From NCBI GenBank assembly GCA_903916255.1, contig CAIWVW010000132.1, positions 1 to 64,000 of the forward strand: DNA of 64,000 nucleotides, in the 5' to 3' direction. Shown piece by piece: positions 1-64,000 of this stretch. Source of the DNA: an uncultured Bacteroidota bacterium (GTDB lineage: Bacteria; Bacteroidota; Bacteroidia; JABEUT01). Both the position numbers and the translations under genes were made by a program. The notes under the pieces were generated by a model. That model was not told the origin of the DNA. It ran no database searches and saw nothing but the letters and a program-made list of their open reading frames with translations. How positions within the stretch are numbered: position 1 is the stretch's first letter; each line of letters starts with the position of its first letter.

Positions 1-69
1 CGCCCGCGCCACTATCCCCCCTTGCCTCACATTATAAAATTGTCATTCCGAACAAAGTGAGGAATCTTA
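1..69. repeat. Partial copy of composite dispersed repeat (family B): half of a GC hairpin plus TGTCATTCCGAACAAAGTGAGGAATCTTA arm
   Basis: CGCCCGCGCCAC at 1-12 matches the inner hairpin arm at 39339-39350; 41-69 matches the outer arms at 30125-30256 and 39273-39300. Confidence 0.7.
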
Positions 70-118
70 CTAAAAAATGAACTAAAACTACCGTGAAAAC
101 GGTTAATTTTGAAGCCTT

Positions 119-1060
119 ATGGGCATGAAGACGAATAAAATGGGATTGTGCTTTAAAAATATGTGGGTTTTATTGATTGGGGTAGTCTCGGTTTTTATTG
201 CCTGTAATAATGTTATAGACCAAGGCTTTACTGATAAGGCAGAAGCAAAAAATGAAATGGTAAATGGCTTGAAGGAAGGCAAATGGATAGAATATGGAAA
301 TTATGGCAGCATTTTCTTATTGCCGGATAGTACAGCGCCGATATATGTACTTACTATTTATAAAGCCGGAAAACCGGTAGGAGTTTCACATGGATATAGT
401 AAGGATGGGAAATTTTATTGTGAAATTCCATATATTAATGGGGAAGTAAATGGAATAATGAAAATCTACGATGATAATGGAAAATTACAATGGGAAAACC
501 CCTTTGTCAATGGTAAAGAAAACGGGGTGGAGAAATCATTTTTTGAAGACGGAAAATTAGCACAGGAAACACCCTATATTAACGGTATAAAAAATGGTAT
601 TGAATATGTCTATTTTGATAAAGGTGGAAACGTAGACCTTGAATTTCCATATGAAAATGGGAAATTAAATGGAGTAGAAAAGGATTATTACGGTAACGGA
701 AAGTTAAGGAAAGAGATTCCTTACAAATATGATAGTATTAATGGAGTGGAAAAGGATTATTATGAAAGTGGAAAAATAATGAGCGAAATACCTTATTCTG
801 ATAACAAGCAAAATGATACTACAAAATCTTACTATGAAAGTGGGAGTCTAATGAGCAGGTCTATTTTTAAAAATAGTAATGAAGAAGTATCCGAAGAGTA
901 TTATGAAAATGGGAAATTAAAGTCTCGCAGTAATTATCGAGGCGATGAGGGAACAACAATGGAATATTATAAGAACGGAAAACTTAAGTCTAAAAGTAGT
1001 TTTGATGGCGTTAAAGAGATGATTATAAACTACGACTCAACCAGCAAAGAAATTAAATAA
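119..1060 (+). CDS. YwqK/MORN_2-like repeat lipoprotein
   Basis: Repeated YYENGKLKSxxxY/YENGKLNGVEKDYY motifs; N-terminal lipobox-like FIACNN. Confidence 0.8.
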   Translation: MGMKTNKMGLCFKNMWVLLIGVVSVFIACNNVIDQGFTDKAEAKNEMVNGLKEGKWIEYGNYGSIFLLPDSTAPIYVLTIYKAGKPVGVSHGYSKDGKFYCEIPYINGEVNGIMKIYDDNGKLQWENPFVNGKENGVEKSFFEDGKLAQETPYINGIKNGIEYVYFDKGGNVDLEFPYENGKLNGVEKDYYGNGKLRKEIPYKYDSINGVEKDYYESGKIMSEIPYSDNKQNDTTKSYYESGSLMSRSIFKNSNEEVSEEYYENGKLKSRSNYRGDEGTTMEYYKNGKLKSKSSFDGVKEMIINYDSTSKEIK

Positions 1061-1068
1061 TCTCCCTC

Positions 1069-1869
1069 TTACCTAACCCCTTCCCCAAGCATTAATAAAA
1101 ACGGAAGCGCCTGTGAATAGTCAAGCGTTGCGTACTCAAAGCCTAAATGCCTGATATTGTCATAATAGGTTTGATGCTGTTCATAATAGTTCTTTTCCGA
1201 CTGGATGTACCAGGCTTTAGTACCCAGTTTTTGAGCGATAAACCACTTTTCGAGTAAACGGGCCGTTCTGCCGTTTCCATCTTCAAAAGGATGAATTTTT
1301 ACAAATACCAGATGAATCATAGAAGCAAAATAGAATACCTCCTTAAAATTTAATTCAGCAGCAAGCAGTGTTTCAATATCTCCAAATAATTTTTCCATTT
1401 CCGTTTTTAACAAGCCTGGTGAAGCAGCCGTGTATTCTATCTTTCCATCGGAAGTAACAACCACCATATTTCCACTGCGAAAATTGCCTTGTTGCGCTTT
1501 TTGTAAAATGTGTTTGGTAATAATAGCATGGGCATTCATTATTTTGTCTGCCGATAATTTGGTTTTTTGCGCAAACAAATAAGCATCGTACAAATCATCT
1601 ACCTTGCGCGTATAGTCAGGCAAAAAGTGCGCTCCGAGCCGTTTATGCTTTATATAGGAATCCAATTCCATCTTCTCCCCTTCTATTTTAGACGAGAACA
1701 CAGCAGATACAGAAGTATAAAAACTAAAATTTTCAATGCTTAGTTCACTGTCATGCAGGGCATTAAATCCGGTTTGCAAACTATCATCTACCTGAGAACA
1801 ATATTGTTCCAGCAATGTGATAGGGATAATATCCAAATTTAATTTCATACGAATGGTAAAAATAGACAA
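1069..1869 (-). CDS. Fic family protein
   Basis: Fic motif HPFEDGNGRTARL; N-terminal SSKIEG matches the inhibitory (S/T)xxxE(G/N) motif. Confidence 0.93.
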   Translation of the reverse strand: MSIFTIRMKLNLDIIPITLLEQYCSQVDDSLQTGFNALHDSELSIENFSFYTSVSAVFSSKIEGEKMELDSYIKHKRLGAHFLPDYTRKVDDLYDAYLFAQKTKLSADKIMNAHAIITKHILQKAQQGNFRSGNMVVVTSDGKIEYTAASPGLLKTEMEKLFGDIETLLAAELNFKEVFYFASMIHLVFVKIHPFEDGNGRTARLLEKWFIAQKLGTKAWYIQSEKNYYEQHQTYYDNIRHLGFEYATLDYSQALPFLLMLGEGVR

Positions 1870-1907
1870 TTAGCTCAAATGCTTTTTCAACCCTTAATAA
1901 ATATGGT

Positions 1908-1915
1908 TAATTTTG
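1908..1915 (+). promoter_or_regulatory. Bacteroidota -7 box (TAATTTTG) upstream of asnS
   Basis: Matches TAnnTTTG, 18 nt before ATG at 1934. Confidence 0.5.
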
Positions 1916-1933
1916 CACTCCTATAAACCCATT

Positions 1934-3316
1934 ATGAAAAGAACGAACGTTAAAGAACTCTTAAAATCTAATGATTACGATAAAGAAGTAACCGTGCAGG
2001 GCTGGGTGCGTACCAAGCGCGACAGCAAGCAGGTTGTTTTTATCGCCCTTAATGATGGCTCTGTTATACATAACATACAGGCAGTTGCCGCTATCGATGC
2101 CTTTCCGGAGGAATTGCTGAAAAGCATTACAACGGGTGCATGTTTACAGGTAAAGGGAATATTGGTAAAGTCCCCCGGGCAGGGTCAGTCAGTTGAGATA
2201 CAGGCTAAGGAAATTCATATTTACGGCCTTGCCGATGAAACATTCCCATTGCAAAAGAAAGGCCACACGCTTGAATTTTTAAGGGAAATTGCCCACCTGC
2301 GCCCCCGCACCAATACAATTGGAGCCATTATGCGCATACGCCATGCGATGGCGTATGGCATACACAAATATTTCAACGATAACGGATTTTACTACCTCCA
2401 TGCCCCTGTAATTACCGGCTCTGATGCGGAAGGTGCTGGAGAAATGTTCCGTGTAACAACAATGGATATGCTTAATCCTCCCAAAAATGAGGATGGCTCC
2501 ATAAACTATACAGAAGACTTCTTTGGAAAAGAAACTAACCTTACTGTTTCCGGGCAGTTAGAGGCTGAAACCGCTGCTATGGCTTTGTCTAAGGTATATA
2601 CGTTCGGACCGACTTTCCGTGCGGAGAACTCCAATACGCCCCGCCACCTGGCAGAATTCTGGATGATTGAGCCTGAAATGGCTTTTTACGATATCCATGA
2701 TAATATGGATTTGGCAGAGGATATGCTAAAATATTTGGTGCGCTATGCGCTCGAAAATTGCATGGACGATTTGGTTTTCCTGAACAACATGTACGATAAG
2801 GAATTGCTCAACCGCCTGAATATGGTGAAGGATTCTACTTTCAAACGCATTACGTATACGGAAGGCGTTGATGTATTAAAAACATGCGGCAAAAAATTTG
2901 AGTTCAAACCGGAATGGGGAAATGACCTGCAAAAAGAGCATGAAAATTATCTGGTGGAACATTTTAAATGCCCTGTAATCATTACCGATTATCCGCGCGG
3001 CATAAAGGCTTTTTATATGAAACAAAATGAGGATGGTAAGACGGTCAGAGCCATGGACGTGCTTTTCCCCTATGTGGGTGAAATTATCGGCGGCTCACAG
3101 CGTGAAGAAAACTATGATAAACTCCTAGCACGTATTCGTGAAATGGGTCTGCCGGAAAAAGAAATGTGGTGGTATTTGGAACTCCGCAAATTTGGTACGG
3201 CTCCGCATTCCGGCTTTGGGCTTGGCTTGGAACGACTGGTGTTGTTTGTAACGGGCATGACCAATATCCGTGATGTGATACCATTCCCGCGCACCCCAAA
3301 AAATGCAGAGTTTTAA
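1934..3316 (+). CDS. asnS: Asparaginyl-tRNA synthetase
   Basis: Class II aa[32 protein letters not shown] and [32 protein letters not shown] at 1934 preferred to TTG at 1913. Confidence 0.95.
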
Positions 3317-3348
3317 ATAGCTTCGTCCGTCTTTAGTCCAAAAACGCC

Positions 3349-4812
3349 ATGGCCAACCTCCGGCAAACACAGCAGTTAAAACAGGCACTGAAGCTTACGC
3401 CCAATCAAATATTGGTGCAGAAACTTTTGTTATTGCCAGTTCCATTAATGGAGCAGCGCATAAAAGAGGAGATTGAAAACAATCCGGCGCTTGAAGATAT
3501 CAGCGAACCCTTGGACGAACCAAAAGATGAGGTGTCGGATAATTTGGATGATGATTTTGAAAAGGGAAATACCGATGATGATTTTGATGCGGAAGAATTC
3601 ATGGAAGAAAATGATGAGTATGTTCCTGCCTATAAACTATCATCAGACAATTATGCAGCCGAGCAGGAGACCCGGGAATCCTCTTTTGCAGACTCCTCCA
3701 GCTTCCAGGATTCTTTGCATTTTCAGTTAGGTTTGAAGGACCATTTGAACGAGCGCCAGCAAATGCTTGGCGAGTATATCATTGGCAATATTGATGAGGA
3801 TGGCTACCTGCGCCGCGATTTATATTCCATTTCAAACGATATTACTTTTCAGCAAAATATACTTACCGATGAAAAGGAATTAGAACCTCTTCTCCAAATA
3901 ATTCAAGAGTTTGACCCGCCGGGAGTTGGCGCGCGCGACCTTCGGGAATGCCTGCTAATTCAGCTTAAGCGCGAAGAACATAAAAATGAAACCCAAAAAC
4001 TGGCCATTGAAATTTTAGAGAAAGGTTTTGAAGAGTTTACGCGGAAAAATTATGATAAGCTGAAAGATATTTTAAAGGTGGATGATAGTAAATTGCGTGA
4101 AGCCGTAAATGAAATTATAAAGCTGAATCCTAAACCGGGACAGGCTTTTGCAGATGCTGCGGCCAGTTCTACACAAGTGGTTCCGGATTTTGTAATTGCC
4201 AATTCCGAGGGCGAATTGGAAGCCTCTATTAATGGAAGAATATCCTCAAATCTCCGATTAAGTCCACTCTATCTGGAGATGTCGGAACGCAAAAAGGGCA
4301 TGGATAAAATGGAACGTGAAGCAGCCACTTTTGCCAAAACAAAAACAGAAGCAGCAGGTAGTTTTATCAATGCTATTAAGCAGCGGGAAGATACCTTGCA
4401 ACGTGTTATGCAAACCATTTTGTATTACCAGCATGATTACTTTGCTTCGGGCGACGAAAGTAAGTTGAAACCCATGCTGTTAAAGGATATAGCAAAGGAA
4501 ATCGGATTGGATATTTCAACTATTTCACGGGTTGTGAGCAGCAAATATGTTCAGACGAACTTCGGAACGTTTTTATTAAAAACATTATTTTCAGAATCAT
4601 TCCAAAAAGAAAGCGGCGAGGAAGTTTCCATTAACGAAGTGAAAAACCTGATACAGGAAATAATTAGCGCCGAAGACAAAAAGAAGCCCATTAACGACGA
4701 TGCATTGGTATCTTTGCTGGAGGAAAAAGGATATAAGGTTGCACGGCGCACCGTTGCAAAATATCGCGAACAGCTGGGCATTCCGGTAGCGAGGATGCGT
4801 AAAGAAATATAA
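3349..4812 (+). CDS. rpoN: RNA polymerase sigma-54 factor
   Basis: N-terminal Q/L-rich LRQTQQLKQALKLTPNQ, C-terminal RpoN box ARRTVAKYREQLGIP. Confidence 0.95.
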   Translation: MANLRQTQQLKQALKLTPNQILVQKLLLLPVPLMEQRIKEEIENNPALEDISEPLDEPKDEVSDNLDDDFEKGNTDDDFDAEEFMEENDEYVPAYKLSSDNYAAEQETRESSFADSSSFQDSLHFQLGLKDHLNERQQMLGEYIIGNIDEDGYLRRDLYSISNDITFQQNILTDEKELEPLLQIIQEFDPPGVGARDLRECLLIQLKREEHKNETQKLAIEILEKGFEEFTRKNYDKLKDILKVDDSKLREAVNEIIKLNPKPGQAFADAAASSTQVVPDFVIANSEGELEASINGRISSNLRLSPLYLEMSERKKGMDKMEREAATFAKTKTEAAGSFINAIKQREDTLQRVMQTILYYQHDYFASGDESKLKPMLLKDIAKEIGLDISTISRVVSSKYVQTNFGTFLLKTLFSESFQKESGEEVSINEVKNLIQEIISAEDKKKPINDDALVSLLEEKGYKVARRTVAKYREQLGIPVARMRKEI

Positions 4813-4817
4813 AAAGT

Positions 4818-5453
4818 ATGGGTAAAAAAGTATGGTCAGCTATCTCTTATGTTTTCCACCCAGCATTGATGCCCGCCCTTGGAACATTCATTATTCTTTG
4901 GTGCGACCCTAACCTTTATATTCCTTTAGATACCGACAAACCTTGGTTAATAATACTCTCCGTGGTTTTTATTTGCACATATCTTTTACCTTTAGTCTTA
5001 AGTTGGATGTTACTAAAACTTGGTCGTATTTCAAGCATCACTCATCCTTCAGAAAACGACCGCCGCGTCTTACTTGCCTTTACAGCCCTTTGTTATATAC
5101 TTGTTTATTACACATTCCATAAAAGAATGCCTCCTTCGGCCCAATCACTGAATGTATTTATGTTAGGTATAAATATTTCCATCATTTCCACCCTGATAAT
5201 TTCCTTATTCACAAAGGTCAGCTTTCACAGTGTAGGTGCAGGCGGGCTGCTGGGAACAGTTATTGGGTTAATGCATTATACGCATACTTCCCTTTATACC
5301 TGGCTTTTAGGGGCATTTGCTATCGTTGTTTTAGTAGGCCTTGCTCGCTATAAATCAAAAGCTCATGATGCATTCAATATTTATATAGGACTTATAATAG
5401 GTATTGCCGCACAGGCATTGGTATTTTTCTTTGGCGTTACTCCTCTTTCTTAA
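4818..5453 (+). CDS. Multi-TM membrane protein, PAP2-like in Bacteroidota
   Basis: Hydrophobic helices throughout; 17-bp convergent overlap with mscS. Confidence 0.6.
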   Translation: MGKKVWSAISYVFHPALMPALGTFIILWCDPNLYIPLDTDKPWLIILSVVFICTYLLPLVLSWMLLKLGRISSITHPSENDRRVLLAFTALCYILVYYTFHKRMPPSAQSLNVFMLGINISIISTLIISLFTKVSFHSVGAGGLLGTVIGLMHYTHTSLYTWLLGAFAIVVLVGLARYKSKAHDAFNIYIGLIIGIAAQALVFFFGVTPLS

Positions 5454-6510
5454 TATATACCGAAGTGGTAGGGAATGGAATATCTATTCCCTCTGCCTTA
5501 AATCGCTTGTAAAGGCGCTTGATGAATTCATGCCGCAAAATATATTGCTGCGAAAACTCATTTACATCCATGGATAATGTAAAGTTAATGGAAGAGCCAC
5601 CGAATTCTTTATAGCGAAAAACAGGTTTTGTTTCTATACCGTTTTCACGCATCAGGGCCTCACCAACCTCCAGCGCCACCCGTTCAGCTTTATCTAAATC
5701 ACTGTCGTATGCAATGCCCACAGGCACCGAAATAGAAAGGTTCCGCTTGGGCAAAGAATAGTTGGTGATAATGGTCGTTGCCAGTTTGGAATTAGGTATC
5801 ACCGTCATATTATCTGATTGAGTAAGCAGCGTAGTCGACCTCCATGTAATATCAACAACCGTGCCTTCTTCGCCGCTAGTCAAGTGAATATAATCGCCCG
5901 GTTTGATGGTGCGTGTAAGTGTAATCTGTATTCCTGCAAAGAGGTTGGAAAGCGTATCCTGCAAGGCAAGTGCCACAGCCAAACCACCCACGCCCAAGGC
6001 TGTTAATACAGGGGTTATGGAAATTCCGAATGATTCCAGCATCACCAACAGGCCCAATAAATAGACTAAAATATTGATGATGGATTTGAATAGTGAAAGC
6101 GAACTCTTCGAGCTGTCTTCCCTGTTGGAATAGGCCTTCAGTAGGCCTGTCAGCACCCTTGCAATTACAAATGTGATAAGGAAAACCAGCAGTACTTTAT
6201 GTATCTTATATGCAAGAAGCACTGCTTTTTCATCCACAGGCGCATGTGCCATTCCAAAATAAACGGCAAATAAAATAGAGACCAGCACTATCATCCCTCG
6301 CAGAGAACTCACTAAAACCAAGCCGCCTTTCCAATGTGTTTTTTTAGATAGCCGCTGGATATAAATGATAATAATCCGCTGTATTACAATACCTGCAAAT
6401 AGGATGGCTCCTGCTATGAGAGCAGGCGTAAACCAGTCTTTCACCACTGTTATATCATTGGCGATAGCATTTACTTTTGGAGCAGAATTATTTAAGATTT
6501 GTAATAACAT
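5437..6510 (-). CDS. MscS-family mechanosensitive ion channel
   Basis: GVGGLAVALALQDTLSNLFAGIQI and IKPGDYI, MscS TM3/beta-domain motifs. Confidence 0.9.
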   Translation of the reverse strand: MLLQILNNSAPKVNAIANDITVVKDWFTPALIAGAILFAGIVIQRIIIIYIQRLSKKTHWKGGLVLVSSLRGMIVLVSILFAVYFGMAHAPVDEKAVLLAYKIHKVLLVFLITFVIARVLTGLLKAYSNREDSSKSSLSLFKSIINILVYLLGLLVMLESFGISITPVLTALGVGGLAVALALQDTLSNLFAGIQITLTRTIKPGDYIHLTSGEEGTVVDITWRSTTLLTQSDNMTVIPNSKLATTIITNYSLPKRNLSISVPVGIAYDSDLDKAERVALEVGEALMRENGIETKPVFRYKEFGGSSINFTLSMDVNEFSQQYILRHEFIKRLYKRFKAEGIDIPFPTTSVYIKKEE

Positions 6511-6511
6511 A

Positions 6512-7330
6512 CTACGCTATATTTTTCCCATTAAAATGCCTCTTCACAATCTTCATAAATGGCTTGTGCAAATGCCCGTTGCTTGCAACAATACTCTTGC
6601 CAAATATATAATCATCACCACCGGAGAAATCGCATAGTTTACCGCCTGCTTCCTGCACTATCAAAGCACCTCCTGATACATCCCAGGGTTTTAGCCCGTA
6701 TTCGTAAAATGCTTCAAAACGGCCCATAGCAACATAGCATAAATCTACTGCGGCAGAACCTATGCGGCGCAAGCCCTGTGTGCATTTCATCAGTTCTTCA
6801 AACAATTGCATATATTCTTTTTGCAAACCGAAATCGTTGTAGGGAAAGCCTGTTGCAATAAGGGAATCGCCTAATTGCTTTTGTGGCGAAACAGAAATTT
6901 TCATTCCGTTTACTTTCGCTCCTTTACCCTTTATTGCAGAGAAGCATTCTTTAAAATTAAGTTCATTCACTACCCCTATAATAGGAGTTTTATTCTCAAA
7001 AAGCCCAATACTAATGGCAAAGCAAGGCAAACGGTGAATAAAATTTGTTGTGCCATCCAGCGGGTCAATTACCCAGGTATATTTGTTATCGAAGTTGCCT
7101 CCGCCTTCTTCTCCTAATATTCCACTGCCCGGCAATATCTTCTGCAAACCCTTTATCAGCTTCTTCTCCGATGTTTTATCGACATACGAAACCAAATCAT
7201 TAAACCCTTTTTTCTGAATATCGGAAGGATTGAATTTATCCTTTTCTTTTAAAATAAAATCTCCTACCTCATGCGTGAGTTCTATAACTTCTTTGCAAAT
7301 TGAGTTTAGCTTAAGTCGCTTCGTGGGCAT
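6512..7330 (-). CDS. suhB: Inositol monophosphatase family protein
   Basis: GEEGGG, WVIDPLDGTTNFIHRLP, WDVSGGALIVQEAGG motifs. Confidence 0.92.
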   Translation of the reverse strand: MPTKRLKLNSICKEVIELTHEVGDFILKEKDKFNPSDIQKKGFNDLVSYVDKTSEKKLIKGLQKILPGSGILGEEGGGNFDNKYTWVIDPLDGTTNFIHRLPCFAISIGLFENKTPIIGVVNELNFKECFSAIKGKGAKVNGMKISVSPQKQLGDSLIATGFPYNDFGLQKEYMQLFEELMKCTQGLRRIGSAAVDLCYVAMGRFEAFYEYGLKPWDVSGGALIVQEAGGKLCDFSGGDDYIFGKSIVASNGHLHKPFMKIVKRHFNGKNIA

Positions 7331-8480
7331 GATTTTTGTACTTTTTTGTAAAATAAATTATTCCTATTACACCCAGCAGGAAAAACATGGGAGATATAAG
7401 CTGCGCCTGTGTTACGTCAAAACCAAAAATGTGGTATTTTATATTTACGCGAATCAGTTCTATCGAGAAGCGTTCGATTCCATTAAAGACAAGATACCAG
7501 CAAAATAAAACGCCAGGTGCATGAATCTTTTTCCGCATTTTCCATAAAATGAAAAAGATAATCAAGCCCATAATGGTTTCGTAAAATGGAGTTGGGAATA
7601 CACCCGGGCTTAGTACTGTGCAATAGTCTCCTGTGCAGCCCGGAATAGGGATTCCGGCACGTTCCACATTGTGCGGATAACCGAAAGACCACATCCAGTC
7701 GGGAAGAAAACTTAAAAACGCCGGCTTAGGGTTTGGATTCGCAATCCCCCAGTCCCCATCGCCAGCCATCTGGCAACCAATGCGGCCAACAGCATACGCC
7801 AAAATCATACTTGGCGCGGCTGCATCTACCATGTGTAAAAGCGGAATTCCTTTTTTATGTGTATAGACTAAAACCGAAATTGCACCCACTATTAACCCCC
7901 CGTAAACCGTAAGTCCGCTGGAAGAAAATATCATAGCCGGGTTATTGAAAAAGTCCTGGTAGTTTTCGAGCGCATCAAACAGTTTAGCTCCTATTATCCC
8001 GCCTATGGCTGCAATTAGCGTAATGTTACCTACCAATTGGTGAGGATATACTAACACTGTTTCCATTTTCGGATTGGGTAATCTTTTCTTATTCTTATCT
8101 CGATAGATAAGGAATGCGTATAAAGCTCCCGCTGCAAGGCCACTAATTAAATTTCCTTTCAGAGAGAGTAACGTTCCTTGCGGGTCATTTTTAAATTCTT
8201 CAAAATTTAGTGCAATATAGACTAATTTGAAAAATATTAAAAAAGCTATAACAAATGCTTCCACCAGTTCCGAAGTGCTTGCTCGCTGGCCTGTCCATGT
8301 ATCGGCTGGCATAGGTTTTAATATGCCTTCCTCTTCTTTCCGCTTCAGCTCCTTGGATAGCGCCCAAGCTGCAGCAAAAAAGGAAATAGCCATCATAGCG
8401 CCAAAAGTATGCACCAACTTGAGTGGCCCGAACTTTATGCCGAACCATGCGTCAAACAATTCATAAGCGGATGCGTACAT
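7311..8480 (-). CDS. lgt: Prolipoprotein diacylglyceryl transferase
   Basis: YAVGRIGCQMAGDGDWG Lgt signature; multi-TM. Confidence 0.92.
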   Translation of the reverse strand: MYASAYELFDAWFGIKFGPLKLVHTFGAMMAISFFAAAWALSKELKRKEEEGILKPMPADTWTGQRASTSELVEAFVIAFLIFFKLVYIALNFEEFKNDPQGTLLSLKGNLISGLAAGALYAFLIYRDKNKKRLPNPKMETVLVYPHQLVGNITLIAAIGGIIGAKLFDALENYQDFFNNPAMIFSSSGLTVYGGLIVGAISVLVYTHKKGIPLLHMVDAAAPSMILAYAVGRIGCQMAGDGDWGIANPNPKPAFLSFLPDWMWSFGYPHNVERAGIPIPGCTGDYCTVLSPGVFPTPFYETIMGLIIFFILWKMRKKIHAPGVLFCWYLVFNGIERFSIELIRVNIKYHIFGFDVTQAQLISPMFFLLGVIGIIYFTKKYKNHAHEAT

Positions 8481-8484
8481 ACAA

Positions 8485-9915
8485 TCAGTTAAGAGTTGAA
8501 AGTTGAAAGTTATAAGTTTCGGAAGCGTGAATAGAATTTATAATTTCTCCATCCACAGTTCCTTCTTCATTGATGGAATTGAGCCGCACGGTATATATGG
8601 AGTTTTTAAGTATTTCATTTGATGGAATCCGTACACGGACATAATTGTCGGTGTGACCGTATTGCCAGCCGTCATTGATATGTCCTTCAAATAATACAAT
8701 TTTTTCCTGTCCTAAATTATTTATATAAAATTGCCTTAATTTCTTTTCAGATAGTATCCTCAACATGCGGGTTCTTTTCTTACGGACATCCACAGGAATA
8801 ATATCCCTGCTCTCCGCTGCCAGTGTATTACTCCGCTCGGAATAAGTGAAGGCATGGAGATAAGAAACATCCAGTTCATTCAGGAAATTATAGGTTTCTA
8901 AAAAAAGTTCTTCTGTTTCTCCGGGAAAGCCTGTAATCACATCCGCACCTATGCAACAATGCGGCATAAGGGATTTGATTAAAGTCACTCTTTCTACGTA
9001 TAATTCCCGCAAATATCTGCGGCGCATAGCCTTAAGTATAGTATTAGAGCCTGATTGCAGCGGTATATGAAAATGCGGAACAAATTTTTCCGAGGTAGCT
9101 ATGAATTTGATAATATCGTCAGTTAGGAGGTTTGGTTCAATAGAGGAGATTCGGAAACGCACCGGAATAGTTACATTTTCCAATGCCCGAACTAAATCAT
9201 AAAAATTTTCTTTGTGCCCCAAACCTCCTAAGGCAGACTTGGAATAATTGCCAGTCGGGCCCCGGCTTCCAAAATCCCCAAGATTTACACCTGTCAGCAC
9301 AATTTCTTTTACTCCTTTATCTGCAATTTGGTAAACATCTTTCAACACATTTTCAATCGTATTGCTGCGGCTTGCTCCCCTTGCCAATGGTATGGTGCAA
9401 TAAGAACAACTGTAATCGCAACCATCCTGAACTTTCAGGAAACTGCGCGTGCGGTCGCCGGAAGAATAGGAAGCATGAAACTCCAGCGGTTGCTCAATTT
9501 CGCAGGAATGGATTTCCGTAAATTTATTTTTTAAAGCCCCTTTAGAGCCTGTCCCGAATATATTTCGGGAGGTTTGGGGCAAATAATTTCCAATATTGAA
9601 TTTCTCCGACGCTCCAAGCACAACATCCACACCTTCTATTTTGGCAATTTCTTCCGGTTTTAATTGGGCATAACAACCAATCACTGCAATAAAAGCCTCC
9701 GGCGAAAAATTCAGCGCATTACGCACCACCATGCGGCATTCTTTGTCAGCTTCGTTGGTAACAGAGCAGGTATTTATAATATAGACATCGGCTTTCTCCT
9801 TAAAGTTGACTTTACTGAACCCCTGCGCCTCCAACCGCTGCCCTATAGCCGACGATTCGGAATAGTTCAGTTTGCATCCAAGCGTGTAAATGGCAAAGGT
9901 AGGGTTGGCGTTCAT
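8485..9915 (-). CDS. mtaB: tRNA t6A37 methylthiotransferase MtaB (radical SAM)
   Basis: TLGCKLNYSES, CDYSCSYCTIPLARG radical-SAM CxxxCxxC, IGADVITGFPGE. Confidence 0.93.
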   Translation of the reverse strand: MNANPTFAIYTLGCKLNYSESSAIGQRLEAQGFSKVNFKEKADVYIINTCSVTNEADKECRMVVRNALNFSPEAFIAVIGCYAQLKPEEIAKIEGVDVVLGASEKFNIGNYLPQTSRNIFGTGSKGALKNKFTEIHSCEIEQPLEFHASYSSGDRTRSFLKVQDGCDYSCSYCTIPLARGASRSNTIENVLKDVYQIADKGVKEIVLTGVNLGDFGSRGPTGNYSKSALGGLGHKENFYDLVRALENVTIPVRFRISSIEPNLLTDDIIKFIATSEKFVPHFHIPLQSGSNTILKAMRRRYLRELYVERVTLIKSLMPHCCIGADVITGFPGETEELFLETYNFLNELDVSYLHAFTYSERSNTLAAESRDIIPVDVRKKRTRMLRILSEKKLRQFYINNLGQEKIVLFEGHINDGWQYGHTDNYVRVRIPSNEILKNSIYTVRLNSINEEGTVDGEIINSIHASETYNFQLSTLN

Positions 9916-9969
9916 AGAGCAAAAATAGGCATTTGCGGGAAATCTGGCCTTTGCTGTGATTAGGGATAT

Positions 9970-9977
9970 TATCTTTG
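9970..9977 (+). promoter_or_regulatory. Bacteroidota -7 box TATCTTTG
   Basis: TAnnTTTG match 18 nt before ATG at 9996. Confidence 0.5.
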
Positions 9978-9995
9978 AATTCTCCTAATGACATT

Positions 9996-11612
9996 ATGCA
10001 TCGGAAAATAAACTCATATTTTGCATTCCTCCCCCTCCTTTTCATTCTCTCATGCGGAAGGAACGCTAACTATGAAACCGGCAATGTTTTCAGGTATAAC
10101 GAGATGGGTGATATAACCTCACTCGACCCTGCCGAAGCCCGCAATTTTGAAAACCTGTGGGTGGATAACCAACTGTATAACGGGCTCATCCAAACGGGAG
10201 ATTCATTCAGCATAAAACCATGTATTGCCAAAAAATGGGAAATATCTGCCGATGGATTGACCTATACTTTCCACTTGCGAAACGATGTTTTTTTCCAGGA
10301 TAATGAAGTGTTCCCAAATGGGAAAGGAAGGAAAGTAACAGCCCATGATTTTGTTTTTACGTTCAACCGGTTGCTGGACCCGAGAGTATCGGATGCCACC
10401 TCGTTATTAGAAAAAGCCAACGACTTTAATGCCCCAAATGATTCCACTTTTGTAATTCACTTAAAAACCCCGTTCGCACCTTTCCTGCATATATTATTGA
10501 TGAAATATTTTTCGGTTGTGCCGGAAGAAGCGGTAAAAAAATATGGAATGGATTTTGGCGAAAACCCTGTTGGCACAGGCCCTTTCAGGCTTATAAAATG
10601 GGAACATGGCAATGCCATGGTATTAAAACGAAATCCCAATTATTTCGAAAAGGATGCTGCCGGAAACAGGTTGCCCTATCTCAATGGAGTTATTATTTCG
10701 TTTTTAAAAGATGAGGAAACTTCCTTCCTTGAATTTATGGATGGTAAATTCGATATGGTTTCCGGAATCAATGCCATTAACCCCAGAGTGGCTTTCACGC
10801 CAGATGGACAACTACGAAAGGAATTTGCTGATAAAGTATATATACAAAGAACGCCATTTATTAAAACCGATTATTTAGGTTTTATTTTAGACAGCAAAAA
10901 TAGCAATTCCGCTTTAGCAAACCCGCTGGTACGCGAAGCTATAAACTACGCCATCAACAGAGAAGAAATAGTCCGCTACCTCCGCTACAATACAGGTATT
11001 CCGGCTGAAAATGGCTTTATTCCTCAACTTTTGCCCGGGCATGGAAAAATAGCGGGATATTGTTATAACCCCGATAAAGCGCTTGATTTATTAAAACAAG
11101 CCGGATACCCTAATGGCAAAGGCTTATCCTATATTTCACTTTTTGTTTCCGCACAGGATTATCAATTAGCGGAAGCCTTGCAGGCACAACTTCAAAATGT
11201 GGGCATACGATTGAAAGTGGAAACCGAACAACCGGCCATCCTCGCCGAAGGCGTAGCGAACGGACAATGCTACTTTTTCAAAAAATCGTGGATTGGCGAT
11301 TATCCTGACGGAGAAAATTTCCTTTCGCTTTTTTACAGCAAAAGTTTCTCGCCCGGCGGAATTAATTATACGCATTACGCAAATGCCTCTTTCGATTCCC
11401 TATATGCCCACGCTATTTGCGAAACAAATGATTCCGCCCGTGCGGCAGAATATACCCAAATGGATAGAATGATAGTGGATGCCGCCCCTATTGTGCCTCT
11501 TTATTATGACGAAGTAATACGTCTGGTAAATAAAAGAGTAAGCGGTCTTCCTTTAGACCCGTTAAACTCACTTGACTTAAGGTATGTGAGGAAGATTGAG
11601 CCAAAACAATAA
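9996..11612 (+). CDS. ABC transporter substrate-binding protein (peptide, family 5), lipoprotein
   Basis: Lipobox LFILSCG; WEISADGLTYTFHLRNDVFFQD, VGTGPFRL, YNPDKALDLLKQAGYPNGKG typical of SBP_bac_5; ORF also opens at 9975. Confidence 0.9.
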   Translation: MHRKINSYFAFLPLLFILSCGRNANYETGNVFRYNEMGDITSLDPAEARNFENLWVDNQLYNGLIQTGDSFSIKPCIAKKWEISADGLTYTFHLRNDVFFQDNEVFPNGKGRKVTAHDFVFTFNRLLDPRVSDATSLLEKANDFNAPNDSTFVIHLKTPFAPFLHILLMKYFSVVPEEAVKKYGMDFGENPVGTGPFRLIKWEHGNAMVLKRNPNYFEKDAAGNRLPYLNGVIISFLKDEETSFLEFMDGKFDMVSGINAINPRVAFTPDGQLRKEFADKVYIQRTPFIKTDYLGFILDSKNSNSALANPLVREAINYAINREEIVRYLRYNTGIPAENGFIPQLLPGHGKIAGYCYNPDKALDLLKQAGYPNGKGLSYISLFVSAQDYQLAEALQAQLQNVGIRLKVETEQPAILAEGVANGQCYFFKKSWIGDYPDGENFLSLFYSKSFSPGGINYTHYANASFDSLYAHAICETNDSARAAEYTQMDRMIVDAAPIVPLYYDEVIRLVNKRVSGLPLDPLNSLDLRYVRKIEPKQ

Positions 11613-11725
11613 AAAGAATCTGCTGTTTTATCTAAAATATTTACATTAGCCTTCATTTTGTAAAAACCCCGTCCTCACCCAGCCTCATTTAAACTAAATA
11701 TTTGCATTCATCTTTTCTTATTTCC

Positions 11726-13429
11726 ATGAAAATAGTCAATAAAATAATTCAGTTCTTTTACTTTATAATTGTAATTTATATTTCTACCATTATATCGGGA
11801 TGTGCGGGGATATTCGGCACATCGCGCAATGTTACATTTATTACCAAACAAGATAGCGTAAAGGTTGTAGCCTACCCTAATTTCGATATTGGCGGCGACA
11901 GCATAGTAGTACCCATGCACGGAAACAAAGGCACCGTGAAGTTGAAAGACAAGATGAAATATTACACTATTAAAGAAGAAAAGAAAGGCTACGAAACCAA
12001 ATCAATATATGTAAACGTAAATAACCTGAATGCCTGGAAGCTGCTTGATATGCTTGTACCCCTATCCTGCGATGTATATTTGCTTTCGGGTGCCGGTTCC
12101 ACCACCGTGAATAACCCGGCCGGAGGAACAACGGTGCAGGAAGGCCACCTGTTCCCATTTGCGCTTTACGGCGGCACTTTCGGCTGGGCCATGATTTTCT
12201 TCGGCCACTGGGCCACATACAATAAAGAATATGCGCTGCCTGAGCTTCAACATGCGCTGCCTGTGGGCCATACTTTACTCGACACCAACCGCAGAGCCGA
12301 CAGCAGCAAAAAGGTGTATGTTAAAAATGTGGCCATCAATATTTCAAAAGACAGTATGGTGGAATATTATTACCAATCTCCCGAGGATTACAACAAGCAT
12401 AAGTCATACAAAAAGGAATACATCGGTGATGCTTATACTGTTAAGCATTCCATATACAGAGACAGCCTGAATGATTACCTGATGCGCTGGAACTACATCG
12501 ACACCAACAAAGGGTTCTTTTCATTTGTATACAAAAAAAGTTGTTATATACGCTGCACCGTCGAGGGAATTACCATTAATACTATTGGCAGCAAAACGGT
12601 ATTCAACCTGAGGTCGGACTGGAAGTTGTATGGAGTTACGGGTGACAAGGAAATATACAAAACTAAACTCACCGGATTATCTGAAATGCGCAATTTTTAT
12701 ATAACCGATTACACCGTTGGCACGCTTATGACCGATGCACTGACGGAAGCCCTGGCGCAGTTTCTCGATTTAGATACTGTTTCGAAATGCCTGGCCAGCC
12801 ACACCGCCAATATGAAAGCGATGAACGATTGGGATACCCTGAAGTTTTCCGATTCGGGCATGGTGAAATCCTTGCAGGAAGCCGTTAAAGCAGTCGTAAC
12901 CGTTAAAACCCCCGAAGGGCATGGCAGCGGTTGTATTGTTTCGCACGATGGGTACATTGTTACCAATTACCACGTTATTGCGGAAGATACATCAGACGAG
13001 GTGAAGATTATTACATCAGACGGCGATTCGCTGAAAGCCAAATATATACGGAGCAATACTTCGTATGATTTGGCATTGCTGAAAATTGAAAAAGCGGGCA
13101 ACTATAAATTCTTCAGCCCGAACCTGAGCGCCGAAATTAATGTGGGGACCGAAGTGTATGCCATTGGAACCCCTACCGATATTGAATTGGGCCAAACAAT
13201 GACAAGGGGAATCATCTCGAGCAAGCGCAAAATAGGCGACCGTATTTTAATACAGACCGACGTAAGTGTAAACCCCGGAAACAGTGGTGGCGGGCTGGTT
13301 GATGATAAAGGCGTGCTGCAGGGAATTGTAAATGCTTCCCTTATACGCTGGGGTGTACAGGGCATTAGCTTTGCTATTCCCGCGCACTATATACAGGATG
13401 CATTGAAGATAAAATTTGTGCAGAGGTAA
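11726..13429 (+). CDS. Lipoprotein with N-terminal unknown region and C-terminal trypsin-like (S1C/DegP-type) protease domain
   Basis: Lipobox-like IISGCAG; GSGCIVSHDGYIVTNYHVI, YDLALLKI, NPGNSGGGLVDDKGVLQGIV catalytic motifs; ATG 11726 preferred to TTG 11702. Confidence 0.85.
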   Translation: MKIVNKIIQFFYFIIVIYISTIISGCAGIFGTSRNVTFITKQDSVKVVAYPNFDIGGDSIVVPMHGNKGTVKLKDKMKYYTIKEEKKGYETKSIYVNVNNLNAWKLLDMLVPLSCDVYLLSGAGSTTVNNPAGGTTVQEGHLFPFALYGGTFGWAMIFFGHWATYNKEYALPELQHALPVGHTLLDTNRRADSSKKVYVKNVAINISKDSMVEYYYQSPEDYNKHKSYKKEYIGDAYTVKHSIYRDSLNDYLMRWNYIDTNKGFFSFVYKKSCYIRCTVEGITINTIGSKTVFNLRSDWKLYGVTGDKEIYKTKLTGLSEMRNFYITDYTVGTLMTDALTEALAQFLDLDTVSKCLASHTANMKAMNDWDTLKFSDSGMVKSLQEAVKAVVTVKTPEGHGSGCIVSHDGYIVTNYHVIAEDTSDEVKIITSDGDSLKAKYIRSNTSYDLALLKIEKAGNYKFFSPNLSAEINVGTEVYAIGTPTDIELGQTMTRGIISSKRKIGDRILIQTDVSVNPGNSGGGLVDDKGVLQGIVNASLIRWGVQGISFAIPAHYIQDALKIKFVQR

Positions 13430-13446
13430 TTTCTTGCAAAGGCAAG

Positions 13447-13519
13447 TTTCTCGCAAAGACGCAAAAGCCGCTATGAAAATACATGCTTTACTTTGCGAGT
13501 CTTGCGTCTTTGCGAGAAA
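13447..13519. repeat. Inverted repeat TTTCTCGCAAAGACGCAA...TTGCGTCTTTGCGAGAAA
   Basis: Perfect 18-bp arms 13447-13464 and 13502-13519. Confidence 0.9.
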
Positions 13520-13563
13520 TCCGCTTTTTCTGAGAGCATCCGCGCAATCTGCGGGAAATACTT

Positions 13564-13995
13564 TTAACCTCCCCCATTGCCTTTTTCTTCCGGTTTCACA
13601 TACCCCTCCCTTCGCGGGTCTTGCGGAGTACTAACCCATTTAATTTTTACCCTGGTAGGTACATTATTAAATCGGGATGCTATTAGCATATCTTGTGGGA
13701 TGTTTTTAAAATATACTCCTATCAGACGGTTTAAAACAAATGCATTGCCCTTATCTACCATTTTAAGCGCTGCATCCATTAAATGGTCCTTAATGTTGCG
13801 ATAGGCTATGTCCCTTAGGTTTTCTGCTTTATCTGCGTAATCGTTGTCTTCTTTCAGCCAGCGGTAATGCGTGCTGGTAGCTATTTTAATCAGTTTGGCG
13901 GCTTTCCACACATTGCCAAAATTGGCTTCGAGCGAATAAAGCATCAATTCCTTTTTGTGGGCTGTTGTTTTAGCTGAACTATTCCCCATATCCAT
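13564..13995 (-). CDS. Phage-type HTH / terminase small subunit-like protein
   Basis: LEANFGNVWKAAKLIKIATSTHYRWLKEDNDYADK resembles the phBC6A51-type HTH; no other phage genes nearby. Confidence 0.55.
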   Translation of the reverse strand: MDMGNSSAKTTAHKKELMLYSLEANFGNVWKAAKLIKIATSTHYRWLKEDNDYADKAENLRDIAYRNIKDHLMDAALKMVDKGNAFVLNRLIGVYFKNIPQDMLIASRFNNVPTRVKIKWVSTPQDPRREGYVKPEEKGNGGG

Positions 13996-14075
13996 TGAAT
14001 TTACTGCAAGTATAGGGTGGCAAAAAGTGGTTTATTGGAAAGTCAATGACTTTTATATCCCGGTATCTTTTCCGC

Positions 14076-15035
14076 CTATTTTTTTGTGCCGAACTTGGCG
14101 ATATCTTTTAATACATTATTATTCAACTTGAATGTAGCCATTAAATCATTCATTTCAGCAGAGGTTTTAGTTGCGTCGGAATAGGCTAATATGGCCCCGT
14201 CGGAACAGTTGACAACCCAACACATATATGAATGGTTAGCTATGTCAGCAAATCCGGTAGTATAAAGATAAGCACAGGAAGGGGCTAAAGCTAAAACAGA
14301 ATCTTCCAAATCACTCTGGCTCACTACCTGGTATTTAAAAGGGTAATTAGCTTTTAAATTATCCTCCATGTCTTCGTTTACACAAGCCGAAGAAATAAGA
14401 AGGGTTTTTTGTGAAAGAATATGTTTATTCTCATTAACCATATCTTTTAAATCAACCGATTTTTGACTGCCGGCTTCATATTTAAAAATATAGCTTTCCC
14501 TCAACAAATAGTATGCAAAATCAGCTTCTTCCGGAATGAGCATATCCAAAGTGGCTCCATAAATTGGAATTCTTTTCAAATCGGTGCTTATACCAAATTC
14601 AGGAAAACTTCCGCTAACAACGTTAGCATTGGCATTTATATTCCAACTTAATTCGCGGTTAAACTCCATCCAGTTGCAACAATAAATCAATACATATTTA
14701 TCGGACCCATTCTTTAATAATTCTCTCACTTCTTCCCTGGTTTTAAATAAAACAGGTTTGCTGTTAAAAGTCCAGAATTTTGCCGAAGCTTTCAAATTAT
14801 CGTTAAACTCATCATTAGTTTTGGTATATAAATCTATTGACTGTTCGTCTTCATTCTTATTAAATTCCTTTATCAAATTTGGAGACAGTGAATTAAGGAC
14901 CATAATGGGTTGCCTGTCTTTCAATTCCACAGCTTCATTATGACTGGGAGTGGAAAACTTGCCGCTTTGGGCATAAAGGGCTGTGGTAAAAACTACCAGC
15001 GTAAGTAAGGTGTAAAATGATTTATTTGTTTTCAT
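14076..15035 (-). CDS. Hypothetical secreted protein
   Basis: Signal peptide MKTNKSFYTLLTLVVFTTALYAQ at the 15035 start; -7 box on minus strand at 15052-15059. Confidence 0.75.
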   Translation of the reverse strand: MKTNKSFYTLLTLVVFTTALYAQSGKFSTPSHNEAVELKDRQPIMVLNSLSPNLIKEFNKNEDEQSIDLYTKTNDEFNDNLKASAKFWTFNSKPVLFKTREEVRELLKNGSDKYVLIYCCNWMEFNRELSWNINANANVVSGSFPEFGISTDLKRIPIYGATLDMLIPEEADFAYYLLRESYIFKYEAGSQKSVDLKDMVNENKHILSQKTLLISSACVNEDMEDNLKANYPFKYQVVSQSDLEDSVLALAPSCAYLYTTGFADIANHSYMCWVVNCSDGAILAYSDATKTSAEMNDLMATFKLNNNVLKDIAKFGTKK

Positions 15036-15313
15036 TGATTTTATAAAAGAGCAAAAATATAGTTTTATTTTAAGTGCCTTGCATATGCCACCCATTTGCT
15101 ACACAACTTAATTGCAACAGTAATTTAAAACTGGTGTTGCACTTATAACTCAAAGGTTATCTGCCGGAAACAATCTGTGTTGCCGTTTGAAAAACCCTTG
15201 AAAAGTGTAGCATATCGGAAAAGAAACAGGCTGTTTTTCTAAATTCAACAATCAACTGTTCATACTTTATAATTGTATGACATATTACCATGTGTTGGTC
15301 TTCTAAAAAGTAA

Positions 15314-15321
15314 TAACTTTG
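15314..15321 (+). promoter_or_regulatory. Bacteroidota -7 box TAACTTTG upstream of kor operon
   Basis: TAnnTTTG match. Confidence 0.45.
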
Positions 15322-15336
15322 GCAACCCAAATCAGT

Positions 15337-15402
15337 AGAAAGTTCATAAAGTTCCTAAAGTCAGGACTTTATAAACTTGATGAACTTTATAAACTTTATA
15401 AC
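15337..15402. repeat. AAGTT(T)ATAAAGTT low-complexity tract
   Basis: Reiterated AAAGTTCATAAAGTT...ACTTTATAAACTTGATGAACTTTATAAACTTTATAA. Confidence 0.7.
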
Positions 15403-15410
15403 TCAAGGAA

Positions 15411-17192
15411 TTGGAACCAACAAACATTAAAGACCCGGAGTACTTCCACAAAGTGGTCGATTGCCAATATGCCTGTCCGGCGCATACCCCCGTACCGGAA
15501 TATATCCGGCTGATAGCGGAACAAAAATATACCGAAGCCTATATGGTAAACTGGGAATCGAATGTATTCCCGGGTATCCTTGGCAGAACCTGCGACCGTC
15601 CCTGCGAACCGGCTTGCCGCCGCGGACGTGTTGAAAAAGAACCGGTTGCTATCTGCCGCCTGAAAAGGGTTGCTGCCGATAACAAGGATGATGTAAAGCA
15701 CCTGATGCCTAAAATACCAACCACCAAAAATGGCAAAAAGATTGCCATGGTGGGAGCAGGCCCCGCATCCTTAACCGTTGCCCGCGACCTTGCACCGCAA
15801 GGTTATGAACTTCATTTATATGATGAACAAAAAGCAGGCGGAGGCTTCATGCGAAGCCAGATACCTTCTTTCCGTTTGCCTGAAACCGTATTGGATGAAG
15901 AAGTGAACTATATATTGGATATGGGCGTTGTGTCTACATTCAATACCCGTGTAAACAGCCTTGCTGAATTGCTTACCAAAGGCTATGATGCCATATTTGT
16001 GGGTTCAGGCGCTCCCCGCGGACGCGATTTGGACCTGCCGGGAAGACAGGAAGCTAAAGCTAATATCCACATTGGTATTGACTGGCTGGCAAGTGTAGCT
16101 TTTGAACATATTACCAAAATAGGTAAAAAGGTAATCGTTTTAGGTGGTGGTAACACCGCTATGGACTGTTGCCGTACCGCTCGCCGCCTCGGTGGCGACC
16201 ATGTAAAGGTGTTGGTTCGTTCACCATTTGCCGAAATGAAAGCCTCCCCTTGGGAAAAGGAAGATGCTGCACATGAAGATATCCCAATTATAGATAACCA
16301 CGTTCCAAAGGCATTTATCGTTGAAAACGGAAAGCTGAAAGGCATGACCTTTGACAGGGTGAAACCGGTACGTGATGAAAACGGAAAGCGTAGCCTCGTA
16401 TCTACCGGAGAACCGGAAGTATTTGTTGAAGCAGATGATGTGTTAATAGCTGTGGGACAGGAAAACTCCTTCCCATGGATTGAACGCAACATCGGTATCG
16501 AATTCGACAAATGGGATATGCCTGTTGTAGATCCTACTACCTTCCAATCTACTAACCCTAAGGTATTTTTTGGCGGCGATGCTGCATTCGGACCGAAAAA
16601 CGTAATTACTGCAGTAGCCCACGGACATTATGCTGCCGTATCTATTGACCTGATGTGTAGAGGAGAGGACATCACTAAACGCCCTTCACCATACACCAAT
16701 TTGGTAAGCACCAAAATGGGCGTGCATGAATGGAGTTACGATAATCAGGTAACTACCGATATACGTTACAAAGTTCCGCATGCGGAAAAGAAAATGACGT
16801 TGAAAGACCGCAAGCATGAAGTGGAACTTGGGTTTGATGTAGCCACCGGATTTAAAGAAGCTGAACGCTGCCTGAACTGCGATGTTCAAACAGTATTCAC
16901 GGAAAGCAAATGCATAGAGTGCGACGCCTGTGTGGATATTTGCCCTACATCATGCATCACCTTCACCATGAATGAAGATAGTGAAAACGATTTGCGCAAG
17001 CATTTGAAAGCTCCGGCAACAAACAAATCGCAGGATTTGTACGTTTCTAAAACATTGCCAACCGCAAGGGTAATGGTGAAAGACGAGGATGTTTGCCTGC
17101 ACTGCGGGCTATGCGCAGAACGCTGCCCAACCGCAGCATGGGATATGCAGAAATATATTTATAATACAACTAAAGCCAGTAAAGTATGGTAG
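15411..17192 (+). CDS. FAD/NAD(P)-dependent oxidoreductase (GltD-like) with C-terminal 2x[4Fe-4S] ferredoxin domain
   Basis: CxxxC(x)nC GltD N-terminus, KIAMVGAGPASLTVARDL, VIVLGGGNTAMDCCRTA, CIECDACVDICPTSC and CLHCGLCAERCPT; TTG start (in-frame TAA at 15399). Confidence 0.88.
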   Translation: MEPTNIKDPEYFHKVVDCQYACPAHTPVPEYIRLIAEQKYTEAYMVNWESNVFPGILGRTCDRPCEPACRRGRVEKEPVAICRLKRVAADNKDDVKHLMPKIPTTKNGKKIAMVGAGPASLTVARDLAPQGYELHLYDEQKAGGGFMRSQIPSFRLPETVLDEEVNYILDMGVVSTFNTRVNSLAELLTKGYDAIFVGSGAPRGRDLDLPGRQEAKANIHIGIDWLASVAFEHITKIGKKVIVLGGGNTAMDCCRTARRLGGDHVKVLVRSPFAEMKASPWEKEDAAHEDIPIIDNHVPKAFIVENGKLKGMTFDRVKPVRDENGKRSLVSTGEPEVFVEADDVLIAVGQENSFPWIERNIGIEFDKWDMPVVDPTTFQSTNPKVFFGGDAAFGPKNVITAVAHGHYAAVSIDLMCRGEDITKRPSPYTNLVSTKMGVHEWSYDNQVTTDIRYKVPHAEKKMTLKDRKHEVELGFDVATGFKEAERCLNCDVQTVFTESKCIECDACVDICPTSCITFTMNEDSENDLRKHLKAPATNKSQDLYVSKTLPTARVMVKDEDVCLHCGLCAERCPTAAWDMQKYIYNTTKASKVW

Positions 17193-19021
17193 GGCTTGAT
17201 AAAGTAAACGACTTCGTAGTTAAGTTTGCAAACGTAAATGGTACAGGTTCCGCAAGCGCGAACTTACTTTTCACGAAATCGATTTTCCGGATGGGATTAT
17301 ATGTTAGTCCCAAAAACTTTTTCCCGTCGAATATACAAGGTTTACCAACCTGGTATGAAGTGCGGGTGAATGACAAAGGCTACATAGGCCGCCGCGATGG
17401 CGTCGACCTGATGGTTGCCGTAAACGCGCAAAGCCTTAAAGCGGATATCAGCGAGGTGAAACCGGGCGGATATTTGCTATACGATAGCAGCAAAATGCTC
17501 TATTCGGAATTTATCCGCGAGGATGTGAACTATATTGGCGTTCCGTTAATGGAAATGTGCAATAAGGAATTCGCTGACCCAAGGCAACGCTTGCTCTTCA
17601 AAAATATAATGTATGTAGGTGCGCTTTCAGCCCTGTTGGATATTGAGTTTGCAGTGTTGGAAAGTTTGATTTCGGAACAATTTGCCGGAAAGGAAAAACT
17701 GATTGCCCCAAATATTAAAGCATTGAAATTAGGCGCCGATTATATAAAGGCAAACTATAAATACCCGTTGGATATTCGTGTGGAAAGGCGTAACCTGACC
17801 GACAACCTGATTATGATGGAAGGCAATGCGGCCTGCGGATTAGGCGCCGTTTATGCAGGAGCCACTTTTGCAGCATGGTATCCTATTACACCTTCAACTT
17901 CAGTGGTAGAAGGCTTTATGGATTATTGCGCAGAGTTCCGCAATGCGCCTGATGGGAAAAAGAATTATGCCATTGTTCAGGCGGAAGATGAATTAGCAGC
18001 TATTGGAATGGCTATTGGCGCCAACTGGAACGGTGCAAGGGCTTTTACAGCGACCAGCGGCCCGGGGCTATCGCTTATGAATGAATTTTTAGGATTGGCA
18101 TATTATGCCGAAATACCTGTTGTATTGGTTGATGTGCAACGCACAGGCCCATCTACAGGGATGCCTACACGCGTGCAACAGTCTGACGTGTTGATGGCTG
18201 CCTATGCTTCGCATGGAGATACAAAGCATGTATTGTTGTTCCCGTCAACACCCAAAGAGTGTTTTGAAATGACCGCCGATGCATTTGATTTGGCGGAACA
18301 ATTGCAGACACCAGTGTTGGTAATGACAGACCTCGACTTAGGAATGAATGACCATGTTTGCGCTCCATTGGAATGGGATGAAAACAGGAAATTCAAACGG
18401 GGTAAAGTGCTAAGCGCAGAAGACCTCGATAAACTGGGCAGCGAAAGATACGGACGTTATTTAGACGTGGATAAAGACGGTATTACCTACCGCACCATTC
18501 CTGCAACCCACCCGACTAAAGGAGCGTTTGTAACCCGTGGTACATCGCGCGATGAATATGCAACGTATACGGAAGAAGGCCCACCTTATGAACGCAATAT
18601 GGAAAGGCTCATCCGTAAGTTTGAAACCGCCAAGAGCTACGTTCCCGGCCCACAGGTTTACAACCACGAAAACCAGCACGACCACGGAATCATATTCTAT
18701 GGAACATCAACCCAATCATCGGAAGAAGCCATTGACTTGCTAAAACAGAAAGGCATTTATTTAGATGCGTTGCGAATTAAATCTTTCCCATTCAATGAAA
18801 CGGTGGAAGACTTTATTGCCGCACACGACAAGATATTTTTAGTGGAGCAAAACCGCGATGCACAACTGAAAAGCCTCATGATGATTGAATTGGGCATTCC
18901 ATCCAAAAAGATTATTCCTGTTCTGAATTACGAAGGATTGCCAATTACTGCAGACTTCGTTGTGAAAGGAGTAGAAAAGAAATTAGTAAAAAAACGCAAA
19001 AAGTCAAATAGTATTGGGTAA
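17186..19021 (+). CDS. korA: 2-oxoacid:acceptor oxidoreductase, fused gamma/alpha subunit
   Basis: N-terminal gamma-type domain, then GNAACGLGAVYAGATFAAWYPITPSTSVVEGF and TSGPGLSLMNEF. Confidence 0.9.
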   Translation: MVGLDKVNDFVVKFANVNGTGSASANLLFTKSIFRMGLYVSPKNFFPSNIQGLPTWYEVRVNDKGYIGRRDGVDLMVAVNAQSLKADISEVKPGGYLLYDSSKMLYSEFIREDVNYIGVPLMEMCNKEFADPRQRLLFKNIMYVGALSALLDIEFAVLESLISEQFAGKEKLIAPNIKALKLGADYIKANYKYPLDIRVERRNLTDNLIMMEGNAACGLGAVYAGATFAAWYPITPSTSVVEGFMDYCAEFRNAPDGKKNYAIVQAEDELAAIGMAIGANWNGARAFTATSGPGLSLMNEFLGLAYYAEIPVVLVDVQRTGPSTGMPTRVQQSDVLMAAYASHGDTKHVLLFPSTPKECFEMTADAFDLAEQLQTPVLVMTDLDLGMNDHVCAPLEWDENRKFKRGKVLSAEDLDKLGSERYGRYLDVDKDGITYRTIPATHPTKGAFVTRGTSRDEYATYTEEGPPYERNMERLIRKFETAKSYVPGPQVYNHENQHDHGIIFYGTSTQSSEEAIDLLKQKGIYLDALRIKSFPFNETVEDFIAAHDKIFLVEQNRDAQLKSLMMIELGIPSKKIIPVLNYEGLPITADFVVKGVEKKLVKKRKKSNSIG

Positions 19022-19024
19022 AGA

Positions 19025-19055
19025 GTATTGAGTAGTGAGCCTCACTACTCGATAC
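19025..19055. repeat. Hairpin GTATTGAGTAGTGAG-C-CTCACTACTCGATAC between korA and korB
   Basis: 15-bp arms with one mismatch, followed by further ACTACTCACTAC. Confidence 0.75.
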
Positions 19056-19083
19056 CCACTACTCACTACCAAAAAGAAAAAAT

Positions 19084-20136
19084 ATGTCATACGCACGTCC
19101 CAAATTCCGCCACCCGCAATTACCCAAAAATGAACTGGGCTACACCCAGGATTATTATGAAGGGTCTATCTCTACATTGTGTGCAGGTTGTGGCCACGAT
19201 TCGATTAGTGCTGCTATTGTTCAAGCTTGTTTTGAAAACAATATCGAGCCACACAGAGTAGCAAAAATGTCGGGTATCGGTTGTTCTTCCAAGACCCCGG
19301 CCTATTTCTTAAGCCATTCTCATGGTTTCAACTCCGTACACGGACGTATGCCTTCGGTGGCTACCGGAGCTAACATGGCAAACAAAGGCCTTGTATATTT
19401 AGGTGTTTCCGGCGACGGAGATACAGCATCTATCGGTATGGGCCAGTTTGTTCATGCGGTTCGCCGTAACCTGAATATGGTTTACATAGTGATGAACAAC
19501 GGTTGCTATGGGCTTACCAAAGGGCAAGATTCAGCTACCGCTGACAAAGGCTCTAAAAACAAAGCTGGGAACGTAAACGATTTTGAATCTATCAACCTGG
19601 CAAGTCTGGCATTGGAACTGGGCGCAACTTTTGTAGCGCAAAGTTTTTCAGGCGATAAAACACAATTGGTTCCGCTTATTAAAGCTGCCATGAAACACAA
19701 CGGATTTGCATTTTTGAATGTCATTTCCCCTTGTGTTACTTTCAATAATAATGTGGGTTCTACCAAGAGTTATGATTTTGTTCGCGAACACCAGGAAGCT
19801 ACTTCTACCTTCGACCTTGTTCCGCATAAAACGGAAATTACTACCAAGTACGATGAAGGCACAACCAAATCGGTTGTAATGCACGACGGCTCGCTTATCC
19901 AATTACATAAGCTGGAAGAAAAATGGGACCCGCAAAACAAGCTGTCAGCCATGACTGCCCTTGAAAATGCTAAAAATAAAGGCGAAATACTTACCGGACT
20001 TATTTATATCAATGAGCAATCGGAAGACTTACACGCCTTGCTTAATACATCTGATACCCCCTTAAACAAACTCACCCAGGATGTTCTTTGCCCGGGAACT
20101 GAAAAGTTGAAGGAGATTAATAAGACATTGCGTTAA
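19084..20136 (+). CDS. korB: 2-oxoacid:acceptor oxidoreductase beta subunit (TPP-binding)
   Basis: CAGCGHDSI, GIGCSSKTPAYF, GDGDTASIGMGQFVHAVRRNLNMVYIVMNNGCYGLTKGQ. Confidence 0.92.
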   Translation: MSYARPKFRHPQLPKNELGYTQDYYEGSISTLCAGCGHDSISAAIVQACFENNIEPHRVAKMSGIGCSSKTPAYFLSHSHGFNSVHGRMPSVATGANMANKGLVYLGVSGDGDTASIGMGQFVHAVRRNLNMVYIVMNNGCYGLTKGQDSATADKGSKNKAGNVNDFESINLASLALELGATFVAQSFSGDKTQLVPLIKAAMKHNGFAFLNVISPCVTFNNNVGSTKSYDFVREHQEATSTFDLVPHKTEITTKYDEGTTKSVVMHDGSLIQLHKLEEKWDPQNKLSAMTALENAKNKGEILTGLIYINEQSEDLHALLNTSDTPLNKLTQDVLCPGTEKLKEINKTLR

Positions 20137-20140
20137 AGAT

Positions 20141-20182
20141 TCATTCATTAGCCCCGCCATTTATGGTGGGGCTAATGAATGA
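20141..20182. terminator. Long hairpin after korB
   Basis: TCATTCATTAGCCCCGCCAT-TT-ATGGTGGGGCTAATGAATGA, 20-bp stem with one wobble; no strong T-tract. Confidence 0.65.
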
Positions 20183-20327
20183 TTTGAATTTTCATTTCAA
20201 CGACCTGACCGCATGTTGCCTTGGCTTTAGCGGTGGCGCAAGGTCGCAGGCCATTCGAAACGTTGGACATTACATTCTATTCGTTATTTTTGTTTTTGTA
20301 AAGATTAATAATTTTTATAAAACAGTC

Positions 20328-21263
20328 ATGTTTTCTCTATTTAAAAAGAAAGACGATAATATTGAAGTTCCTGAATGGGCAAAATTCTTTAAAAAAGGAG
20401 AATACCCTAAATTCATCTCATTTGTTAAAGCTTATTTTGAGAAAAAGGGAATGTCAATTACGTTTAATAGTAATCAAATTCAAGTGCATGATGGAATATT
20501 AAAAGGGGATAAACTTGGATTGATTAATGTTGCACAAAAATGCCATCAAGCTGAAGGTGATGAATGGATTAGGATAATAAATGACCATTTTGAAAACCTG
20601 GCAAAAGCAAATGCATTTAGTGATAATTTTGATAAACATATTGATAATTTTGATTATGTAAGGCCATATATTGGCGTAAGCCTATACCCTCAAAGTTATC
20701 TCATAACTGTTAAAAGAGAAGTTGTTATTATCAAGAATATTACGGAGGAAATTATTGCAATGCTTGTATTTGATTTCCCGGATGCAATTAAAAGCATACA
20801 ACCTGAAGATGCGATTAAATGGGGTTACACACAAGACCAATTATTCGAGATCGGTATTAATAATATCCGTGAAAAATATACGGTTGAAATATCGCAAGAG
20901 AAATTAGGTGAGTTTAGCATTTGGTTCGTTCAAAGTAACCACTTCTTTACTCCAAATATTATTTATAATTTTAAAAATAATCCCAAACTAATTGGCTCTA
21001 AAGGTTCGTTAATAGGTTTGCCGCATAGACATTCAGTGTTAATTTATCCAATAGAAAACTTGGATACACTAAAAGCAATTAACACGCTAATTCCAATTAT
21101 AAATGGAATAAGCAATGAAGGCCCGGGAACATTAAGCGATAAATTGTATTGGTATAGGGATGGAGAATTTATGGACCTACCATATAAATTAGAGAATAAA
21201 AAATTACAATTCTATCCTCCTGAATCTTTTGTTGAAATACTAAATACGTTAGCAGAAGTTTAA
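20328..21263 (+). CDS. Hypothetical protein
   Basis: Start MFSLFKKKDDN at 20328 preferred; the ORF opening at 20163 would begin inside the hairpin. Confidence 0.7.
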   Translation: MFSLFKKKDDNIEVPEWAKFFKKGEYPKFISFVKAYFEKKGMSITFNSNQIQVHDGILKGDKLGLINVAQKCHQAEGDEWIRIINDHFENLAKANAFSDNFDKHIDNFDYVRPYIGVSLYPQSYLITVKREVVIIKNITEEIIAMLVFDFPDAIKSIQPEDAIKWGYTQDQLFEIGINNIREKYTVEISQEKLGEFSIWFVQSNHFFTPNIIYNFKNNPKLIGSKGSLIGLPHRHSVLIYPIENLDTLKAINTLIPIINGISNEGPGTLSDKLYWYRDGEFMDLPYKLENKKLQFYPPESFVEILNTLAEV

Positions 21264-21301
21264 TATAGTTTTGTATATATTATTGATAATCAATAGTATG
21301 A

Positions 21302-22753
21302 CTATTTCGTCATGTCCAGCTTCTCCGGTTTGGCAGCCATTTCTTTCAACAAGGTTTTATACTCGGGCATAGAGTGCAAGCCCGTAAACCTGCCGTCATC
21401 CTCCAATCGTTTGGAGTCGGTAAAACCTAATTTAACTGCTTCGTGCAACTCTTCCAATGCTTTGCCGGGGCTGGGTGTGCGGCCTGTCATATATAGAGAT
21501 GCTTCGATGTAACAATGCTCCGGATTCTTCGGGTCGACCGAGGCATATAATCCATTAAAGTAAGAGGCGGCAGGGTAGTTTCCGGAATTCAATTCACCAT
21601 TGGCGCCCATATACATTACCAGGCTTAAATAGCCCAGCATCCGCTGAGTTTGCAAAGCAGCAGGAGAAGTGGTATCCTTCTGGATACGCTTTTTCATGAT
21701 GGCTATTTTGTTATCCCACCAGGCTTGGTCCATTTTACTCATGTGTGCCCGGAACTCCAGTATTTCCTGGGCTTCCTGGGCTTCAAAGATTTCTTCGTCT
21801 TTAAAGTATTTTTGAAGGGCATCCGAATTTTCCAACTCCTGAACAGTGGCAGCATATTTGCCCAAATCATCCAAATCGCGCAAAAAGTTGAGCAGCTTTT
21901 TATAGGTATAATACTCCTGAACAATATCTCTTTTTTTGTGCCAGTCGGCGGCTTCTTTTAAAAAGCCCTCATGCATGGTTTTTATCAACGAATCATTTTT
22001 AGGCATAGTTTTCATGCGCATAGCATCAGCATCCAGCCATTGAAAAGCCTGTTCCGCAACTGAAACGGGCGGCCACTGGTGTTTTCCGTTATATACAATT
22101 AACTGGTGGGCCAAATTAGTTGAATCAAGCAGTTTATCCAGTTGCTTTACGGTTACATTGTTAAAGTCTTTGTCACCAACAAAAGAGATGAAGGAGAAAG
22201 GTTGTTTGAGGGGTGGATGCTCTTCCGGGAAACCACCACCACAAGCTACAACTCCTGCAACTCCGCCATCGGCAATGGCCACCATAGACGCTACCTTGGC
22301 GCCACCGGAAAATCCGAAGGTGTACAAACGGTTGTTGTCAATCGATAAACGAATCCAGGTATCTTTCATAAATGCTTCGGCTGCTTTTTCGGAAGATTCC
22401 CATTGTTGGCCGTTTTTAGAATTGTAGGTTCCGGCTAAAATGAATCCGTACTTTTCGGCTAAATCTTTGTACAATAAAACCGGCAGATTACCCACTCCAT
22501 GCGGGTCGAAGAAATAAATAACCGGCCACTTTTTATTGGTATCGTAATGGGTGGGCAGATAAACGGCGTATATTTGGGAAGAATCATCGGCACAAATGAC
22601 GGAATCGATAACTATCCCTTTTTTCAGTGGTTTTAAGTATGCACCTGAATGTTGTAAGGGTACTGTTTTGATATCTCCTTTTGCAGAAGAAGACTTACCA
22701 TGGCATCCGCACAAAATAAAAACTGAAATAAATAAACTGATAAAATACCGCAT
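21302..22753 (-). CDS. Alpha/beta-hydrolase (esterase-like) lipoprotein
   Basis: Lipobox VFILCGC; WPVIYFFDPHG, LYTFGFSGGAKVAS. Confidence 0.8.
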   Translation of the reverse strand: MRYFISLFISVFILCGCHGKSSSAKGDIKTVPLQHSGAYLKPLKKGIVIDSVICADDSSQIYAVYLPTHYDTNKKWPVIYFFDPHGVGNLPVLLYKDLAEKYGFILAGTYNSKNGQQWESSEKAAEAFMKDTWIRLSIDNNRLYTFGFSGGAKVASMVAIADGGVAGVVACGGGFPEEHPPLKQPFSFISFVGDKDFNNVTVKQLDKLLDSTNLAHQLIVYNGKHQWPPVSVAEQAFQWLDADAMRMKTMPKNDSLIKTMHEGFLKEAADWHKKRDIVQEYYTYKKLLNFLRDLDDLGKYAATVQELENSDALQKYFKDEEIFEAQEAQEILEFRAHMSKMDQAWWDNKIAIMKKRIQKDTTSPAALQTQRMLGYLSLVMYMGANGELNSGNYPAASYFNGLYASVDPKNPEHCYIEASLYMTGRTPSPGKALEELHEAVKLGFTDSKRLEDDGRFTGLHSMPEYKTLLKEMAAKPEKLDMTK

Positions 22754-22813
22754 GATACAATTACTTAATATCCCCGCAAGTTACTTTTTTTCTAAACTTG
22801 CACCACAAAAATT

Positions 22814-24064
22814 ATGATAGCTGAAATTATTACCATAGGAGACGAGCTGCTTATTGGGCAGGTTGTAGATACTAATTCTGCCTTTATTGCCAGCAGGTTA
22901 AACGATGCCGGAATACATGTGCATCAAATAACTTCGGTATCGGATAAACGGGAACATATTATAGAAGCCCTGAGAAATGCCGCACAAAAAGCAGATATTA
23001 TTCTAATGACCGGCGGTCTTGGCCCAACAAATGATGATATTACCAAACTTACACTTTGCGAATACTTCAATGTAGGCTTGCGTTTTGATGCGGAAGCCTA
23101 TAAGGATGTGGAATATGTATTTAAAATACGTGGCAGAGAGGTAACGGAAGTAAACCGCCGCCAAGCTGATTTACCGGAGAATTGTACCGCTTTGCCGAAC
23201 AAAAATGGTACTGCGCCAGGCATGTGGTTTGATGTGGATGGTAAGATTTATATTTCGATGCCGGGCGTCCCTTATGAGATGAAAGCATTAATGGAAGATG
23301 AAGTAATACCCAAACTCCAAAAGCAATTTACACTTCCGGTTATAGTGCATAAAAATGTACTGACAGTTGGCATAGGAGAATCTATGCTGGCAGAAAAAAT
23401 TGCCGACTGGGAAAATTCATTGGCGCAAGTTGGAATAAAGTTGGCATACCTGCCTTCTATTGGAATGGTGCGGCTAAGGCTAAGTACAAGAGGGGCTGAC
23501 AGAAGTATTCTTGAAAAGACTGTGCAGGATAAAATCAATGTATTGAAAGATTTAGTGGGTGAATATATTTATGGATACGATAATGAAACCCTCGAAGAAA
23601 TAGTTGGTAAACTGTTAAAAGAAAATAAACAAACCATATCACTTGCGGAAAGTTGTACCGGTGGCTATATTTCGCATTTAATTACGGCCGTTGCCGGAAG
23701 TTCAGATTATTACAAAGGTTCGGTAATTGCCTATTCGTATGAAATAAAAACCCTGGAGTTGGGCGTGGATGAAACAGTGTTAAATAGCAGAGGAGCAGTA
23801 TCACAAGAGGTAGTGGAACAGATGGCATCCGCAGTGCGGAAAAAGTTTAATACCGATTATTCTATTGCAGTATCAGGCATTGCCGGGCCTGGAGGAGGCA
23901 CACCCGAAAAACCTGTCGGGATGGTTTGGATTGCCATTGCGACATCTGAAAAAGTATTCAGCAAAAAATGCCAGTTTGCAAATAACCGCCTTCGGAATAT
24001 ACAGATGACCGCGAATACAGCATTAAATTTGTTACGGAAAGAAATACTAATGAGTTTAAAGTAG
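22814..24064 (+). CDS. cinA: CinA family nicotinamide-nucleotide amidohydrolase
   Basis: IITIGDELLIGQVVDTNSAFIA, LMTGGLGPTNDD, SLAESCTGGYISHLIT, GIAGPGGGTPEKPVGMVW. Confidence 0.95.
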   Translation: MIAEIITIGDELLIGQVVDTNSAFIASRLNDAGIHVHQITSVSDKREHIIEALRNAAQKADIILMTGGLGPTNDDITKLTLCEYFNVGLRFDAEAYKDVEYVFKIRGREVTEVNRRQADLPENCTALPNKNGTAPGMWFDVDGKIYISMPGVPYEMKALMEDEVIPKLQKQFTLPVIVHKNVLTVGIGESMLAEKIADWENSLAQVGIKLAYLPSIGMVRLRLSTRGADRSILEKTVQDKINVLKDLVGEYIYGYDNETLEEIVGKLLKENKQTISLAESCTGGYISHLITAVAGSSDYYKGSVIAYSYEIKTLELGVDETVLNSRGAVSQEVVEQMASAVRKKFNTDYSIAVSGIAGPGGGTPEKPVGMVWIAIATSEKVFSKKCQFANNRLRNIQMTANTALNLLRKEILMSLK

Positions 24065-24143
24065 AAAGTTTGTAAAGTTATAAAGTAAGAAAAAAATTAT
24101 ATCTTTATGAACTTTTATACTTCATAAATTAATACAAACCATA

Positions 24144-24875
24144 GTGAAAGCCGTAGGCATTATACCCGCCCGATTCAATTCTACCCGTTTCCCCGGCAAG
24201 CCATTGGCTGATATAAAAGGGAAAACGATGATTCGGCGTGTATATGAACAAGCCGAAAAGAGCGAATTGCTTTCCGCCATTTTTGTAGCAACCGATGATG
24301 AGCGAATAGTTACGGAAGTGAACAGCTTCAGCGGGAACGCTATTATGACTTCACCCAAACACCAAAGCGGAACGGACCGTTGTTTTGAAGTGCTGGAAAA
24401 AATAGGGAAGGACAAATACGATATAGTGGTAAACATTCAGGGTGATGAGCCATTTATTCATCCTGAACAAATTGATAAGGTAATTAAGGCTTTCAAGCAT
24501 GAGAATGTACATATTTCAACGCTTGGACACAGCATAACTGACAGCCGAGATTTGATTAGTCCATCGCTTGTTAAAATTGTTAGAAAAGTAAATGGGGAAG
24601 CCCTTTATTTCAGCCGCTCCCCTATCCCATTTATGCGTGAATCGAGCAATAAAGACTGGACCAAACTCCACCCCTATTTAAAACATATAGGCATTTATGC
24701 GTATCGCTCAAAAGTATTGGAAGAAATCGTGAAACTGCCTATGTCATCCTTGGAAAAAGCCGAATCATTGGAGCAATTACGCTGGCTGGAAAATGGCTAT
24801 TCTGTAATGGTTGAACTGACCGATAAGGAATCTTTCCCTGTAGATTATCCGGAGGATTTGAAGAAGTTTATTTAG
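24144..24875 (+). CDS. kdsB: 3-deoxy-manno-octulosonate cytidylyltransferase
   Basis: IPARFNSTRFPGKPLADIKGK, VVNIQGDEPFI, HIGIYAYR. Confidence 0.95.
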   Translation: MKAVGIIPARFNSTRFPGKPLADIKGKTMIRRVYEQAEKSELLSAIFVATDDERIVTEVNSFSGNAIMTSPKHQSGTDRCFEVLEKIGKDKYDIVVNIQGDEPFIHPEQIDKVIKAFKHENVHISTLGHSITDSRDLISPSLVKIVRKVNGEALYFSRSPIPFMRESSNKDWTKLHPYLKHIGIYAYRSKVLEEIVKLPMSSLEKAESLEQLRWLENGYSVMVELTDKESFPVDYPEDLKKFI

Positions 24876-26547
24876 CGCTTCTCGGGTATGTTATCTCCGT
24901 TGGCTGATACTGCATATTCAAATACTCGATTTTAATTTCAGCATCGGTCACACTAAGCACTTTCCAGCAGAAACAACAAAAGCAAGGTGTTTCACGCGGG
25001 GCATTATATAATTCCGATTTACCGGTATTGAAATCATAGAGTATCAGTTTTCCGCCACGGCGGTATGTGCCTTCAAACATCATTATGTTTTTAACAGTAT
25101 CCATATAAAATGGCGTGGCACCATATAGAATATCTCCTCCGGTGCGCTTGTTTACAATTTCCACTTTTATAGGGTTCGCTTCAAGATGTGTAGCGACTAC
25201 TACCACACTGTCGAAATCCTTATACACATAGCCAAGCACATTTAAAGACAAGGTAGTGTCAGATTCATGTTCCGATACTTCATTCTCAATAAAATCTTTT
25301 CGCAGGCACAAATAATTAAGGCTGTCATGCTTTTTATAAACCAGCATATATCCCGATTTCAGTGGTTGGGTTTTGTATATTTTCTCCTTATGCCTCCATG
25401 TTCCATAATGTATTTTATACTCCACACGCCTGTTTTTGGCCCGTCCTTCCGGCGATAAGTTATTTCCAACCGGGTCGGCGCAACCATAGCCTCTGGGCTT
25501 AATTCGGCTGGTATCTATTCCCCGTTTGCTTATATATTCTGCAACGGCTTTGGCCCGCTCCCTTGACAGAATAAGGTTTTTCACATCTATTCCGGTATTG
25601 TCGGTATACCCGTTGAATTCTATTATGGTATTCGGATTATAATATAAATAGTCCGCCAGTTGGTCCAACTCCTTATAGGCACCGGGCAGCAAATCTGATT
25701 TATCCGTTTCAAACAAAATATTTTCAAGTATGGTATTTTGGTCCGGTTTAATATCTTTTACAGGAACAGCCTTTACTTTAACCGAACTATCCCTTGTAAT
25801 TTTCATTCTATCTGCATGAGGTAAGGTATTAGTATCTTGTTCACAACGGCAGGGCTGGCCATCTTTTACTTCTTCCACGCATACATCATCAATGTAATAA
25901 TAGGACCTTACGGGAACATCTTTGGCAAGCGTAACAAGATATTTGATGTTGCATTTTTCGGCTTTATCAAAATTACCAATAGTCATAAATTTTTCATTGC
26001 CTTTCGCTTTGTAGGTCCATAGAATTTCCACCCATCTTCCGGAATCGGCAATAACTTTAGTGTTGTAATTCAGTTGAGGTTTTATTGTAATTCTTGCCGC
26101 ATCGCCTGTTTTATTTACTTCCTCGCTAAACAAGACTCCAATATTTCCTATGGCACATTCTGACAACTTTGCCAACGCCACATAAAATTTCACATAATAC
26201 TCTTTCCCTTTTTGCAGCGGGGTTCTTAATTCGGTGGATAGATATTCCCTGTAATTATCAGGTGCATCTGATTGATATAAATAAAACCCTGCATAAGCAT
26301 TACCCGAACGCGGTTTTTGAGAGCCTACAAAATTATCTGGAACTCCTATTTTACTTACTCCGCAACATGCATTAAAATAATCGGGCGTACCATCTGTCGG
26401 CCGAAACCATCCACCAGAAAGGGTTATTTGACTTTGATATTTGGGGCAGGTTTGATAAATTTCAAAACTACCGTTAAAAACAAGGTTCTGCGCCGAAAGA
26501 GAGTTTACTGCAAGAAGAAATAAAAGTAATAGGGTAATTTTTTTCAT
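24868..26547 (-). CDS. OmpA-family outer membrane protein
   Basis: C-terminal ILFETDKSDLLPGAYKELDQLADYL..IEFNGYTDNTG..LSRERAKAVAEYI..GYGCADP..NRRVEYKI. Confidence 0.9.
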   Translation of the reverse strand: MKKITLLLLFLLAVNSLSAQNLVFNGSFEIYQTCPKYQSQITLSGGWFRPTDGTPDYFNACCGVSKIGVPDNFVGSQKPRSGNAYAGFYLYQSDAPDNYREYLSTELRTPLQKGKEYYVKFYVALAKLSECAIGNIGVLFSEEVNKTGDAARITIKPQLNYNTKVIADSGRWVEILWTYKAKGNEKFMTIGNFDKAEKCNIKYLVTLAKDVPVRSYYYIDDVCVEEVKDGQPCRCEQDTNTLPHADRMKITRDSSVKVKAVPVKDIKPDQNTILENILFETDKSDLLPGAYKELDQLADYLYYNPNTIIEFNGYTDNTGIDVKNLILSRERAKAVAEYISKRGIDTSRIKPRGYGCADPVGNNLSPEGRAKNRRVEYKIHYGTWRHKEKIYKTQPLKSGYMLVYKKHDSLNYLCLRKDFIENEVSEHESDTTLSLNVLGYVYKDFDSVVVVATHLEANPIKVEIVNKRTGGDILYGATPFYMDTVKNIMMFEGTYRRGGKLILYDFNTGKSELYNAPRETPCFCCFCWKVLSVTDAEIKIEYLNMQYQPTEITYPRSAK

Positions 26548-26656
26548 GGTATAAAAGTAGAAGATTTATTCTTCTCTATTTAAAAATCCCTTCCATTATA
26601 GTTCAATAGGGAGGATAGCTACAATTTCTTTAACTTCGCAACCCTATTAAATAATC

Positions 26657-28444
26657 ATGCTTAGAACACATACATGCGGTGAACTCACCATAAACGATGC
26701 CGGAAAAGAAGTAACCCTTAGCGGTTGGGTATTCCGCAGCCGCGACCAGGGCGGAATGATATTTATCGACCTCCGCGACCGTTACGGTGTTACACAATTG
26801 GTATTCCTCAATCCTGCTAAAGCTGTGGACAGTGGCCAGTCATCAGCGGTCAGTCAGAAACTATATGATGATGTTAAAACCCTTGGCCGTGAATTTGTGA
26901 TAAAAGCAACAGGAAAAGTACAAAAGCGTTCAAAAAGCAACCCGAATCTTTCTACCGGCGAAATAGAGATTTTGGTGGAATCATTGGAACTATTGAATGC
27001 TTCCAAAACTCCTCCATTTACCTTGGAAGATGAAACTGACGGTGGAGATGAACTCCGCATGAAATACAGGTATCTCGACTTGCGCAGGGATGTGGTAAAG
27101 AATAATTTACTCAACCGCCATAAAGTTGCCCAGGCTATCCGCGAGTATTTAGACGGACAAGGTTTTGCCGATGTTGAAACACCTTTTTTAATTAAAAGTA
27201 CTCCTGAAGGGGCCCGGGATTTTGTAGTTCCATCCCGTGTTAATCAAGGTGAATTTTATGCATTACCCCAATCTCCTCAGACGTTTAAACAGTTGCTGAT
27301 GGTTGCCGGTTTCGACCGCTATTACCAGATTGTACGCTGTTTCCGCGATGAAGATTTACGTGCAGACCGCCAGCCGGAATTCACTCAAATAGACTGTGAA
27401 ATGGCTTTTGTGGAGCAGGAAGATGTGCTCAATATGTTTGAAGGGATGGTTAAACATGCATTCAAAAAAGTGCGAAACATTGAGTTTGGTGCATTCCCTC
27501 GCATGACCTTTGCCGATGCTTTGAAATATTACGGAAACGATAAGCCTGATACCCGTTTTGAAATACTGCTGCATGAAATTACCGATGTTGCAAAAGGCAA
27601 AAACTTCAACGTAATAGATGGCGCAGAATACGTGGGCGCAATTGCCGTTCCCGGAGCATCGGAATATACCCGCAAACAAACCGATGAGCTTACTGAATTT
27701 GTAAAGCGTTCGCAGATTGGCGCCAAAGGATTGATATATGTGAAGTATGCTGTGGATGGCACACTCAAATCATCCGTAGATAAATTTTATACACCCGAAG
27801 ATTTGAAAAAATGGGCCGATGCTGCTGAAGCAAAACCCGGCGATTTGATTCTGGTTGTTGCAGGTGACTTAACCACTTCCCGCAGGGCTTTATCTGAACT
27901 GCGTTTGGAATTGGGTAACCGCCTCGGACTTCGCGACAAAAATGTTTACAAACCTTTGTGGGTATTGGATTTCCCATTGCTGGAAGCCGATAAAGATACC
28001 GGCGGCTGGGTAGCAACTCACCATCCGTTCACTTCGTGGAAAAAAGAAGATGAACACTACTTTGAAACCGACCCCGGAAAGATTCGCGCGAATGCATACG
28101 ACTTAGTAATAAATGGGGTTGAACTCTCCAGTGGCTCAATTAGAATACATGACAGAAGTAAACAAGAGAAGATGTTCAGCACGATTGGGCTTAGTAAAGA
28201 AAACTACGAAAAGAAGTTTGCCTTTATCCTTAATGCTTTTGAATATGGCGCACCACCGCACGGAGGTATTGCTTTCGGGTTCGACAGGTTTTGTTCTATA
28301 TGCGTTGCCAATGAAGATTATATCCGTGAATTTATTGCCTTCCCGAAAAATAATGCCGGACGCGATATTATGATGGATACCCCTTCTACATTGAGCGATG
28401 AGCAACTGAAGGAATTGGGATTGAAAGTAGAAATACCAAAATAA
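26657..28444 (+). CDS. aspS: Aspartyl-tRNA synthetase
   Basis: [47 protein letters not shown]. Confidence 0.96.
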
Positions 28445-28450
28445 ATACAA

Positions 28451-28539
28451 TGGAACGCAGATGACACAGATTGTTTATGATTTAATAAGATTTTTATTAT
28501 CCGTTTTCATCTTAAGCAATCCACGTCATCTGCGTTCCA
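28451..28539. repeat. Inverted repeat TGGAACGCAGATGACACAGATTG...CAATCCACGTCATCTGCGTTCCA
   Basis: 23-bp arms, 20/23 complementary. Confidence 0.8.
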
Positions 28540-28558
28540 TGTTCTAAAAATCTAAACT

Positions 28559-28996
28559 ATGAACCACAACTTACAAGTATCGGAATCAATTACAGTAAAT
28601 GTCGCTGCATCCAGGATGTGGGAAGTATTAACCAACCCGGAAATTATTAAAGAATACCTTGTCGGAACCGAAATGGTAACCGATTGGAAAGTAGGCAGCC
28701 CAATAGTATTTCAGGGAGAATACCAGGGCCATAAGTATAGCGACCATGGGGTAATTATGGAACTGGAATTCCATAAGCACATTGCCTACAGCTATTGGAG
28801 TGGCTTCTCGGGCCTGGAAGACAAACCCGAAAACTACAGTATGGTTATATATGACCTTGAATCTATAGATAGCACCCACACAAAATTCACATGGACCCAA
28901 AAAGGTTATCCCGATGAAACCCGTCAGGCACATTCACAAAGTGGCATGAAGGAGTTTTTGGAGCAGATAAAGGGGATTGCTGAAAGACAGTTATAA
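28559..28996 (+). CDS. SRPBCC/AHSA1-like domain protein
   Basis: SESITVNVAASRMWEVLTNPEIIKEYLVGTEMVTDWKVGSPIVFQGEYQG. Confidence 0.85.
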   Translation: MNHNLQVSESITVNVAASRMWEVLTNPEIIKEYLVGTEMVTDWKVGSPIVFQGEYQGHKYSDHGVIMELEFHKHIAYSYWSGFSGLEDKPENYSMVIYDLESIDSTHTKFTWTQKGYPDETRQAHSQSGMKEFLEQIKGIAERQL

Positions 28997-29043
28997 GATA
29001 TGAGAGATAAGATGTAAGTGGTTTATACTGTTGCTTGTTTCTT

Positions 29044-29051
29044 TATCTTTG
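29044..29051 (+). promoter_or_regulatory. Bacteroidota -7 box TATCTTTG
   Basis: TAnnTTTG match 19 nt before ATG 29071. Confidence 0.5.
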
Positions 29052-29070
29052 CTAAAAGGACCCCCGCAAA

Positions 29071-29739
29071 ATGAAGCAACTACTTCCCCGCTTTTTACTT
29101 GTATTTTCTCTCCTCTCCCTTTTCAGTTGCACCATAACCAAACGGAAATACACAGGCGGCTATTATGTAAACTGGCATAGCAGAGCGCCGGAGGCAAGGG
29201 TACTTATTCCGATTCAAAGCAAACATACTGTACCAGGAAAAATAACACAAACAAATAGTCCTATCACAAAAAAGCAAGTCGTTTCGCAACCTGAAGAAAC
29301 TATCACTTACAAATTGGTGCAGGCTGTTAATTTATCCAGAAATAAAAGAGAACCATTAAAAACTATTTCTGATAATTTCATATCTTCAACTTATCCGGCA
29401 ACACCACAAAATGAGGTGCAGGGGCATTCAATTCAAAAGCATCATACTCCAAGGGGGTTGCCGGTTTTGTTTGGCCTTTTAGCTATTTTGGGAAGTTTAA
29501 TAAGTTTAATGCTCTGTCTCCCGTTTTATGCGTTTCCCGCAATCGGCGGAGTGCTTTCTGTTCTTATAACTCTGGTATTTATTATCCTTACTTTATCTTT
29601 TGCCAAAAATATTCTGCGGGGAGTAAAAAACGACCCTAATAGCCGAGGAAAGGGCTGGGCTAATTTGAGCCTGTTTTTTGTAGTTATTGCGTCCCTCTTT
29701 CTTATATTTTCGGTTTATGCGCTAATTATATCACAATAA
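29071..29739 (+). CDS. Hypothetical lipoprotein with C-terminal TM helices (DUF4190-like)
   Basis: Lipobox SLFSCTI; TM segments near C-terminus. Confidence 0.6.
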   Translation: MKQLLPRFLLVFSLLSLFSCTITKRKYTGGYYVNWHSRAPEARVLIPIQSKHTVPGKITQTNSPITKKQVVSQPEETITYKLVQAVNLSRNKREPLKTISDNFISSTYPATPQNEVQGHSIQKHHTPRGLPVLFGLLAILGSLISLMLCLPFYAFPAIGGVLSVLITLVFIILTLSFAKNILRGVKNDPNSRGKGWANLSLFFVVIASLFLIFSVYALIISQ

Positions 29740-29769
29740 TAATTTTTCTGTTGGGTCTGCAATATTAAC

Positions 29770-30084
29770 CTATCCCCTAAACCCAATCTTTCCGATAAGC
29801 AATTGCCAAAACATTTTCAAGTCGGAGCCAAAGCTGTAAAAAGGGTTTTTGAATGTAGCAGGATGGTTGTGTTCAAACAAATAATGTCCGGCAAAGCCGA
29901 GACCATACCCCCATAAAGGCGATGCGAATGCCCACCATTTATTATTAAAGGCTACAAGTACTGTCACCAGGAAGATAATGCCTATAAAGGTGCCTATAAA
30001 GTGCAGGCTGCGGCAAACTACATTGGAATGCTCCTGCAAATAGAAAGGATAGAATTCGTTGAAGGAATTGAATTTTGTTGGCAT
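29770..30084 (-). CDS. Mpo1/DUF962-like small membrane protein
   Basis: FNEFYPFYLQEHSNVVCRSLHFIGTFIG and GLGFAGHYLFEHNHPATFKNP. Confidence 0.88.
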   Translation of the reverse strand: MPTKFNSFNEFYPFYLQEHSNVVCRSLHFIGTFIGIIFLVTVLVAFNNKWWAFASPLWGYGLGFAGHYLFEHNHPATFKNPFYSFGSDLKMFWQLLIGKIGFRG

Positions 30085-30124
30085 AAAACAAAGATAGGAA
30101 ATTCATACATACTCTATATTACAA

Positions 30125-30256
30125 GAGATTCCTCACTTCGTTCGGAATGACAACGACTTATATAAAGGAAGCGGGGAGTTGCGGCGGGCTTCGCCCACCG
30201 CAACTCCCCTAAAAAATACAATGAGCCCAGTCATTCCGAATGAAGTGAGGAATCTC
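30125..30256. repeat. Composite nested repeat (family B): outer GAGATTCCTCACTTCGTTCGGAATGAC arms around inner GC hairpin
   Basis: Outer arms 30125-30151/30230-30256; inner GGGGAGTTGCGG 30173-30184 / CCGCAACTCCCC 30198-30209. Confidence 0.9.
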
Positions 30257-30325
30257 ATAAAGAACAAAAAATAGCCTGCAATTTACATTGCAGGCTATAT
30301 AAAATAATTGCCGGTAGGGCTCCGA

Positions 30326-31618
30326 CTAGTATATTCCCCTGTAACGGATTGCTTTTTCCAGTCTTTTGAAGCCTGTGATATAAGCGCCTAAACGCAAGTT
30401 GGTTTTGTATTGTTTTGAGTTAAACCAAACTTGTTCAAAAGCCTGTTGCATATAGTGGTCGTGCTTGGTATTCACTTCATCTTCTTTCCAATAGTAACCT
30501 TGTTTGTTCTGCACCCATTCGAAATAAGAAACGGTTACACCGCCTGAGTTGGCAAGGATATCCGGTACTACAATAACACCTTTTTCATGCAGAATTTCGT
30601 CGGCTTCCACCTCGGTAGGGCCATTAGCGCCTTCCACAATCAATTTGGCTTTTACGTTCTTGGCTATATCGGCAGAAATTTGGTTTTGCAATGCCGCAGG
30701 AACCAATACATCTACATCCAAGGTAAGGAGTTCTTCATTGGTAATTAATTCTCCACCCGGAAAATCTTCCAATGTGTTGTTATGTTTCTTTTGGTGCTGG
30801 AGTGCCTTATCGAGGTCAATTCCTTTTTCGTTGTAGTATGCTCCGGTATAATCGGAAATAGCCACTACATTGATATTTTTAGATTTCAATAAAGTAGCTG
30901 CAAAGCTGCCAACATTACCAAATCCTTGAACTGCGGCAGTCGACTTTTTACGGTCGATACCCATCTTTTTCATGGCTTCGAGGGTATGAATCATAACACC
31001 TCTTCCGGTTGCAGCTTCGCGTCCGCGCGAACCGCCAAGGGTAATAGGCTTTCCGGTTACAACACCCGGCTGGTAATTGCGGTGTATTTTTGAAAATTCA
31101 TCCACAATCCAAGCCATTTCACGTTTTCCGGTTCCCATATCAGGGGCCGGTATATCGCGGTCTGGTCCAAAAACTTCGCACATAGCGAGGGTATATTCAC
31201 GGGTCAGCCTTTCTAATTCTCCGGCCGACATGCTTCTTGGGTCGCAGGTAATTCCGCCTTTGGCTCCGCCTAATGGCAAACCTGCAACAGCACATTTATA
31301 AGTCATCCATGCTGCCAATGCTTTCACTTCATCATCATTAACATCCAAGGCATAGCGGATACCGCCTTTCGATGGGCCTAAATATGTAGAGTGAACAATA
31401 CGGTACCCTTCAAATACCTTTATTTTTCCATTGTCCATCATAACAGGAAGGGAAACCTTTACTTGTTTTTGAGGGGCGCGCAGAATTTCTGCAATATCAG
31501 ATGGAAGCTTGTATATATCGGCAGCCTGATTAAAGCGGGCAAGAACAGCCTCATACATGCTTAAAGGTTTATGTTTGTGGGGATGAGCAGCAACAATTTT
31601 TTTACTTGGTTTTGCCAT
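30326..31618 (-). CDS. gdhA: Glu/Leu/Phe/Val dehydrogenase (glutamate dehydrogenase)
   Basis: GPSKGGIRYALDVNDDEVKALAAWMTYKCAVAGLPLGGAKGGI, VQGFGNVGS. Confidence 0.95.
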   Translation of the reverse strand: MAKPSKKIVAAHPHKHKPLSMYEAVLARFNQAADIYKLPSDIAEILRAPQKQVKVSLPVMMDNGKIKVFEGYRIVHSTYLGPSKGGIRYALDVNDDEVKALAAWMTYKCAVAGLPLGGAKGGITCDPRSMSAGELERLTREYTLAMCEVFGPDRDIPAPDMGTGKREMAWIVDEFSKIHRNYQPGVVTGKPITLGGSRGREAATGRGVMIHTLEAMKKMGIDRKKSTAAVQGFGNVGSFAATLLKSKNINVVAISDYTGAYYNEKGIDLDKALQHQKKHNNTLEDFPGGELITNEELLTLDVDVLVPAALQNQISADIAKNVKAKLIVEGANGPTEVEADEILHEKGVIVVPDILANSGGVTVSYFEWVQNKQGYYWKEDEVNTKHDHYMQQAFEQVWFNSKQYKTNLRLGAYITGFKRLEKAIRYRGIY

Positions 31619-31795
31619 ATTTTAGTTTTTTGAGGGGGCAAAGGTAGAAAAATGCAATAAATAGAGGTATTAACTTTGTCATGTATTGCTAACAGCCTGA
31701 TATTAATAAGTTTTATTACTGAAAAGTAATATAAAACTCTGCCTTTTATTCGGAAGTGGCTGAGTTTGAATTTATGGTTTCATTCCAAATTTCGA

Positions 31796-31923
31796 GATGC
31801 CGAAACAAGTTAGGCATGACAATGATACTCATCTTTGGTAAAGGGTACGAGGGGGCGGCTTTGCCGCCCCCTCGTACCCTCAATTGAAAGCGGATTCTGT
31901 CATGCCGAACTTGTTTCGGCATC
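31796..31923. repeat. Composite nested repeat (family C): outer GATGCCGAAACAAGTTAGGCATGACA arms around a 17-bp perfect hairpin
   Basis: Outer arms 31796-31821/31898-31923; inner GGGTACGAGGGGGCGGC-TTT-GCCGCCCCCTCGTACCC at 31843-31879. Confidence 0.92.
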
Positions 31924-31994
31924 CTTCTATTGCTTTAATTTAAGAGATTCATTTTACACAATTATTCACCTCTCCTTGTTTCAGAATGAGTGCT

Positions 31995-32555
31995 TTAGGC
32001 CAAGGATTTTTTTCTAAATGTCTTATTATAATCGCCTATCGCTTCCTGAATAATTCCTTTTGCAGTTTTCACATCCTGAAAATCTTCCACCTGTACGGTT
32101 TTGTTTTCCAGCTTTTTGTAACTTTCAAAAAAGTTGCGGAGCATCAAAATAAAATGCTGTGGCAATTCGGAAATGGCATTAATATAATTTACGCTCATAT
32201 CTTTATTGGCAACGGCAATAATTTTATCATCATCTTCATTATTGTCAATCATGCGCATTACGCCAATTACTTTAGCCTCCACTATACATAGGGGTTGTAC
32301 ATCAATCTCCGAAAGAACAAGTATATCCAGCGGGTCATTGTCTTTGCCCAATGTTTGCGGAATAAATCCATAATTGGCAGGATAATAAACAGCCGAAAAC
32401 AACACGCGGTCGAGGCGAAGCATGCCTGTTTCCTTATCTAATTCATATTTGGCATTGCTGCCTTTGGGGATTTCAATAATAGCCTGAACAACATCAGGGC
32501 AATTTTCACCTATCGGGACATTGTGCCAGGGATTAAAACCTATATTTTTTATCAT
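31995..32555 (-). CDS. ppa: Inorganic pyrophosphatase
   Basis: [56 protein letters not shown]. Confidence 0.95.
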
Positions 32556-32591
32556 GAGATAAAATTACGGAATAATAAGATACCCCGGAAA

Positions 32592-33347
32592 CTAAATTCC
32601 CACCGGAATATTTTGCAATAACTCTTTTGTAAAATTATATCCGGCATCCATTATTTCAGATACTTTATGAATATCGAATACACCATAATCGCTTAGTCCG
32701 CTAGGTTCGATAAACAAAAAGCAATCCTTAGCCGAACGCCTGACAATAGGCCGAAAGCTTAAATGCATGGCACGGTCCATAGTTTCCAATGCACCTTCTT
32801 TAGGGTTATAGGGTTTAATAGGATTAACATATACGCTTACCACTTCGCTTTTCCGGTCGCTGAATGGTTCAATGGGTAAGTTATTCGACAACCCGCCGTC
32901 AACATAGGGAATATTATCAATTACTACCGGTGAAAAGATAACTGGAATGGAACTGGCCGCAATAACTGCGTCTATAATGTTGCCCTTATCGAATATCTTT
33001 TGGCTTCCATCCAGAAAATTGGTGGCTGTTACATAGAGGGGAATCGGCAAGTCTTCAAATTTAGTGTGGCGCAGGTTTTTCTCTAAAAATTCCCGGATGT
33101 GTTTCATGGATATTAAACCGGGTTTAAATATATTCCATCCGAATAAATTCAACCGGAACTTATCGGCGAACATTTCCTTAATTTCATCAGGAGTAAAGCC
33201 ATTTGCAAGAAAAACACCTGCTATGGAACCTGCGCTGGTTCCTGCAATTTCAAGAGGAAAAATATCATTTTCCTGCAACGCTTTCACCACGCCCAAATGC
33301 GCAAATCCACGGCATCCGCCACCCGATAAAACAAAGTACTTTTTCAT
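32592..33347 (-). CDS. Patatin-like phospholipase
   Basis: LSGGGCRGFAHLGVVKAL, GTSAGSIAG, YVDGGLSNNLPIEP. Confidence 0.93.
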   Translation of the reverse strand: MKKYFVLSGGGCRGFAHLGVVKALQENDIFPLEIAGTSAGSIAGVFLANGFTPDEIKEMFADKFRLNLFGWNIFKPGLISMKHIREFLEKNLRHTKFEDLPIPLYVTATNFLDGSQKIFDKGNIIDAVIAASSIPVIFSPVVIDNIPYVDGGLSNNLPIEPFSDRKSEVVSVYVNPIKPYNPKEGALETMDRAMHLSFRPIVRRSAKDCFLFIEPSGLSDYGVFDIHKVSEIMDAGYNFTKELLQNIPVGI

Positions 33348-33802
33348 TATTTATGCAATAAAGTATCGGGCATACTTCCTCTTTTTTCCCACATAAATAA
33401 ATGCGGATTGCTGGTGTAGTTGGTATGAATATCTTTATTCAGAAGTATCAGCACGAAATCTATAAAAGGTAAAATTCCAAAACCGCCGCCCACTGTAACT
33501 ATATATATTATCGGGACCATAGGCGAAGTATGCAGATACATCCGGTGTAAACCAAAAACACCCAAGGGAAATGCCAGCAAAGCAGCTACCAACCGATGTT
33601 TTTTATGGAATCCGCCGCCATCCGTATTTAATTTGATGGTATCTGCCTCTGCAAGTTTGGTAGAATCCCGCTTAATTTTTACCGGCCCAACTTTCTTCTC
33701 TTTATGAATTTTGCGCGAAGTATCTGCATCTATGGCGGAAGCATGTATTGAAGCAAGCACAAAAAGCAAAGACCATAAGAAAAAACAGAATGATTTTCTC
33801 AC
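33347..33802 (-). CDS. TM2 domain-containing protein
   Basis: VAALLAFPLGVFGLHRMYLHTSPMVPIIYIVTVGGGFGILPFIDFVLIL. Confidence 0.8.
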   Translation of the reverse strand: MRKSFCFFLWSLLFVLASIHASAIDADTSRKIHKEKKVGPVKIKRDSTKLAEADTIKLNTDGGGFHKKHRLVAALLAFPLGVFGLHRMYLHTSPMVPIIYIVTVGGGFGILPFIDFVLILLNKDIHTNYTSNPHLFMWEKRGSMPDTLLHK

Positions 33803-33835
33803 GTATTACAAAAAGTATTTTCTACCGTTTACTTA

Positions 33836-34438
33836 TTATTTAGCAGCATCAAAACGCTTAGCCACTTCATCCCAGTTAACCACATTCCAAAAGGCTGCAA
33901 TGTAATCGGGGCGACGGTTTTGGTATTTCAAATAATAGGCATGTTCCCAAACATCCATTCCCAGAATTGGCGTTCCCTTGCATTCGGAAATATCCATCAA
34001 TGGGTTATCCTGATTGGGTGTAGAGCAAACTGCTACTTTACCATTGCCTGTTGCACAAAGCCATGCCCAGCCCGAACCGAAACGGGTAGTGCCTGCTTCC
34101 GCAAATTTGGTTTTGAAATCGGCAAATGAACCGAAAGCTGCGTTAATCGCATCAGCCAGTTTTCCGGTAGGCTCTCCTCCGCCATTTGGTTTCATAATAG
34201 TCCAAAACAAACTGTGGTTAAAGTGTCCTCCGCCATTGTTTCTTACCGCCATAGGATATTTGGAAATATTCTTGCAGATATCTTCAATGCTTTCTTCAGG
34301 CTTGCCTTCTAATGCTTTGTTAAGGTTTGTTACATAAGCATTGTGGTGCTTGCTATGGTGAATTTCCATAGTCATTGCATCAATGTGCGGCTCAAGTGCG
34401 TTATACGCGTATGGAAGTTGTGGAAGTGTGAATGCCAT
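33836..34438 (-). CDS. sodA: Superoxide dismutase (Fe/Mn)
   Basis: [69 protein letters not shown]. Confidence 0.96.
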
Positions 34439-34552
34439 ATCAGTTGAAAGTTTATAAAGTTAAAAGTTCATAAGGTTAATTACCGACAAATTTACACTTT
34501 TTCCAGTATGCAATTTATCCTTTATGCCCCAAAGCCCTAAAGGGGCTTTAAT

Positions 34553-34645
34553 GTTCGTCATTGCGAGGCTCTGCGAAGCAATCTTGCCGCTATGTATGCC
34601 ACACGATTGGGTAAGACTGCTTCGCAGAGCCTCGCAGTGACGAAC
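34553..34645. repeat. Dispersed inverted repeat (family A): GTTCGTCATTGCGAGGCTCTGCGAAGCA ... TGCTTCGCAGAGCCTCGCAGTGACGAAC
   Basis: 28-nt arms 34553-34580 and 34618-34645, 27/28 complementary. Confidence 0.92.
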
Positions 34646-34663
34646 GGATGTCCGTTATAGAAT

Positions 34664-35836
34664 CTACTTCAATAGTTCCCTTGCAATTACCACCTTTTGA
34701 ATTTCAGAAGTCCCCTCTCCTATGGTGCAAAGTTTGGCATCACGATAGAATTTTTCCACAGGGAAATCTTTGGTATAGCCATATCCGCCAAAAATCTGAA
34801 CAGCATCATTTGCCACTTCGGTAGATATTTCTGATGCATAATATTTTGCATAAGCGCTTTCTTTGGTTACTTTCTGGTGCCTGTTTTTAAGGTCGGCAGC
34901 CTGAAAAATAAGTAATTCAGCGGCTTCAATTTTGGTTGCCATATCGGCTAATTTAAAGGCTATGCCCTGAAATTCGCTGATAGCTTTTCCAAACTGTTTA
35001 CGTTCTTTGGAATATTTAATACTTGCTTCCAATGCGCCTTTGGCGATGCCTAATGCCAAAGCAGCAATAGATATTCTTCCGCCATCAAGGACTTTTAAAG
35101 CTTGTACAAAACCATCGCCTATTTCGCCAATAATCTGGCTTTTGTGAACCCTGCAATTGGTAAATATTTGTTCGGCTGTTTCAGAAGCACGCATACCCAG
35201 TTTATTTTCTTTTTTACCGCTGGTGAATCCGGGTGTTCCTTTCTCAACAATAAAGGCAGTCATTCCATGGGAATCGCCTCTTTCACCTGTGCGTGTCATC
35301 ACAACGGAAACATCCCCCGAAATACCATGGGTAATAAAATTTTTAGCTCCATTAATGATATAATAATCTCCATCCTGAATAGCAACTGTCGACATATTAC
35401 CCGCATCGGAACCGGTTCCGACTTCCGTTAAGCCCCATGCGCCAATCCATTCACCGGAAGCGAGTTTGGGTAAATATTTTTTCTTTTGTTCTTCACTGCC
35501 GAATTGCATAATATGACCTGTGCAAAGGGAATTATGCGCTGCAAAAGACAACCCGATAGAACCATCTACTTTGGCTATTTCAGTAATAGCAGTAACATAT
35601 TCAAAATATCCGAATCCTGCACCGCCATATTCTTCGGGAACAAGTACGCCCATGAAACCTAATTTGCCTAATTCTTTAAATACTTCCACCGGAAATTTCT
35701 GGCTCTCATCCCACTCCATTATATGTGGCTGAATATGCTCTTTCGTAAACTTGCGAAGAGTATCGGCAATCATGTTTTGAGTTTCGCTGATAGCGAAATC
35801 GATAGTAGATGCTATAGCAGTTTCTGTAGTACTCAT
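34664..35836 (-). CDS. Acyl-CoA dehydrogenase
   Basis: [62 protein letters not shown]. Confidence 0.94.
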
Positions 35837-35882
35837 GGGTCAGTTTTTTTGCAAAGTTAATATTTAGGTAGTATGGAAATTC

Positions 35883-35890
35883 TATCTTTG
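35883..35890 (+). promoter_or_regulatory. Bacteroidota -7 box TATCTTTG
   Basis: TAnnTTTG match 22 nt before ATG 35913. Confidence 0.5.
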
Positions 35891-35912
35891 GGGTCTTTAA
35901 TAACTATTACGC

Positions 35913-36965
35913 ATGAAAACCAAACTATTAACAGGATTTTTTCTTTTATCAGGCTTATATACCAATGCCCAACTAGTGTTGGATGGCGCAGATAAGCGAA
36001 GCTCCAAACGTTATCAAATTGTAAACCGCATCCATATGCCAGGTGAAATGGGATGGGATTACTGCGCTGTAGATGAAGAAAATAATACCTTATATGTTTC
36101 GCACGGCACGCGAGTGGAGGTAATCGATTTGAAAGAAGGGAAACTGGTGGATAGTATTCTTCATACCAATGGAGTTCATGGAATAGCTATTGCCAATGAT
36201 TTGAACAAAGGCTTTATAAGCAATGGTAAGGATTCTTCGGTTACCGTTTTCAATTTAAAAACCCACGCCACCCTTGCAAAAGTGAATGTTACCGGGCAAA
36301 AACCGGATGCAATTACCTATGATAAAGTTACGCACCGGGTTTTCACTTTTAATGGAAAAACAAATAATGCAACTGTGCTAAATGCAAAGACAAATGCTGT
36401 TGAAGGAACGATTGCATTAGACGGAAAACCGGAATTTGCGGTGGCTGATGGTACCGGAAAAATATATGTGAACATAGAGGATAAATCCAATACTGCCGAA
36501 ATAGATTGCAAGACCATGAAAGTATTACGTGAATGGTCTATTAAGCCAGGGGAAAGCCCAAGCGGGTTGGCAATGGATACCAAAAACCACAGGCTTTTTT
36601 CGGTTTGCGATAATCATTTGATGGTAATATCGGATGCTGAAAAGGGAAGTGTTGTAACTACAGTACCAATTGGCGAAGGGCCCGATGCGGCTTCATTCGA
36701 CCCCGGGAAAATGCGTATTTACAGTTCTGATGGAGAAGGCTACTTAACGGTTGTTTCCGATAGCGCGGATACTTACAAAGTGCTGGAAACATTCAAAACA
36801 CAAAGCAAGGCCAGAACCATGACAATTAATACCAAAACACATCACCTCTATTTACCGGTTGGTTTCCCAAAGCCGCTCCCTCCTGTAAGGGCAGGGATGG
36901 AAAAACCAAAACCATCTATTAAAGATGGAACCTTTGTAGTGATGGATATTGAGACGATGGAGTAA
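35913..36965 (+). CDS. YncE-like beta-propeller protein, secreted
   Basis: Signal peptide; repeated VDEENNTLYVSHGTRVEVIDLKEGKLVDSI-type blades. Confidence 0.82.
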   Translation: MKTKLLTGFFLLSGLYTNAQLVLDGADKRSSKRYQIVNRIHMPGEMGWDYCAVDEENNTLYVSHGTRVEVIDLKEGKLVDSILHTNGVHGIAIANDLNKGFISNGKDSSVTVFNLKTHATLAKVNVTGQKPDAITYDKVTHRVFTFNGKTNNATVLNAKTNAVEGTIALDGKPEFAVADGTGKIYVNIEDKSNTAEIDCKTMKVLREWSIKPGESPSGLAMDTKNHRLFSVCDNHLMVISDAEKGSVVTTVPIGEGPDAASFDPGKMRIYSSDGEGYLTVVSDSADTYKVLETFKTQSKARTMTINTKTHHLYLPVGFPKPLPPVRAGMEKPKPSIKDGTFVVMDIETME

Positions 36966-37056
36966 TACCTAACTTAAGAATTACATAAATAATTGCTTCC
37001 GTATTGTTGGGATGCCTAATCCGTCGGTTGGCGGATAGCATAACTAAAGGCTCCGG

Positions 37057-37080
37057 TTAATTGCCAGTCCGGCTCGGACT
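37057..37080. repeat. Family D dispersed repeat copy (AGTCCGAGCCGGACTGGCAATTAA on minus strand) overlapping 3' end of WG-repeat CDS
   Basis: Identical (reverse complement) to 47268-47291. Confidence 0.85.
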
Positions 37081-39204
37081 AAACCCATCCTCCTGCCAAA
37101 AATATTGACGGGTTTTCAAATTGTAGTAAGCTATTTTATCGTTGATAGTTACTTTCAGAAGATTGTTATGCATCGATTTTACATCGGTCCAAATACAATC
37201 GACAATAAATTTACCGGTATTGTCTACCACACCATACTTTCCTCCAATGGTAACTAATGCAAGGCCATCTTTAAAATTATTAGCCTGGTTGAATTGCGGT
37301 GAGATTACAATTTCACCCTTTAAATTAACAAAGCCGAATAAGCCATTTACTTTTATTTTAGCAAGGCTGTCGGAGAATGGATAAGCCACTTCATACTTGC
37401 AAGGAATGACAAGCTTTCCTTTTTCATTGATATACCCCCACTTTTTATTTTCCATAATGGGAGCTAATCCTTGCGAGAAATAAATGGCATCATCATATTT
37501 GCATGGAATGACAAGCTTTCCGGCGGTATCAACAAATCCCCGTTTTTTACGTTGTTGCACTTTTGCATACCTATTATGAAAACTGCCTTCGCTTAACATA
37601 TCGGGTGTAAAATCATATTTTAAGGGGACTGTCATTTCTCCTTTCCGGTTGCAATAACCATATTTGAGGCCTTGCACAAGCATGGCATATCCTTCGGAAA
37701 AATCGCCTACATTATCATAACTAAACGGAGCAACGATATTTCCCATCATATCTATCAATCCAAACTTTCCATTGGCTTTTACTTTGGCCAAACTGTCATT
37801 AAATCTGTCGGCCCATTCATAATTACACTGAATTGCAAAATCGCCGTTATGATTAATGAACCCATATTTATTATTAGCATTTTCGACACTCGCCAATCCT
37901 TCGGAAAAATCCAGCGCATCTAAAAATTTGGCAGGAATAACTTCGTCACCCAACAGGTTTATATAACCGAACTGGTTATTCTTTTCGACCTCGGAATATC
38001 CTTCCGAAAACTCCAGTATTTCCTGGTATTCGAAAGGCACCATAATACGGCCTATGCTTGAAATTACGCCGTATAAGCCACCCTTTTTTACAATGGAAAG
38101 TGTTTTATAAAAATGGTCAGCTTCCTCATAAACACATGGAATTACCATCTCCCCACGCTTATTTATAAATCCAATTTTATCATTCATCGCTACTGCTGCA
38201 AGCCCATCGAAAAAACCTGAATCGGCCCATTCATACAAATATGGAATCCGCAATTTTCCGGCGCTATCCATATAGCCCCATTTGTCGCCATGTTTAACAG
38301 GATAGAAAACTGTACGGGCAAGTATCAAATCACTGTCAGCGTTTTGCAAATAAGGATAATCGGGATACGTATTTTGAAAACGCTGATAAGTTTCCGGCTT
38401 GCCATCCATCGTATACATCGCATAAATTTTTCGCCAGGCATCCGCAGTGTTTCTGTTATGCGGATATTGCTTTACAAAGGCGTGGTATTCCTCTATTTTT
38501 TGGTTTGCAGTCGATAACCTGAAAACAGAATCTTCAGATGCACCTTCAAATGGGCTTTGAGGATATTGTGCAATAAAATCGGCATAGGCCCGTGCTGTAT
38601 GTGCAGCCGTGAGTGTTTTGTAGAGTGTTATTTCATAACGCTTTTTAGCTTCATCGAATTCCAGCGATTGGGGATAAGTCCCCATAAAATTTTTGTATGC
38701 CTGGTAAGTATTTTCCTTACCCGCTAGTTGAAAAGCAAGCAAATCGCGCAAATCGACAGCCTGTTTTATTTTAGAAGAAGTAGAATAATAATCGATATAA
38801 TGATTATACCCATCTATGGTATTGCGAACAGTAGAAACTATATATGCTTTGTATTCTATACTATCTTGCAAAAGCACTATGGCAGCCGAATCTATACCAT
38901 ATTGTTTCCATTCCAGTTTTTGTTTTACGGTAGAATTCGGAAATAATTTTTTAGATTTTAGTATGTAGGTATATGCAGTATCTAAATTATAAAAATGGTT
39001 ATCGCTGTGTGAGGTAAGTAAGCTTAGCCCGTAGGTGGCAGGAACGAAATCGCTTTTGCTTGAAAGTCCTTTAATAAACAGTTGCCTTGCTTTAAAATAA
39101 TCGTAAATAGAAAAAGCTTTATAGGCATTCTTCATCCCTCCTGCTTCCGCAAGGAAGGGAAAAATAATTGAGAGCAGGATGAACAGTTTTGCGGCTTTTT
39201 TCAT
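37057..39204 (-). CDS. WG-repeat protein with N-terminal TPR-like region
   Basis: Repeats KYGFINHNGDFAIQCNYEWADRFNDSLAKVKANGKFGLID; SP motif at N-terminus. Confidence 0.88.
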   Translation of the reverse strand: MKKAAKLFILLSIIFPFLAEAGGMKNAYKAFSIYDYFKARQLFIKGLSSKSDFVPATYGLSLLTSHSDNHFYNLDTAYTYILKSKKLFPNSTVKQKLEWKQYGIDSAAIVLLQDSIEYKAYIVSTVRNTIDGYNHYIDYYSTSSKIKQAVDLRDLLAFQLAGKENTYQAYKNFMGTYPQSLEFDEAKKRYEITLYKTLTAAHTARAYADFIAQYPQSPFEGASEDSVFRLSTANQKIEEYHAFVKQYPHNRNTADAWRKIYAMYTMDGKPETYQRFQNTYPDYPYLQNADSDLILARTVFYPVKHGDKWGYMDSAGKLRIPYLYEWADSGFFDGLAAVAMNDKIGFINKRGEMVIPCVYEEADHFYKTLSIVKKGGLYGVISSIGRIMVPFEYQEILEFSEGYSEVEKNNQFGYINLLGDEVIPAKFLDALDFSEGLASVENANNKYGFINHNGDFAIQCNYEWADRFNDSLAKVKANGKFGLIDMMGNIVAPFSYDNVGDFSEGYAMLVQGLKYGYCNRKGEMTVPLKYDFTPDMLSEGSFHNRYAKVQQRKKRGFVDTAGKLVIPCKYDDAIYFSQGLAPIMENKKWGYINEKGKLVIPCKYEVAYPFSDSLAKIKVNGLFGFVNLKGEIVISPQFNQANNFKDGLALVTIGGKYGVVDNTGKFIVDCIWTDVKSMHNNLLKVTINDKIAYYNLKTRQYFWQEDGFSPSRTGN

Positions 39205-39272
39205 GGGGCAAAGTTAATTATACCTTGCTTAATCGAAGGTTGAAATAATAAATACCTTGAAATCAACAAAAA

Positions 39273-39406
39273 GAGATTCCTCACTGCGTTCGGAATGACA
39301 GGTTTGTAGGGTTTTTAAGGGAGTCATGGCGCGGGCTTCGCCCGCGCCACACCTCCCCAATTTATATATATAAAAACGTGTCAATATGAAAGCAGTAAGG
39401 AATCTC
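39273..39406. repeat. Composite nested repeat (family B), right arm degenerate
   Basis: Left arm 39273-39300; inner GGCGCGGGC-TTC-GCCCGCGCC 39328-39348; decayed right arm 39381-39406. Confidence 0.8.
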
Positions 39407-40350
39407 TAAATATTAAACACCCTCGAAATAGAGAAGCCCAGCTTAAAACCTCCTTTCAGCCAATTGTCGTGGGTGTAAGGTATAAGGTTATTTTCATCAA
39501 GAAATGATGCATTGCTGAAATTAACTTCAAAAACGTGTCCGCCGGTTTCTACTTCATAACCTATGGAAACTGGGTTATGATATGGGTTAGCTGCATTATT
39601 CATGCGGTATTGGGATACGATGTAGTAATAATCGAACACCAAACTGGAATGCTTGTTAAACATTATTCTTCCACCACCTGCAACAAACGGAATGGTATTC
39701 ATATCCGATGCGCCATTATCAGGATTGGTGCTTGCCAATAAATAGTTGCGGTGTTGTGCACCGGCCAGTAATTCCAATGAAACATGGCTGCCAAAACGAC
39801 GGTCCACTATAACCTCTCCGAAATAAGAAAGTTTATCCATCAGGCTGCGTGATGTAGTTGAATCGGCACCGCTATAAAATGTGGAATTTAACTCAGGCGT
39901 TATGCCTGCATCGCCATATAAAGCAAGCGAAATGGGCATAGCAGAAGTTTGGGTGAGCAGCCTGTATTTTGCATTCAAATCGATTAATTCCTGCTGTTTA
40001 CTGCGGGAAATACCAAGCATAAAATTTTTGGTTATTCCGAAATTAAAAGCAAACTGAATATCAGAAGCAACATCGAAACCGGCTAAGGTATGGAAGCCTC
40101 CGTTGCCTTCTCCACCCACATTTCCGAAGCGGTGCAATATGACAAACTGCATTACGGCCGGGTCAATTGTTTTGGTGGTTTCTACATTAATAAGTTTCAC
40201 GTCTTTCCAGGTAGGAAGCGATTTTTGCGGCGCGTTTTTCGTTGTGTCCACCAGTTTCAACAGGTCATCTTGCGATTTGGCAACAAAGGAAATGGCAGTT
40301 AAAGCAAGGGAAAATAAAACTGAAAAAATAGAATAGCGTGTCTTGTTCAT
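39406..40350 (-). CDS. DUF5777-type beta-barrel outer membrane protein
   Basis: Signal peptide; IDPAVMQFVILHRFGNVGGEGNGGFHTLAGFD...; C-terminal F/I ending. Confidence 0.78.
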   Translation of the reverse strand: MNKTRYSIFSVLFSLALTAISFVAKSQDDLLKLVDTTKNAPQKSLPTWKDVKLINVETTKTIDPAVMQFVILHRFGNVGGEGNGGFHTLAGFDVASDIQFAFNFGITKNFMLGISRSKQQELIDLNAKYRLLTQTSAMPISLALYGDAGITPELNSTFYSGADSTTSRSLMDKLSYFGEVIVDRRFGSHVSLELLAGAQHRNYLLASTNPDNGASDMNTIPFVAGGGRIMFNKHSSLVFDYYYIVSQYRMNNAANPYHNPVSIGYEVETGGHVFEVNFSNASFLDENNLIPYTHDNWLKGGFKLGFSISRVFNI

Positions 40351-40373
40351 CGTTTATAGATTATCGTTGCTTA

Positions 40374-40934
40374 CTATTTAACTTTGTAAGGTTTCATGGT
40401 GGCATTAAAAGTAATAGCCACATGGTCGGCAAGGTTGCTACCCATAATTACTTTAGGTACCTTAATTTTATAATCGGCCATGGTAACATCGAATTTTGCC
40501 AGCAGAAATATTACACCATTCTGAATGGTGATAAGCCCCGGAATGGTAATGGTTTTCTGCACACCGTGCATATCCATAACGCCAGTAACGGTTACCTTGT
40601 TAGCGCCATCCTTTGTGTAGTCGATTTTTTCGTTCACCTTGCCTTTGAAAATGGTATGCGGATATTTATCGCTCTCCATATAATCTTCGTTAAAGTGCTC
40701 CTGCATCAAATGGCTTTTGAAGATAAATTCCTGATTGGCTATGCTGATTTGTATATCGCCAGTAGCGGTACTCATTACCGGTTTTGAAATACTGTTTACA
40801 GCATCGATATCTTCCATGGATGTAGCCGAAAAGAAACTAACCTTGCATGAATCGGCCATGTAAATTTGCCCAACGCAAGGAGTGAAAAATGAAAAACTAA
40901 AAATGAAAAACAGAAAACTAAAAAGTTTTTTCAT
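40374..40934 (-). CDS. YceI family protein
   Basis: CKVSFFSATSMEDIDAVN, IANQEFIFKSHLMQEHFNEDYMESDKYPHTIFKG, VTGVMDMHGVQKTI. Confidence 0.88.
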   Translation of the reverse strand: MKKLFSFLFFIFSFSFFTPCVGQIYMADSCKVSFFSATSMEDIDAVNSISKPVMSTATGDIQISIANQEFIFKSHLMQEHFNEDYMESDKYPHTIFKGKVNEKIDYTKDGANKVTVTGVMDMHGVQKTITIPGLITIQNGVIFLLAKFDVTMADYKIKVPKVIMGSNLADHVAITFNATMKPYKVK

Positions 40935-40949
40935 AACGATGGTTTTAAA

Positions 40950-41342
40950 TTATTGCGGACAACCTGCATCCATCCAGGCTTTAAATTTAGGCAACATACA
41001 GGATGGGTCCCAACCCGATTGAGCGGTGAGGGGCATTCTGGGTAAATTACCAAATAAGGCGCCATAAAGTAGTCCATTCTGATAATTGGAATAAATACCT
41101 GCATACGTTGAATAATCGTATCCGCTTATGGAACCGGAACCATGACACGAACGCATCGTGGCACCGCATTGCACATTTATTATGGCCTGCATAGTATTGC
41201 TGCCCGATGAATAGGTGAGATTGGTAGTATCGCAAGAATTGCTTACCATCACCGGTGCAACGGCCGCCTGCTTATTTTCGCAAGAATTTATTACAACAAT
41301 TGCAGAAAAGAATAGTAGGCCAACAAAAAATTTGGTTTTCAT
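40950..41342 (-). CDS. Secreted lipoprotein with cytochrome c-like (degenerate CxxxxxxCH) domain
   Basis: VINSCENK lipobox; INVQCGATMRSCHGSG; C-terminal FKAWMDAGCPQ. Confidence 0.6.
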   Translation of the reverse strand: MKTKFFVGLLFFSAIVVINSCENKQAAVAPVMVSNSCDTTNLTYSSGSNTMQAIINVQCGATMRSCHGSGSISGYDYSTYAGIYSNYQNGLLYGALFGNLPRMPLTAQSGWDPSCMLPKFKAWMDAGCPQ

Positions 41343-41367
41343 AATGAGTTAATATGCGAATTTAGTC

Positions 41368-42225
41368 CTATTCTACAATAATACGTTGTATGGTAGACTG
41401 ACCATTGGCAATAAGTTGAATAAGATAAATACCCGGATTTGTCGCTGCAGGAAGCATTATGTTTTGAGTATGGTTGCCTTCGTTTACCATGTTGTTGGCT
41501 AAGGTTGAAATCTTTCTGCCATCCATGCTGAACATATTTAATTCTACGTTTGCGGCTTCTTTCAGGCTATAGGAGACATTTACCTGTTGTTTGGCCGGAT
41601 TTGGGAATATTGAAAAGGTAGTCGCTTCATTCGATATGTCGGCAATAGCATCGGTAGCGTTTTCCTGAACGGTAAGTGTTGCAGGGAAAACCCAGGTATT
41701 TGCAGAGGTAGAATTTCCGTTTCCGCAGTTAAAACAACCATAAAAGGTTACACTGCCAGTTCCGAGGGCAGGAGCCTTCCAATTAAATGTCCAAACGAGG
41801 GAATCTGTTCCCTGATAACCATTTTGGGTTTGTTCAATATACTGAAGGCCGGCATATGTTGTTATTTGAGTAGTTGTAGCATTGGTAACTATAAGTGTAC
41901 CTAACTTACCGCCGGCAGGTGTTTGTGGAGATATTTCAAACCCGAAAGAGGTAAATCCGGTGTAAACTGCTTTAGCTGTAAGCGTATAGGTTGAATCAGC
42001 TTTATACCCTGTGGGCGGAATATTTGAGGTTATCCAAGGCTTTGCACTTTGAAGCGCATGGGTGCTATGGCAACCGCCTATGGCGCAGGAAGCCCCATCG
42101 AATGGGGAATTTGTGGCTCCGGCAGGCGGACCATAATAATAGGCTTTACTATTGTGAATGCCTGTAAAATAAAGTAGTCCGCCGACAATTAGTGTCATGG
42201 AAACAAGGGCTATTTTTTTCTTCAT
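41368..42225 (-). CDS. Choice-of-anchor V-like domain protein with T9SS type A C-terminal domain
   Basis: NSPFDGASCAIGGCHSTHALQ; C-terminal FPNPAKQQVNVSYSLKEAANVELNMFSMDGRKI..GIYLIQLIANGQSTIQRIIVE. Confidence 0.8.
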   Translation of the reverse strand: MKKKIALVSMTLIVGGLLYFTGIHNSKAYYYGPPAGATNSPFDGASCAIGGCHSTHALQSAKPWITSNIPPTGYKADSTYTLTAKAVYTGFTSFGFEISPQTPAGGKLGTLIVTNATTTQITTYAGLQYIEQTQNGYQGTDSLVWTFNWKAPALGTGSVTFYGCFNCGNGNSTSANTWVFPATLTVQENATDAIADISNEATTFSIFPNPAKQQVNVSYSLKEAANVELNMFSMDGRKISTLANNMVNEGNHTQNIMLPAATNPGIYLIQLIANGQSTIQRIIVE

Positions 42226-42437
42226 CTCTTAGGGGAGTTTTTTTGTTAGGCGGCAAAACTATTTTAATGCATTTATAAAGATGCTGATATTCGTCATTTT
42301 TGAGTTTTTCCTTTTTTTAGGCATTTCTTATTCAGACCCTCATTTTGTGGTTTCATTTCTCTTAGATGAATAAAAAAATAAAAAGGTTGTGTGTAAGGAA
42401 AAAATAGTTGACACTATTTACAATTTTCCGGAAAAAT

Positions 42438-43322
42438 CTATTCCTTTATCACACGCTGAACAGAACTTTCGCCGTCAGCAATAACCTGAATAAAATACAT
42501 TCCCGGATTAATGGATGCAGGCAGTTTTATGGTTTGCGTATTATTTCCTTCGCAAGCAATATTATTGCAAAGATTTGCTATTTCCCGGCCATCGCATGAA
42601 TACAGATTTACCTCTATATTGCCTGATTGCTTCAGGTTATAAGAAATAGCAATTTGCTCTTTTGCCGGATTTGGAAATATTGTGAAGGCGGTGCTTTGGT
42701 TCTTTACATTTTTTATTCCTGCAGGATATTGCTGATAAACGGTGAGTGTTGCAGGATAAATAATGCCCGATGAAGCGCTTGTTCCGCTGCCGCAATTAAA
42801 GCAACCATAAAAAGTTACCGAATCCGTTTGCCCCGAAGGTGCTTTCCATTGGAAAACCCAAACTAAAGAATCATGCCCTTGGTATCCGTTAATGGTTTGT
42901 TCAATGTATTGCAAAGAACCGCTGGTAGTAATCGAGGTGGTGGTTGGATTAGTTGCAATCAATGTTCCCATAGGCGCACCGGAAACCGTTTGTGGAGATA
43001 TTTCAAATCCGAAGGAAGTGTGGCCTTCATAAACCGCTTTGGCAATTATTGTGTAAACAGAATCGGGCAAATACCCTGTACCCGGCACCCAGGAAGTAAT
43101 CCATGGTTTTTTTGCTTGTAAATTGTACGTGCTGTGGCAACCACTGGCGGCACACGATTTACCATCGAAAGGGGAATTGGTATATCCGGCAGGAGCGCCA
43201 TAATCATGGGCTTTGCCGGTGTGCATACCTGTAAAATAAAGTGAAGCGGAAACAATAACAAACATTAAAATAAGTGCTGCTTTCTTTTTCATAAAATGGA
43301 ATACTGTTTTTTTAAGGCGCAA
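42438..43322 (-). CDS. Choice-of-anchor V-like domain protein with T9SS type A C-terminal domain (tandem paralogue)
   Basis: NSPFDGKSCAASGCHSTYNLQ; FPNPAKEQIAISYNLKQ..GMYFIQVIADGESSVQRVIKE; same layout as 41368-42225. Confidence 0.8.
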   Translation of the reverse strand: MRLKKTVFHFMKKKAALILMFVIVSASLYFTGMHTGKAHDYGAPAGYTNSPFDGKSCAASGCHSTYNLQAKKPWITSWVPGTGYLPDSVYTIIAKAVYEGHTSFGFEISPQTVSGAPMGTLIATNPTTTSITTSGSLQYIEQTINGYQGHDSLVWVFQWKAPSGQTDSVTFYGCFNCGSGTSASSGIIYPATLTVYQQYPAGIKNVKNQSTAFTIFPNPAKEQIAISYNLKQSGNIEVNLYSCDGREIANLCNNIACEGNNTQTIKLPASINPGMYFIQVIADGESSVQRVIKE

Positions 43323-43457
43323 AACTATCTTTCATTTTCAGCCAAACAGGCAATTAAAGCCTATTAAGGCTAAACTTAACAGAAACATAATATTAGCCTT
43401 CTACTTCCAGTGAAAATAAAAGCCCCTCCCCTACTACTTTCCATCCAAAATATAAAT

Positions 43458-43465
43458 TATATTTG
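43458..43465 (+). promoter_or_regulatory. -7 box TATATTTG, 4 nt from GTG start
   Basis: TAnnTTTG match; shares a 26-bp block with 44640-44665. Confidence 0.5.
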
Positions 43466-43469
43466 TGGG

Positions 43470-43904
43470 GTGAAGGGGTTATTGATTTTGATGGCGGCGG
43501 GTTTGTTTGTCGCTTGCAATAATGAGCAGGACAATATAAATAATTCCGAGCCATCAGTTATTGATACTACTGCTACCATCTATAAAAGAACCCCGTCAGA
43601 AAATGGCTATATGATATATAGAGCAAACTGCGCCTCATGTCATAGCATGGGAAGTAAAAAAATAGTAGGACCAGGCTTGCAAGGAATTACAAATAGAGTT
43701 CCCCAGCCTTATGATTCATGGTTGAAAAAATACATCAGGAATAATACCGCAATGCTTAAATCAGGAGATCGTTATGCAAAAAAAATATTCGTTGCTTATG
43801 ATAGTATTGTAATGCCCAAATATGATAGTGTACTTAATGACTTACAAATTACTGATCTGATCGCATTTCTCGCGAATCCACCTAAGAGACCCATTCAATA
43901 TTGA
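43470..43904 (+). CDS. Monohaem cytochrome c-like lipoprotein
   Basis: AAGLFVACNN lipobox; YRANCASCHSMGSKKIVGPGLQGI (CxxCH) and IVMPKYDSV Met ligand; GTG start at 43470 by alignment with 44669 gene. Confidence 0.85.
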   Translation: MKGLLILMAAGLFVACNNEQDNINNSEPSVIDTTATIYKRTPSENGYMIYRANCASCHSMGSKKIVGPGLQGITNRVPQPYDSWLKKYIRNNTAMLKSGDRYAKKIFVAYDSIVMPKYDSVLNDLQITDLIAFLANPPKRPIQY

Positions 43905-44028
43905 TATATTAAACTAAGCCGTTTTATGCCGTTATTTTTGAGTCTAGTGAGATTGTCCCCCTGAACTTGTTTCAGGGTCGCAAACTATCAGAAATATTCT
44001 ATGCCGAATTATTGGGATGCTGAAACTA

Positions 44029-44046
44029 TCCCGATAGCTATCGGGA
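44029..44046. repeat. Perfect 18-bp palindrome TCCCGATAGCTATCGGGA downstream of TA operon
   Basis: Direct reading. Confidence 0.8.
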
Positions 44047-44070
44047 CCGCATGACTGAACGCATTTCCGT

Positions 44071-44340
44071 CTAATAAACTTCGTCGTGAGTTCCAATATC
44101 CACAAATACGGCTTTTTGCGGTTTTTCTTTGGTAAAATAAAAAACTACACGCGAATCATATCCAAACGAAAAACTCCACAAGTCTTTTAAATTACCGGAT
44201 AATTTATGGGTCTTTAGTTGCGGTTGAAAAGGGTTTGCAACAAATACTTCAACTGTTTTCCAAAAAATATCTTCGGATGCCGAACCCTTTACCCTTTTGC
44301 GAAATGCTTTTTTGAAAGAACTGCTAAATGAAATTTCCAC
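44071..44340 (-). CDS. RelE/YafQ-type toxin
   Basis: KAFRKRVKGSASEDIFWKTVEVFVANPFQPQLKTHKLSGNLKDLWSFSFGYDSRVVFYF. Confidence 0.82.
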   Translation of the reverse strand: MEISFSSSFKKAFRKRVKGSASEDIFWKTVEVFVANPFQPQLKTHKLSGNLKDLWSFSFGYDSRVVFYFTKEKPQKAVFVDIGTHDEVY

Positions 44341-44555
44341 TACAGCATCTTTTTAAGTTCCTTAACAGAAGCGGAAAATTTTAGCTTGCCAGATGCTTGC
44401 TCTTTCAGAGAGGCCTTGTAGTTCGTCGCCATTTCTTCTCTCCTGGCATCAGATATGTTGTGCTCCAAAAGGGTTTTTAATTCCTCTTTAAACTCCAATG
44501 GCAAATTATAGATGCTTTCTACTATGTTATTGAAATTATTTTGATTCGCTTTCAT
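44340..44555 (-). CDS. Antitoxin of RelE-type module
   Basis: Small ORF overlapping toxin by 1 nt; start MKANQNN at 44555 supported by -7 box at 44569-44576. Confidence 0.75.
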   Translation of the reverse strand: MKANQNNFNNIVESIYNLPLEFKEELKTLLEHNISDARREEMATNYKASLKEQASGKLKFSASVKELKKML

Positions 44556-44656
44556 ACTCCTTTTTTTACAAAGATAGTTATAATTTAAATTCCTCTTAGT
44601 TATGCAATTTTTGCACCCCCTGCCCTCCCCCACTCCGTTCCATCCAAAATAAAAAT

Positions 44657-44664
44657 TATATTTG
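44657..44664 (+). promoter_or_regulatory. -7 box TATATTTG, 4 nt from ATG start
   Basis: TAnnTTTG match; duplicate of 43458-43465 context. Confidence 0.5.
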
Positions 44665-44668
44665 TTGA

Positions 44669-45337
44669 ATGAAGGGGGTTTTTATTTTACTGGTAGCAGT
44701 TTTATTTGACGTTTGTGTCTATGCACAAAACGAAAAAGGGCAATTAGTTATTAATCTAGGTATAGGCTACAGTCCTGGCTTCGACGGAGATATTACTTTT
44801 CTGAATAGCCAAATTTATCCTGTTGGTCTATCAAACTCTTGGGACCCTGATTTTAATTTCCAATGTTCCGCAATACCTAATATCGGACTTACATTGGATT
44901 ATGGAGTTTTTAAACGGCTTAGCACAGGAATTGCGACAAGCTATCAGAATGAAAATGTGAAATGGGGATTTGAAAGTAATCAATTATATTTTTCGGATAA
45001 TGTAACACGTATTAACACGTCAGCTCGTATATTATTTCATTTGAATAAAGATAATCCCGATGCTAATATGGATTTTGACCATTACATTGGAATAAGGCCC
45101 GGATTCTGCTATTGGAGAGATATTCCATCTTCAAATAATCAAACTATTAATAATGGTTTTGACGAGACTACTTTTTTAAATCACCCCAATTATTTTACTT
45201 TCTGTTTCCAAGTTTTGTATGGTATGCGACTATATTTAGTGAATGATTTAGCATTTCACTTTGAAGTAGGAATAGGCCAGCCATTTTTGATTGAGTGTGG
45301 TTTTACATATAGAATACAAACCCGTAAGGAAGATTAG
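44669..45337 (+). CDS. Hypothetical secreted/outer-membrane beta-barrel-like protein
   Basis: Signal peptide MKGVFILLVAVLFDVCVYAQ; alternating beta pattern. Confidence 0.65.
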   Translation: MKGVFILLVAVLFDVCVYAQNEKGQLVINLGIGYSPGFDGDITFLNSQIYPVGLSNSWDPDFNFQCSAIPNIGLTLDYGVFKRLSTGIATSYQNENVKWGFESNQLYFSDNVTRINTSARILFHLNKDNPDANMDFDHYIGIRPGFCYWRDIPSSNNQTINNGFDETTFLNHPNYFTFCFQVLYGMRLYLVNDLAFHFEVGIGQPFLIECGFTYRIQTRKED

Positions 45338-45355
45338 TTAGAAATCTTTTTAGCT

Positions 45356-45363
45356 TACCTTTG
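45356..45363 (+). promoter_or_regulatory. Bacteroidota -7 box TACCTTTG upstream of mnmG
   Basis: TAnnTTTG match 17 nt before ATG. Confidence 0.5.
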
Positions 45364-45380
45364 CACCCCCATTCAAAAAA

Positions 45381-47246
45381 ATGTTCAAAGAATATGATGT
45401 AATAGTAGTTGGTGCCGGCCACGCAGGATGCGAGGCTGCGGCTGCTGCTGCTAACTTGGGTTCGTCGGTGTTGCTGATTACTATGGACATGACGAAGATT
45501 GCGCAGATGTCCTGCAACCCTGCTATGGGCGGCATTGCCAAAGGACAGATAGTGCGCGAGATTGATGCTTTGGGTGGATATTCCGGAATAGTAAGCGATA
45601 AAACGGCCATACAATTCCGAATGCTGAACCGTTCCAAAGGCCCTGCTATGTGGAGCCCGCGTACACAAAACGACCGGGCATTATTTACACTCGAGTGGAG
45701 AAAATTATTGGAAAACACACCTAACCTGGATTTTTTCCAGGATATGGTAAAAGATATAATCGTCAAGAATGATAAGGTCTGCGGCGTTGTCACCGGGCTT
45801 GGCATGGAAATAAAATGCAAGTCTGTTGTACTTACCAACGGCACTTTTTTAAACGGCATTATTCACATTGGTGAAAAGCAATTTGGCGGCGGCAGGGCAG
45901 GGGAGAGGGCTGCAACCGGAATCACGGAAAAGCTTTTGCAGCTTGGCTTCCAAAGCGGACGCATGAAAACAGGAACTCCTCCGCGTATTGACGGGCGTTC
46001 GATTGATTACTCGAAGCTCGAGGAGCAAAAGGGTGATGAAAATCCGGAGAAGTTTTCCTATTTGCAAGAAATAAAACCGTTGCAAAAGCAACGCAGTTGT
46101 TACATGGCTTACACAAGTGATAAAGTCCATGAGATATTAAAAACCGGATTTGAAAAGTCTCCGATGTTCGCCGGAAGGATTCAGGGGGTAGGGCCGAGGT
46201 ATTGTCCTTCGATAGAAGACAAAATAAATCGCTTCGCCGATAAAGAGCGCCACCAACTTTTTGTGGAGCCTGAAGGGTGGGATACGGTCGAAGTTTACCT
46301 CAACGGGTTCTCAACATCCCTTCCTGAAGACGTGCAAGATGCCGCTTTGAAGTCAATTATTGGATTAGAGCGCGTTAAAATGTTCCGGCCGGGGTACGCT
46401 ATAGAATATGATTACTTCCCTCCCGATCAGCTCTCTAATACGCTGGAAACGCGTCGTGTTTCAAATCTCTATTTTGCAGGTCAAATTAACGGTACAACAG
46501 GCTATGAAGAAGCTGCTTGTCAGGGAATTATGGCTGGTATTAATGCCCATTTAAAGGTCAATAATAAGCCACCTTTTGTACTTTCCCGCTCACAAGCATA
46601 CATCGGAGTGCTAATTGATGACCTCATCACAAAAGGTACCGAGGAGCCTTATCGTATGTTTACCTCGAGGGCAGAATTCCGGATTTTGCTCCGCCAGGAT
46701 AATGCCGATATTCGTTTAACTCCTATGAGTCACGAATTAGGTTTAGCATCTAAAGAACGATTTGACCGGGTAAATGAAAAGATAAAAAAGAGCAAAGAGC
46801 TTACCAAATATTTCAAAGAAATTACCGTAACTCCTGAAGAGGTAAATCCTTATTTAACCGGAATCGGTTCTATGGAAATAGACCAAAAAGTGAAGGCATT
46901 TTCTATTTTAGCAAGGCCTGATGTTTCCATAAATGGATTGGCAACTGCTTCTGAAAACATAAAATCTCATCTCGAATCATACGATTTTGAGACTATAGAG
47001 GAAGCCGAAATTCAAATGAAATATACAGGCTATATTATCAAGGAGCAAGAGACCGCCGATAAAGCTTTACGCCTCGAGGATTTAATTCTGCATGATAATT
47101 TCGACTACCATAAACTGAAATCTCTATCTATAGAGGCAAGGGAAAAACTTTCTAAACACCGTCCTAAAACATTGGGACAGGCATCACGGATTAGTGGGGT
47201 TAATCCTTCGGATATTTCTATTTTAATGGTACATATCGGCAGGTAG
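45381..47246 (+). CDS. mnmG: tRNA uridine-5-carboxymethylaminomethyl synthesis enzyme MnmG (GidA)
   Basis: [83 protein letters not shown]. Confidence 0.97.
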
Positions 47247-47267
47247 GTCGGAGGTCGACTGCCAATT

Positions 47268-47291
47268 AGTCCGAGCCGGACTGGCAATTAA
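47268..47291. repeat. Family D dispersed repeat copy AGTCCGAGCCGGACTGGCAATTAA
   Basis: Identical reverse complement of 37057-37080; with upstream TGCCAATT forms a hairpin. Confidence 0.85.
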
Positions 47292-47298
47292 TTTGACT

Positions 47299-47314
47299 TG
47301 TTTCACGTGGAACA
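47299..47314. promoter_or_regulatory. parS: parS-type site TGTTTCACGTGGAACA
   Basis: Reverse complement equals TGTTCCACGTGAAACA, the ParB consensus site. Confidence 0.88.
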
Positions 47315-47327
47315 TAAATAAAATACT

Positions 47328-47594
47328 ATGCAAGAAATAATAAATATGCTCGAACTAATCATAGCTGATACAGCCAATAGGGAGCAGTTGGTCAGGGATT
47401 TCCAAAAAAGAATAGGAAACAATCTGTTCATAGCCCCGGAAGCTGCCACCAACATATTTGACGACTTAGCCTATACTATGGAGAACTATGAACCGGATGA
47501 AGAAGTAAGGGAAGAGGATGCTTCTCTATATGGGGATGATAGGCTGATTAAAGAGATTGAGAGGGCTTTAAGTAAATTAAAGAAGGCGAAATAG
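47328..47594 (+). CDS. Hypothetical small acidic protein
   Basis: 88-aa ORF downstream of mnmG, between parS-type sites 1 and 2. Confidence 0.65.
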   Translation: MQEIINMLELIIADTANREQLVRDFQKRIGNNLFIAPEAATNIFDDLAYTMENYEPDEEVREEDASLYGDDRLIKEIERALSKLKKAK

Positions 47595-47600
47595 TTTGAT

Positions 47601-47616
47601 TGTTCCACGTGGAACA
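47601..47616. promoter_or_regulatory. parS: parS-type site TGTTCCACGTGGAACA (perfect palindrome)
   Basis: Perfect 16-bp palindrome around CACGTG. Confidence 0.85.
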
Positions 47617-47634
47617 ATTTCAGTTAATACCTCT

Positions 47635-47748
47635 CGTAATTGCGAGGCTCCGCGAAGCAATCCCTTTGATTTATGGATTGTTTGATAAGAACATAGTGAT
47701 AATAATATTTATATAACAGAGATTGCTTCGCGGAGCCTCGCAATGACG
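47635..47748. repeat. Dispersed inverted repeat (family A)
   Basis: CGTAATTGCGAGGCTCCGCGAAGCAATC 47635-47662 / GATTGCTTCGCGGAGCCTCGCAATGACG 47721-47748, 27/28 complementary. Confidence 0.92.
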
Positions 47749-47769
47749 AAACGCACTGCAAAATGCACA

Positions 47770-47785
47770 TGTTCCACGTGAAACA
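47770..47785. promoter_or_regulatory. parS: parS-type site TGTTCCACGTGAAACA
   Basis: Exact match to the ParB consensus site. Confidence 0.9.
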
Positions 47786-47786
47786 A

Positions 47787-48746
47787 TTATCCTTTTAAGG
47801 CATGTTCAACCCAGGCTTTACCCCAATTTGCCTTCTCTTCATCGGACCATAATTCAGGGTAAAAGATAATTCGTTGGAAGCGGGGAGGAAGAAATTTTTG
47901 CCAATTAGTGCCACCTGTTGCGGCAATAATATCTGGGTCTCCTTGCAGGTAACGCACGGCTGATTTATAATGTTGCAAGCACCAGTTCACATTTATATTA
48001 GAATCAAGGTCGCGCATTAATTGCATTAATTCAGGGTTCTTCTTATCGACTTCTGGCAACTCATTATATCGTGCATATACATTTCCTTTGGCACACTTTT
48101 CAGCAAGGACCAAGAATTGCTCACTATACTTTTCTTCAAACTGAATTAAGGTTAGCGTCTTTCTTCCGGTCGCTAACTCGGTTGCTCCGGTCTTCCAATA
48201 TATGTGCTGGAACATCTCCTTTATGGATAGATTCTTCACATCCGGATTCTTGGCCGCATAGTCCTTTTGAATCAGGTTTACCAAGTTAGTGGAGTATAAT
48301 TCTATCATCCTATATTGAGCCGATTGGAATCCGCTGGCAGGTAATAGGGCCATCCTGAACTTCAGGAATTGCTCCTTTTCCATACCATCTATCATAATAC
48401 CGTAGGTAGTATTTAGCCCATCAAAATAATGGACAATACGCTTTAACTTTTGGATTAAGTAATCTACCTTAATACCCTTTTTATCAGCTATTTGTTCATA
48501 TTCATGTATGCACAGCTTGAAGAAAAGCTCCGTTATCTGATGATACATGATGAAAATCTTCTCATCCGGGAAGCTTGTCCGCGGATTTTGGAGCGAGAGT
48601 AGGGTATCAGTATGCACATAATCCCAATACTTGAGGTAATCCATATACTGCAATCCCTCCAAATAAGCATTCATATCCTGGCCCATCGCCTGATACTTTT
48701 CGTTTAGCTGATCAAGTCGTTTAGCTATTTCGGGTGTAATTTCCAT
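47787..48746 (-). CDS. kynA: Tryptophan 2,3-dioxygenase
   Basis: MYHQITELFFKLCIHEYEQI; LLPASGFQSAQYRMIELYSTN. Confidence 0.88.
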   Translation of the reverse strand: MEITPEIAKRLDQLNEKYQAMGQDMNAYLEGLQYMDYLKYWDYVHTDTLLSLQNPRTSFPDEKIFIMYHQITELFFKLCIHEYEQIADKKGIKVDYLIQKLKRIVHYFDGLNTTYGIMIDGMEKEQFLKFRMALLPASGFQSAQYRMIELYSTNLVNLIQKDYAAKNPDVKNLSIKEMFQHIYWKTGATELATGRKTLTLIQFEEKYSEQFLVLAEKCAKGNVYARYNELPEVDKKNPELMQLMRDLDSNINVNWCLQHYKSAVRYLQGDPDIIAATGGTNWQKFLPPRFQRIIFYPELWSDEEKANWGKAWVEHALKG

Positions 48747-48854
48747 TTTAGTAGAAAGTTAAAAGTGTAAAGTTATAAAGTAAACCATGATTAAATAGCA
48801 ACTAAAGTTTCATTCCTATCAAAAACTTTACACTTTCGACTTTGCACTTTACAC

Positions 48855-49544
48855 TTAATTATGATTGAACCAATAGGCAATTGCAAATGCAGAAGCTGCG
48901 GCTAAAATACCAATTCCGGTAGTTTTTAATGCACCGGTAAATGCATTTTGACCCGTAAGTTTACTTTTGAAATATCCGAATAACAGCAAGCAAATAATAG
49001 TGATTATACTTGAATCCCTCAACCCCGTGGCAGGGGTTTCGGTGAAAACATATCCTAAAAGAGGGATGGTTCCCCCTGCTATATATGACAATGCAATATT
49101 ACGGGCACTGGCAGAAGCCCGGCCTTTTTCAGGTTCTTCTAACCGGAGTTCATTATGCATCATAAATTCTACCCACTGCTTCTCATCCTTTGCCAGTTCA
49201 TCGGCAACCTTATCTTGTATTTCTTTCGATAATCCATAGTAAGCAATAGCATCCCGCACTTCCTGTTTCTCTACTTCGGGTACGGTTTTAATTTCACTGT
49301 ATTCACGGTGCATTTCATGGTAATAGTGGTCTTCCTCTGTTTTGCCTGCAAGATATCCTCCCAACCCCATAGCAATGGCCCCTGCACAAATTTCTGCAAT
49401 ACCGGCAGTGATGATAAGATGATTGCCTATTCCCGCACCGCTAATACCGGCCGTTAATGCGAAAGGTACGGTTATCCCATCCGATAAGCCAATAATAATA
49501 TCCTTGAGGACGGTAGGTTGCTTTAAATGTATTTCCTTATGCAT
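48855..49544 (-). CDS. VIT1/CCC1-family iron/manganese transporter
   Basis: LKDIIIGLSDGITVPFALTAGISGAG; GAIAMGLGGYLAGKTEEDHYYHEMHREYSEI. Confidence 0.9.
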   Translation of the reverse strand: MHKEIHLKQPTVLKDIIIGLSDGITVPFALTAGISGAGIGNHLIITAGIAEICAGAIAMGLGGYLAGKTEEDHYYHEMHREYSEIKTVPEVEKQEVRDAIAYYGLSKEIQDKVADELAKDEKQWVEFMMHNELRLEEPEKGRASASARNIALSYIAGGTIPLLGYVFTETPATGLRDSSIITIICLLLFGYFKSKLTGQNAFTGALKTTGIGILAAASAFAIAYWFNHN

Positions 49545-49547
49545 GAA

Positions 49548-50123
49548 TTAGTGGAATATCCCCAGGTTGGTAGTGAATAATTTGATAGCAATAGCAAGCA
49601 AGGTAATACCAAAAACTTTACGGAGAATTACTATTCCCCCGGGACCCAATAATTTTGCCAGATGCTTGATATTTTTAATAACCAAATACACAATTACTAA
49701 ATTTATTAAAATACCCAGAATAAGGTTCTCCATTTTAAATTCCGCACGAATGGTGAGCAGGGTAGTCAACGTTCCGGTCCCGGCAATTAATGGAAAAGCT
49801 ACCGGCACAATAGATGCCGCCGCTGCTGAAGTATCATCCTTACTTAATTTAATACCCAACACCATTTCCAAACCCAGGAAGAAAATAACGATTGCTCCCG
49901 CCAAAGCAAAGGAGCGGATATCTAACCCGATAAGCGATAAAATACTTTGGCCCAGAAAAAGAAATACCAGCATAATAGCGCCCGACACTAACGTAACCTT
50001 CAATTCATGAATATCGCCAATGCGGTTTTCTAAATCAATGAGCACAGGTATTGCCCCAAGCACATCTATCACCGCAAACAAAATCATGGCACTGCTGCCT
50101 ATTTCACGTAAATCGAATTGCAC
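49548..50123 (-). CDS. MarC family membrane protein
   Basis: FAVIDVLGAIPVLIDL, AFPLIAGTGTLTTLLTIRAE. Confidence 0.88.
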   Translation of the reverse strand: MQFDLREIGSSAMILFAVIDVLGAIPVLIDLENRIGDIHELKVTLVSGAIMLVFLFLGQSILSLIGLDIRSFALAGAIVIFFLGLEMVLGIKLSKDDTSAAAASIVPVAFPLIAGTGTLTTLLTIRAEFKMENLILGILINLVIVYLVIKNIKHLAKLLGPGGIVILRKVFGITLLAIAIKLFTTNLGIFH

Positions 50124-50218
50124 TTGAGGTAAAAGTTGAAAGTTATAAAGTTGTAAAGTTATGGAATTCCTAATTCATAAACCTAACGAAATTTTCGACT
50201 GTACTTTAGCAGATAATT

Positions 50219-50226
50219 TATATTTG
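50219..50226 (+). promoter_or_regulatory. Bacteroidota -7 box TATATTTG
   Basis: TAnnTTTG match 14 nt before ATG 50241. Confidence 0.5.
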
Positions 50227-50240
50227 TAAAGTTAATTGCA

Positions 50241-51032
50241 ATGAAACACTTTCTGATTCTGATACTATCCCTTTCATTTCCCATTGTTGCAATGGCACAA
50301 GATAGCGCTGCTCATTTTAAAGTTCATTCTAGCAAATTCCCTGACAAAGGTTCAGCAACAATCATTACCAATAGTACACCTGTAGATAGTTCACTTAACA
50401 AAAAAAATAAAAACTCGGAGGACCCAGACGACAACAAGCTTAGCATTGAGATACCTCCACTTGCTTTGTTGGATGGTATATCTGGTCCATCATATCAGAT
50501 AGGTTCAGAAGTTAAGCTTTGCCATAATTTATCCATATATTTTGAAGGAGGTGAGTACATTAACACAAATATTAGTTACTATACAGATGGTGGGCGAGAA
50601 ACTGATTTAAAGGGATATCTAGTTAAATGTGAACTTAAATATTATTTGAATCATGATGAAATTACAAGCGGCAATTATCTTTCACTAGAAGGGTTTTATA
50701 AAAAGCAATCTTTTGATTGGCAAGATTCAATACATTTAACACCTCCCTATCTTACTACGTTTACAGAATTTAAAAGTGTTTATTGCCTGAACGTAAAATA
50801 TGGTCAATTATTTGTATATAAAAGCAGAATTATTATTGATTGGTATGTTGGTCTTGGAATTAGGTTTGGCAACTTCACCTCTACCTTAACACCTCAGCAA
50901 GTAAGTGGCCTGAAATATGGGGATACTAGTGAATATGATGGTGATCAACTTGGAGAAACTGTTTATCCGGGAGGAAAAAAAATTCTTCCAAATGTAGTTT
51001 TAGGGTTTAAAATAGGCTATCGAATATTTTGA
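50241..51032 (+). CDS. Hypothetical secreted / outer membrane protein
   Basis: Signal peptide MKHFLILILSLSFPIVAMAQ; beta-rich C-terminus. Confidence 0.65.
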   Translation: MKHFLILILSLSFPIVAMAQDSAAHFKVHSSKFPDKGSATIITNSTPVDSSLNKKNKNSEDPDDNKLSIEIPPLALLDGISGPSYQIGSEVKLCHNLSIYFEGGEYINTNISYYTDGGRETDLKGYLVKCELKYYLNHDEITSGNYLSLEGFYKKQSFDWQDSIHLTPPYLTTFTEFKSVYCLNVKYGQLFVYKSRIIIDWYVGLGIRFGNFTSTLTPQQVSGLKYGDTSEYDGDQLGETVYPGGKKILPNVVLGFKIGYRIF

Positions 51033-51045
51033 TTGTTGACTTGCA

Positions 51046-52620
51046 TCACGGCGCCTCCACCGCATCATATTTCATTTCCACATCATCACGATACGTAATG
51101 GTTAGAAATAGCGCGCCATCCGGATTATAGTATTTCCATTTGTCTTCCATTAGTCCTAACGTATATTGCCCTTCCAGCTCTTTTTTACCATTTTCATAAT
51201 ACCAGGTATGTATTCCATCGGGCCTTCCCTGACTATATTTTCCGGTATAACGAATATGTCCGTTACTGTTGTAATATTCGGTCATAATGCTATCTTCCAA
51301 ATCGCCGGAATATTTAATAATGCTCTTATAATTCCCCAATTGGTAAACCCATGTACCTTCTTTTAACCCATCAACATACTGCCCTCTGGTAATCACCAAT
51401 CCTGAATCATCATATTCTGCAAAATCCCCATCTTCCTGTCCCTTGGTATAATTGCTTTCACGGCGCAATTTACCATCCTCAAAGTACCATAACCATTTCC
51501 CGGCTTGTTTTCCTTTTGCATCATATTTTCCTACTTCAAATTTCTTCCCATCGCGGAAAAAGTATTTCCAATCACCTACCTTAACCCCATTTACATATTT
51601 TCCTTCAGCTTGTGGTTGTCCGTTATCATAAAACTCTTTCCAGTCGCCTTCCTGCTGGTCAGCTTCATTAATTGGACCCGATGCAACTACCCTTCCGCTA
51701 TCATACACATCCGCTGTTTTTGGCTTACCATTCTCATCATATTTCCGGTGCATCCCAAATGGCACATTATCTTTATACGGACCCGATGATTCAACTTGTC
51801 CATTGGAATAATAGGTAGTCTTAATATCCAGTTTAGCCAGTTCAGGGGCATTTTGCTGTAGCACATCATTAATGTACTTCTCAACGGTAACCAATTCCCC
51901 TTTTTCATCATAGGTTTTAAAGTAACCATCGCGTTTGTCATCTACATAATTACCTTCCCATTTCACATGTAATATTCCTTTATCAGCATCTTTTTTATAA
52001 ATACTATCCGGGAAGAATGTCTGCCATAAACCTTCTTTATGCCCTTCTGTATTTACCTGGTTTATTTTGGTTATTTTCTTTATAAATCCTCCTTTGTACG
52101 TAATTATACTCGTTATTAAAGAATCCTTATTAAACTGCAAAGATCGTCCTTCAGCAAGGCCTTCTTTATAATTAATTATCTGGTGCAATTTGCCTTTATC
52201 ATAATAATAGGCATCACCCATCAACGTATCATTCCTGTAATATTCTTTGGAAGCCATTGTACCTTTTGAACTATCCTTTAATTGCGGCTTAAACGTATAT
52301 TTATATCCTGTTTTTTTTCCTTCTTTATAGGTATAAATTAAATATAATAATCCCTTTTCATTATAAAATTTCCACAGGCTGTCCAGTTTAAAATCTTTTC
52401 GGTTTCCTTCCGATTTCAGTTTACCGTTTTCATAATAATTTTTCCAGTAACCATCCGGCTTACCATCTTTAATTATACCTTCACTCGATACTTTTCCATT
52501 TGGATAAAGCAGTTTATTATAACCATCTTTAGTTTCCTGAGCAATGGATAGCATAGGCAAATAAATTGCCAATACAAACAATATGCTTATTTTTAAAACG
52601 CTGTTTTTTATTAATCTCAT
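51046..52620 (-). CDS. YwqK/MORN_2-like repeat protein, secreted
   Basis: Many repeats YYENGKLKSEGN, FYDNGQPQAEGKYVNGVKVGDWKYFF, YYENGKKELEGQYTLGLMEDKWKYY. Confidence 0.88.
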   Translation of the reverse strand: MRLIKNSVLKISILFVLAIYLPMLSIAQETKDGYNKLLYPNGKVSSEGIIKDGKPDGYWKNYYENGKLKSEGNRKDFKLDSLWKFYNEKGLLYLIYTYKEGKKTGYKYTFKPQLKDSSKGTMASKEYYRNDTLMGDAYYYDKGKLHQIINYKEGLAEGRSLQFNKDSLITSIITYKGGFIKKITKINQVNTEGHKEGLWQTFFPDSIYKKDADKGILHVKWEGNYVDDKRDGYFKTYDEKGELVTVEKYINDVLQQNAPELAKLDIKTTYYSNGQVESSGPYKDNVPFGMHRKYDENGKPKTADVYDSGRVVASGPINEADQQEGDWKEFYDNGQPQAEGKYVNGVKVGDWKYFFRDGKKFEVGKYDAKGKQAGKWLWYFEDGKLRRESNYTKGQEDGDFAEYDDSGLVITRGQYVDGLKEGTWVYQLGNYKSIIKYSGDLEDSIMTEYYNSNGHIRYTGKYSQGRPDGIHTWYYENGKKELEGQYTLGLMEDKWKYYNPDGALFLTITYRDDVEMKYDAVEAP

Positions 52621-52950
52621 TACCTCTTGACTCTTTTAAACCTTTAAAGTTTACAGAAACAAAAATACGCATCTTTTAATTAACCCCATTTTCAGAACCT
52701 TATACATACTATTAAATATAGATTTTATTTTAAAGTTTTATGTTCTTGTTGTATAGGTATGTTAATACGTTCATAAATACCTTCATTTTTATTTGGAATT
52801 GGAAAATGTGTTTCGCCGTGAACATAATATACAAAATAACTCACCCATAATACATTGATTATAAGTTGTAAGATACTTAATTAACACACTGTTCATATAG
52901 AATTAACAATTCAATTTGTTGGTAAGTAATTGCATTTTTCAGGAGGTAAA

Positions 52951-53028
52951 ATGTTAATAGGTAACTCATTTAAAAGGATAACTAAAAACGTGTTTAACAA
53001 AAATCTTGTTAAGGGGAGTAGGATATGA
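52951..53028 (+). CDS. Candidate 25-aa small ORF with strong Shine-Dalgarno (MLIGNSFKRITKNVFNKNLVKGSRI)
   Basis: AGGAGGT at 52941-52947, 3 nt before ATG; basic peptide. Confidence 0.25.
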   Translation: MLIGNSFKRITKNVFNKNLVKGSRI

Positions 53029-53166
53029 ACAATTTGAAACCGGGCAAATGAAAGTACTTAACATTTTAGTAACGCTTATTAACAATGAAAGTTCATAAAG
53101 TTTGGAAAGTAGAAACTTTATAAAGTGGAAACTCCTAACTTTACAAACTCTTAGAACAAATAAAAA

Positions 53167-53595
53167 ATGAAAATAGCCATAGGCAGCGACCATGCAGGGT
53201 TTCAACTGAAAGAAACATTGCGGACATATTTGCATAATAAAGGATTTGATGTAAAGGATTTCGGAACTTTTTCCGAAGAACGGGCCGATTACCCTGATTT
53301 TGCACATCCGGTTGCCTCGGCTGTGGAACATAATGAAGTGGATATGGGTGTGCTGGTTTGCGGCAGCGGCAACGGCGTTAATATGTCTGCTAATCGTCAC
53401 CATGGGGTACGTTCAGCTTTATGCTGGACCGAAGAAATTGCCAAACTGGCCCGTCAGCATAACGATGCTAATATAATAGCTTTACCGGCCCGTTTTATAA
53501 GTATTGAAGAAGCCGAAAAATGTGTGGATGCTTTCTTTTCTACTTCATTTGAGGGAGGAAGACATACCGACAGAGTTAAAAAAATAGAAGGATAA
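53167..53595 (+). CDS. rpiB: Ribose-5-phosphate isomerase B
   Basis: MKIAIGSDHAGFQLKE, VCGSGNGVNMSANRHHGVRSALCW. Confidence 0.95.
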   Translation: MKIAIGSDHAGFQLKETLRTYLHNKGFDVKDFGTFSEERADYPDFAHPVASAVEHNEVDMGVLVCGSGNGVNMSANRHHGVRSALCWTEEIAKLARQHNDANIIALPARFISIEEAEKCVDAFFSTSFEGGRHTDRVKKIEG

Positions 53596-53604
53596 ATAAA
53601 CAAG

Positions 53605-54990
53605 ATGGGAGTACAGTTAGATACCTTTCTTAAAAATGCCGAACTGCGGGTATCCGACCCGGAGCATAAGCGTAAACTGCTTTTCAATATCGGTCAATAC
53701 GATAAAAAGGTAGTTATCGGCAAACAACAATATTCCAATCTTCCGGCAGCCAAGAAAAAGGCCGGAGCCATTAAGACCAAGGTAATTGAGAACTTAGAGA
53801 AGTACCTCATTGAATTCGAATCGAACTTCAAAAAGAATGGCGGTAAGGTAATTTGGGCCACCGATGCGGAAATGGCCATGAAGGAGATTACAGACATTCT
53901 GAAAAAGGCTAATGCTAAGACTGTTGTTAAGGCTAAATCGATGGTGACTGAAGAGGTTGCCGTGAACCATATTTTAGAAAAGAACCATATAGAGAGTTTG
54001 GAGACTGATTTGGGTGAGGTAATTCAGCAGATGGATGGAGAAGCTCCTTATCATATTGTTACTCCGGCTATGCATAAGAGTAAAGAAGACGTAGCCAAGC
54101 TATTCCACGAAAAGAAAGGAACGCCAATCGACTGGACTCCCCAACAAATTACGGCCTATGTGCGTAAAATGCTTCGGGAAAAATACCCGATAGCCGATTG
54201 CGGCATCACCGGTGCAAACTTCCTTATTGCAGATATTGGTGGTGTAGCCGTTTCGGAAAACGAAGGCAATGCATTCATGTCTATTGCTTTCCCGAAGATA
54301 CATATTGCCATTGCAGGAATTGAGAAGCTGATACCATCCCTTTCCGATGTAGATTTATTCTGGCCTTTGCTTGCTACTCATGGCACAGGACAACGTGTTA
54401 CCGTATATAATAACATACTCACCGGCCCGCGCCAGCAAGGCGAAGTAGACGGACCTGAAGAAATGTATGTAGTACTGTTAGACAACGGGCGCACCAATTT
54501 ATTGGCCCGTAAGGAACAACGCCGCGCCCTTAACTGCATCCGTTGCGGAGCCTGCCTGAATGCCTGCCCTATTTATAGAAACATAGGCGGCCATGCTTAT
54601 GGAACTACTTACAGCGGCCCGATTGGTTCGGTAATTACACCAAGCATGAGCGGCATGAAGGAGTTCAAGCACCTCAGCTATGCATCTTCCCTTTGCGGAA
54701 GGTGTACCGAGGTTTGCCCTGTTGAAATCGATATTCATAAGCTCTTATTGCTTAACCGTAAAGATTCCGTAGAAGAAAAGTTCACCACCCGTGGCGAAGA
54801 TACCGTTTGGAGGTTTTGGCGCAAAGCCATGCTCAAGCGCAGCCGCATGGAGAGGGGAGGAGCCTTCTTCAAAAACCTGATGCTCAAACGCTTTTTTAAA
54901 ACAGCCTGGGGCGAGCGCAGAACCTTGCCTACCGTGGCTCCCAAATCCTTCAACCAGATGTGGAAGGAAAGGAAAAAAGGGAAACACTAA
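53605..54990 (+). CDS. lutB: LutB/LldF-type lactate utilisation iron-sulfur protein
   Basis: GVAVSENEGNAFMSIAFPKIHIAIAGIEKLIPS, CIRCGACLNACPIYRNIGGHAYGTTYSGPIG, SSLCGRCTEVCPVEI. Confidence 0.93.
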   Translation: MGVQLDTFLKNAELRVSDPEHKRKLLFNIGQYDKKVVIGKQQYSNLPAAKKKAGAIKTKVIENLEKYLIEFESNFKKNGGKVIWATDAEMAMKEITDILKKANAKTVVKAKSMVTEEVAVNHILEKNHIESLETDLGEVIQQMDGEAPYHIVTPAMHKSKEDVAKLFHEKKGTPIDWTPQQITAYVRKMLREKYPIADCGITGANFLIADIGGVAVSENEGNAFMSIAFPKIHIAIAGIEKLIPSLSDVDLFWPLLATHGTGQRVTVYNNILTGPRQQGEVDGPEEMYVVLLDNGRTNLLARKEQRRALNCIRCGACLNACPIYRNIGGHAYGTTYSGPIGSVITPSMSGMKEFKHLSYASSLCGRCTEVCPVEIDIHKLLLLNRKDSVEEKFTTRGEDTVWRFWRKAMLKRSRMERGGAFFKNLMLKRFFKTAWGERRTLPTVAPKSFNQMWKERKKGKH

Positions 54991-55000
54991 GTAGGTTTAA

Positions 55001-55114
55001 CGTCATTGCGAGGCTTTGCGAAGCAATCTTACCCAACTAGGAAAGTTCCTTCACTATAATTTTCAGGTAAGGTAAGATTGCTTCATCCCCAAAAATGCAG
55101 GATTCGCAATTACG
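55001..55114. repeat. Dispersed inverted repeat (family A), right arm interrupted
   Basis: CGTCATTGCGAGGCTTTGCGAAGCAATCTTACC left; GGTAAGATTGCTTC 55071-55084 then unrelated bases then CGCAATTACG 55105-55114. Confidence 0.8.
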
Positions 55115-55274
55115 TAATTGCTGCCTTTTTATAAACTAGCCAAAAACCTTTACGCTGCATTTTAATGCACTATTTTAAAGTATTGTACTGCCAATTTACT
55201 TCCTGATATATAAATAGTTATAACAATGAAGCAGTTTTAAAACTACTGTTGCAATTAAGTTGTATAGCAAATGG

Positions 55275-55337
55275 CTCACATTTGCCATATAATAACCCAA
55301 ACCCACCATTTAATAAGTGAAACCCACCGTATAATAA
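55275..55337. repeat. Three 21-bp degenerate tandem units
   Basis: CTCACATTTGCCATATAATAA / CCCAAACCCACCATTTAATAA / GTGAAACCCACCGTATAATAA. Confidence 0.85.
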
Positions 55338-55396
55338 GTGGGGCAAATTTGTGGGATGATTCACCACATTTTTGTGGAGGATTGAAAAAACATAGT

Positions 55397-56710
55397 ATGA
55401 AAAAACTACCCATTCTTTTGATTTTCTTTTTGTATTATCATTCAAATATCAACGCCCAAACTTGGGATTCGCTGGGTGATGGTATTGGTGTCCGCCTTTT
55501 TGGACATGAGGTTTATGCAATGGCAGAGTATAATGGAAATTTATTTGCCGGTGGCAGTTTTAGCATTGCTGGAAATACATACACAAATAATATTGGACAA
55601 TGGAATGGAGCCACTTGGGATTCCGCTGGTACAAATGACATGCAGGAAATTGTCGCATTATGTAATTATGATACTGAACTCTATGCAGCTAATTTATCTT
55701 CTAGTTCTCCAATTTTACAGCGGTGGAATGGCAATGATTGGGCGGCAATACCCGGTCTTCCATCATTTAGTATGCCTCAGTTTTTGGAGGCATTGTTAGT
55801 TTATAATGGAAAACTTTATGTCGGAGGAGGATATTCTCAAATTAACAATATAAGCTCCTGGAATAATTCAACCTGGGATAGTCTAATGAATGGGACAAAC
55901 GGACCCGTATATTCATTAACCGAATTTAATGGCAGTTTATATGCTGGAGGAAGTTTTGATAGTGCCGGAAGGATAAGAGCAAATAATATTGCAGTTTGGA
56001 ATGGAACAGTATGGAGCAATGTTGGAAAGGGAATAAATGGCTCGGTTCTTTCTATTGCTGTTTTCAATAATAATTTGTATGTCGGAGGAACATTTGATAG
56101 TGCGGGAGGTTTGCCAGCGAAAAATATTGCAGTTTGGAACGGTTCAAATTGGAATAGTGTAGGTTCGGGCGTGAATAACTCGGTTTATGCTCTCGCCGTG
56201 TATGGCAGTGTTCTTATCGCAGGCGGTATATTTGATACCGCCGGAGGATTACTATGCAATAAAATAGCTCAATGGAATGGAACAAATTGGAATGTTTTAG
56301 GAACAGGTGTAGCTGGAGGGGTGCCTTCCGCTGTATTTTCTTTAAGTAATTACATGGGTTCACTAATTGTTGGCGGAAGTTTTACTTACGCAGGTGGCAT
56401 TCCGGTAAATAACATCGCCCAATGGAGAAGCCCACTAAGTATTAATACAATAAATGGTAAGATTGGAGAAGTAATTGCTTTCCCCAACCCCTCTACCGGC
56501 ATTTTCAAACTTGTATCGGCACAAAATCCTTTGCCCTCAACAATTGAAATTTACAATGTGCTTGGAGAAAAAGTGCTAACCGAGATCCGCCAGCTGGCGG
56601 ATGACAATCTCATTGACCTTACTGGACAGCCTAACGGAATCTACCTCTATCGTGTCCTTAAAGAAAACGGAGAATTGATAGGGGAGGGGAAGCTAATAGT
56701 TCAGAAATAA
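55397..56710 (+). CDS. T9SS-sorted surface protein with propeller-like repeats
   Basis: Repeats LYVGGTFDSAGGLPAKNIAVWNGSNWNSVGSGVN; CTD FPNPSTGIFKL..IEIYNVLGEKV..GIYLYRVLKENGELIGEGKLIVQK; start 55397 gives a signal peptide. Confidence 0.85.
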   Translation: MKKLPILLIFFLYYHSNINAQTWDSLGDGIGVRLFGHEVYAMAEYNGNLFAGGSFSIAGNTYTNNIGQWNGATWDSAGTNDMQEIVALCNYDTELYAANLSSSSPILQRWNGNDWAAIPGLPSFSMPQFLEALLVYNGKLYVGGGYSQINNISSWNNSTWDSLMNGTNGPVYSLTEFNGSLYAGGSFDSAGRIRANNIAVWNGTVWSNVGKGINGSVLSIAVFNNNLYVGGTFDSAGGLPAKNIAVWNGSNWNSVGSGVNNSVYALAVYGSVLIAGGIFDTAGGLLCNKIAQWNGTNWNVLGTGVAGGVPSAVFSLSNYMGSLIVGGSFTYAGGIPVNNIAQWRSPLSINTINGKIGEVIAFPNPSTGIFKLVSAQNPLPSTIEIYNVLGEKVLTEIRQLADDNLIDLTGQPNGIYLYRVLKENGELIGEGKLIVQK

Positions 56711-56760
56711 AATAGCGCATGGACGATATGAATCCGCCTCATCCCTGCGCCATTTATATT

Positions 56761-59700
56761 TTATTTTTGCTGACTATCTTTATTTAAACTGTCTTTATAT
56801 TTTTTAATAAATTCAGCAGGTATTTTAGCCGCATGGCCGGGTGCAGGAGCTTCTACAGGCGACGCTTTCGGCTGATTGTATTCCTGCGTCGACGTGCTTG
56901 TTGCCGCTGTGGAAATTTTCGCATCGCTGTTTATTTTTTCTTCCGGTTTTGGGGTTGGTTCAAAACGCAAATCGGCAAATTTCGATACCACGCCCGAAGG
57001 CATCACCGCATCAGCCTGGTTGCCTATTATATGGTATTGAAAAGTGATATTGGAAGTGCCGCCATCCAGTTCAACCACATCAAATCCGGCAGCTGTTTTA
57101 TTGGCAACATAAACACCTTTGCAATCGCCTTCCAGTTGTATAAATACGCGAAGCGGATGTTTGTCGTTCACACAAATATTTTTGGCATAGCTGGGGTCCA
57201 TATCGATATGGGCTTTGCCGTTTACAAGCTGGCCCTGGCCATAATCCTCGAAATATGCTTCCGGGGTTTCCGGTGCATGCATTACAACCGAATTGCCTTT
57301 AGAATCCAATACCGAACAAGATACCGTTCCGGGAGAGGTTCCCAATATTTTATAGTTGGTGCCGTTCCAGAAATCTACATATACGGTGTTTCCTGTAGCA
57401 TTATTAAAGCCTTCAAAAGCGCCACTGGGGTTGCCCGAACCCGTAGAACTGGCAAAAACGCCATAGTTGGTACCGTTAAACGCTCCACCCGAACCAACGG
57501 CTAAAACACTGGTTCCCGATGCATTTCCAACGCCCAATATTCCCGTTGCAGACGCCGCCACAGTACCATACCCAAAGGCCCCTATGGAGGTTCCGCTGAA
57601 AGCGCCTCCTGAACCATTTGCATAAAAATTATATCCTGCCAGATTATTTCCCACGCCAATCAGGCCTGTTGCTGTTCCACTTGTGGTTGCCCAGCCAATA
57701 GCGCCTATATTAATGCCCGTAAAAGAACCACCCGCACCTGCCGCCGGAACAGTAGGAGTAAGAATATTATTTCCCGCACCAATAATGCCCACACCGCCGG
57801 CTGCATTAGTGGCGTATCCAATAGCGCCATTAGCGGTACCTGTAAAAGCACCGCCTGCGCCTGCGCCCGGTATGTTAAATGCTCCAATTCCGTTACCTAA
57901 TCCGGCAACACCCACACCGCTGCCATTTTGATTTATTCCGGCAGCGCCCAGTGTTGCGCCTGTGCCATTTGCCACACCCATTGTTCCGGCAGTACTAACC
58001 GCACCGGGCCATGTATTAATACCATTTGCAAATCCGGCAATAGCTGCTCCGCTGGTTCCCATTTCACCTTCTACACCTATGTTTTCGAATGATTGCGGAT
58101 TAAATCCTCCTCCTCCCGATACAATTCCCCGTACACCAATTCCTCCAACACCAAAAAAGTTTCCGGTATACCCAACCACACCCTGTGCCAGGCCAACACC
58201 AAAAACACCTGCACCATATATAGGCGCATAGTTGTAGGTGCCATAGTAAGGAAAATTGCCTAATCCCTGCATCCCCATATTGTAATATCCTGTACCTTCC
58301 TGAACAGACATGGAAGCGCTATTTTCAAGCCAACCTTCCTGCGATGTTTGGTCATAAAGGCCCCAACCGGGCAATCCTGTATTATCGCCTGCCGAATTCA
58401 AGGCGTATACGCCTATTCCGCCGGTGTTTGTAGTAAGTCCATATACTCCATATCCTGCATTGGAAGCTGAACTTCCATATACACCTGAAGTAGAACCGGT
58501 GGCGGCTGTATTTATTCCTTTTACGCCATACCCTGTAGTTTGTGCTGTGGTTCCAATAATTGCATTAACGGCGGTGGCATTTCCGGTTACGGTAAGCATT
58601 TGGGAAGCTACAGGCGCACTGGCAGGGCTGCTCATAGATACAGAAGCATTATTATCTTCGGTAACACCTATTCCCAATGTATTTCCATTAGGTGTCCAGC
58701 GGGCCAGATAATTCAATGTACCGCTGCCGTATAATTGAGCGCCGGTCCAATCTCCGGTTGTATACCAGTTGGAACCATTGCTTTGAAGTGTAACCGAGCC
58801 TCCCGTAAGGCTGATAGATACGCTGGATACTCCATTTGTAATAATGCTTCCTGAAGTGGGCTGTATGGTAACCGCATTGGTAGTTACTGTTGAAGGGGAA
58901 TAAACGAGCGTGTATATTCTGCGGATATTGGTAGGGCCGGGGGTTGGCAAGGTGATGGTAAATGCACCGCCTGACGGGTTTACAAGTACGGTGGAATAGG
59001 TGCCGTCGAGGGTAGTGTTAGCGGTTAGCACTGTAGCAGACATTTGGGTTCCGTAGGAACCGAAAACATCCAGCGTATTTACAGGTGTGGTAGTATATAA
59101 TCCGACAAAGCCGCCATTATTGGGAACTATTATGCCATAGTTCGAAGCGCCGCCCGATGCGATAAAATATCCGCCATAATTGATGGCCGCACCGCCGCCC
59201 GTTGCCTGGCCTGAAACTCCTATTCCATTGCCGGAAGTGATGGTGGAGGAACCATATAAGGCATATTGAAATCCTCCGCCCGCACCCGAAATTAGTCCCT
59301 CAACGCCATATCCGCCCGAGGTAGACGGATTTACCATATTGCCAATTACACCTGCACCGCCTGTGGCAGTGGAGTTTCCGACAATAGCATTAACCGAAGT
59401 TGCATTACCCGCTACAGTCAGCATTTGAGTATTAACAGGCGCAATAGCCGGATTGCTCATAGATATGGAAGTGCCATTATCTTCGGTGAAACCAATACCT
59501 AACGTGTTTCCGTTGGGTGTCCAGCGAGCATAATAATTAAGGGTCCCGGAACCACTAAGGGTTGAACCACCCAACGGAAGCCAGGAAGGAATGCTATTGT
59601 TCCAGTAATATAATCCGGCAGGCACCGCGCCTAATCCGGTGCAATAAACAATTATACCGTTCGACTGTGCAGGTGTTCCCGACAATCCAAATGTAGTAAG

Positions 59701-59889
59701 TGCAGTAAGTGTTGCATAGGGCGGTAAAAAACCCACTGTTCCCGCCGTGTTTTGATTACTCAAATCAAGTATTGCGCTTGCATAAGCGCTGTTGCCCGAA
59801 TTATTGATGGCAACATTTTGTGCACGAAGCCCTGAGGCTGCAAGGGAAAAGGAAAGAGTCCAAATTCCAAGGGAGTAAATTTTTTTCAT
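56761..59889 (-). CDS. Large repetitive adhesin/tail-fibre-like protein (1042 aa)
   Basis: Signal peptide; GSGTLNYYARWTPNGNTLGIG modules, many GxGxxG repeats, non-repetitive C-terminal YFEDYGQGQLVNGKAHIDMDP domain. Confidence 0.75.
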   Translation of the reverse strand: MKKIYSLGIWTLSFSLAASGLRAQNVAINNSGNSAYASAILDLSNQNTAGTVGFLPPYATLTALTTFGLSGTPAQSNGIIVYCTGLGAVPAGLYYWNNSIPSWLPLGGSTLSGSGTLNYYARWTPNGNTLGIGFTEDNGTSISMSNPAIAPVNTQMLTVAGNATSVNAIVGNSTATGGAGVIGNMVNPSTSGGYGVEGLISGAGGGFQYALYGSSTITSGNGIGVSGQATGGGAAINYGGYFIASGGASNYGIIVPNNGGFVGLYTTTPVNTLDVFGSYGTQMSATVLTANTTLDGTYSTVLVNPSGGAFTITLPTPGPTNIRRIYTLVYSPSTVTTNAVTIQPTSGSIITNGVSSVSISLTGGSVTLQSNGSNWYTTGDWTGAQLYGSGTLNYLARWTPNGNTLGIGVTEDNNASVSMSSPASAPVASQMLTVTGNATAVNAIIGTTAQTTGYGVKGINTAATGSTSGVYGSSASNAGYGVYGLTTNTGGIGVYALNSAGDNTGLPGWGLYDQTSQEGWLENSASMSVQEGTGYYNMGMQGLGNFPYYGTYNYAPIYGAGVFGVGLAQGVVGYTGNFFGVGGIGVRGIVSGGGGFNPQSFENIGVEGEMGTSGAAIAGFANGINTWPGAVSTAGTMGVANGTGATLGAAGINQNGSGVGVAGLGNGIGAFNIPGAGAGGAFTGTANGAIGYATNAAGGVGIIGAGNNILTPTVPAAGAGGSFTGINIGAIGWATTSGTATGLIGVGNNLAGYNFYANGSGGAFSGTSIGAFGYGTVAASATGILGVGNASGTSVLAVGSGGAFNGTNYGVFASSTGSGNPSGAFEGFNNATGNTVYVDFWNGTNYKILGTSPGTVSCSVLDSKGNSVVMHAPETPEAYFEDYGQGQLVNGKAHIDMDPSYAKNICVNDKHPLRVFIQLEGDCKGVYVANKTAAGFDVVELDGGTSNITFQYHIIGNQADAVMPSGVVSKFADLRFEPTPKPEEKINSDAKISTAATSTSTQEYNQPKASPVEAPAPGHAAKIPAEFIKKYKDSLNKDSQQK

Positions 59890-60257
59890 AGGTAGGCGTT
59901 AATAAAATAGGGTTAGACAGACAGGTCAATAGTCAAATATAAACAATTTCAACATCGAAAATGAAATATTTATTAACAATCTTAAAATATAATTAGTCTT
60001 TTAATTCCGAAATTCAGCGGAGCGCAGAAGAATAGCTGATAATCAATAAGGATAAAGCGAGTGACATAATTTATATCAACCGAAAAAAGGAAGCCTTAAT
60101 AGTGGTTTTAAAGAAATATGCCCAATTTTTTAAACAAAAAACCGTGTGATTCAGAAAATGAGTGACTTACTTTTTAGCAGGGCCTGCTGTATGGATAAAT
60201 GGCACTAATGCATATGAAATATGCAGCGCATACTAAAATGTAATGTGCCTTGTAAAA

Positions 60258-63200
60258 CTACTTGTATTCGTAAACAATAATTGTTCCGGCAGCCCCTGCA
60301 CCACCCGCAGCCGATTGGGTATTGAAAGTATTGCAATAATCGGCTTCGGCACCACCACCGCCCGAACCTGTGTTTGCGGCAGGGGTATTGCCTGTAGCAT
60401 TATTCGGAACACTTGTTACAAATGGCCCAACTCCTCCAAAAATTGTAGCCCCTCCTGCACCTGCATTCCCTGAATAAGAAGTGCCAACTCCCCCTGTGTT
60501 GCCGGTTAAATTTAAAAAGCCGCCTGTTCCTATGCCGCCTGCTCCGCCATTAGCTGCATTCGTATTTGAGGTAGCATCTGTGCCGCCACTGCCGCCCGTT
60601 GCCGAGAAAGTTCCAAAAGTTGTAGTGCCTCCGGTGCCTCCATTGGTTGGAGTATTTGTTCCCGCAGTGCCGCCAGCACCAACCGAATATGCATAGCTTA
60701 CTGCCACTGTTGCAATCCATCCTTTACAGTATCCTCCAGCACCACCGCCACCGGCAAGTGCAGAACAATTGTTAGAGCCGTTAGATTTGGCACCGCCACC
60801 GCCGCCACCGCCGCCAACCATTTCAACAAGTAAACTTTTAGTGCCTGCTGCAGGAGTAAATGTTCCGCTGCCTGTAAGAACCGATACATTATTAAGAGCT
60901 CCCATAGCTTGCCATGCCATACCGGTGGCTGTTTGCGTAAGCACTTGTCCATTGGTGGCTGATGGTGCCAATGCCTGAACATCTCCTGTGGTATTGTTCG
61001 TAAACATTACGCTTGATGCTGCGGTAGGAGCAGTGGTGGTTGAGTAATATGTGTTTCCTGTTTTGATACCGTCAATTCTAAGCGTGCTGTTAGTTTGTGC
61101 AATTTCTAATGCTTGTGCGGGTGTGGTTGTGCCAATACCCACATATCCGCCGTTGGTAATCGACATTTTGTTGGTAAAGTTTGTATAAAAATCTAACCCG
61201 AATTGGTTACCACCCCCGGTTCTTTTAGATGCTATACCCTCACCGCTTGCAAGACCAAATGTCAATCCATTGCCAGTAGCAAATCCATTATTTAAAAATC
61301 CATTATTTAAGTTTGCCATGTCGATATTTTCTCCATTCTGTATGGAAAGGTTTTGCGAAGGGCTGGCATTTCCAATTCCTACATATCCGGTTGGGGAAAC
61401 AAAGGTCATAATTGGGCCTACTCCCAGGTTAGAAATAATAAATTTTTGTCCGCCTGCTCCGTATGTTCCTGCTCCTATATTCCATGAATAATTGTTTCCG
61501 CTGGCAGAGGCAGCCGCAGAGCCAAAAGCGCTTACATTACTGATAAACTGCATGCTGGCTTCCGAATTAGCGCTTGGGTTACCAATTTGAATTTGTCCGA
61601 ACTGATTATCCTGGGAATAAACAGAAAGTTTGCCTGTGGTAGTTGTAGAGTTACCCACTTGCACCATAGTGGTTGGAGTTATGGTTCCAAAACCTGAATT
61701 ACCTCCGCCGGAAGGAACAAGTACACCATAATTATTGGTAGCGCCGGTACCTAAAAAATAACCGCCAACATTTGTTGTGGAAGCACCTATAGCAGCACCA
61801 TAAGTGCCAATTTGTGTTCCTGTGCCTGTAGAGGCATTATAACCATAAGCGCCTACTGAATTCGGGCCACTTCCATAAATTGCGCCCACTATTCCAAGGC
61901 CGGCATTGCTTGAATTTACGCTGCCGTATATGGCAGCGGGGGTAACTGTGTTAACAAGGGTTCCAAGACTTCCCATTACTCCCACAGAAGATATTGTAGT
62001 GCTTGAATTGCTACCGTAAATTGCTGCAGAACCAGCGGTTGTATTGGCGGTTGTTCCATAAACACCCGCGCCTTGGCCTGTAGTGCTTGTATTATTTCCA
62101 TATACGCCTTCCGTATTGGCCGTTGCAGTGTATCCATATACCCCGGTAGGTGTTGCAGTATTTCCTAATGCACCTAAATAACCTATTACGCCAACGGCCT
62201 GCCCGGCGGTGGCTTGGCTTTGCCCAACTATAGCCGCTGTACCGCCAGCGGTACTGTTATTTTTACCATAAATAGCCGTTCCCGATGCAGCTGTATTAGT
62301 GCCATAAACACCATAACCTGTGGCTTGCGCCGTTGTACCCAAAATGGCTGTTACATCGGTAGCATTTGCGGTAGCTGTAAATATATTACCGACGGGAAAA
62401 GCAGAAACTCCGGTTTGAACAGAAACTCTTGCGCCATTGTCTTGGGCAATGCCGATGCCTAAAGTTGTGCCATTCGGGGTCCAGCGGGCTAGGTAATCTA
62501 GCGTTCCTGTACCTGTTGGAACAACTCCGTTTTGCCAGGAAAGCACACCTGTTGCGCTTGAAACCAGTGTAGATGCAGCGCTTGGAGCAGGAATGGACCA
62601 TAAATCTCCATTCGCATTATTTGCATATACAAGGTTTCCAACATTAGTAGCGGATGGTTGGTTGTATATTGTTCCGGTAGAACCTAATCCGTCAATTCTT
62701 GCTGTATTGGCAGTACCCCCAATTTCCAATGCCCTTGCCGGGGTATTGGTTTGAATACCTGTTTGAGCGGAAGCATTACCAAGGATAAGTGCGTTGCTTT
62801 GTCCGGCAATAGCTCCATTTCCAATTGCGGTTGCATTAGTAAATCCGGCAGCCGAAACATCTGCCTGATAACCAATGGCTGTGTTATAGGTCCCCCCCGA
62901 ATTGGTTTGCAATGCATTATAACCAACGGCTGTATTGTAGCTTGCATTTGTTAAATTCAATGCCTGATAACCAACAGCTGTATTATTGCTACCCCCTATG
63001 TTAGTTTGCATTGCCTGTGTACCAATGGCCGTATTACTACCTCCTGTTGTATTATGAAAACCTGCACTCAAACCAACGCCCGTATTCTGGCTGCCTCCGT
63101 TGGTACTGTAAAGAGCTTGGGCACCAAGCCCGGTATTCCCGAAATCATTAGTATTATTAAGTGCATTAAAACCAATGGCAGTATTCAATTGATTCGAAGT

Positions 63201-63755
63201 AACCTTTTGCAGGGCCCCGGAACCAAAACCGGCATTTTCGTTTCCGGTGGTGGCTGAAGTAATTAAGTTGCCGCTTAATACTCCAATAAATGTATTATTC
63301 TTGATGGCATCAATTCTCCCTGCTTTGCTGCCATTTATCTGGAAATTAATGGGTACGTTGTTTGTGGTCCCAAAAAAGTTGGTTCCATCCACAATATTGG
63401 CATTGCCTAATATTTGCCAGGCGGAAGAAACACTCCCTTGAGAAAAGAATATCCAATCTGTACCATTCCAGAAATAATACCCCGTACCACTACCATTCGT
63501 CATGGCTGCATTGGTGTTGTATACAATCAATCCGGTTGCCGGAGCGGGAATAGTGGCTACGTCAGTAATCGATAGTAATGCGGCTTGAGGAGCCAGAAAA
63601 CCCACATTTCCTGCATTTCCTGAATTCAGGTCAAGAATTGCAGATGCATTGGCAGCAGAGCCGGAAGTATTAATTGCTACATTTTGTGCAGTAGTGGCAG
63701 AGAGGGCAAATAATAATGGGAAAAATAAAAGTTTCCATCTGGAAATTCTTTTCAT
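60258..63755 (-). CDS. Large repetitive adhesin/tail-fibre-like protein with YadA-head-like repeats and Gly-rich C-terminus (1165 aa)
   Basis: GSNTAIGTQAMQTNIGGSNNTAVGYQALNLTNASYNTAVGYNALQTN repeats; GTGTLDYLARWTPNGTTLGIG module; GGGGGGGGAKSNG...GAAGTIIVYEYK. Confidence 0.78.
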   Translation of the reverse strand: MKRISRWKLLFFPLLFALSATTAQNVAINTSGSAANASAILDLNSGNAGNVGFLAPQAALLSITDVATIPAPATGLIVYNTNAAMTNGSGTGYYFWNGTDWIFFSQGSVSSAWQILGNANIVDGTNFFGTTNNVPINFQINGSKAGRIDAIKNNTFIGVLSGNLITSATTGNENAGFGSGALQKVTSNQLNTAIGFNALNNTNDFGNTGLGAQALYSTNGGSQNTGVGLSAGFHNTTGGSNTAIGTQAMQTNIGGSNNTAVGYQALNLTNASYNTAVGYNALQTNSGGTYNTAIGYQADVSAAGFTNATAIGNGAIAGQSNALILGNASAQTGIQTNTPARALEIGGTANTARIDGLGSTGTIYNQPSATNVGNLVYANNANGDLWSIPAPSAASTLVSSATGVLSWQNGVVPTGTGTLDYLARWTPNGTTLGIGIAQDNGARVSVQTGVSAFPVGNIFTATANATDVTAILGTTAQATGYGVYGTNTAASGTAIYGKNNSTAGGTAAIVGQSQATAGQAVGVIGYLGALGNTATPTGVYGYTATANTEGVYGNNTSTTGQGAGVYGTTANTTAGSAAIYGSNSSTTISSVGVMGSLGTLVNTVTPAAIYGSVNSSNAGLGIVGAIYGSGPNSVGAYGYNASTGTGTQIGTYGAAIGASTTNVGGYFLGTGATNNYGVLVPSGGGNSGFGTITPTTMVQVGNSTTTTGKLSVYSQDNQFGQIQIGNPSANSEASMQFISNVSAFGSAAASASGNNYSWNIGAGTYGAGGQKFIISNLGVGPIMTFVSPTGYVGIGNASPSQNLSIQNGENIDMANLNNGFLNNGFATGNGLTFGLASGEGIASKRTGGGNQFGLDFYTNFTNKMSITNGGYVGIGTTTPAQALEIAQTNSTLRIDGIKTGNTYYSTTTAPTAASSVMFTNNTTGDVQALAPSATNGQVLTQTATGMAWQAMGALNNVSVLTGSGTFTPAAGTKSLLVEMVGGGGGGGGAKSNGSNNCSALAGGGGAGGYCKGWIATVAVSYAYSVGAGGTAGTNTPTNGGTGGTTTFGTFSATGGSGGTDATSNTNAANGGAGGIGTGGFLNLTGNTGGVGTSYSGNAGAGGATIFGGVGPFVTSVPNNATGNTPAANTGSGGGGAEADYCNTFNTQSAAGGAGAAGTIIVYEYK

Positions 63756-63913
63756 GACGAGTATTAATTTTCTTTTTAGTGTCGCAATTTAGCAACTTTT
63801 CAGGAAAAGGGCATGATTTATCTCTCTAACATACATAGAGATAGATAATATATATTGATTATGAGAGCATAAAAGCGTGGATTAGGTCGCTTTAATTCTC
63901 AGAATCGGTTTAT

Positions 63914-63942
63914 TTTAATACTCTTATTTATAGAGTATTAAA
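63914..63942. repeat. Hairpin TTTAATACTCT-TATTTAT-AGAGTATTAAA
   Basis: Perfect 11-bp stem, 7-nt loop. Confidence 0.7.
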
Positions 63943-64000
63943 TCCTTCATCGATAGGGATATTTATTTCACCGCAGACTTTAAAACGCTTTGCTTATAAA

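Follow-up and report, generated by a model that had tools for sequence, protein, structure and literature searches.

A cluster of parS sites beside mnmG and the probable chromosomal origin domain of an uncultured Bacteroidota bacterium

Three 16-bp sites located next to the gene mnmG in the genome of an uncultured Bacteroidota bacterium very probably constitute the chromosomal parS centromere of a ParABS system and form a cluster in the origin domain, with the probable oriC some 5 kb away. The sites lie in a window of 64,000 nucleotides (the whole stretch of DNA that was analysed) and are unique to this place in the genome, which encodes a ParB protein of the parS type. Across the class Bacteroidia parS is anchored at mnmG, and in relatives with complete genomes it coincides with the origin defined by GC skew. 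In the mechanism that we propose, the single ParB, which is encoded together with ParA elsewhere, would load onto the three parS sites and would then spread across the mnmG region, and ParA (and SMC, if present) would separate the newly copied origin regions. The parS cluster would occupy an origin domain whose oriC is predicted to lie upstream of rpiB.

The parS sites, their neighbours and the partner proteins

The features of the parS region are as follows (positions are those of the window).

45381..47246, plus strand, mnmG/gidA (PF01134, 8e-166), the anchor gene of parS across the class
47299..47314, minus strand, parS site 1, TGTTCCACGTGAAACA on the minus strand, exact match
47328..47594, plus strand, 88-aa ORF in the interval between sites 1 and 2, candidate lineage-specific gene, full-length in the sister species G010
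47601..47616, unstranded, parS site 2, fully palindromic TGTTCCACGTGGAACA, exact match
47634..47749, unstranded, dispersed palindromic REP-like repeat (inverted repeat with 49-nt arms) between sites 2 and 3
47770..47785, plus strand, parS site 3, TGTTCCACGTGAAACA, exact match
47787..48746, minus strand, tryptophan 2,3-dioxygenase (PF03301, 1.5e-24), right-hand neighbour of the cluster

A preliminary description of this DNA had reported three parS-type sites within 487 bp, directly downstream of mnmG, and all of these particulars were reproduced: the 16-mers TGTTYCACGTGRAACA are present at 47299, 47601 and 47770 with 0 mismatches at each, and site 1 starts 52 bp past the mnmG stop codon. When up to 2 mismatches were allowed, the window still yielded just these three sites, and in dinucleotide shuffles the mean number was 0.08 and three were never obtained. 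All three sites match the 16-bp palindrome TGTTNCACGTGAAACA within a few mismatches. The division into two canonical sites and a symmetric third one also held, as sites 1 and 3 carry the canonical sequence without a mismatch and each is the exact reverse complement of the other (18 bp counting flanks), and site 2, the symmetric variant, is a perfect palindrome. A single base separates the end of site 3 (47785) from the stop codon of the tryptophan dioxygenase gene, which lies on the opposite strand. A search of the whole genome (3.74 Mb in 149 contigs) revealed no copy of TGTTYCACGTGRAACA beyond the three in the window; there is no random scatter of the site, and the copies are few and clustered, as is characteristic of chromosomal ParABS systems.

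The window was said to be devoid of parA and parB, and for parB this is borne out by the location of the only ParB match in the whole genome, which is on contig C7 (locus L016, 9659-10558) and encodes a protein of 299 aa. This protein contains the ParB_N, HTH_ParB and ParB_C domains (TIGR00180, 4e-51) as well as the GERR motif. The gene lies directly downstream of parA, a gene for a 270-aa ParA-type ATPase that ends about 80 bp before parB. As one canonical ParB is encoded beside parA, the genome has a complete ParABS system, although parAB, being on C7, is on a contig other than that of parS. Two residue positions are known to set the specificity for parS versus the Noc site (PMC7383237), and in an alignment with solved ParB and Noc proteins the ParB studied here has the equivalents of R173 and G201, which are of the parS type and not the Noc type. 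A Noc-binding site (NBS; consensus TATTTCCCGGGAAATA, Noc residues Q173/R201) was also considered as an identity for these sequences and rejected, since the core here is CACGTG and the two specificity positions of the ParB are occupied by R and G.

The 88-aa ORF between sites 1 and 2 is full-length in G010, with 83% identity, and its third codon positions diverge most. It is probably a real lineage-specific gene, a reading that rests on this divergence, which is typical of a coding gene, and on the retention of its full length in the sister species. No Pfam family above the cutoff was matched by this ORF, it was not found beside mnmG in genus members other than G010, and when its relatives were sought in genome contigs a single one was detected, in the sister species. 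Upstream of mnmG, at a distance of about 0.7 kb, is a pair of small genes (44071-44633), one of which is YafQ-type toxin-like (PF15738, 2e-7), and its upstream partner has no Pfam match. The region 41368-43322 contains a tandem pair of similar secreted proteins with CxxCH motifs, the first of which carries a type IX secretion C-terminal sorting domain (PF18962), and these are followed by a cytochrome c gene at 43410.

Distribution of parS in the genus and class

Exact parS sites are present in seven of the 11 genomes of the genus (this genome included), with 1-3 sites in each, and mnmG adjoins parS in all six genus relatives that have an exact site. Tryptophan dioxygenase is close to parS in several of these relatives, being found on its far side in G004, G005, G006 and G010; the parS locus of G003 is cut by a contig end and that of G009 shows mnmG alone. 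In the sister species (G010, locus L005) sites 1 and 3 are exact and occupy the same place, so that the exact site beside the dioxygenase stop codon is retained, and the middle site is degenerate with 2 mismatches.

Among 246 sampled Bacteroidia, 162 contain an exact parS, nearly all of them in 1-3 copies, compared with 2 genomes for a reversed control pattern; about one third of the sample has no exact site. In the site-bearing loci that were fetched from the class, mnmG is inside the 3-kb locus in 26 of 30. Coordinates of both were available for 30 genomes. In 28 of them a parS site and mnmG are no more than 2 kb apart, the site being found on one side of the gene or the other, and the distances in the remaining two are 2.2 kb and 21 kb; a further exception is G163, where parS is 27 kb from mnmG. 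Single-contig genomes without an exact site can have a 1-mismatch parS beside mnmG, as in G103 and G122. Family f8, which includes G137 and whose members are mostly without exact sites, may possibly have undergone a lineage shift of the parS site.

Some unusual arrangements were also observed. In G040, which has 12 exact parS sites in its genome with at least one on contig C28, seven are present at a regular spacing of 98-99 bp on contig C24 (13202-13810), forming a tandem array of parS-bearing units. In G137, two copies of a 1-mismatch parS, CGTTCCACGTGGAACA, are found near rpiB (C1:2997305 and 2997714).

Position of the origin and a candidate oriC upstream of rpiB

The position of the origin was examined in four complete genomes (G219, G241, G243, G169; the signal in G243 being weak), with 20 stretches of 20 kb sampled from each, using the GC skew at third codon positions averaged over genes on both strands. 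At parS/mnmG the sign of the skew switches from negative to positive, clearly in G219, G169 and G241, weakly in G243. In a two-switch model the best origin interval is at or next to parS in G219, G169 and G241 (R2 0.59-0.84); in G243 other origin positions fit slightly better (R2 0.50 for parS vs 0.61 for the best), parS being acceptable. The positions of dnaA and parB fit the skew poorly, that of dnaA in all four genomes, and in G219 dnaA is close to the opposite, terminus-like switch. The distance between parS and dnaA, as a fraction of the chromosome, is 0.45 in G219, 0.40 in G241, 0.33 in G243 and 0.22 in G169, and that between parB and parS is 0.25-0.41 in the four genomes. Cumulative skew minima are 8-19 kb from parS in G219, G169 and G241. 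These results support the view that parS/mnmG, rather than dnaA or parAB, would mark the origin in Bacteroidia.

None of the outcomes that the preliminary description had named as grounds for rejection occurred. The origin-proximal location put forward there is supported through the skew of relatives, at parS/mnmG in three complete genomes and weakly in a fourth, but it is not evident from the organism's own contig, C132 (107.7 kb), which has no clear GC-skew switch and a cumulative minimum at 98.6 kb. Because the assembly is in 149 contigs and C132 lacks a convincing switch, origin proximity in this genome is assigned by homology.

The region in which oriC is probably located contains the following features.

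51046..52620, minus strand, gene for a MORN-repeat protein (PF07661, 3e-28), flanking the candidate oriC
52621..53166, unstranded, candidate oriC, AT-rich gap that contains TTATYAACA-like boxes and is bounded by the divergently oriented MORN-repeat and rpiB genes
53076..53084, plus strand, exact TTATTAACA box inside the candidate oriC
53167..53595, plus strand, rpiB (PF02502, 6e-59), flanking the candidate oriC

Skew minima in relatives and the DnaA-box-like motif TTATYAACA point to this AT-rich gap as the probable oriC. It is 546 bp long and lies 4.8 kb from parS site 3, and its GC content, 27%, is the lowest for any stretch of that length on the contig. It contains one exact and four 1-mismatch TTATYAACA boxes, a modest excess (5 vs 1.5 by chance, P = 0.024). 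The sequence TTATCCACA was not found in the gap within 1 mismatch, and no cluster of the canonical DnaA boxes TTATCCACA and TTTTCCACA was detected near mnmG on C132.

In relatives, finer sampling placed the cumulative skew minimum upstream of rpiB in G219 (at 1,861,949, where a MORN-repeat gene starts) and in G169 (at 2,547,347), at a distance of about 0.6 kb from rpiB in both; the minimum of G241 is 13.7 kb from rpiB. A MORN-repeat homologue adjoins rpiB in G219 and G241. Of the 72 genomes having both genes on one contig, 57 have rpiB no more than 25 kb from mnmG. Where the two genes are linked, the rpiB-upstream gap (rpiB starts located by tblastn) is nearly always AT-rich, but it is not so in G103 and G184, where rpiB and mnmG are 97-455 kb apart.

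Motif discovery without a prior in the gaps upstream of rpiB returned TTATCAACA and TTATTAACA, which are one and two changes, respectively, from the E. coli DnaA box TTATCCACA. The density of TTATYAACA is 3.45 per kb vs a background of 0.036 per kb, where the same set of gaps had served for the discovery. In 18 held-out genomes 13 exact boxes were counted, where shuffles gave 1.5; 60 permuted motifs were also tried, and none equalled this number. The densest 500-bp window of TTATYAACA is the rpiB-upstream gap in G219 (over 200 kb) and in G169 (over 153 kb), both of which had been held out of discovery. We consider it reasonably probable that the origin domain of Bacteroidia has a conserved physical core, consisting of parS-mnmG and an AT-rich oriC upstream of rpiB with the lineage-typical DnaA box TTATYAACA, with dnaA and parAB dispersed elsewhere on the chromosome.

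Alternative readings and relation to known systems

The sites could be parS and yet not lie especially near oriC, which would instead be beside dnaA as in textbook bacteria. The lack of a clear skew switch on the organism's own contig and the presence of dnaA on a different contig, C30, are compatible with such an arrangement, but we judge it unlikely: parS and dnaA are separated by 0.22-0.45 of the chromosome in the four complete relatives, in all of which dnaA fits the skew poorly, oriC is often distant from dnaA in Bacteroidetes (PMC4755523), and it has been placed at mnmG in two Flavobacteriaceae (PMC11278836, PMC12843772).

That the CACGTG palindromes serve as operators of a local transcription factor for mnmG or tryptophan dioxygenase would agree with their presence in the 3' region of mnmG and beside the dioxygenase stop codon. 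However, the sites are located downstream of both flanking genes rather than upstream, in different families they are found 5' or 3' of mnmG at variable distance, and they match the ParB consensus in a genome that encodes a parS-type ParB, all of which renders this reading very improbable. An origin of the sites by chance or through an inserted element, to which the dispersed palindromic repeat between sites 2 and 3 might point, has a negligible likelihood. At 2 mismatches 0.08 sites are expected vs the three exact ones found, and the 23-mer core of the repeat (TTGCGAGGCTCCGCGAAGCAATC) recurs at 52 genomic positions when up to 3 mismatches are allowed, with some copies arranged as inverted pairs, as against three for parS; the repeat is separate from parS. 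Moreover, the retention of sites 1 and 3 in the sister species refutes this explanation. A parS centromere in the origin domain is hence the reading that we prefer.

The ParABS system itself is already known, and a distant dnaA in Bacteroidetes has been published. The class-wide anchoring of parS at mnmG and the candidate origin upstream of rpiB are additions that were not found in the open literature: a search of openly available papers gave none that connects rpiB to oriC in Bacteroidetes, nor, among the open papers listed, one that describes TTATCAACA as a Bacteroidetes DnaA box. For draft genomes of Bacteroidia, where dnaA misleads, parS/mnmG provides an easy landmark of the origin, and it thereby helps coverage-based estimates of growth rate and the orientation of genomes. 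The candidate oriC and the DnaA-box variant are testable, in a phylum whose replication initiation has had little study.

An origin-proximal parS is a general feature (PMC7333895), and clusters of such sites have served to locate origins where dnaA fails (PMC10197239). In that work on the Hi-C ori setting of gut bacteria, as here, the parS cluster is at the skew-defined ori and dnaA is not always there; unlike the present study, it dealt with a 12-species consortium with few Bacteroidetes, and its available part does not mention mnmG or rpiB. The origins predicted for Mariniflexile and Algorimicrobium (PMC11278836, PMC12843772) are likewise at mnmG by skew, and in Mariniflexile away from dnaA; these reports concern single genomes and, in their available portions, do not mention parS, whereas here the parS-mnmG link is observed across many families together with a candidate oriC upstream of rpiB. 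The closest known counterpart is the chromosomal ParABS of the Bacillus subtilis/Caulobacter type (TGTTTCACGTGAAACA), with which the present system shares the same 16-bp palindromic site in few copies and a tight cluster, a single ParB with the same domain make-up, an adjacent ParA and, in relatives, an origin-proximal location. It differs from that type in that parAB is away from parS and the origin (on another contig here, and at 0.25-0.41 of the chromosome in the four complete relatives), and in that C/G variants of the half-site (TGTTCC) are common.
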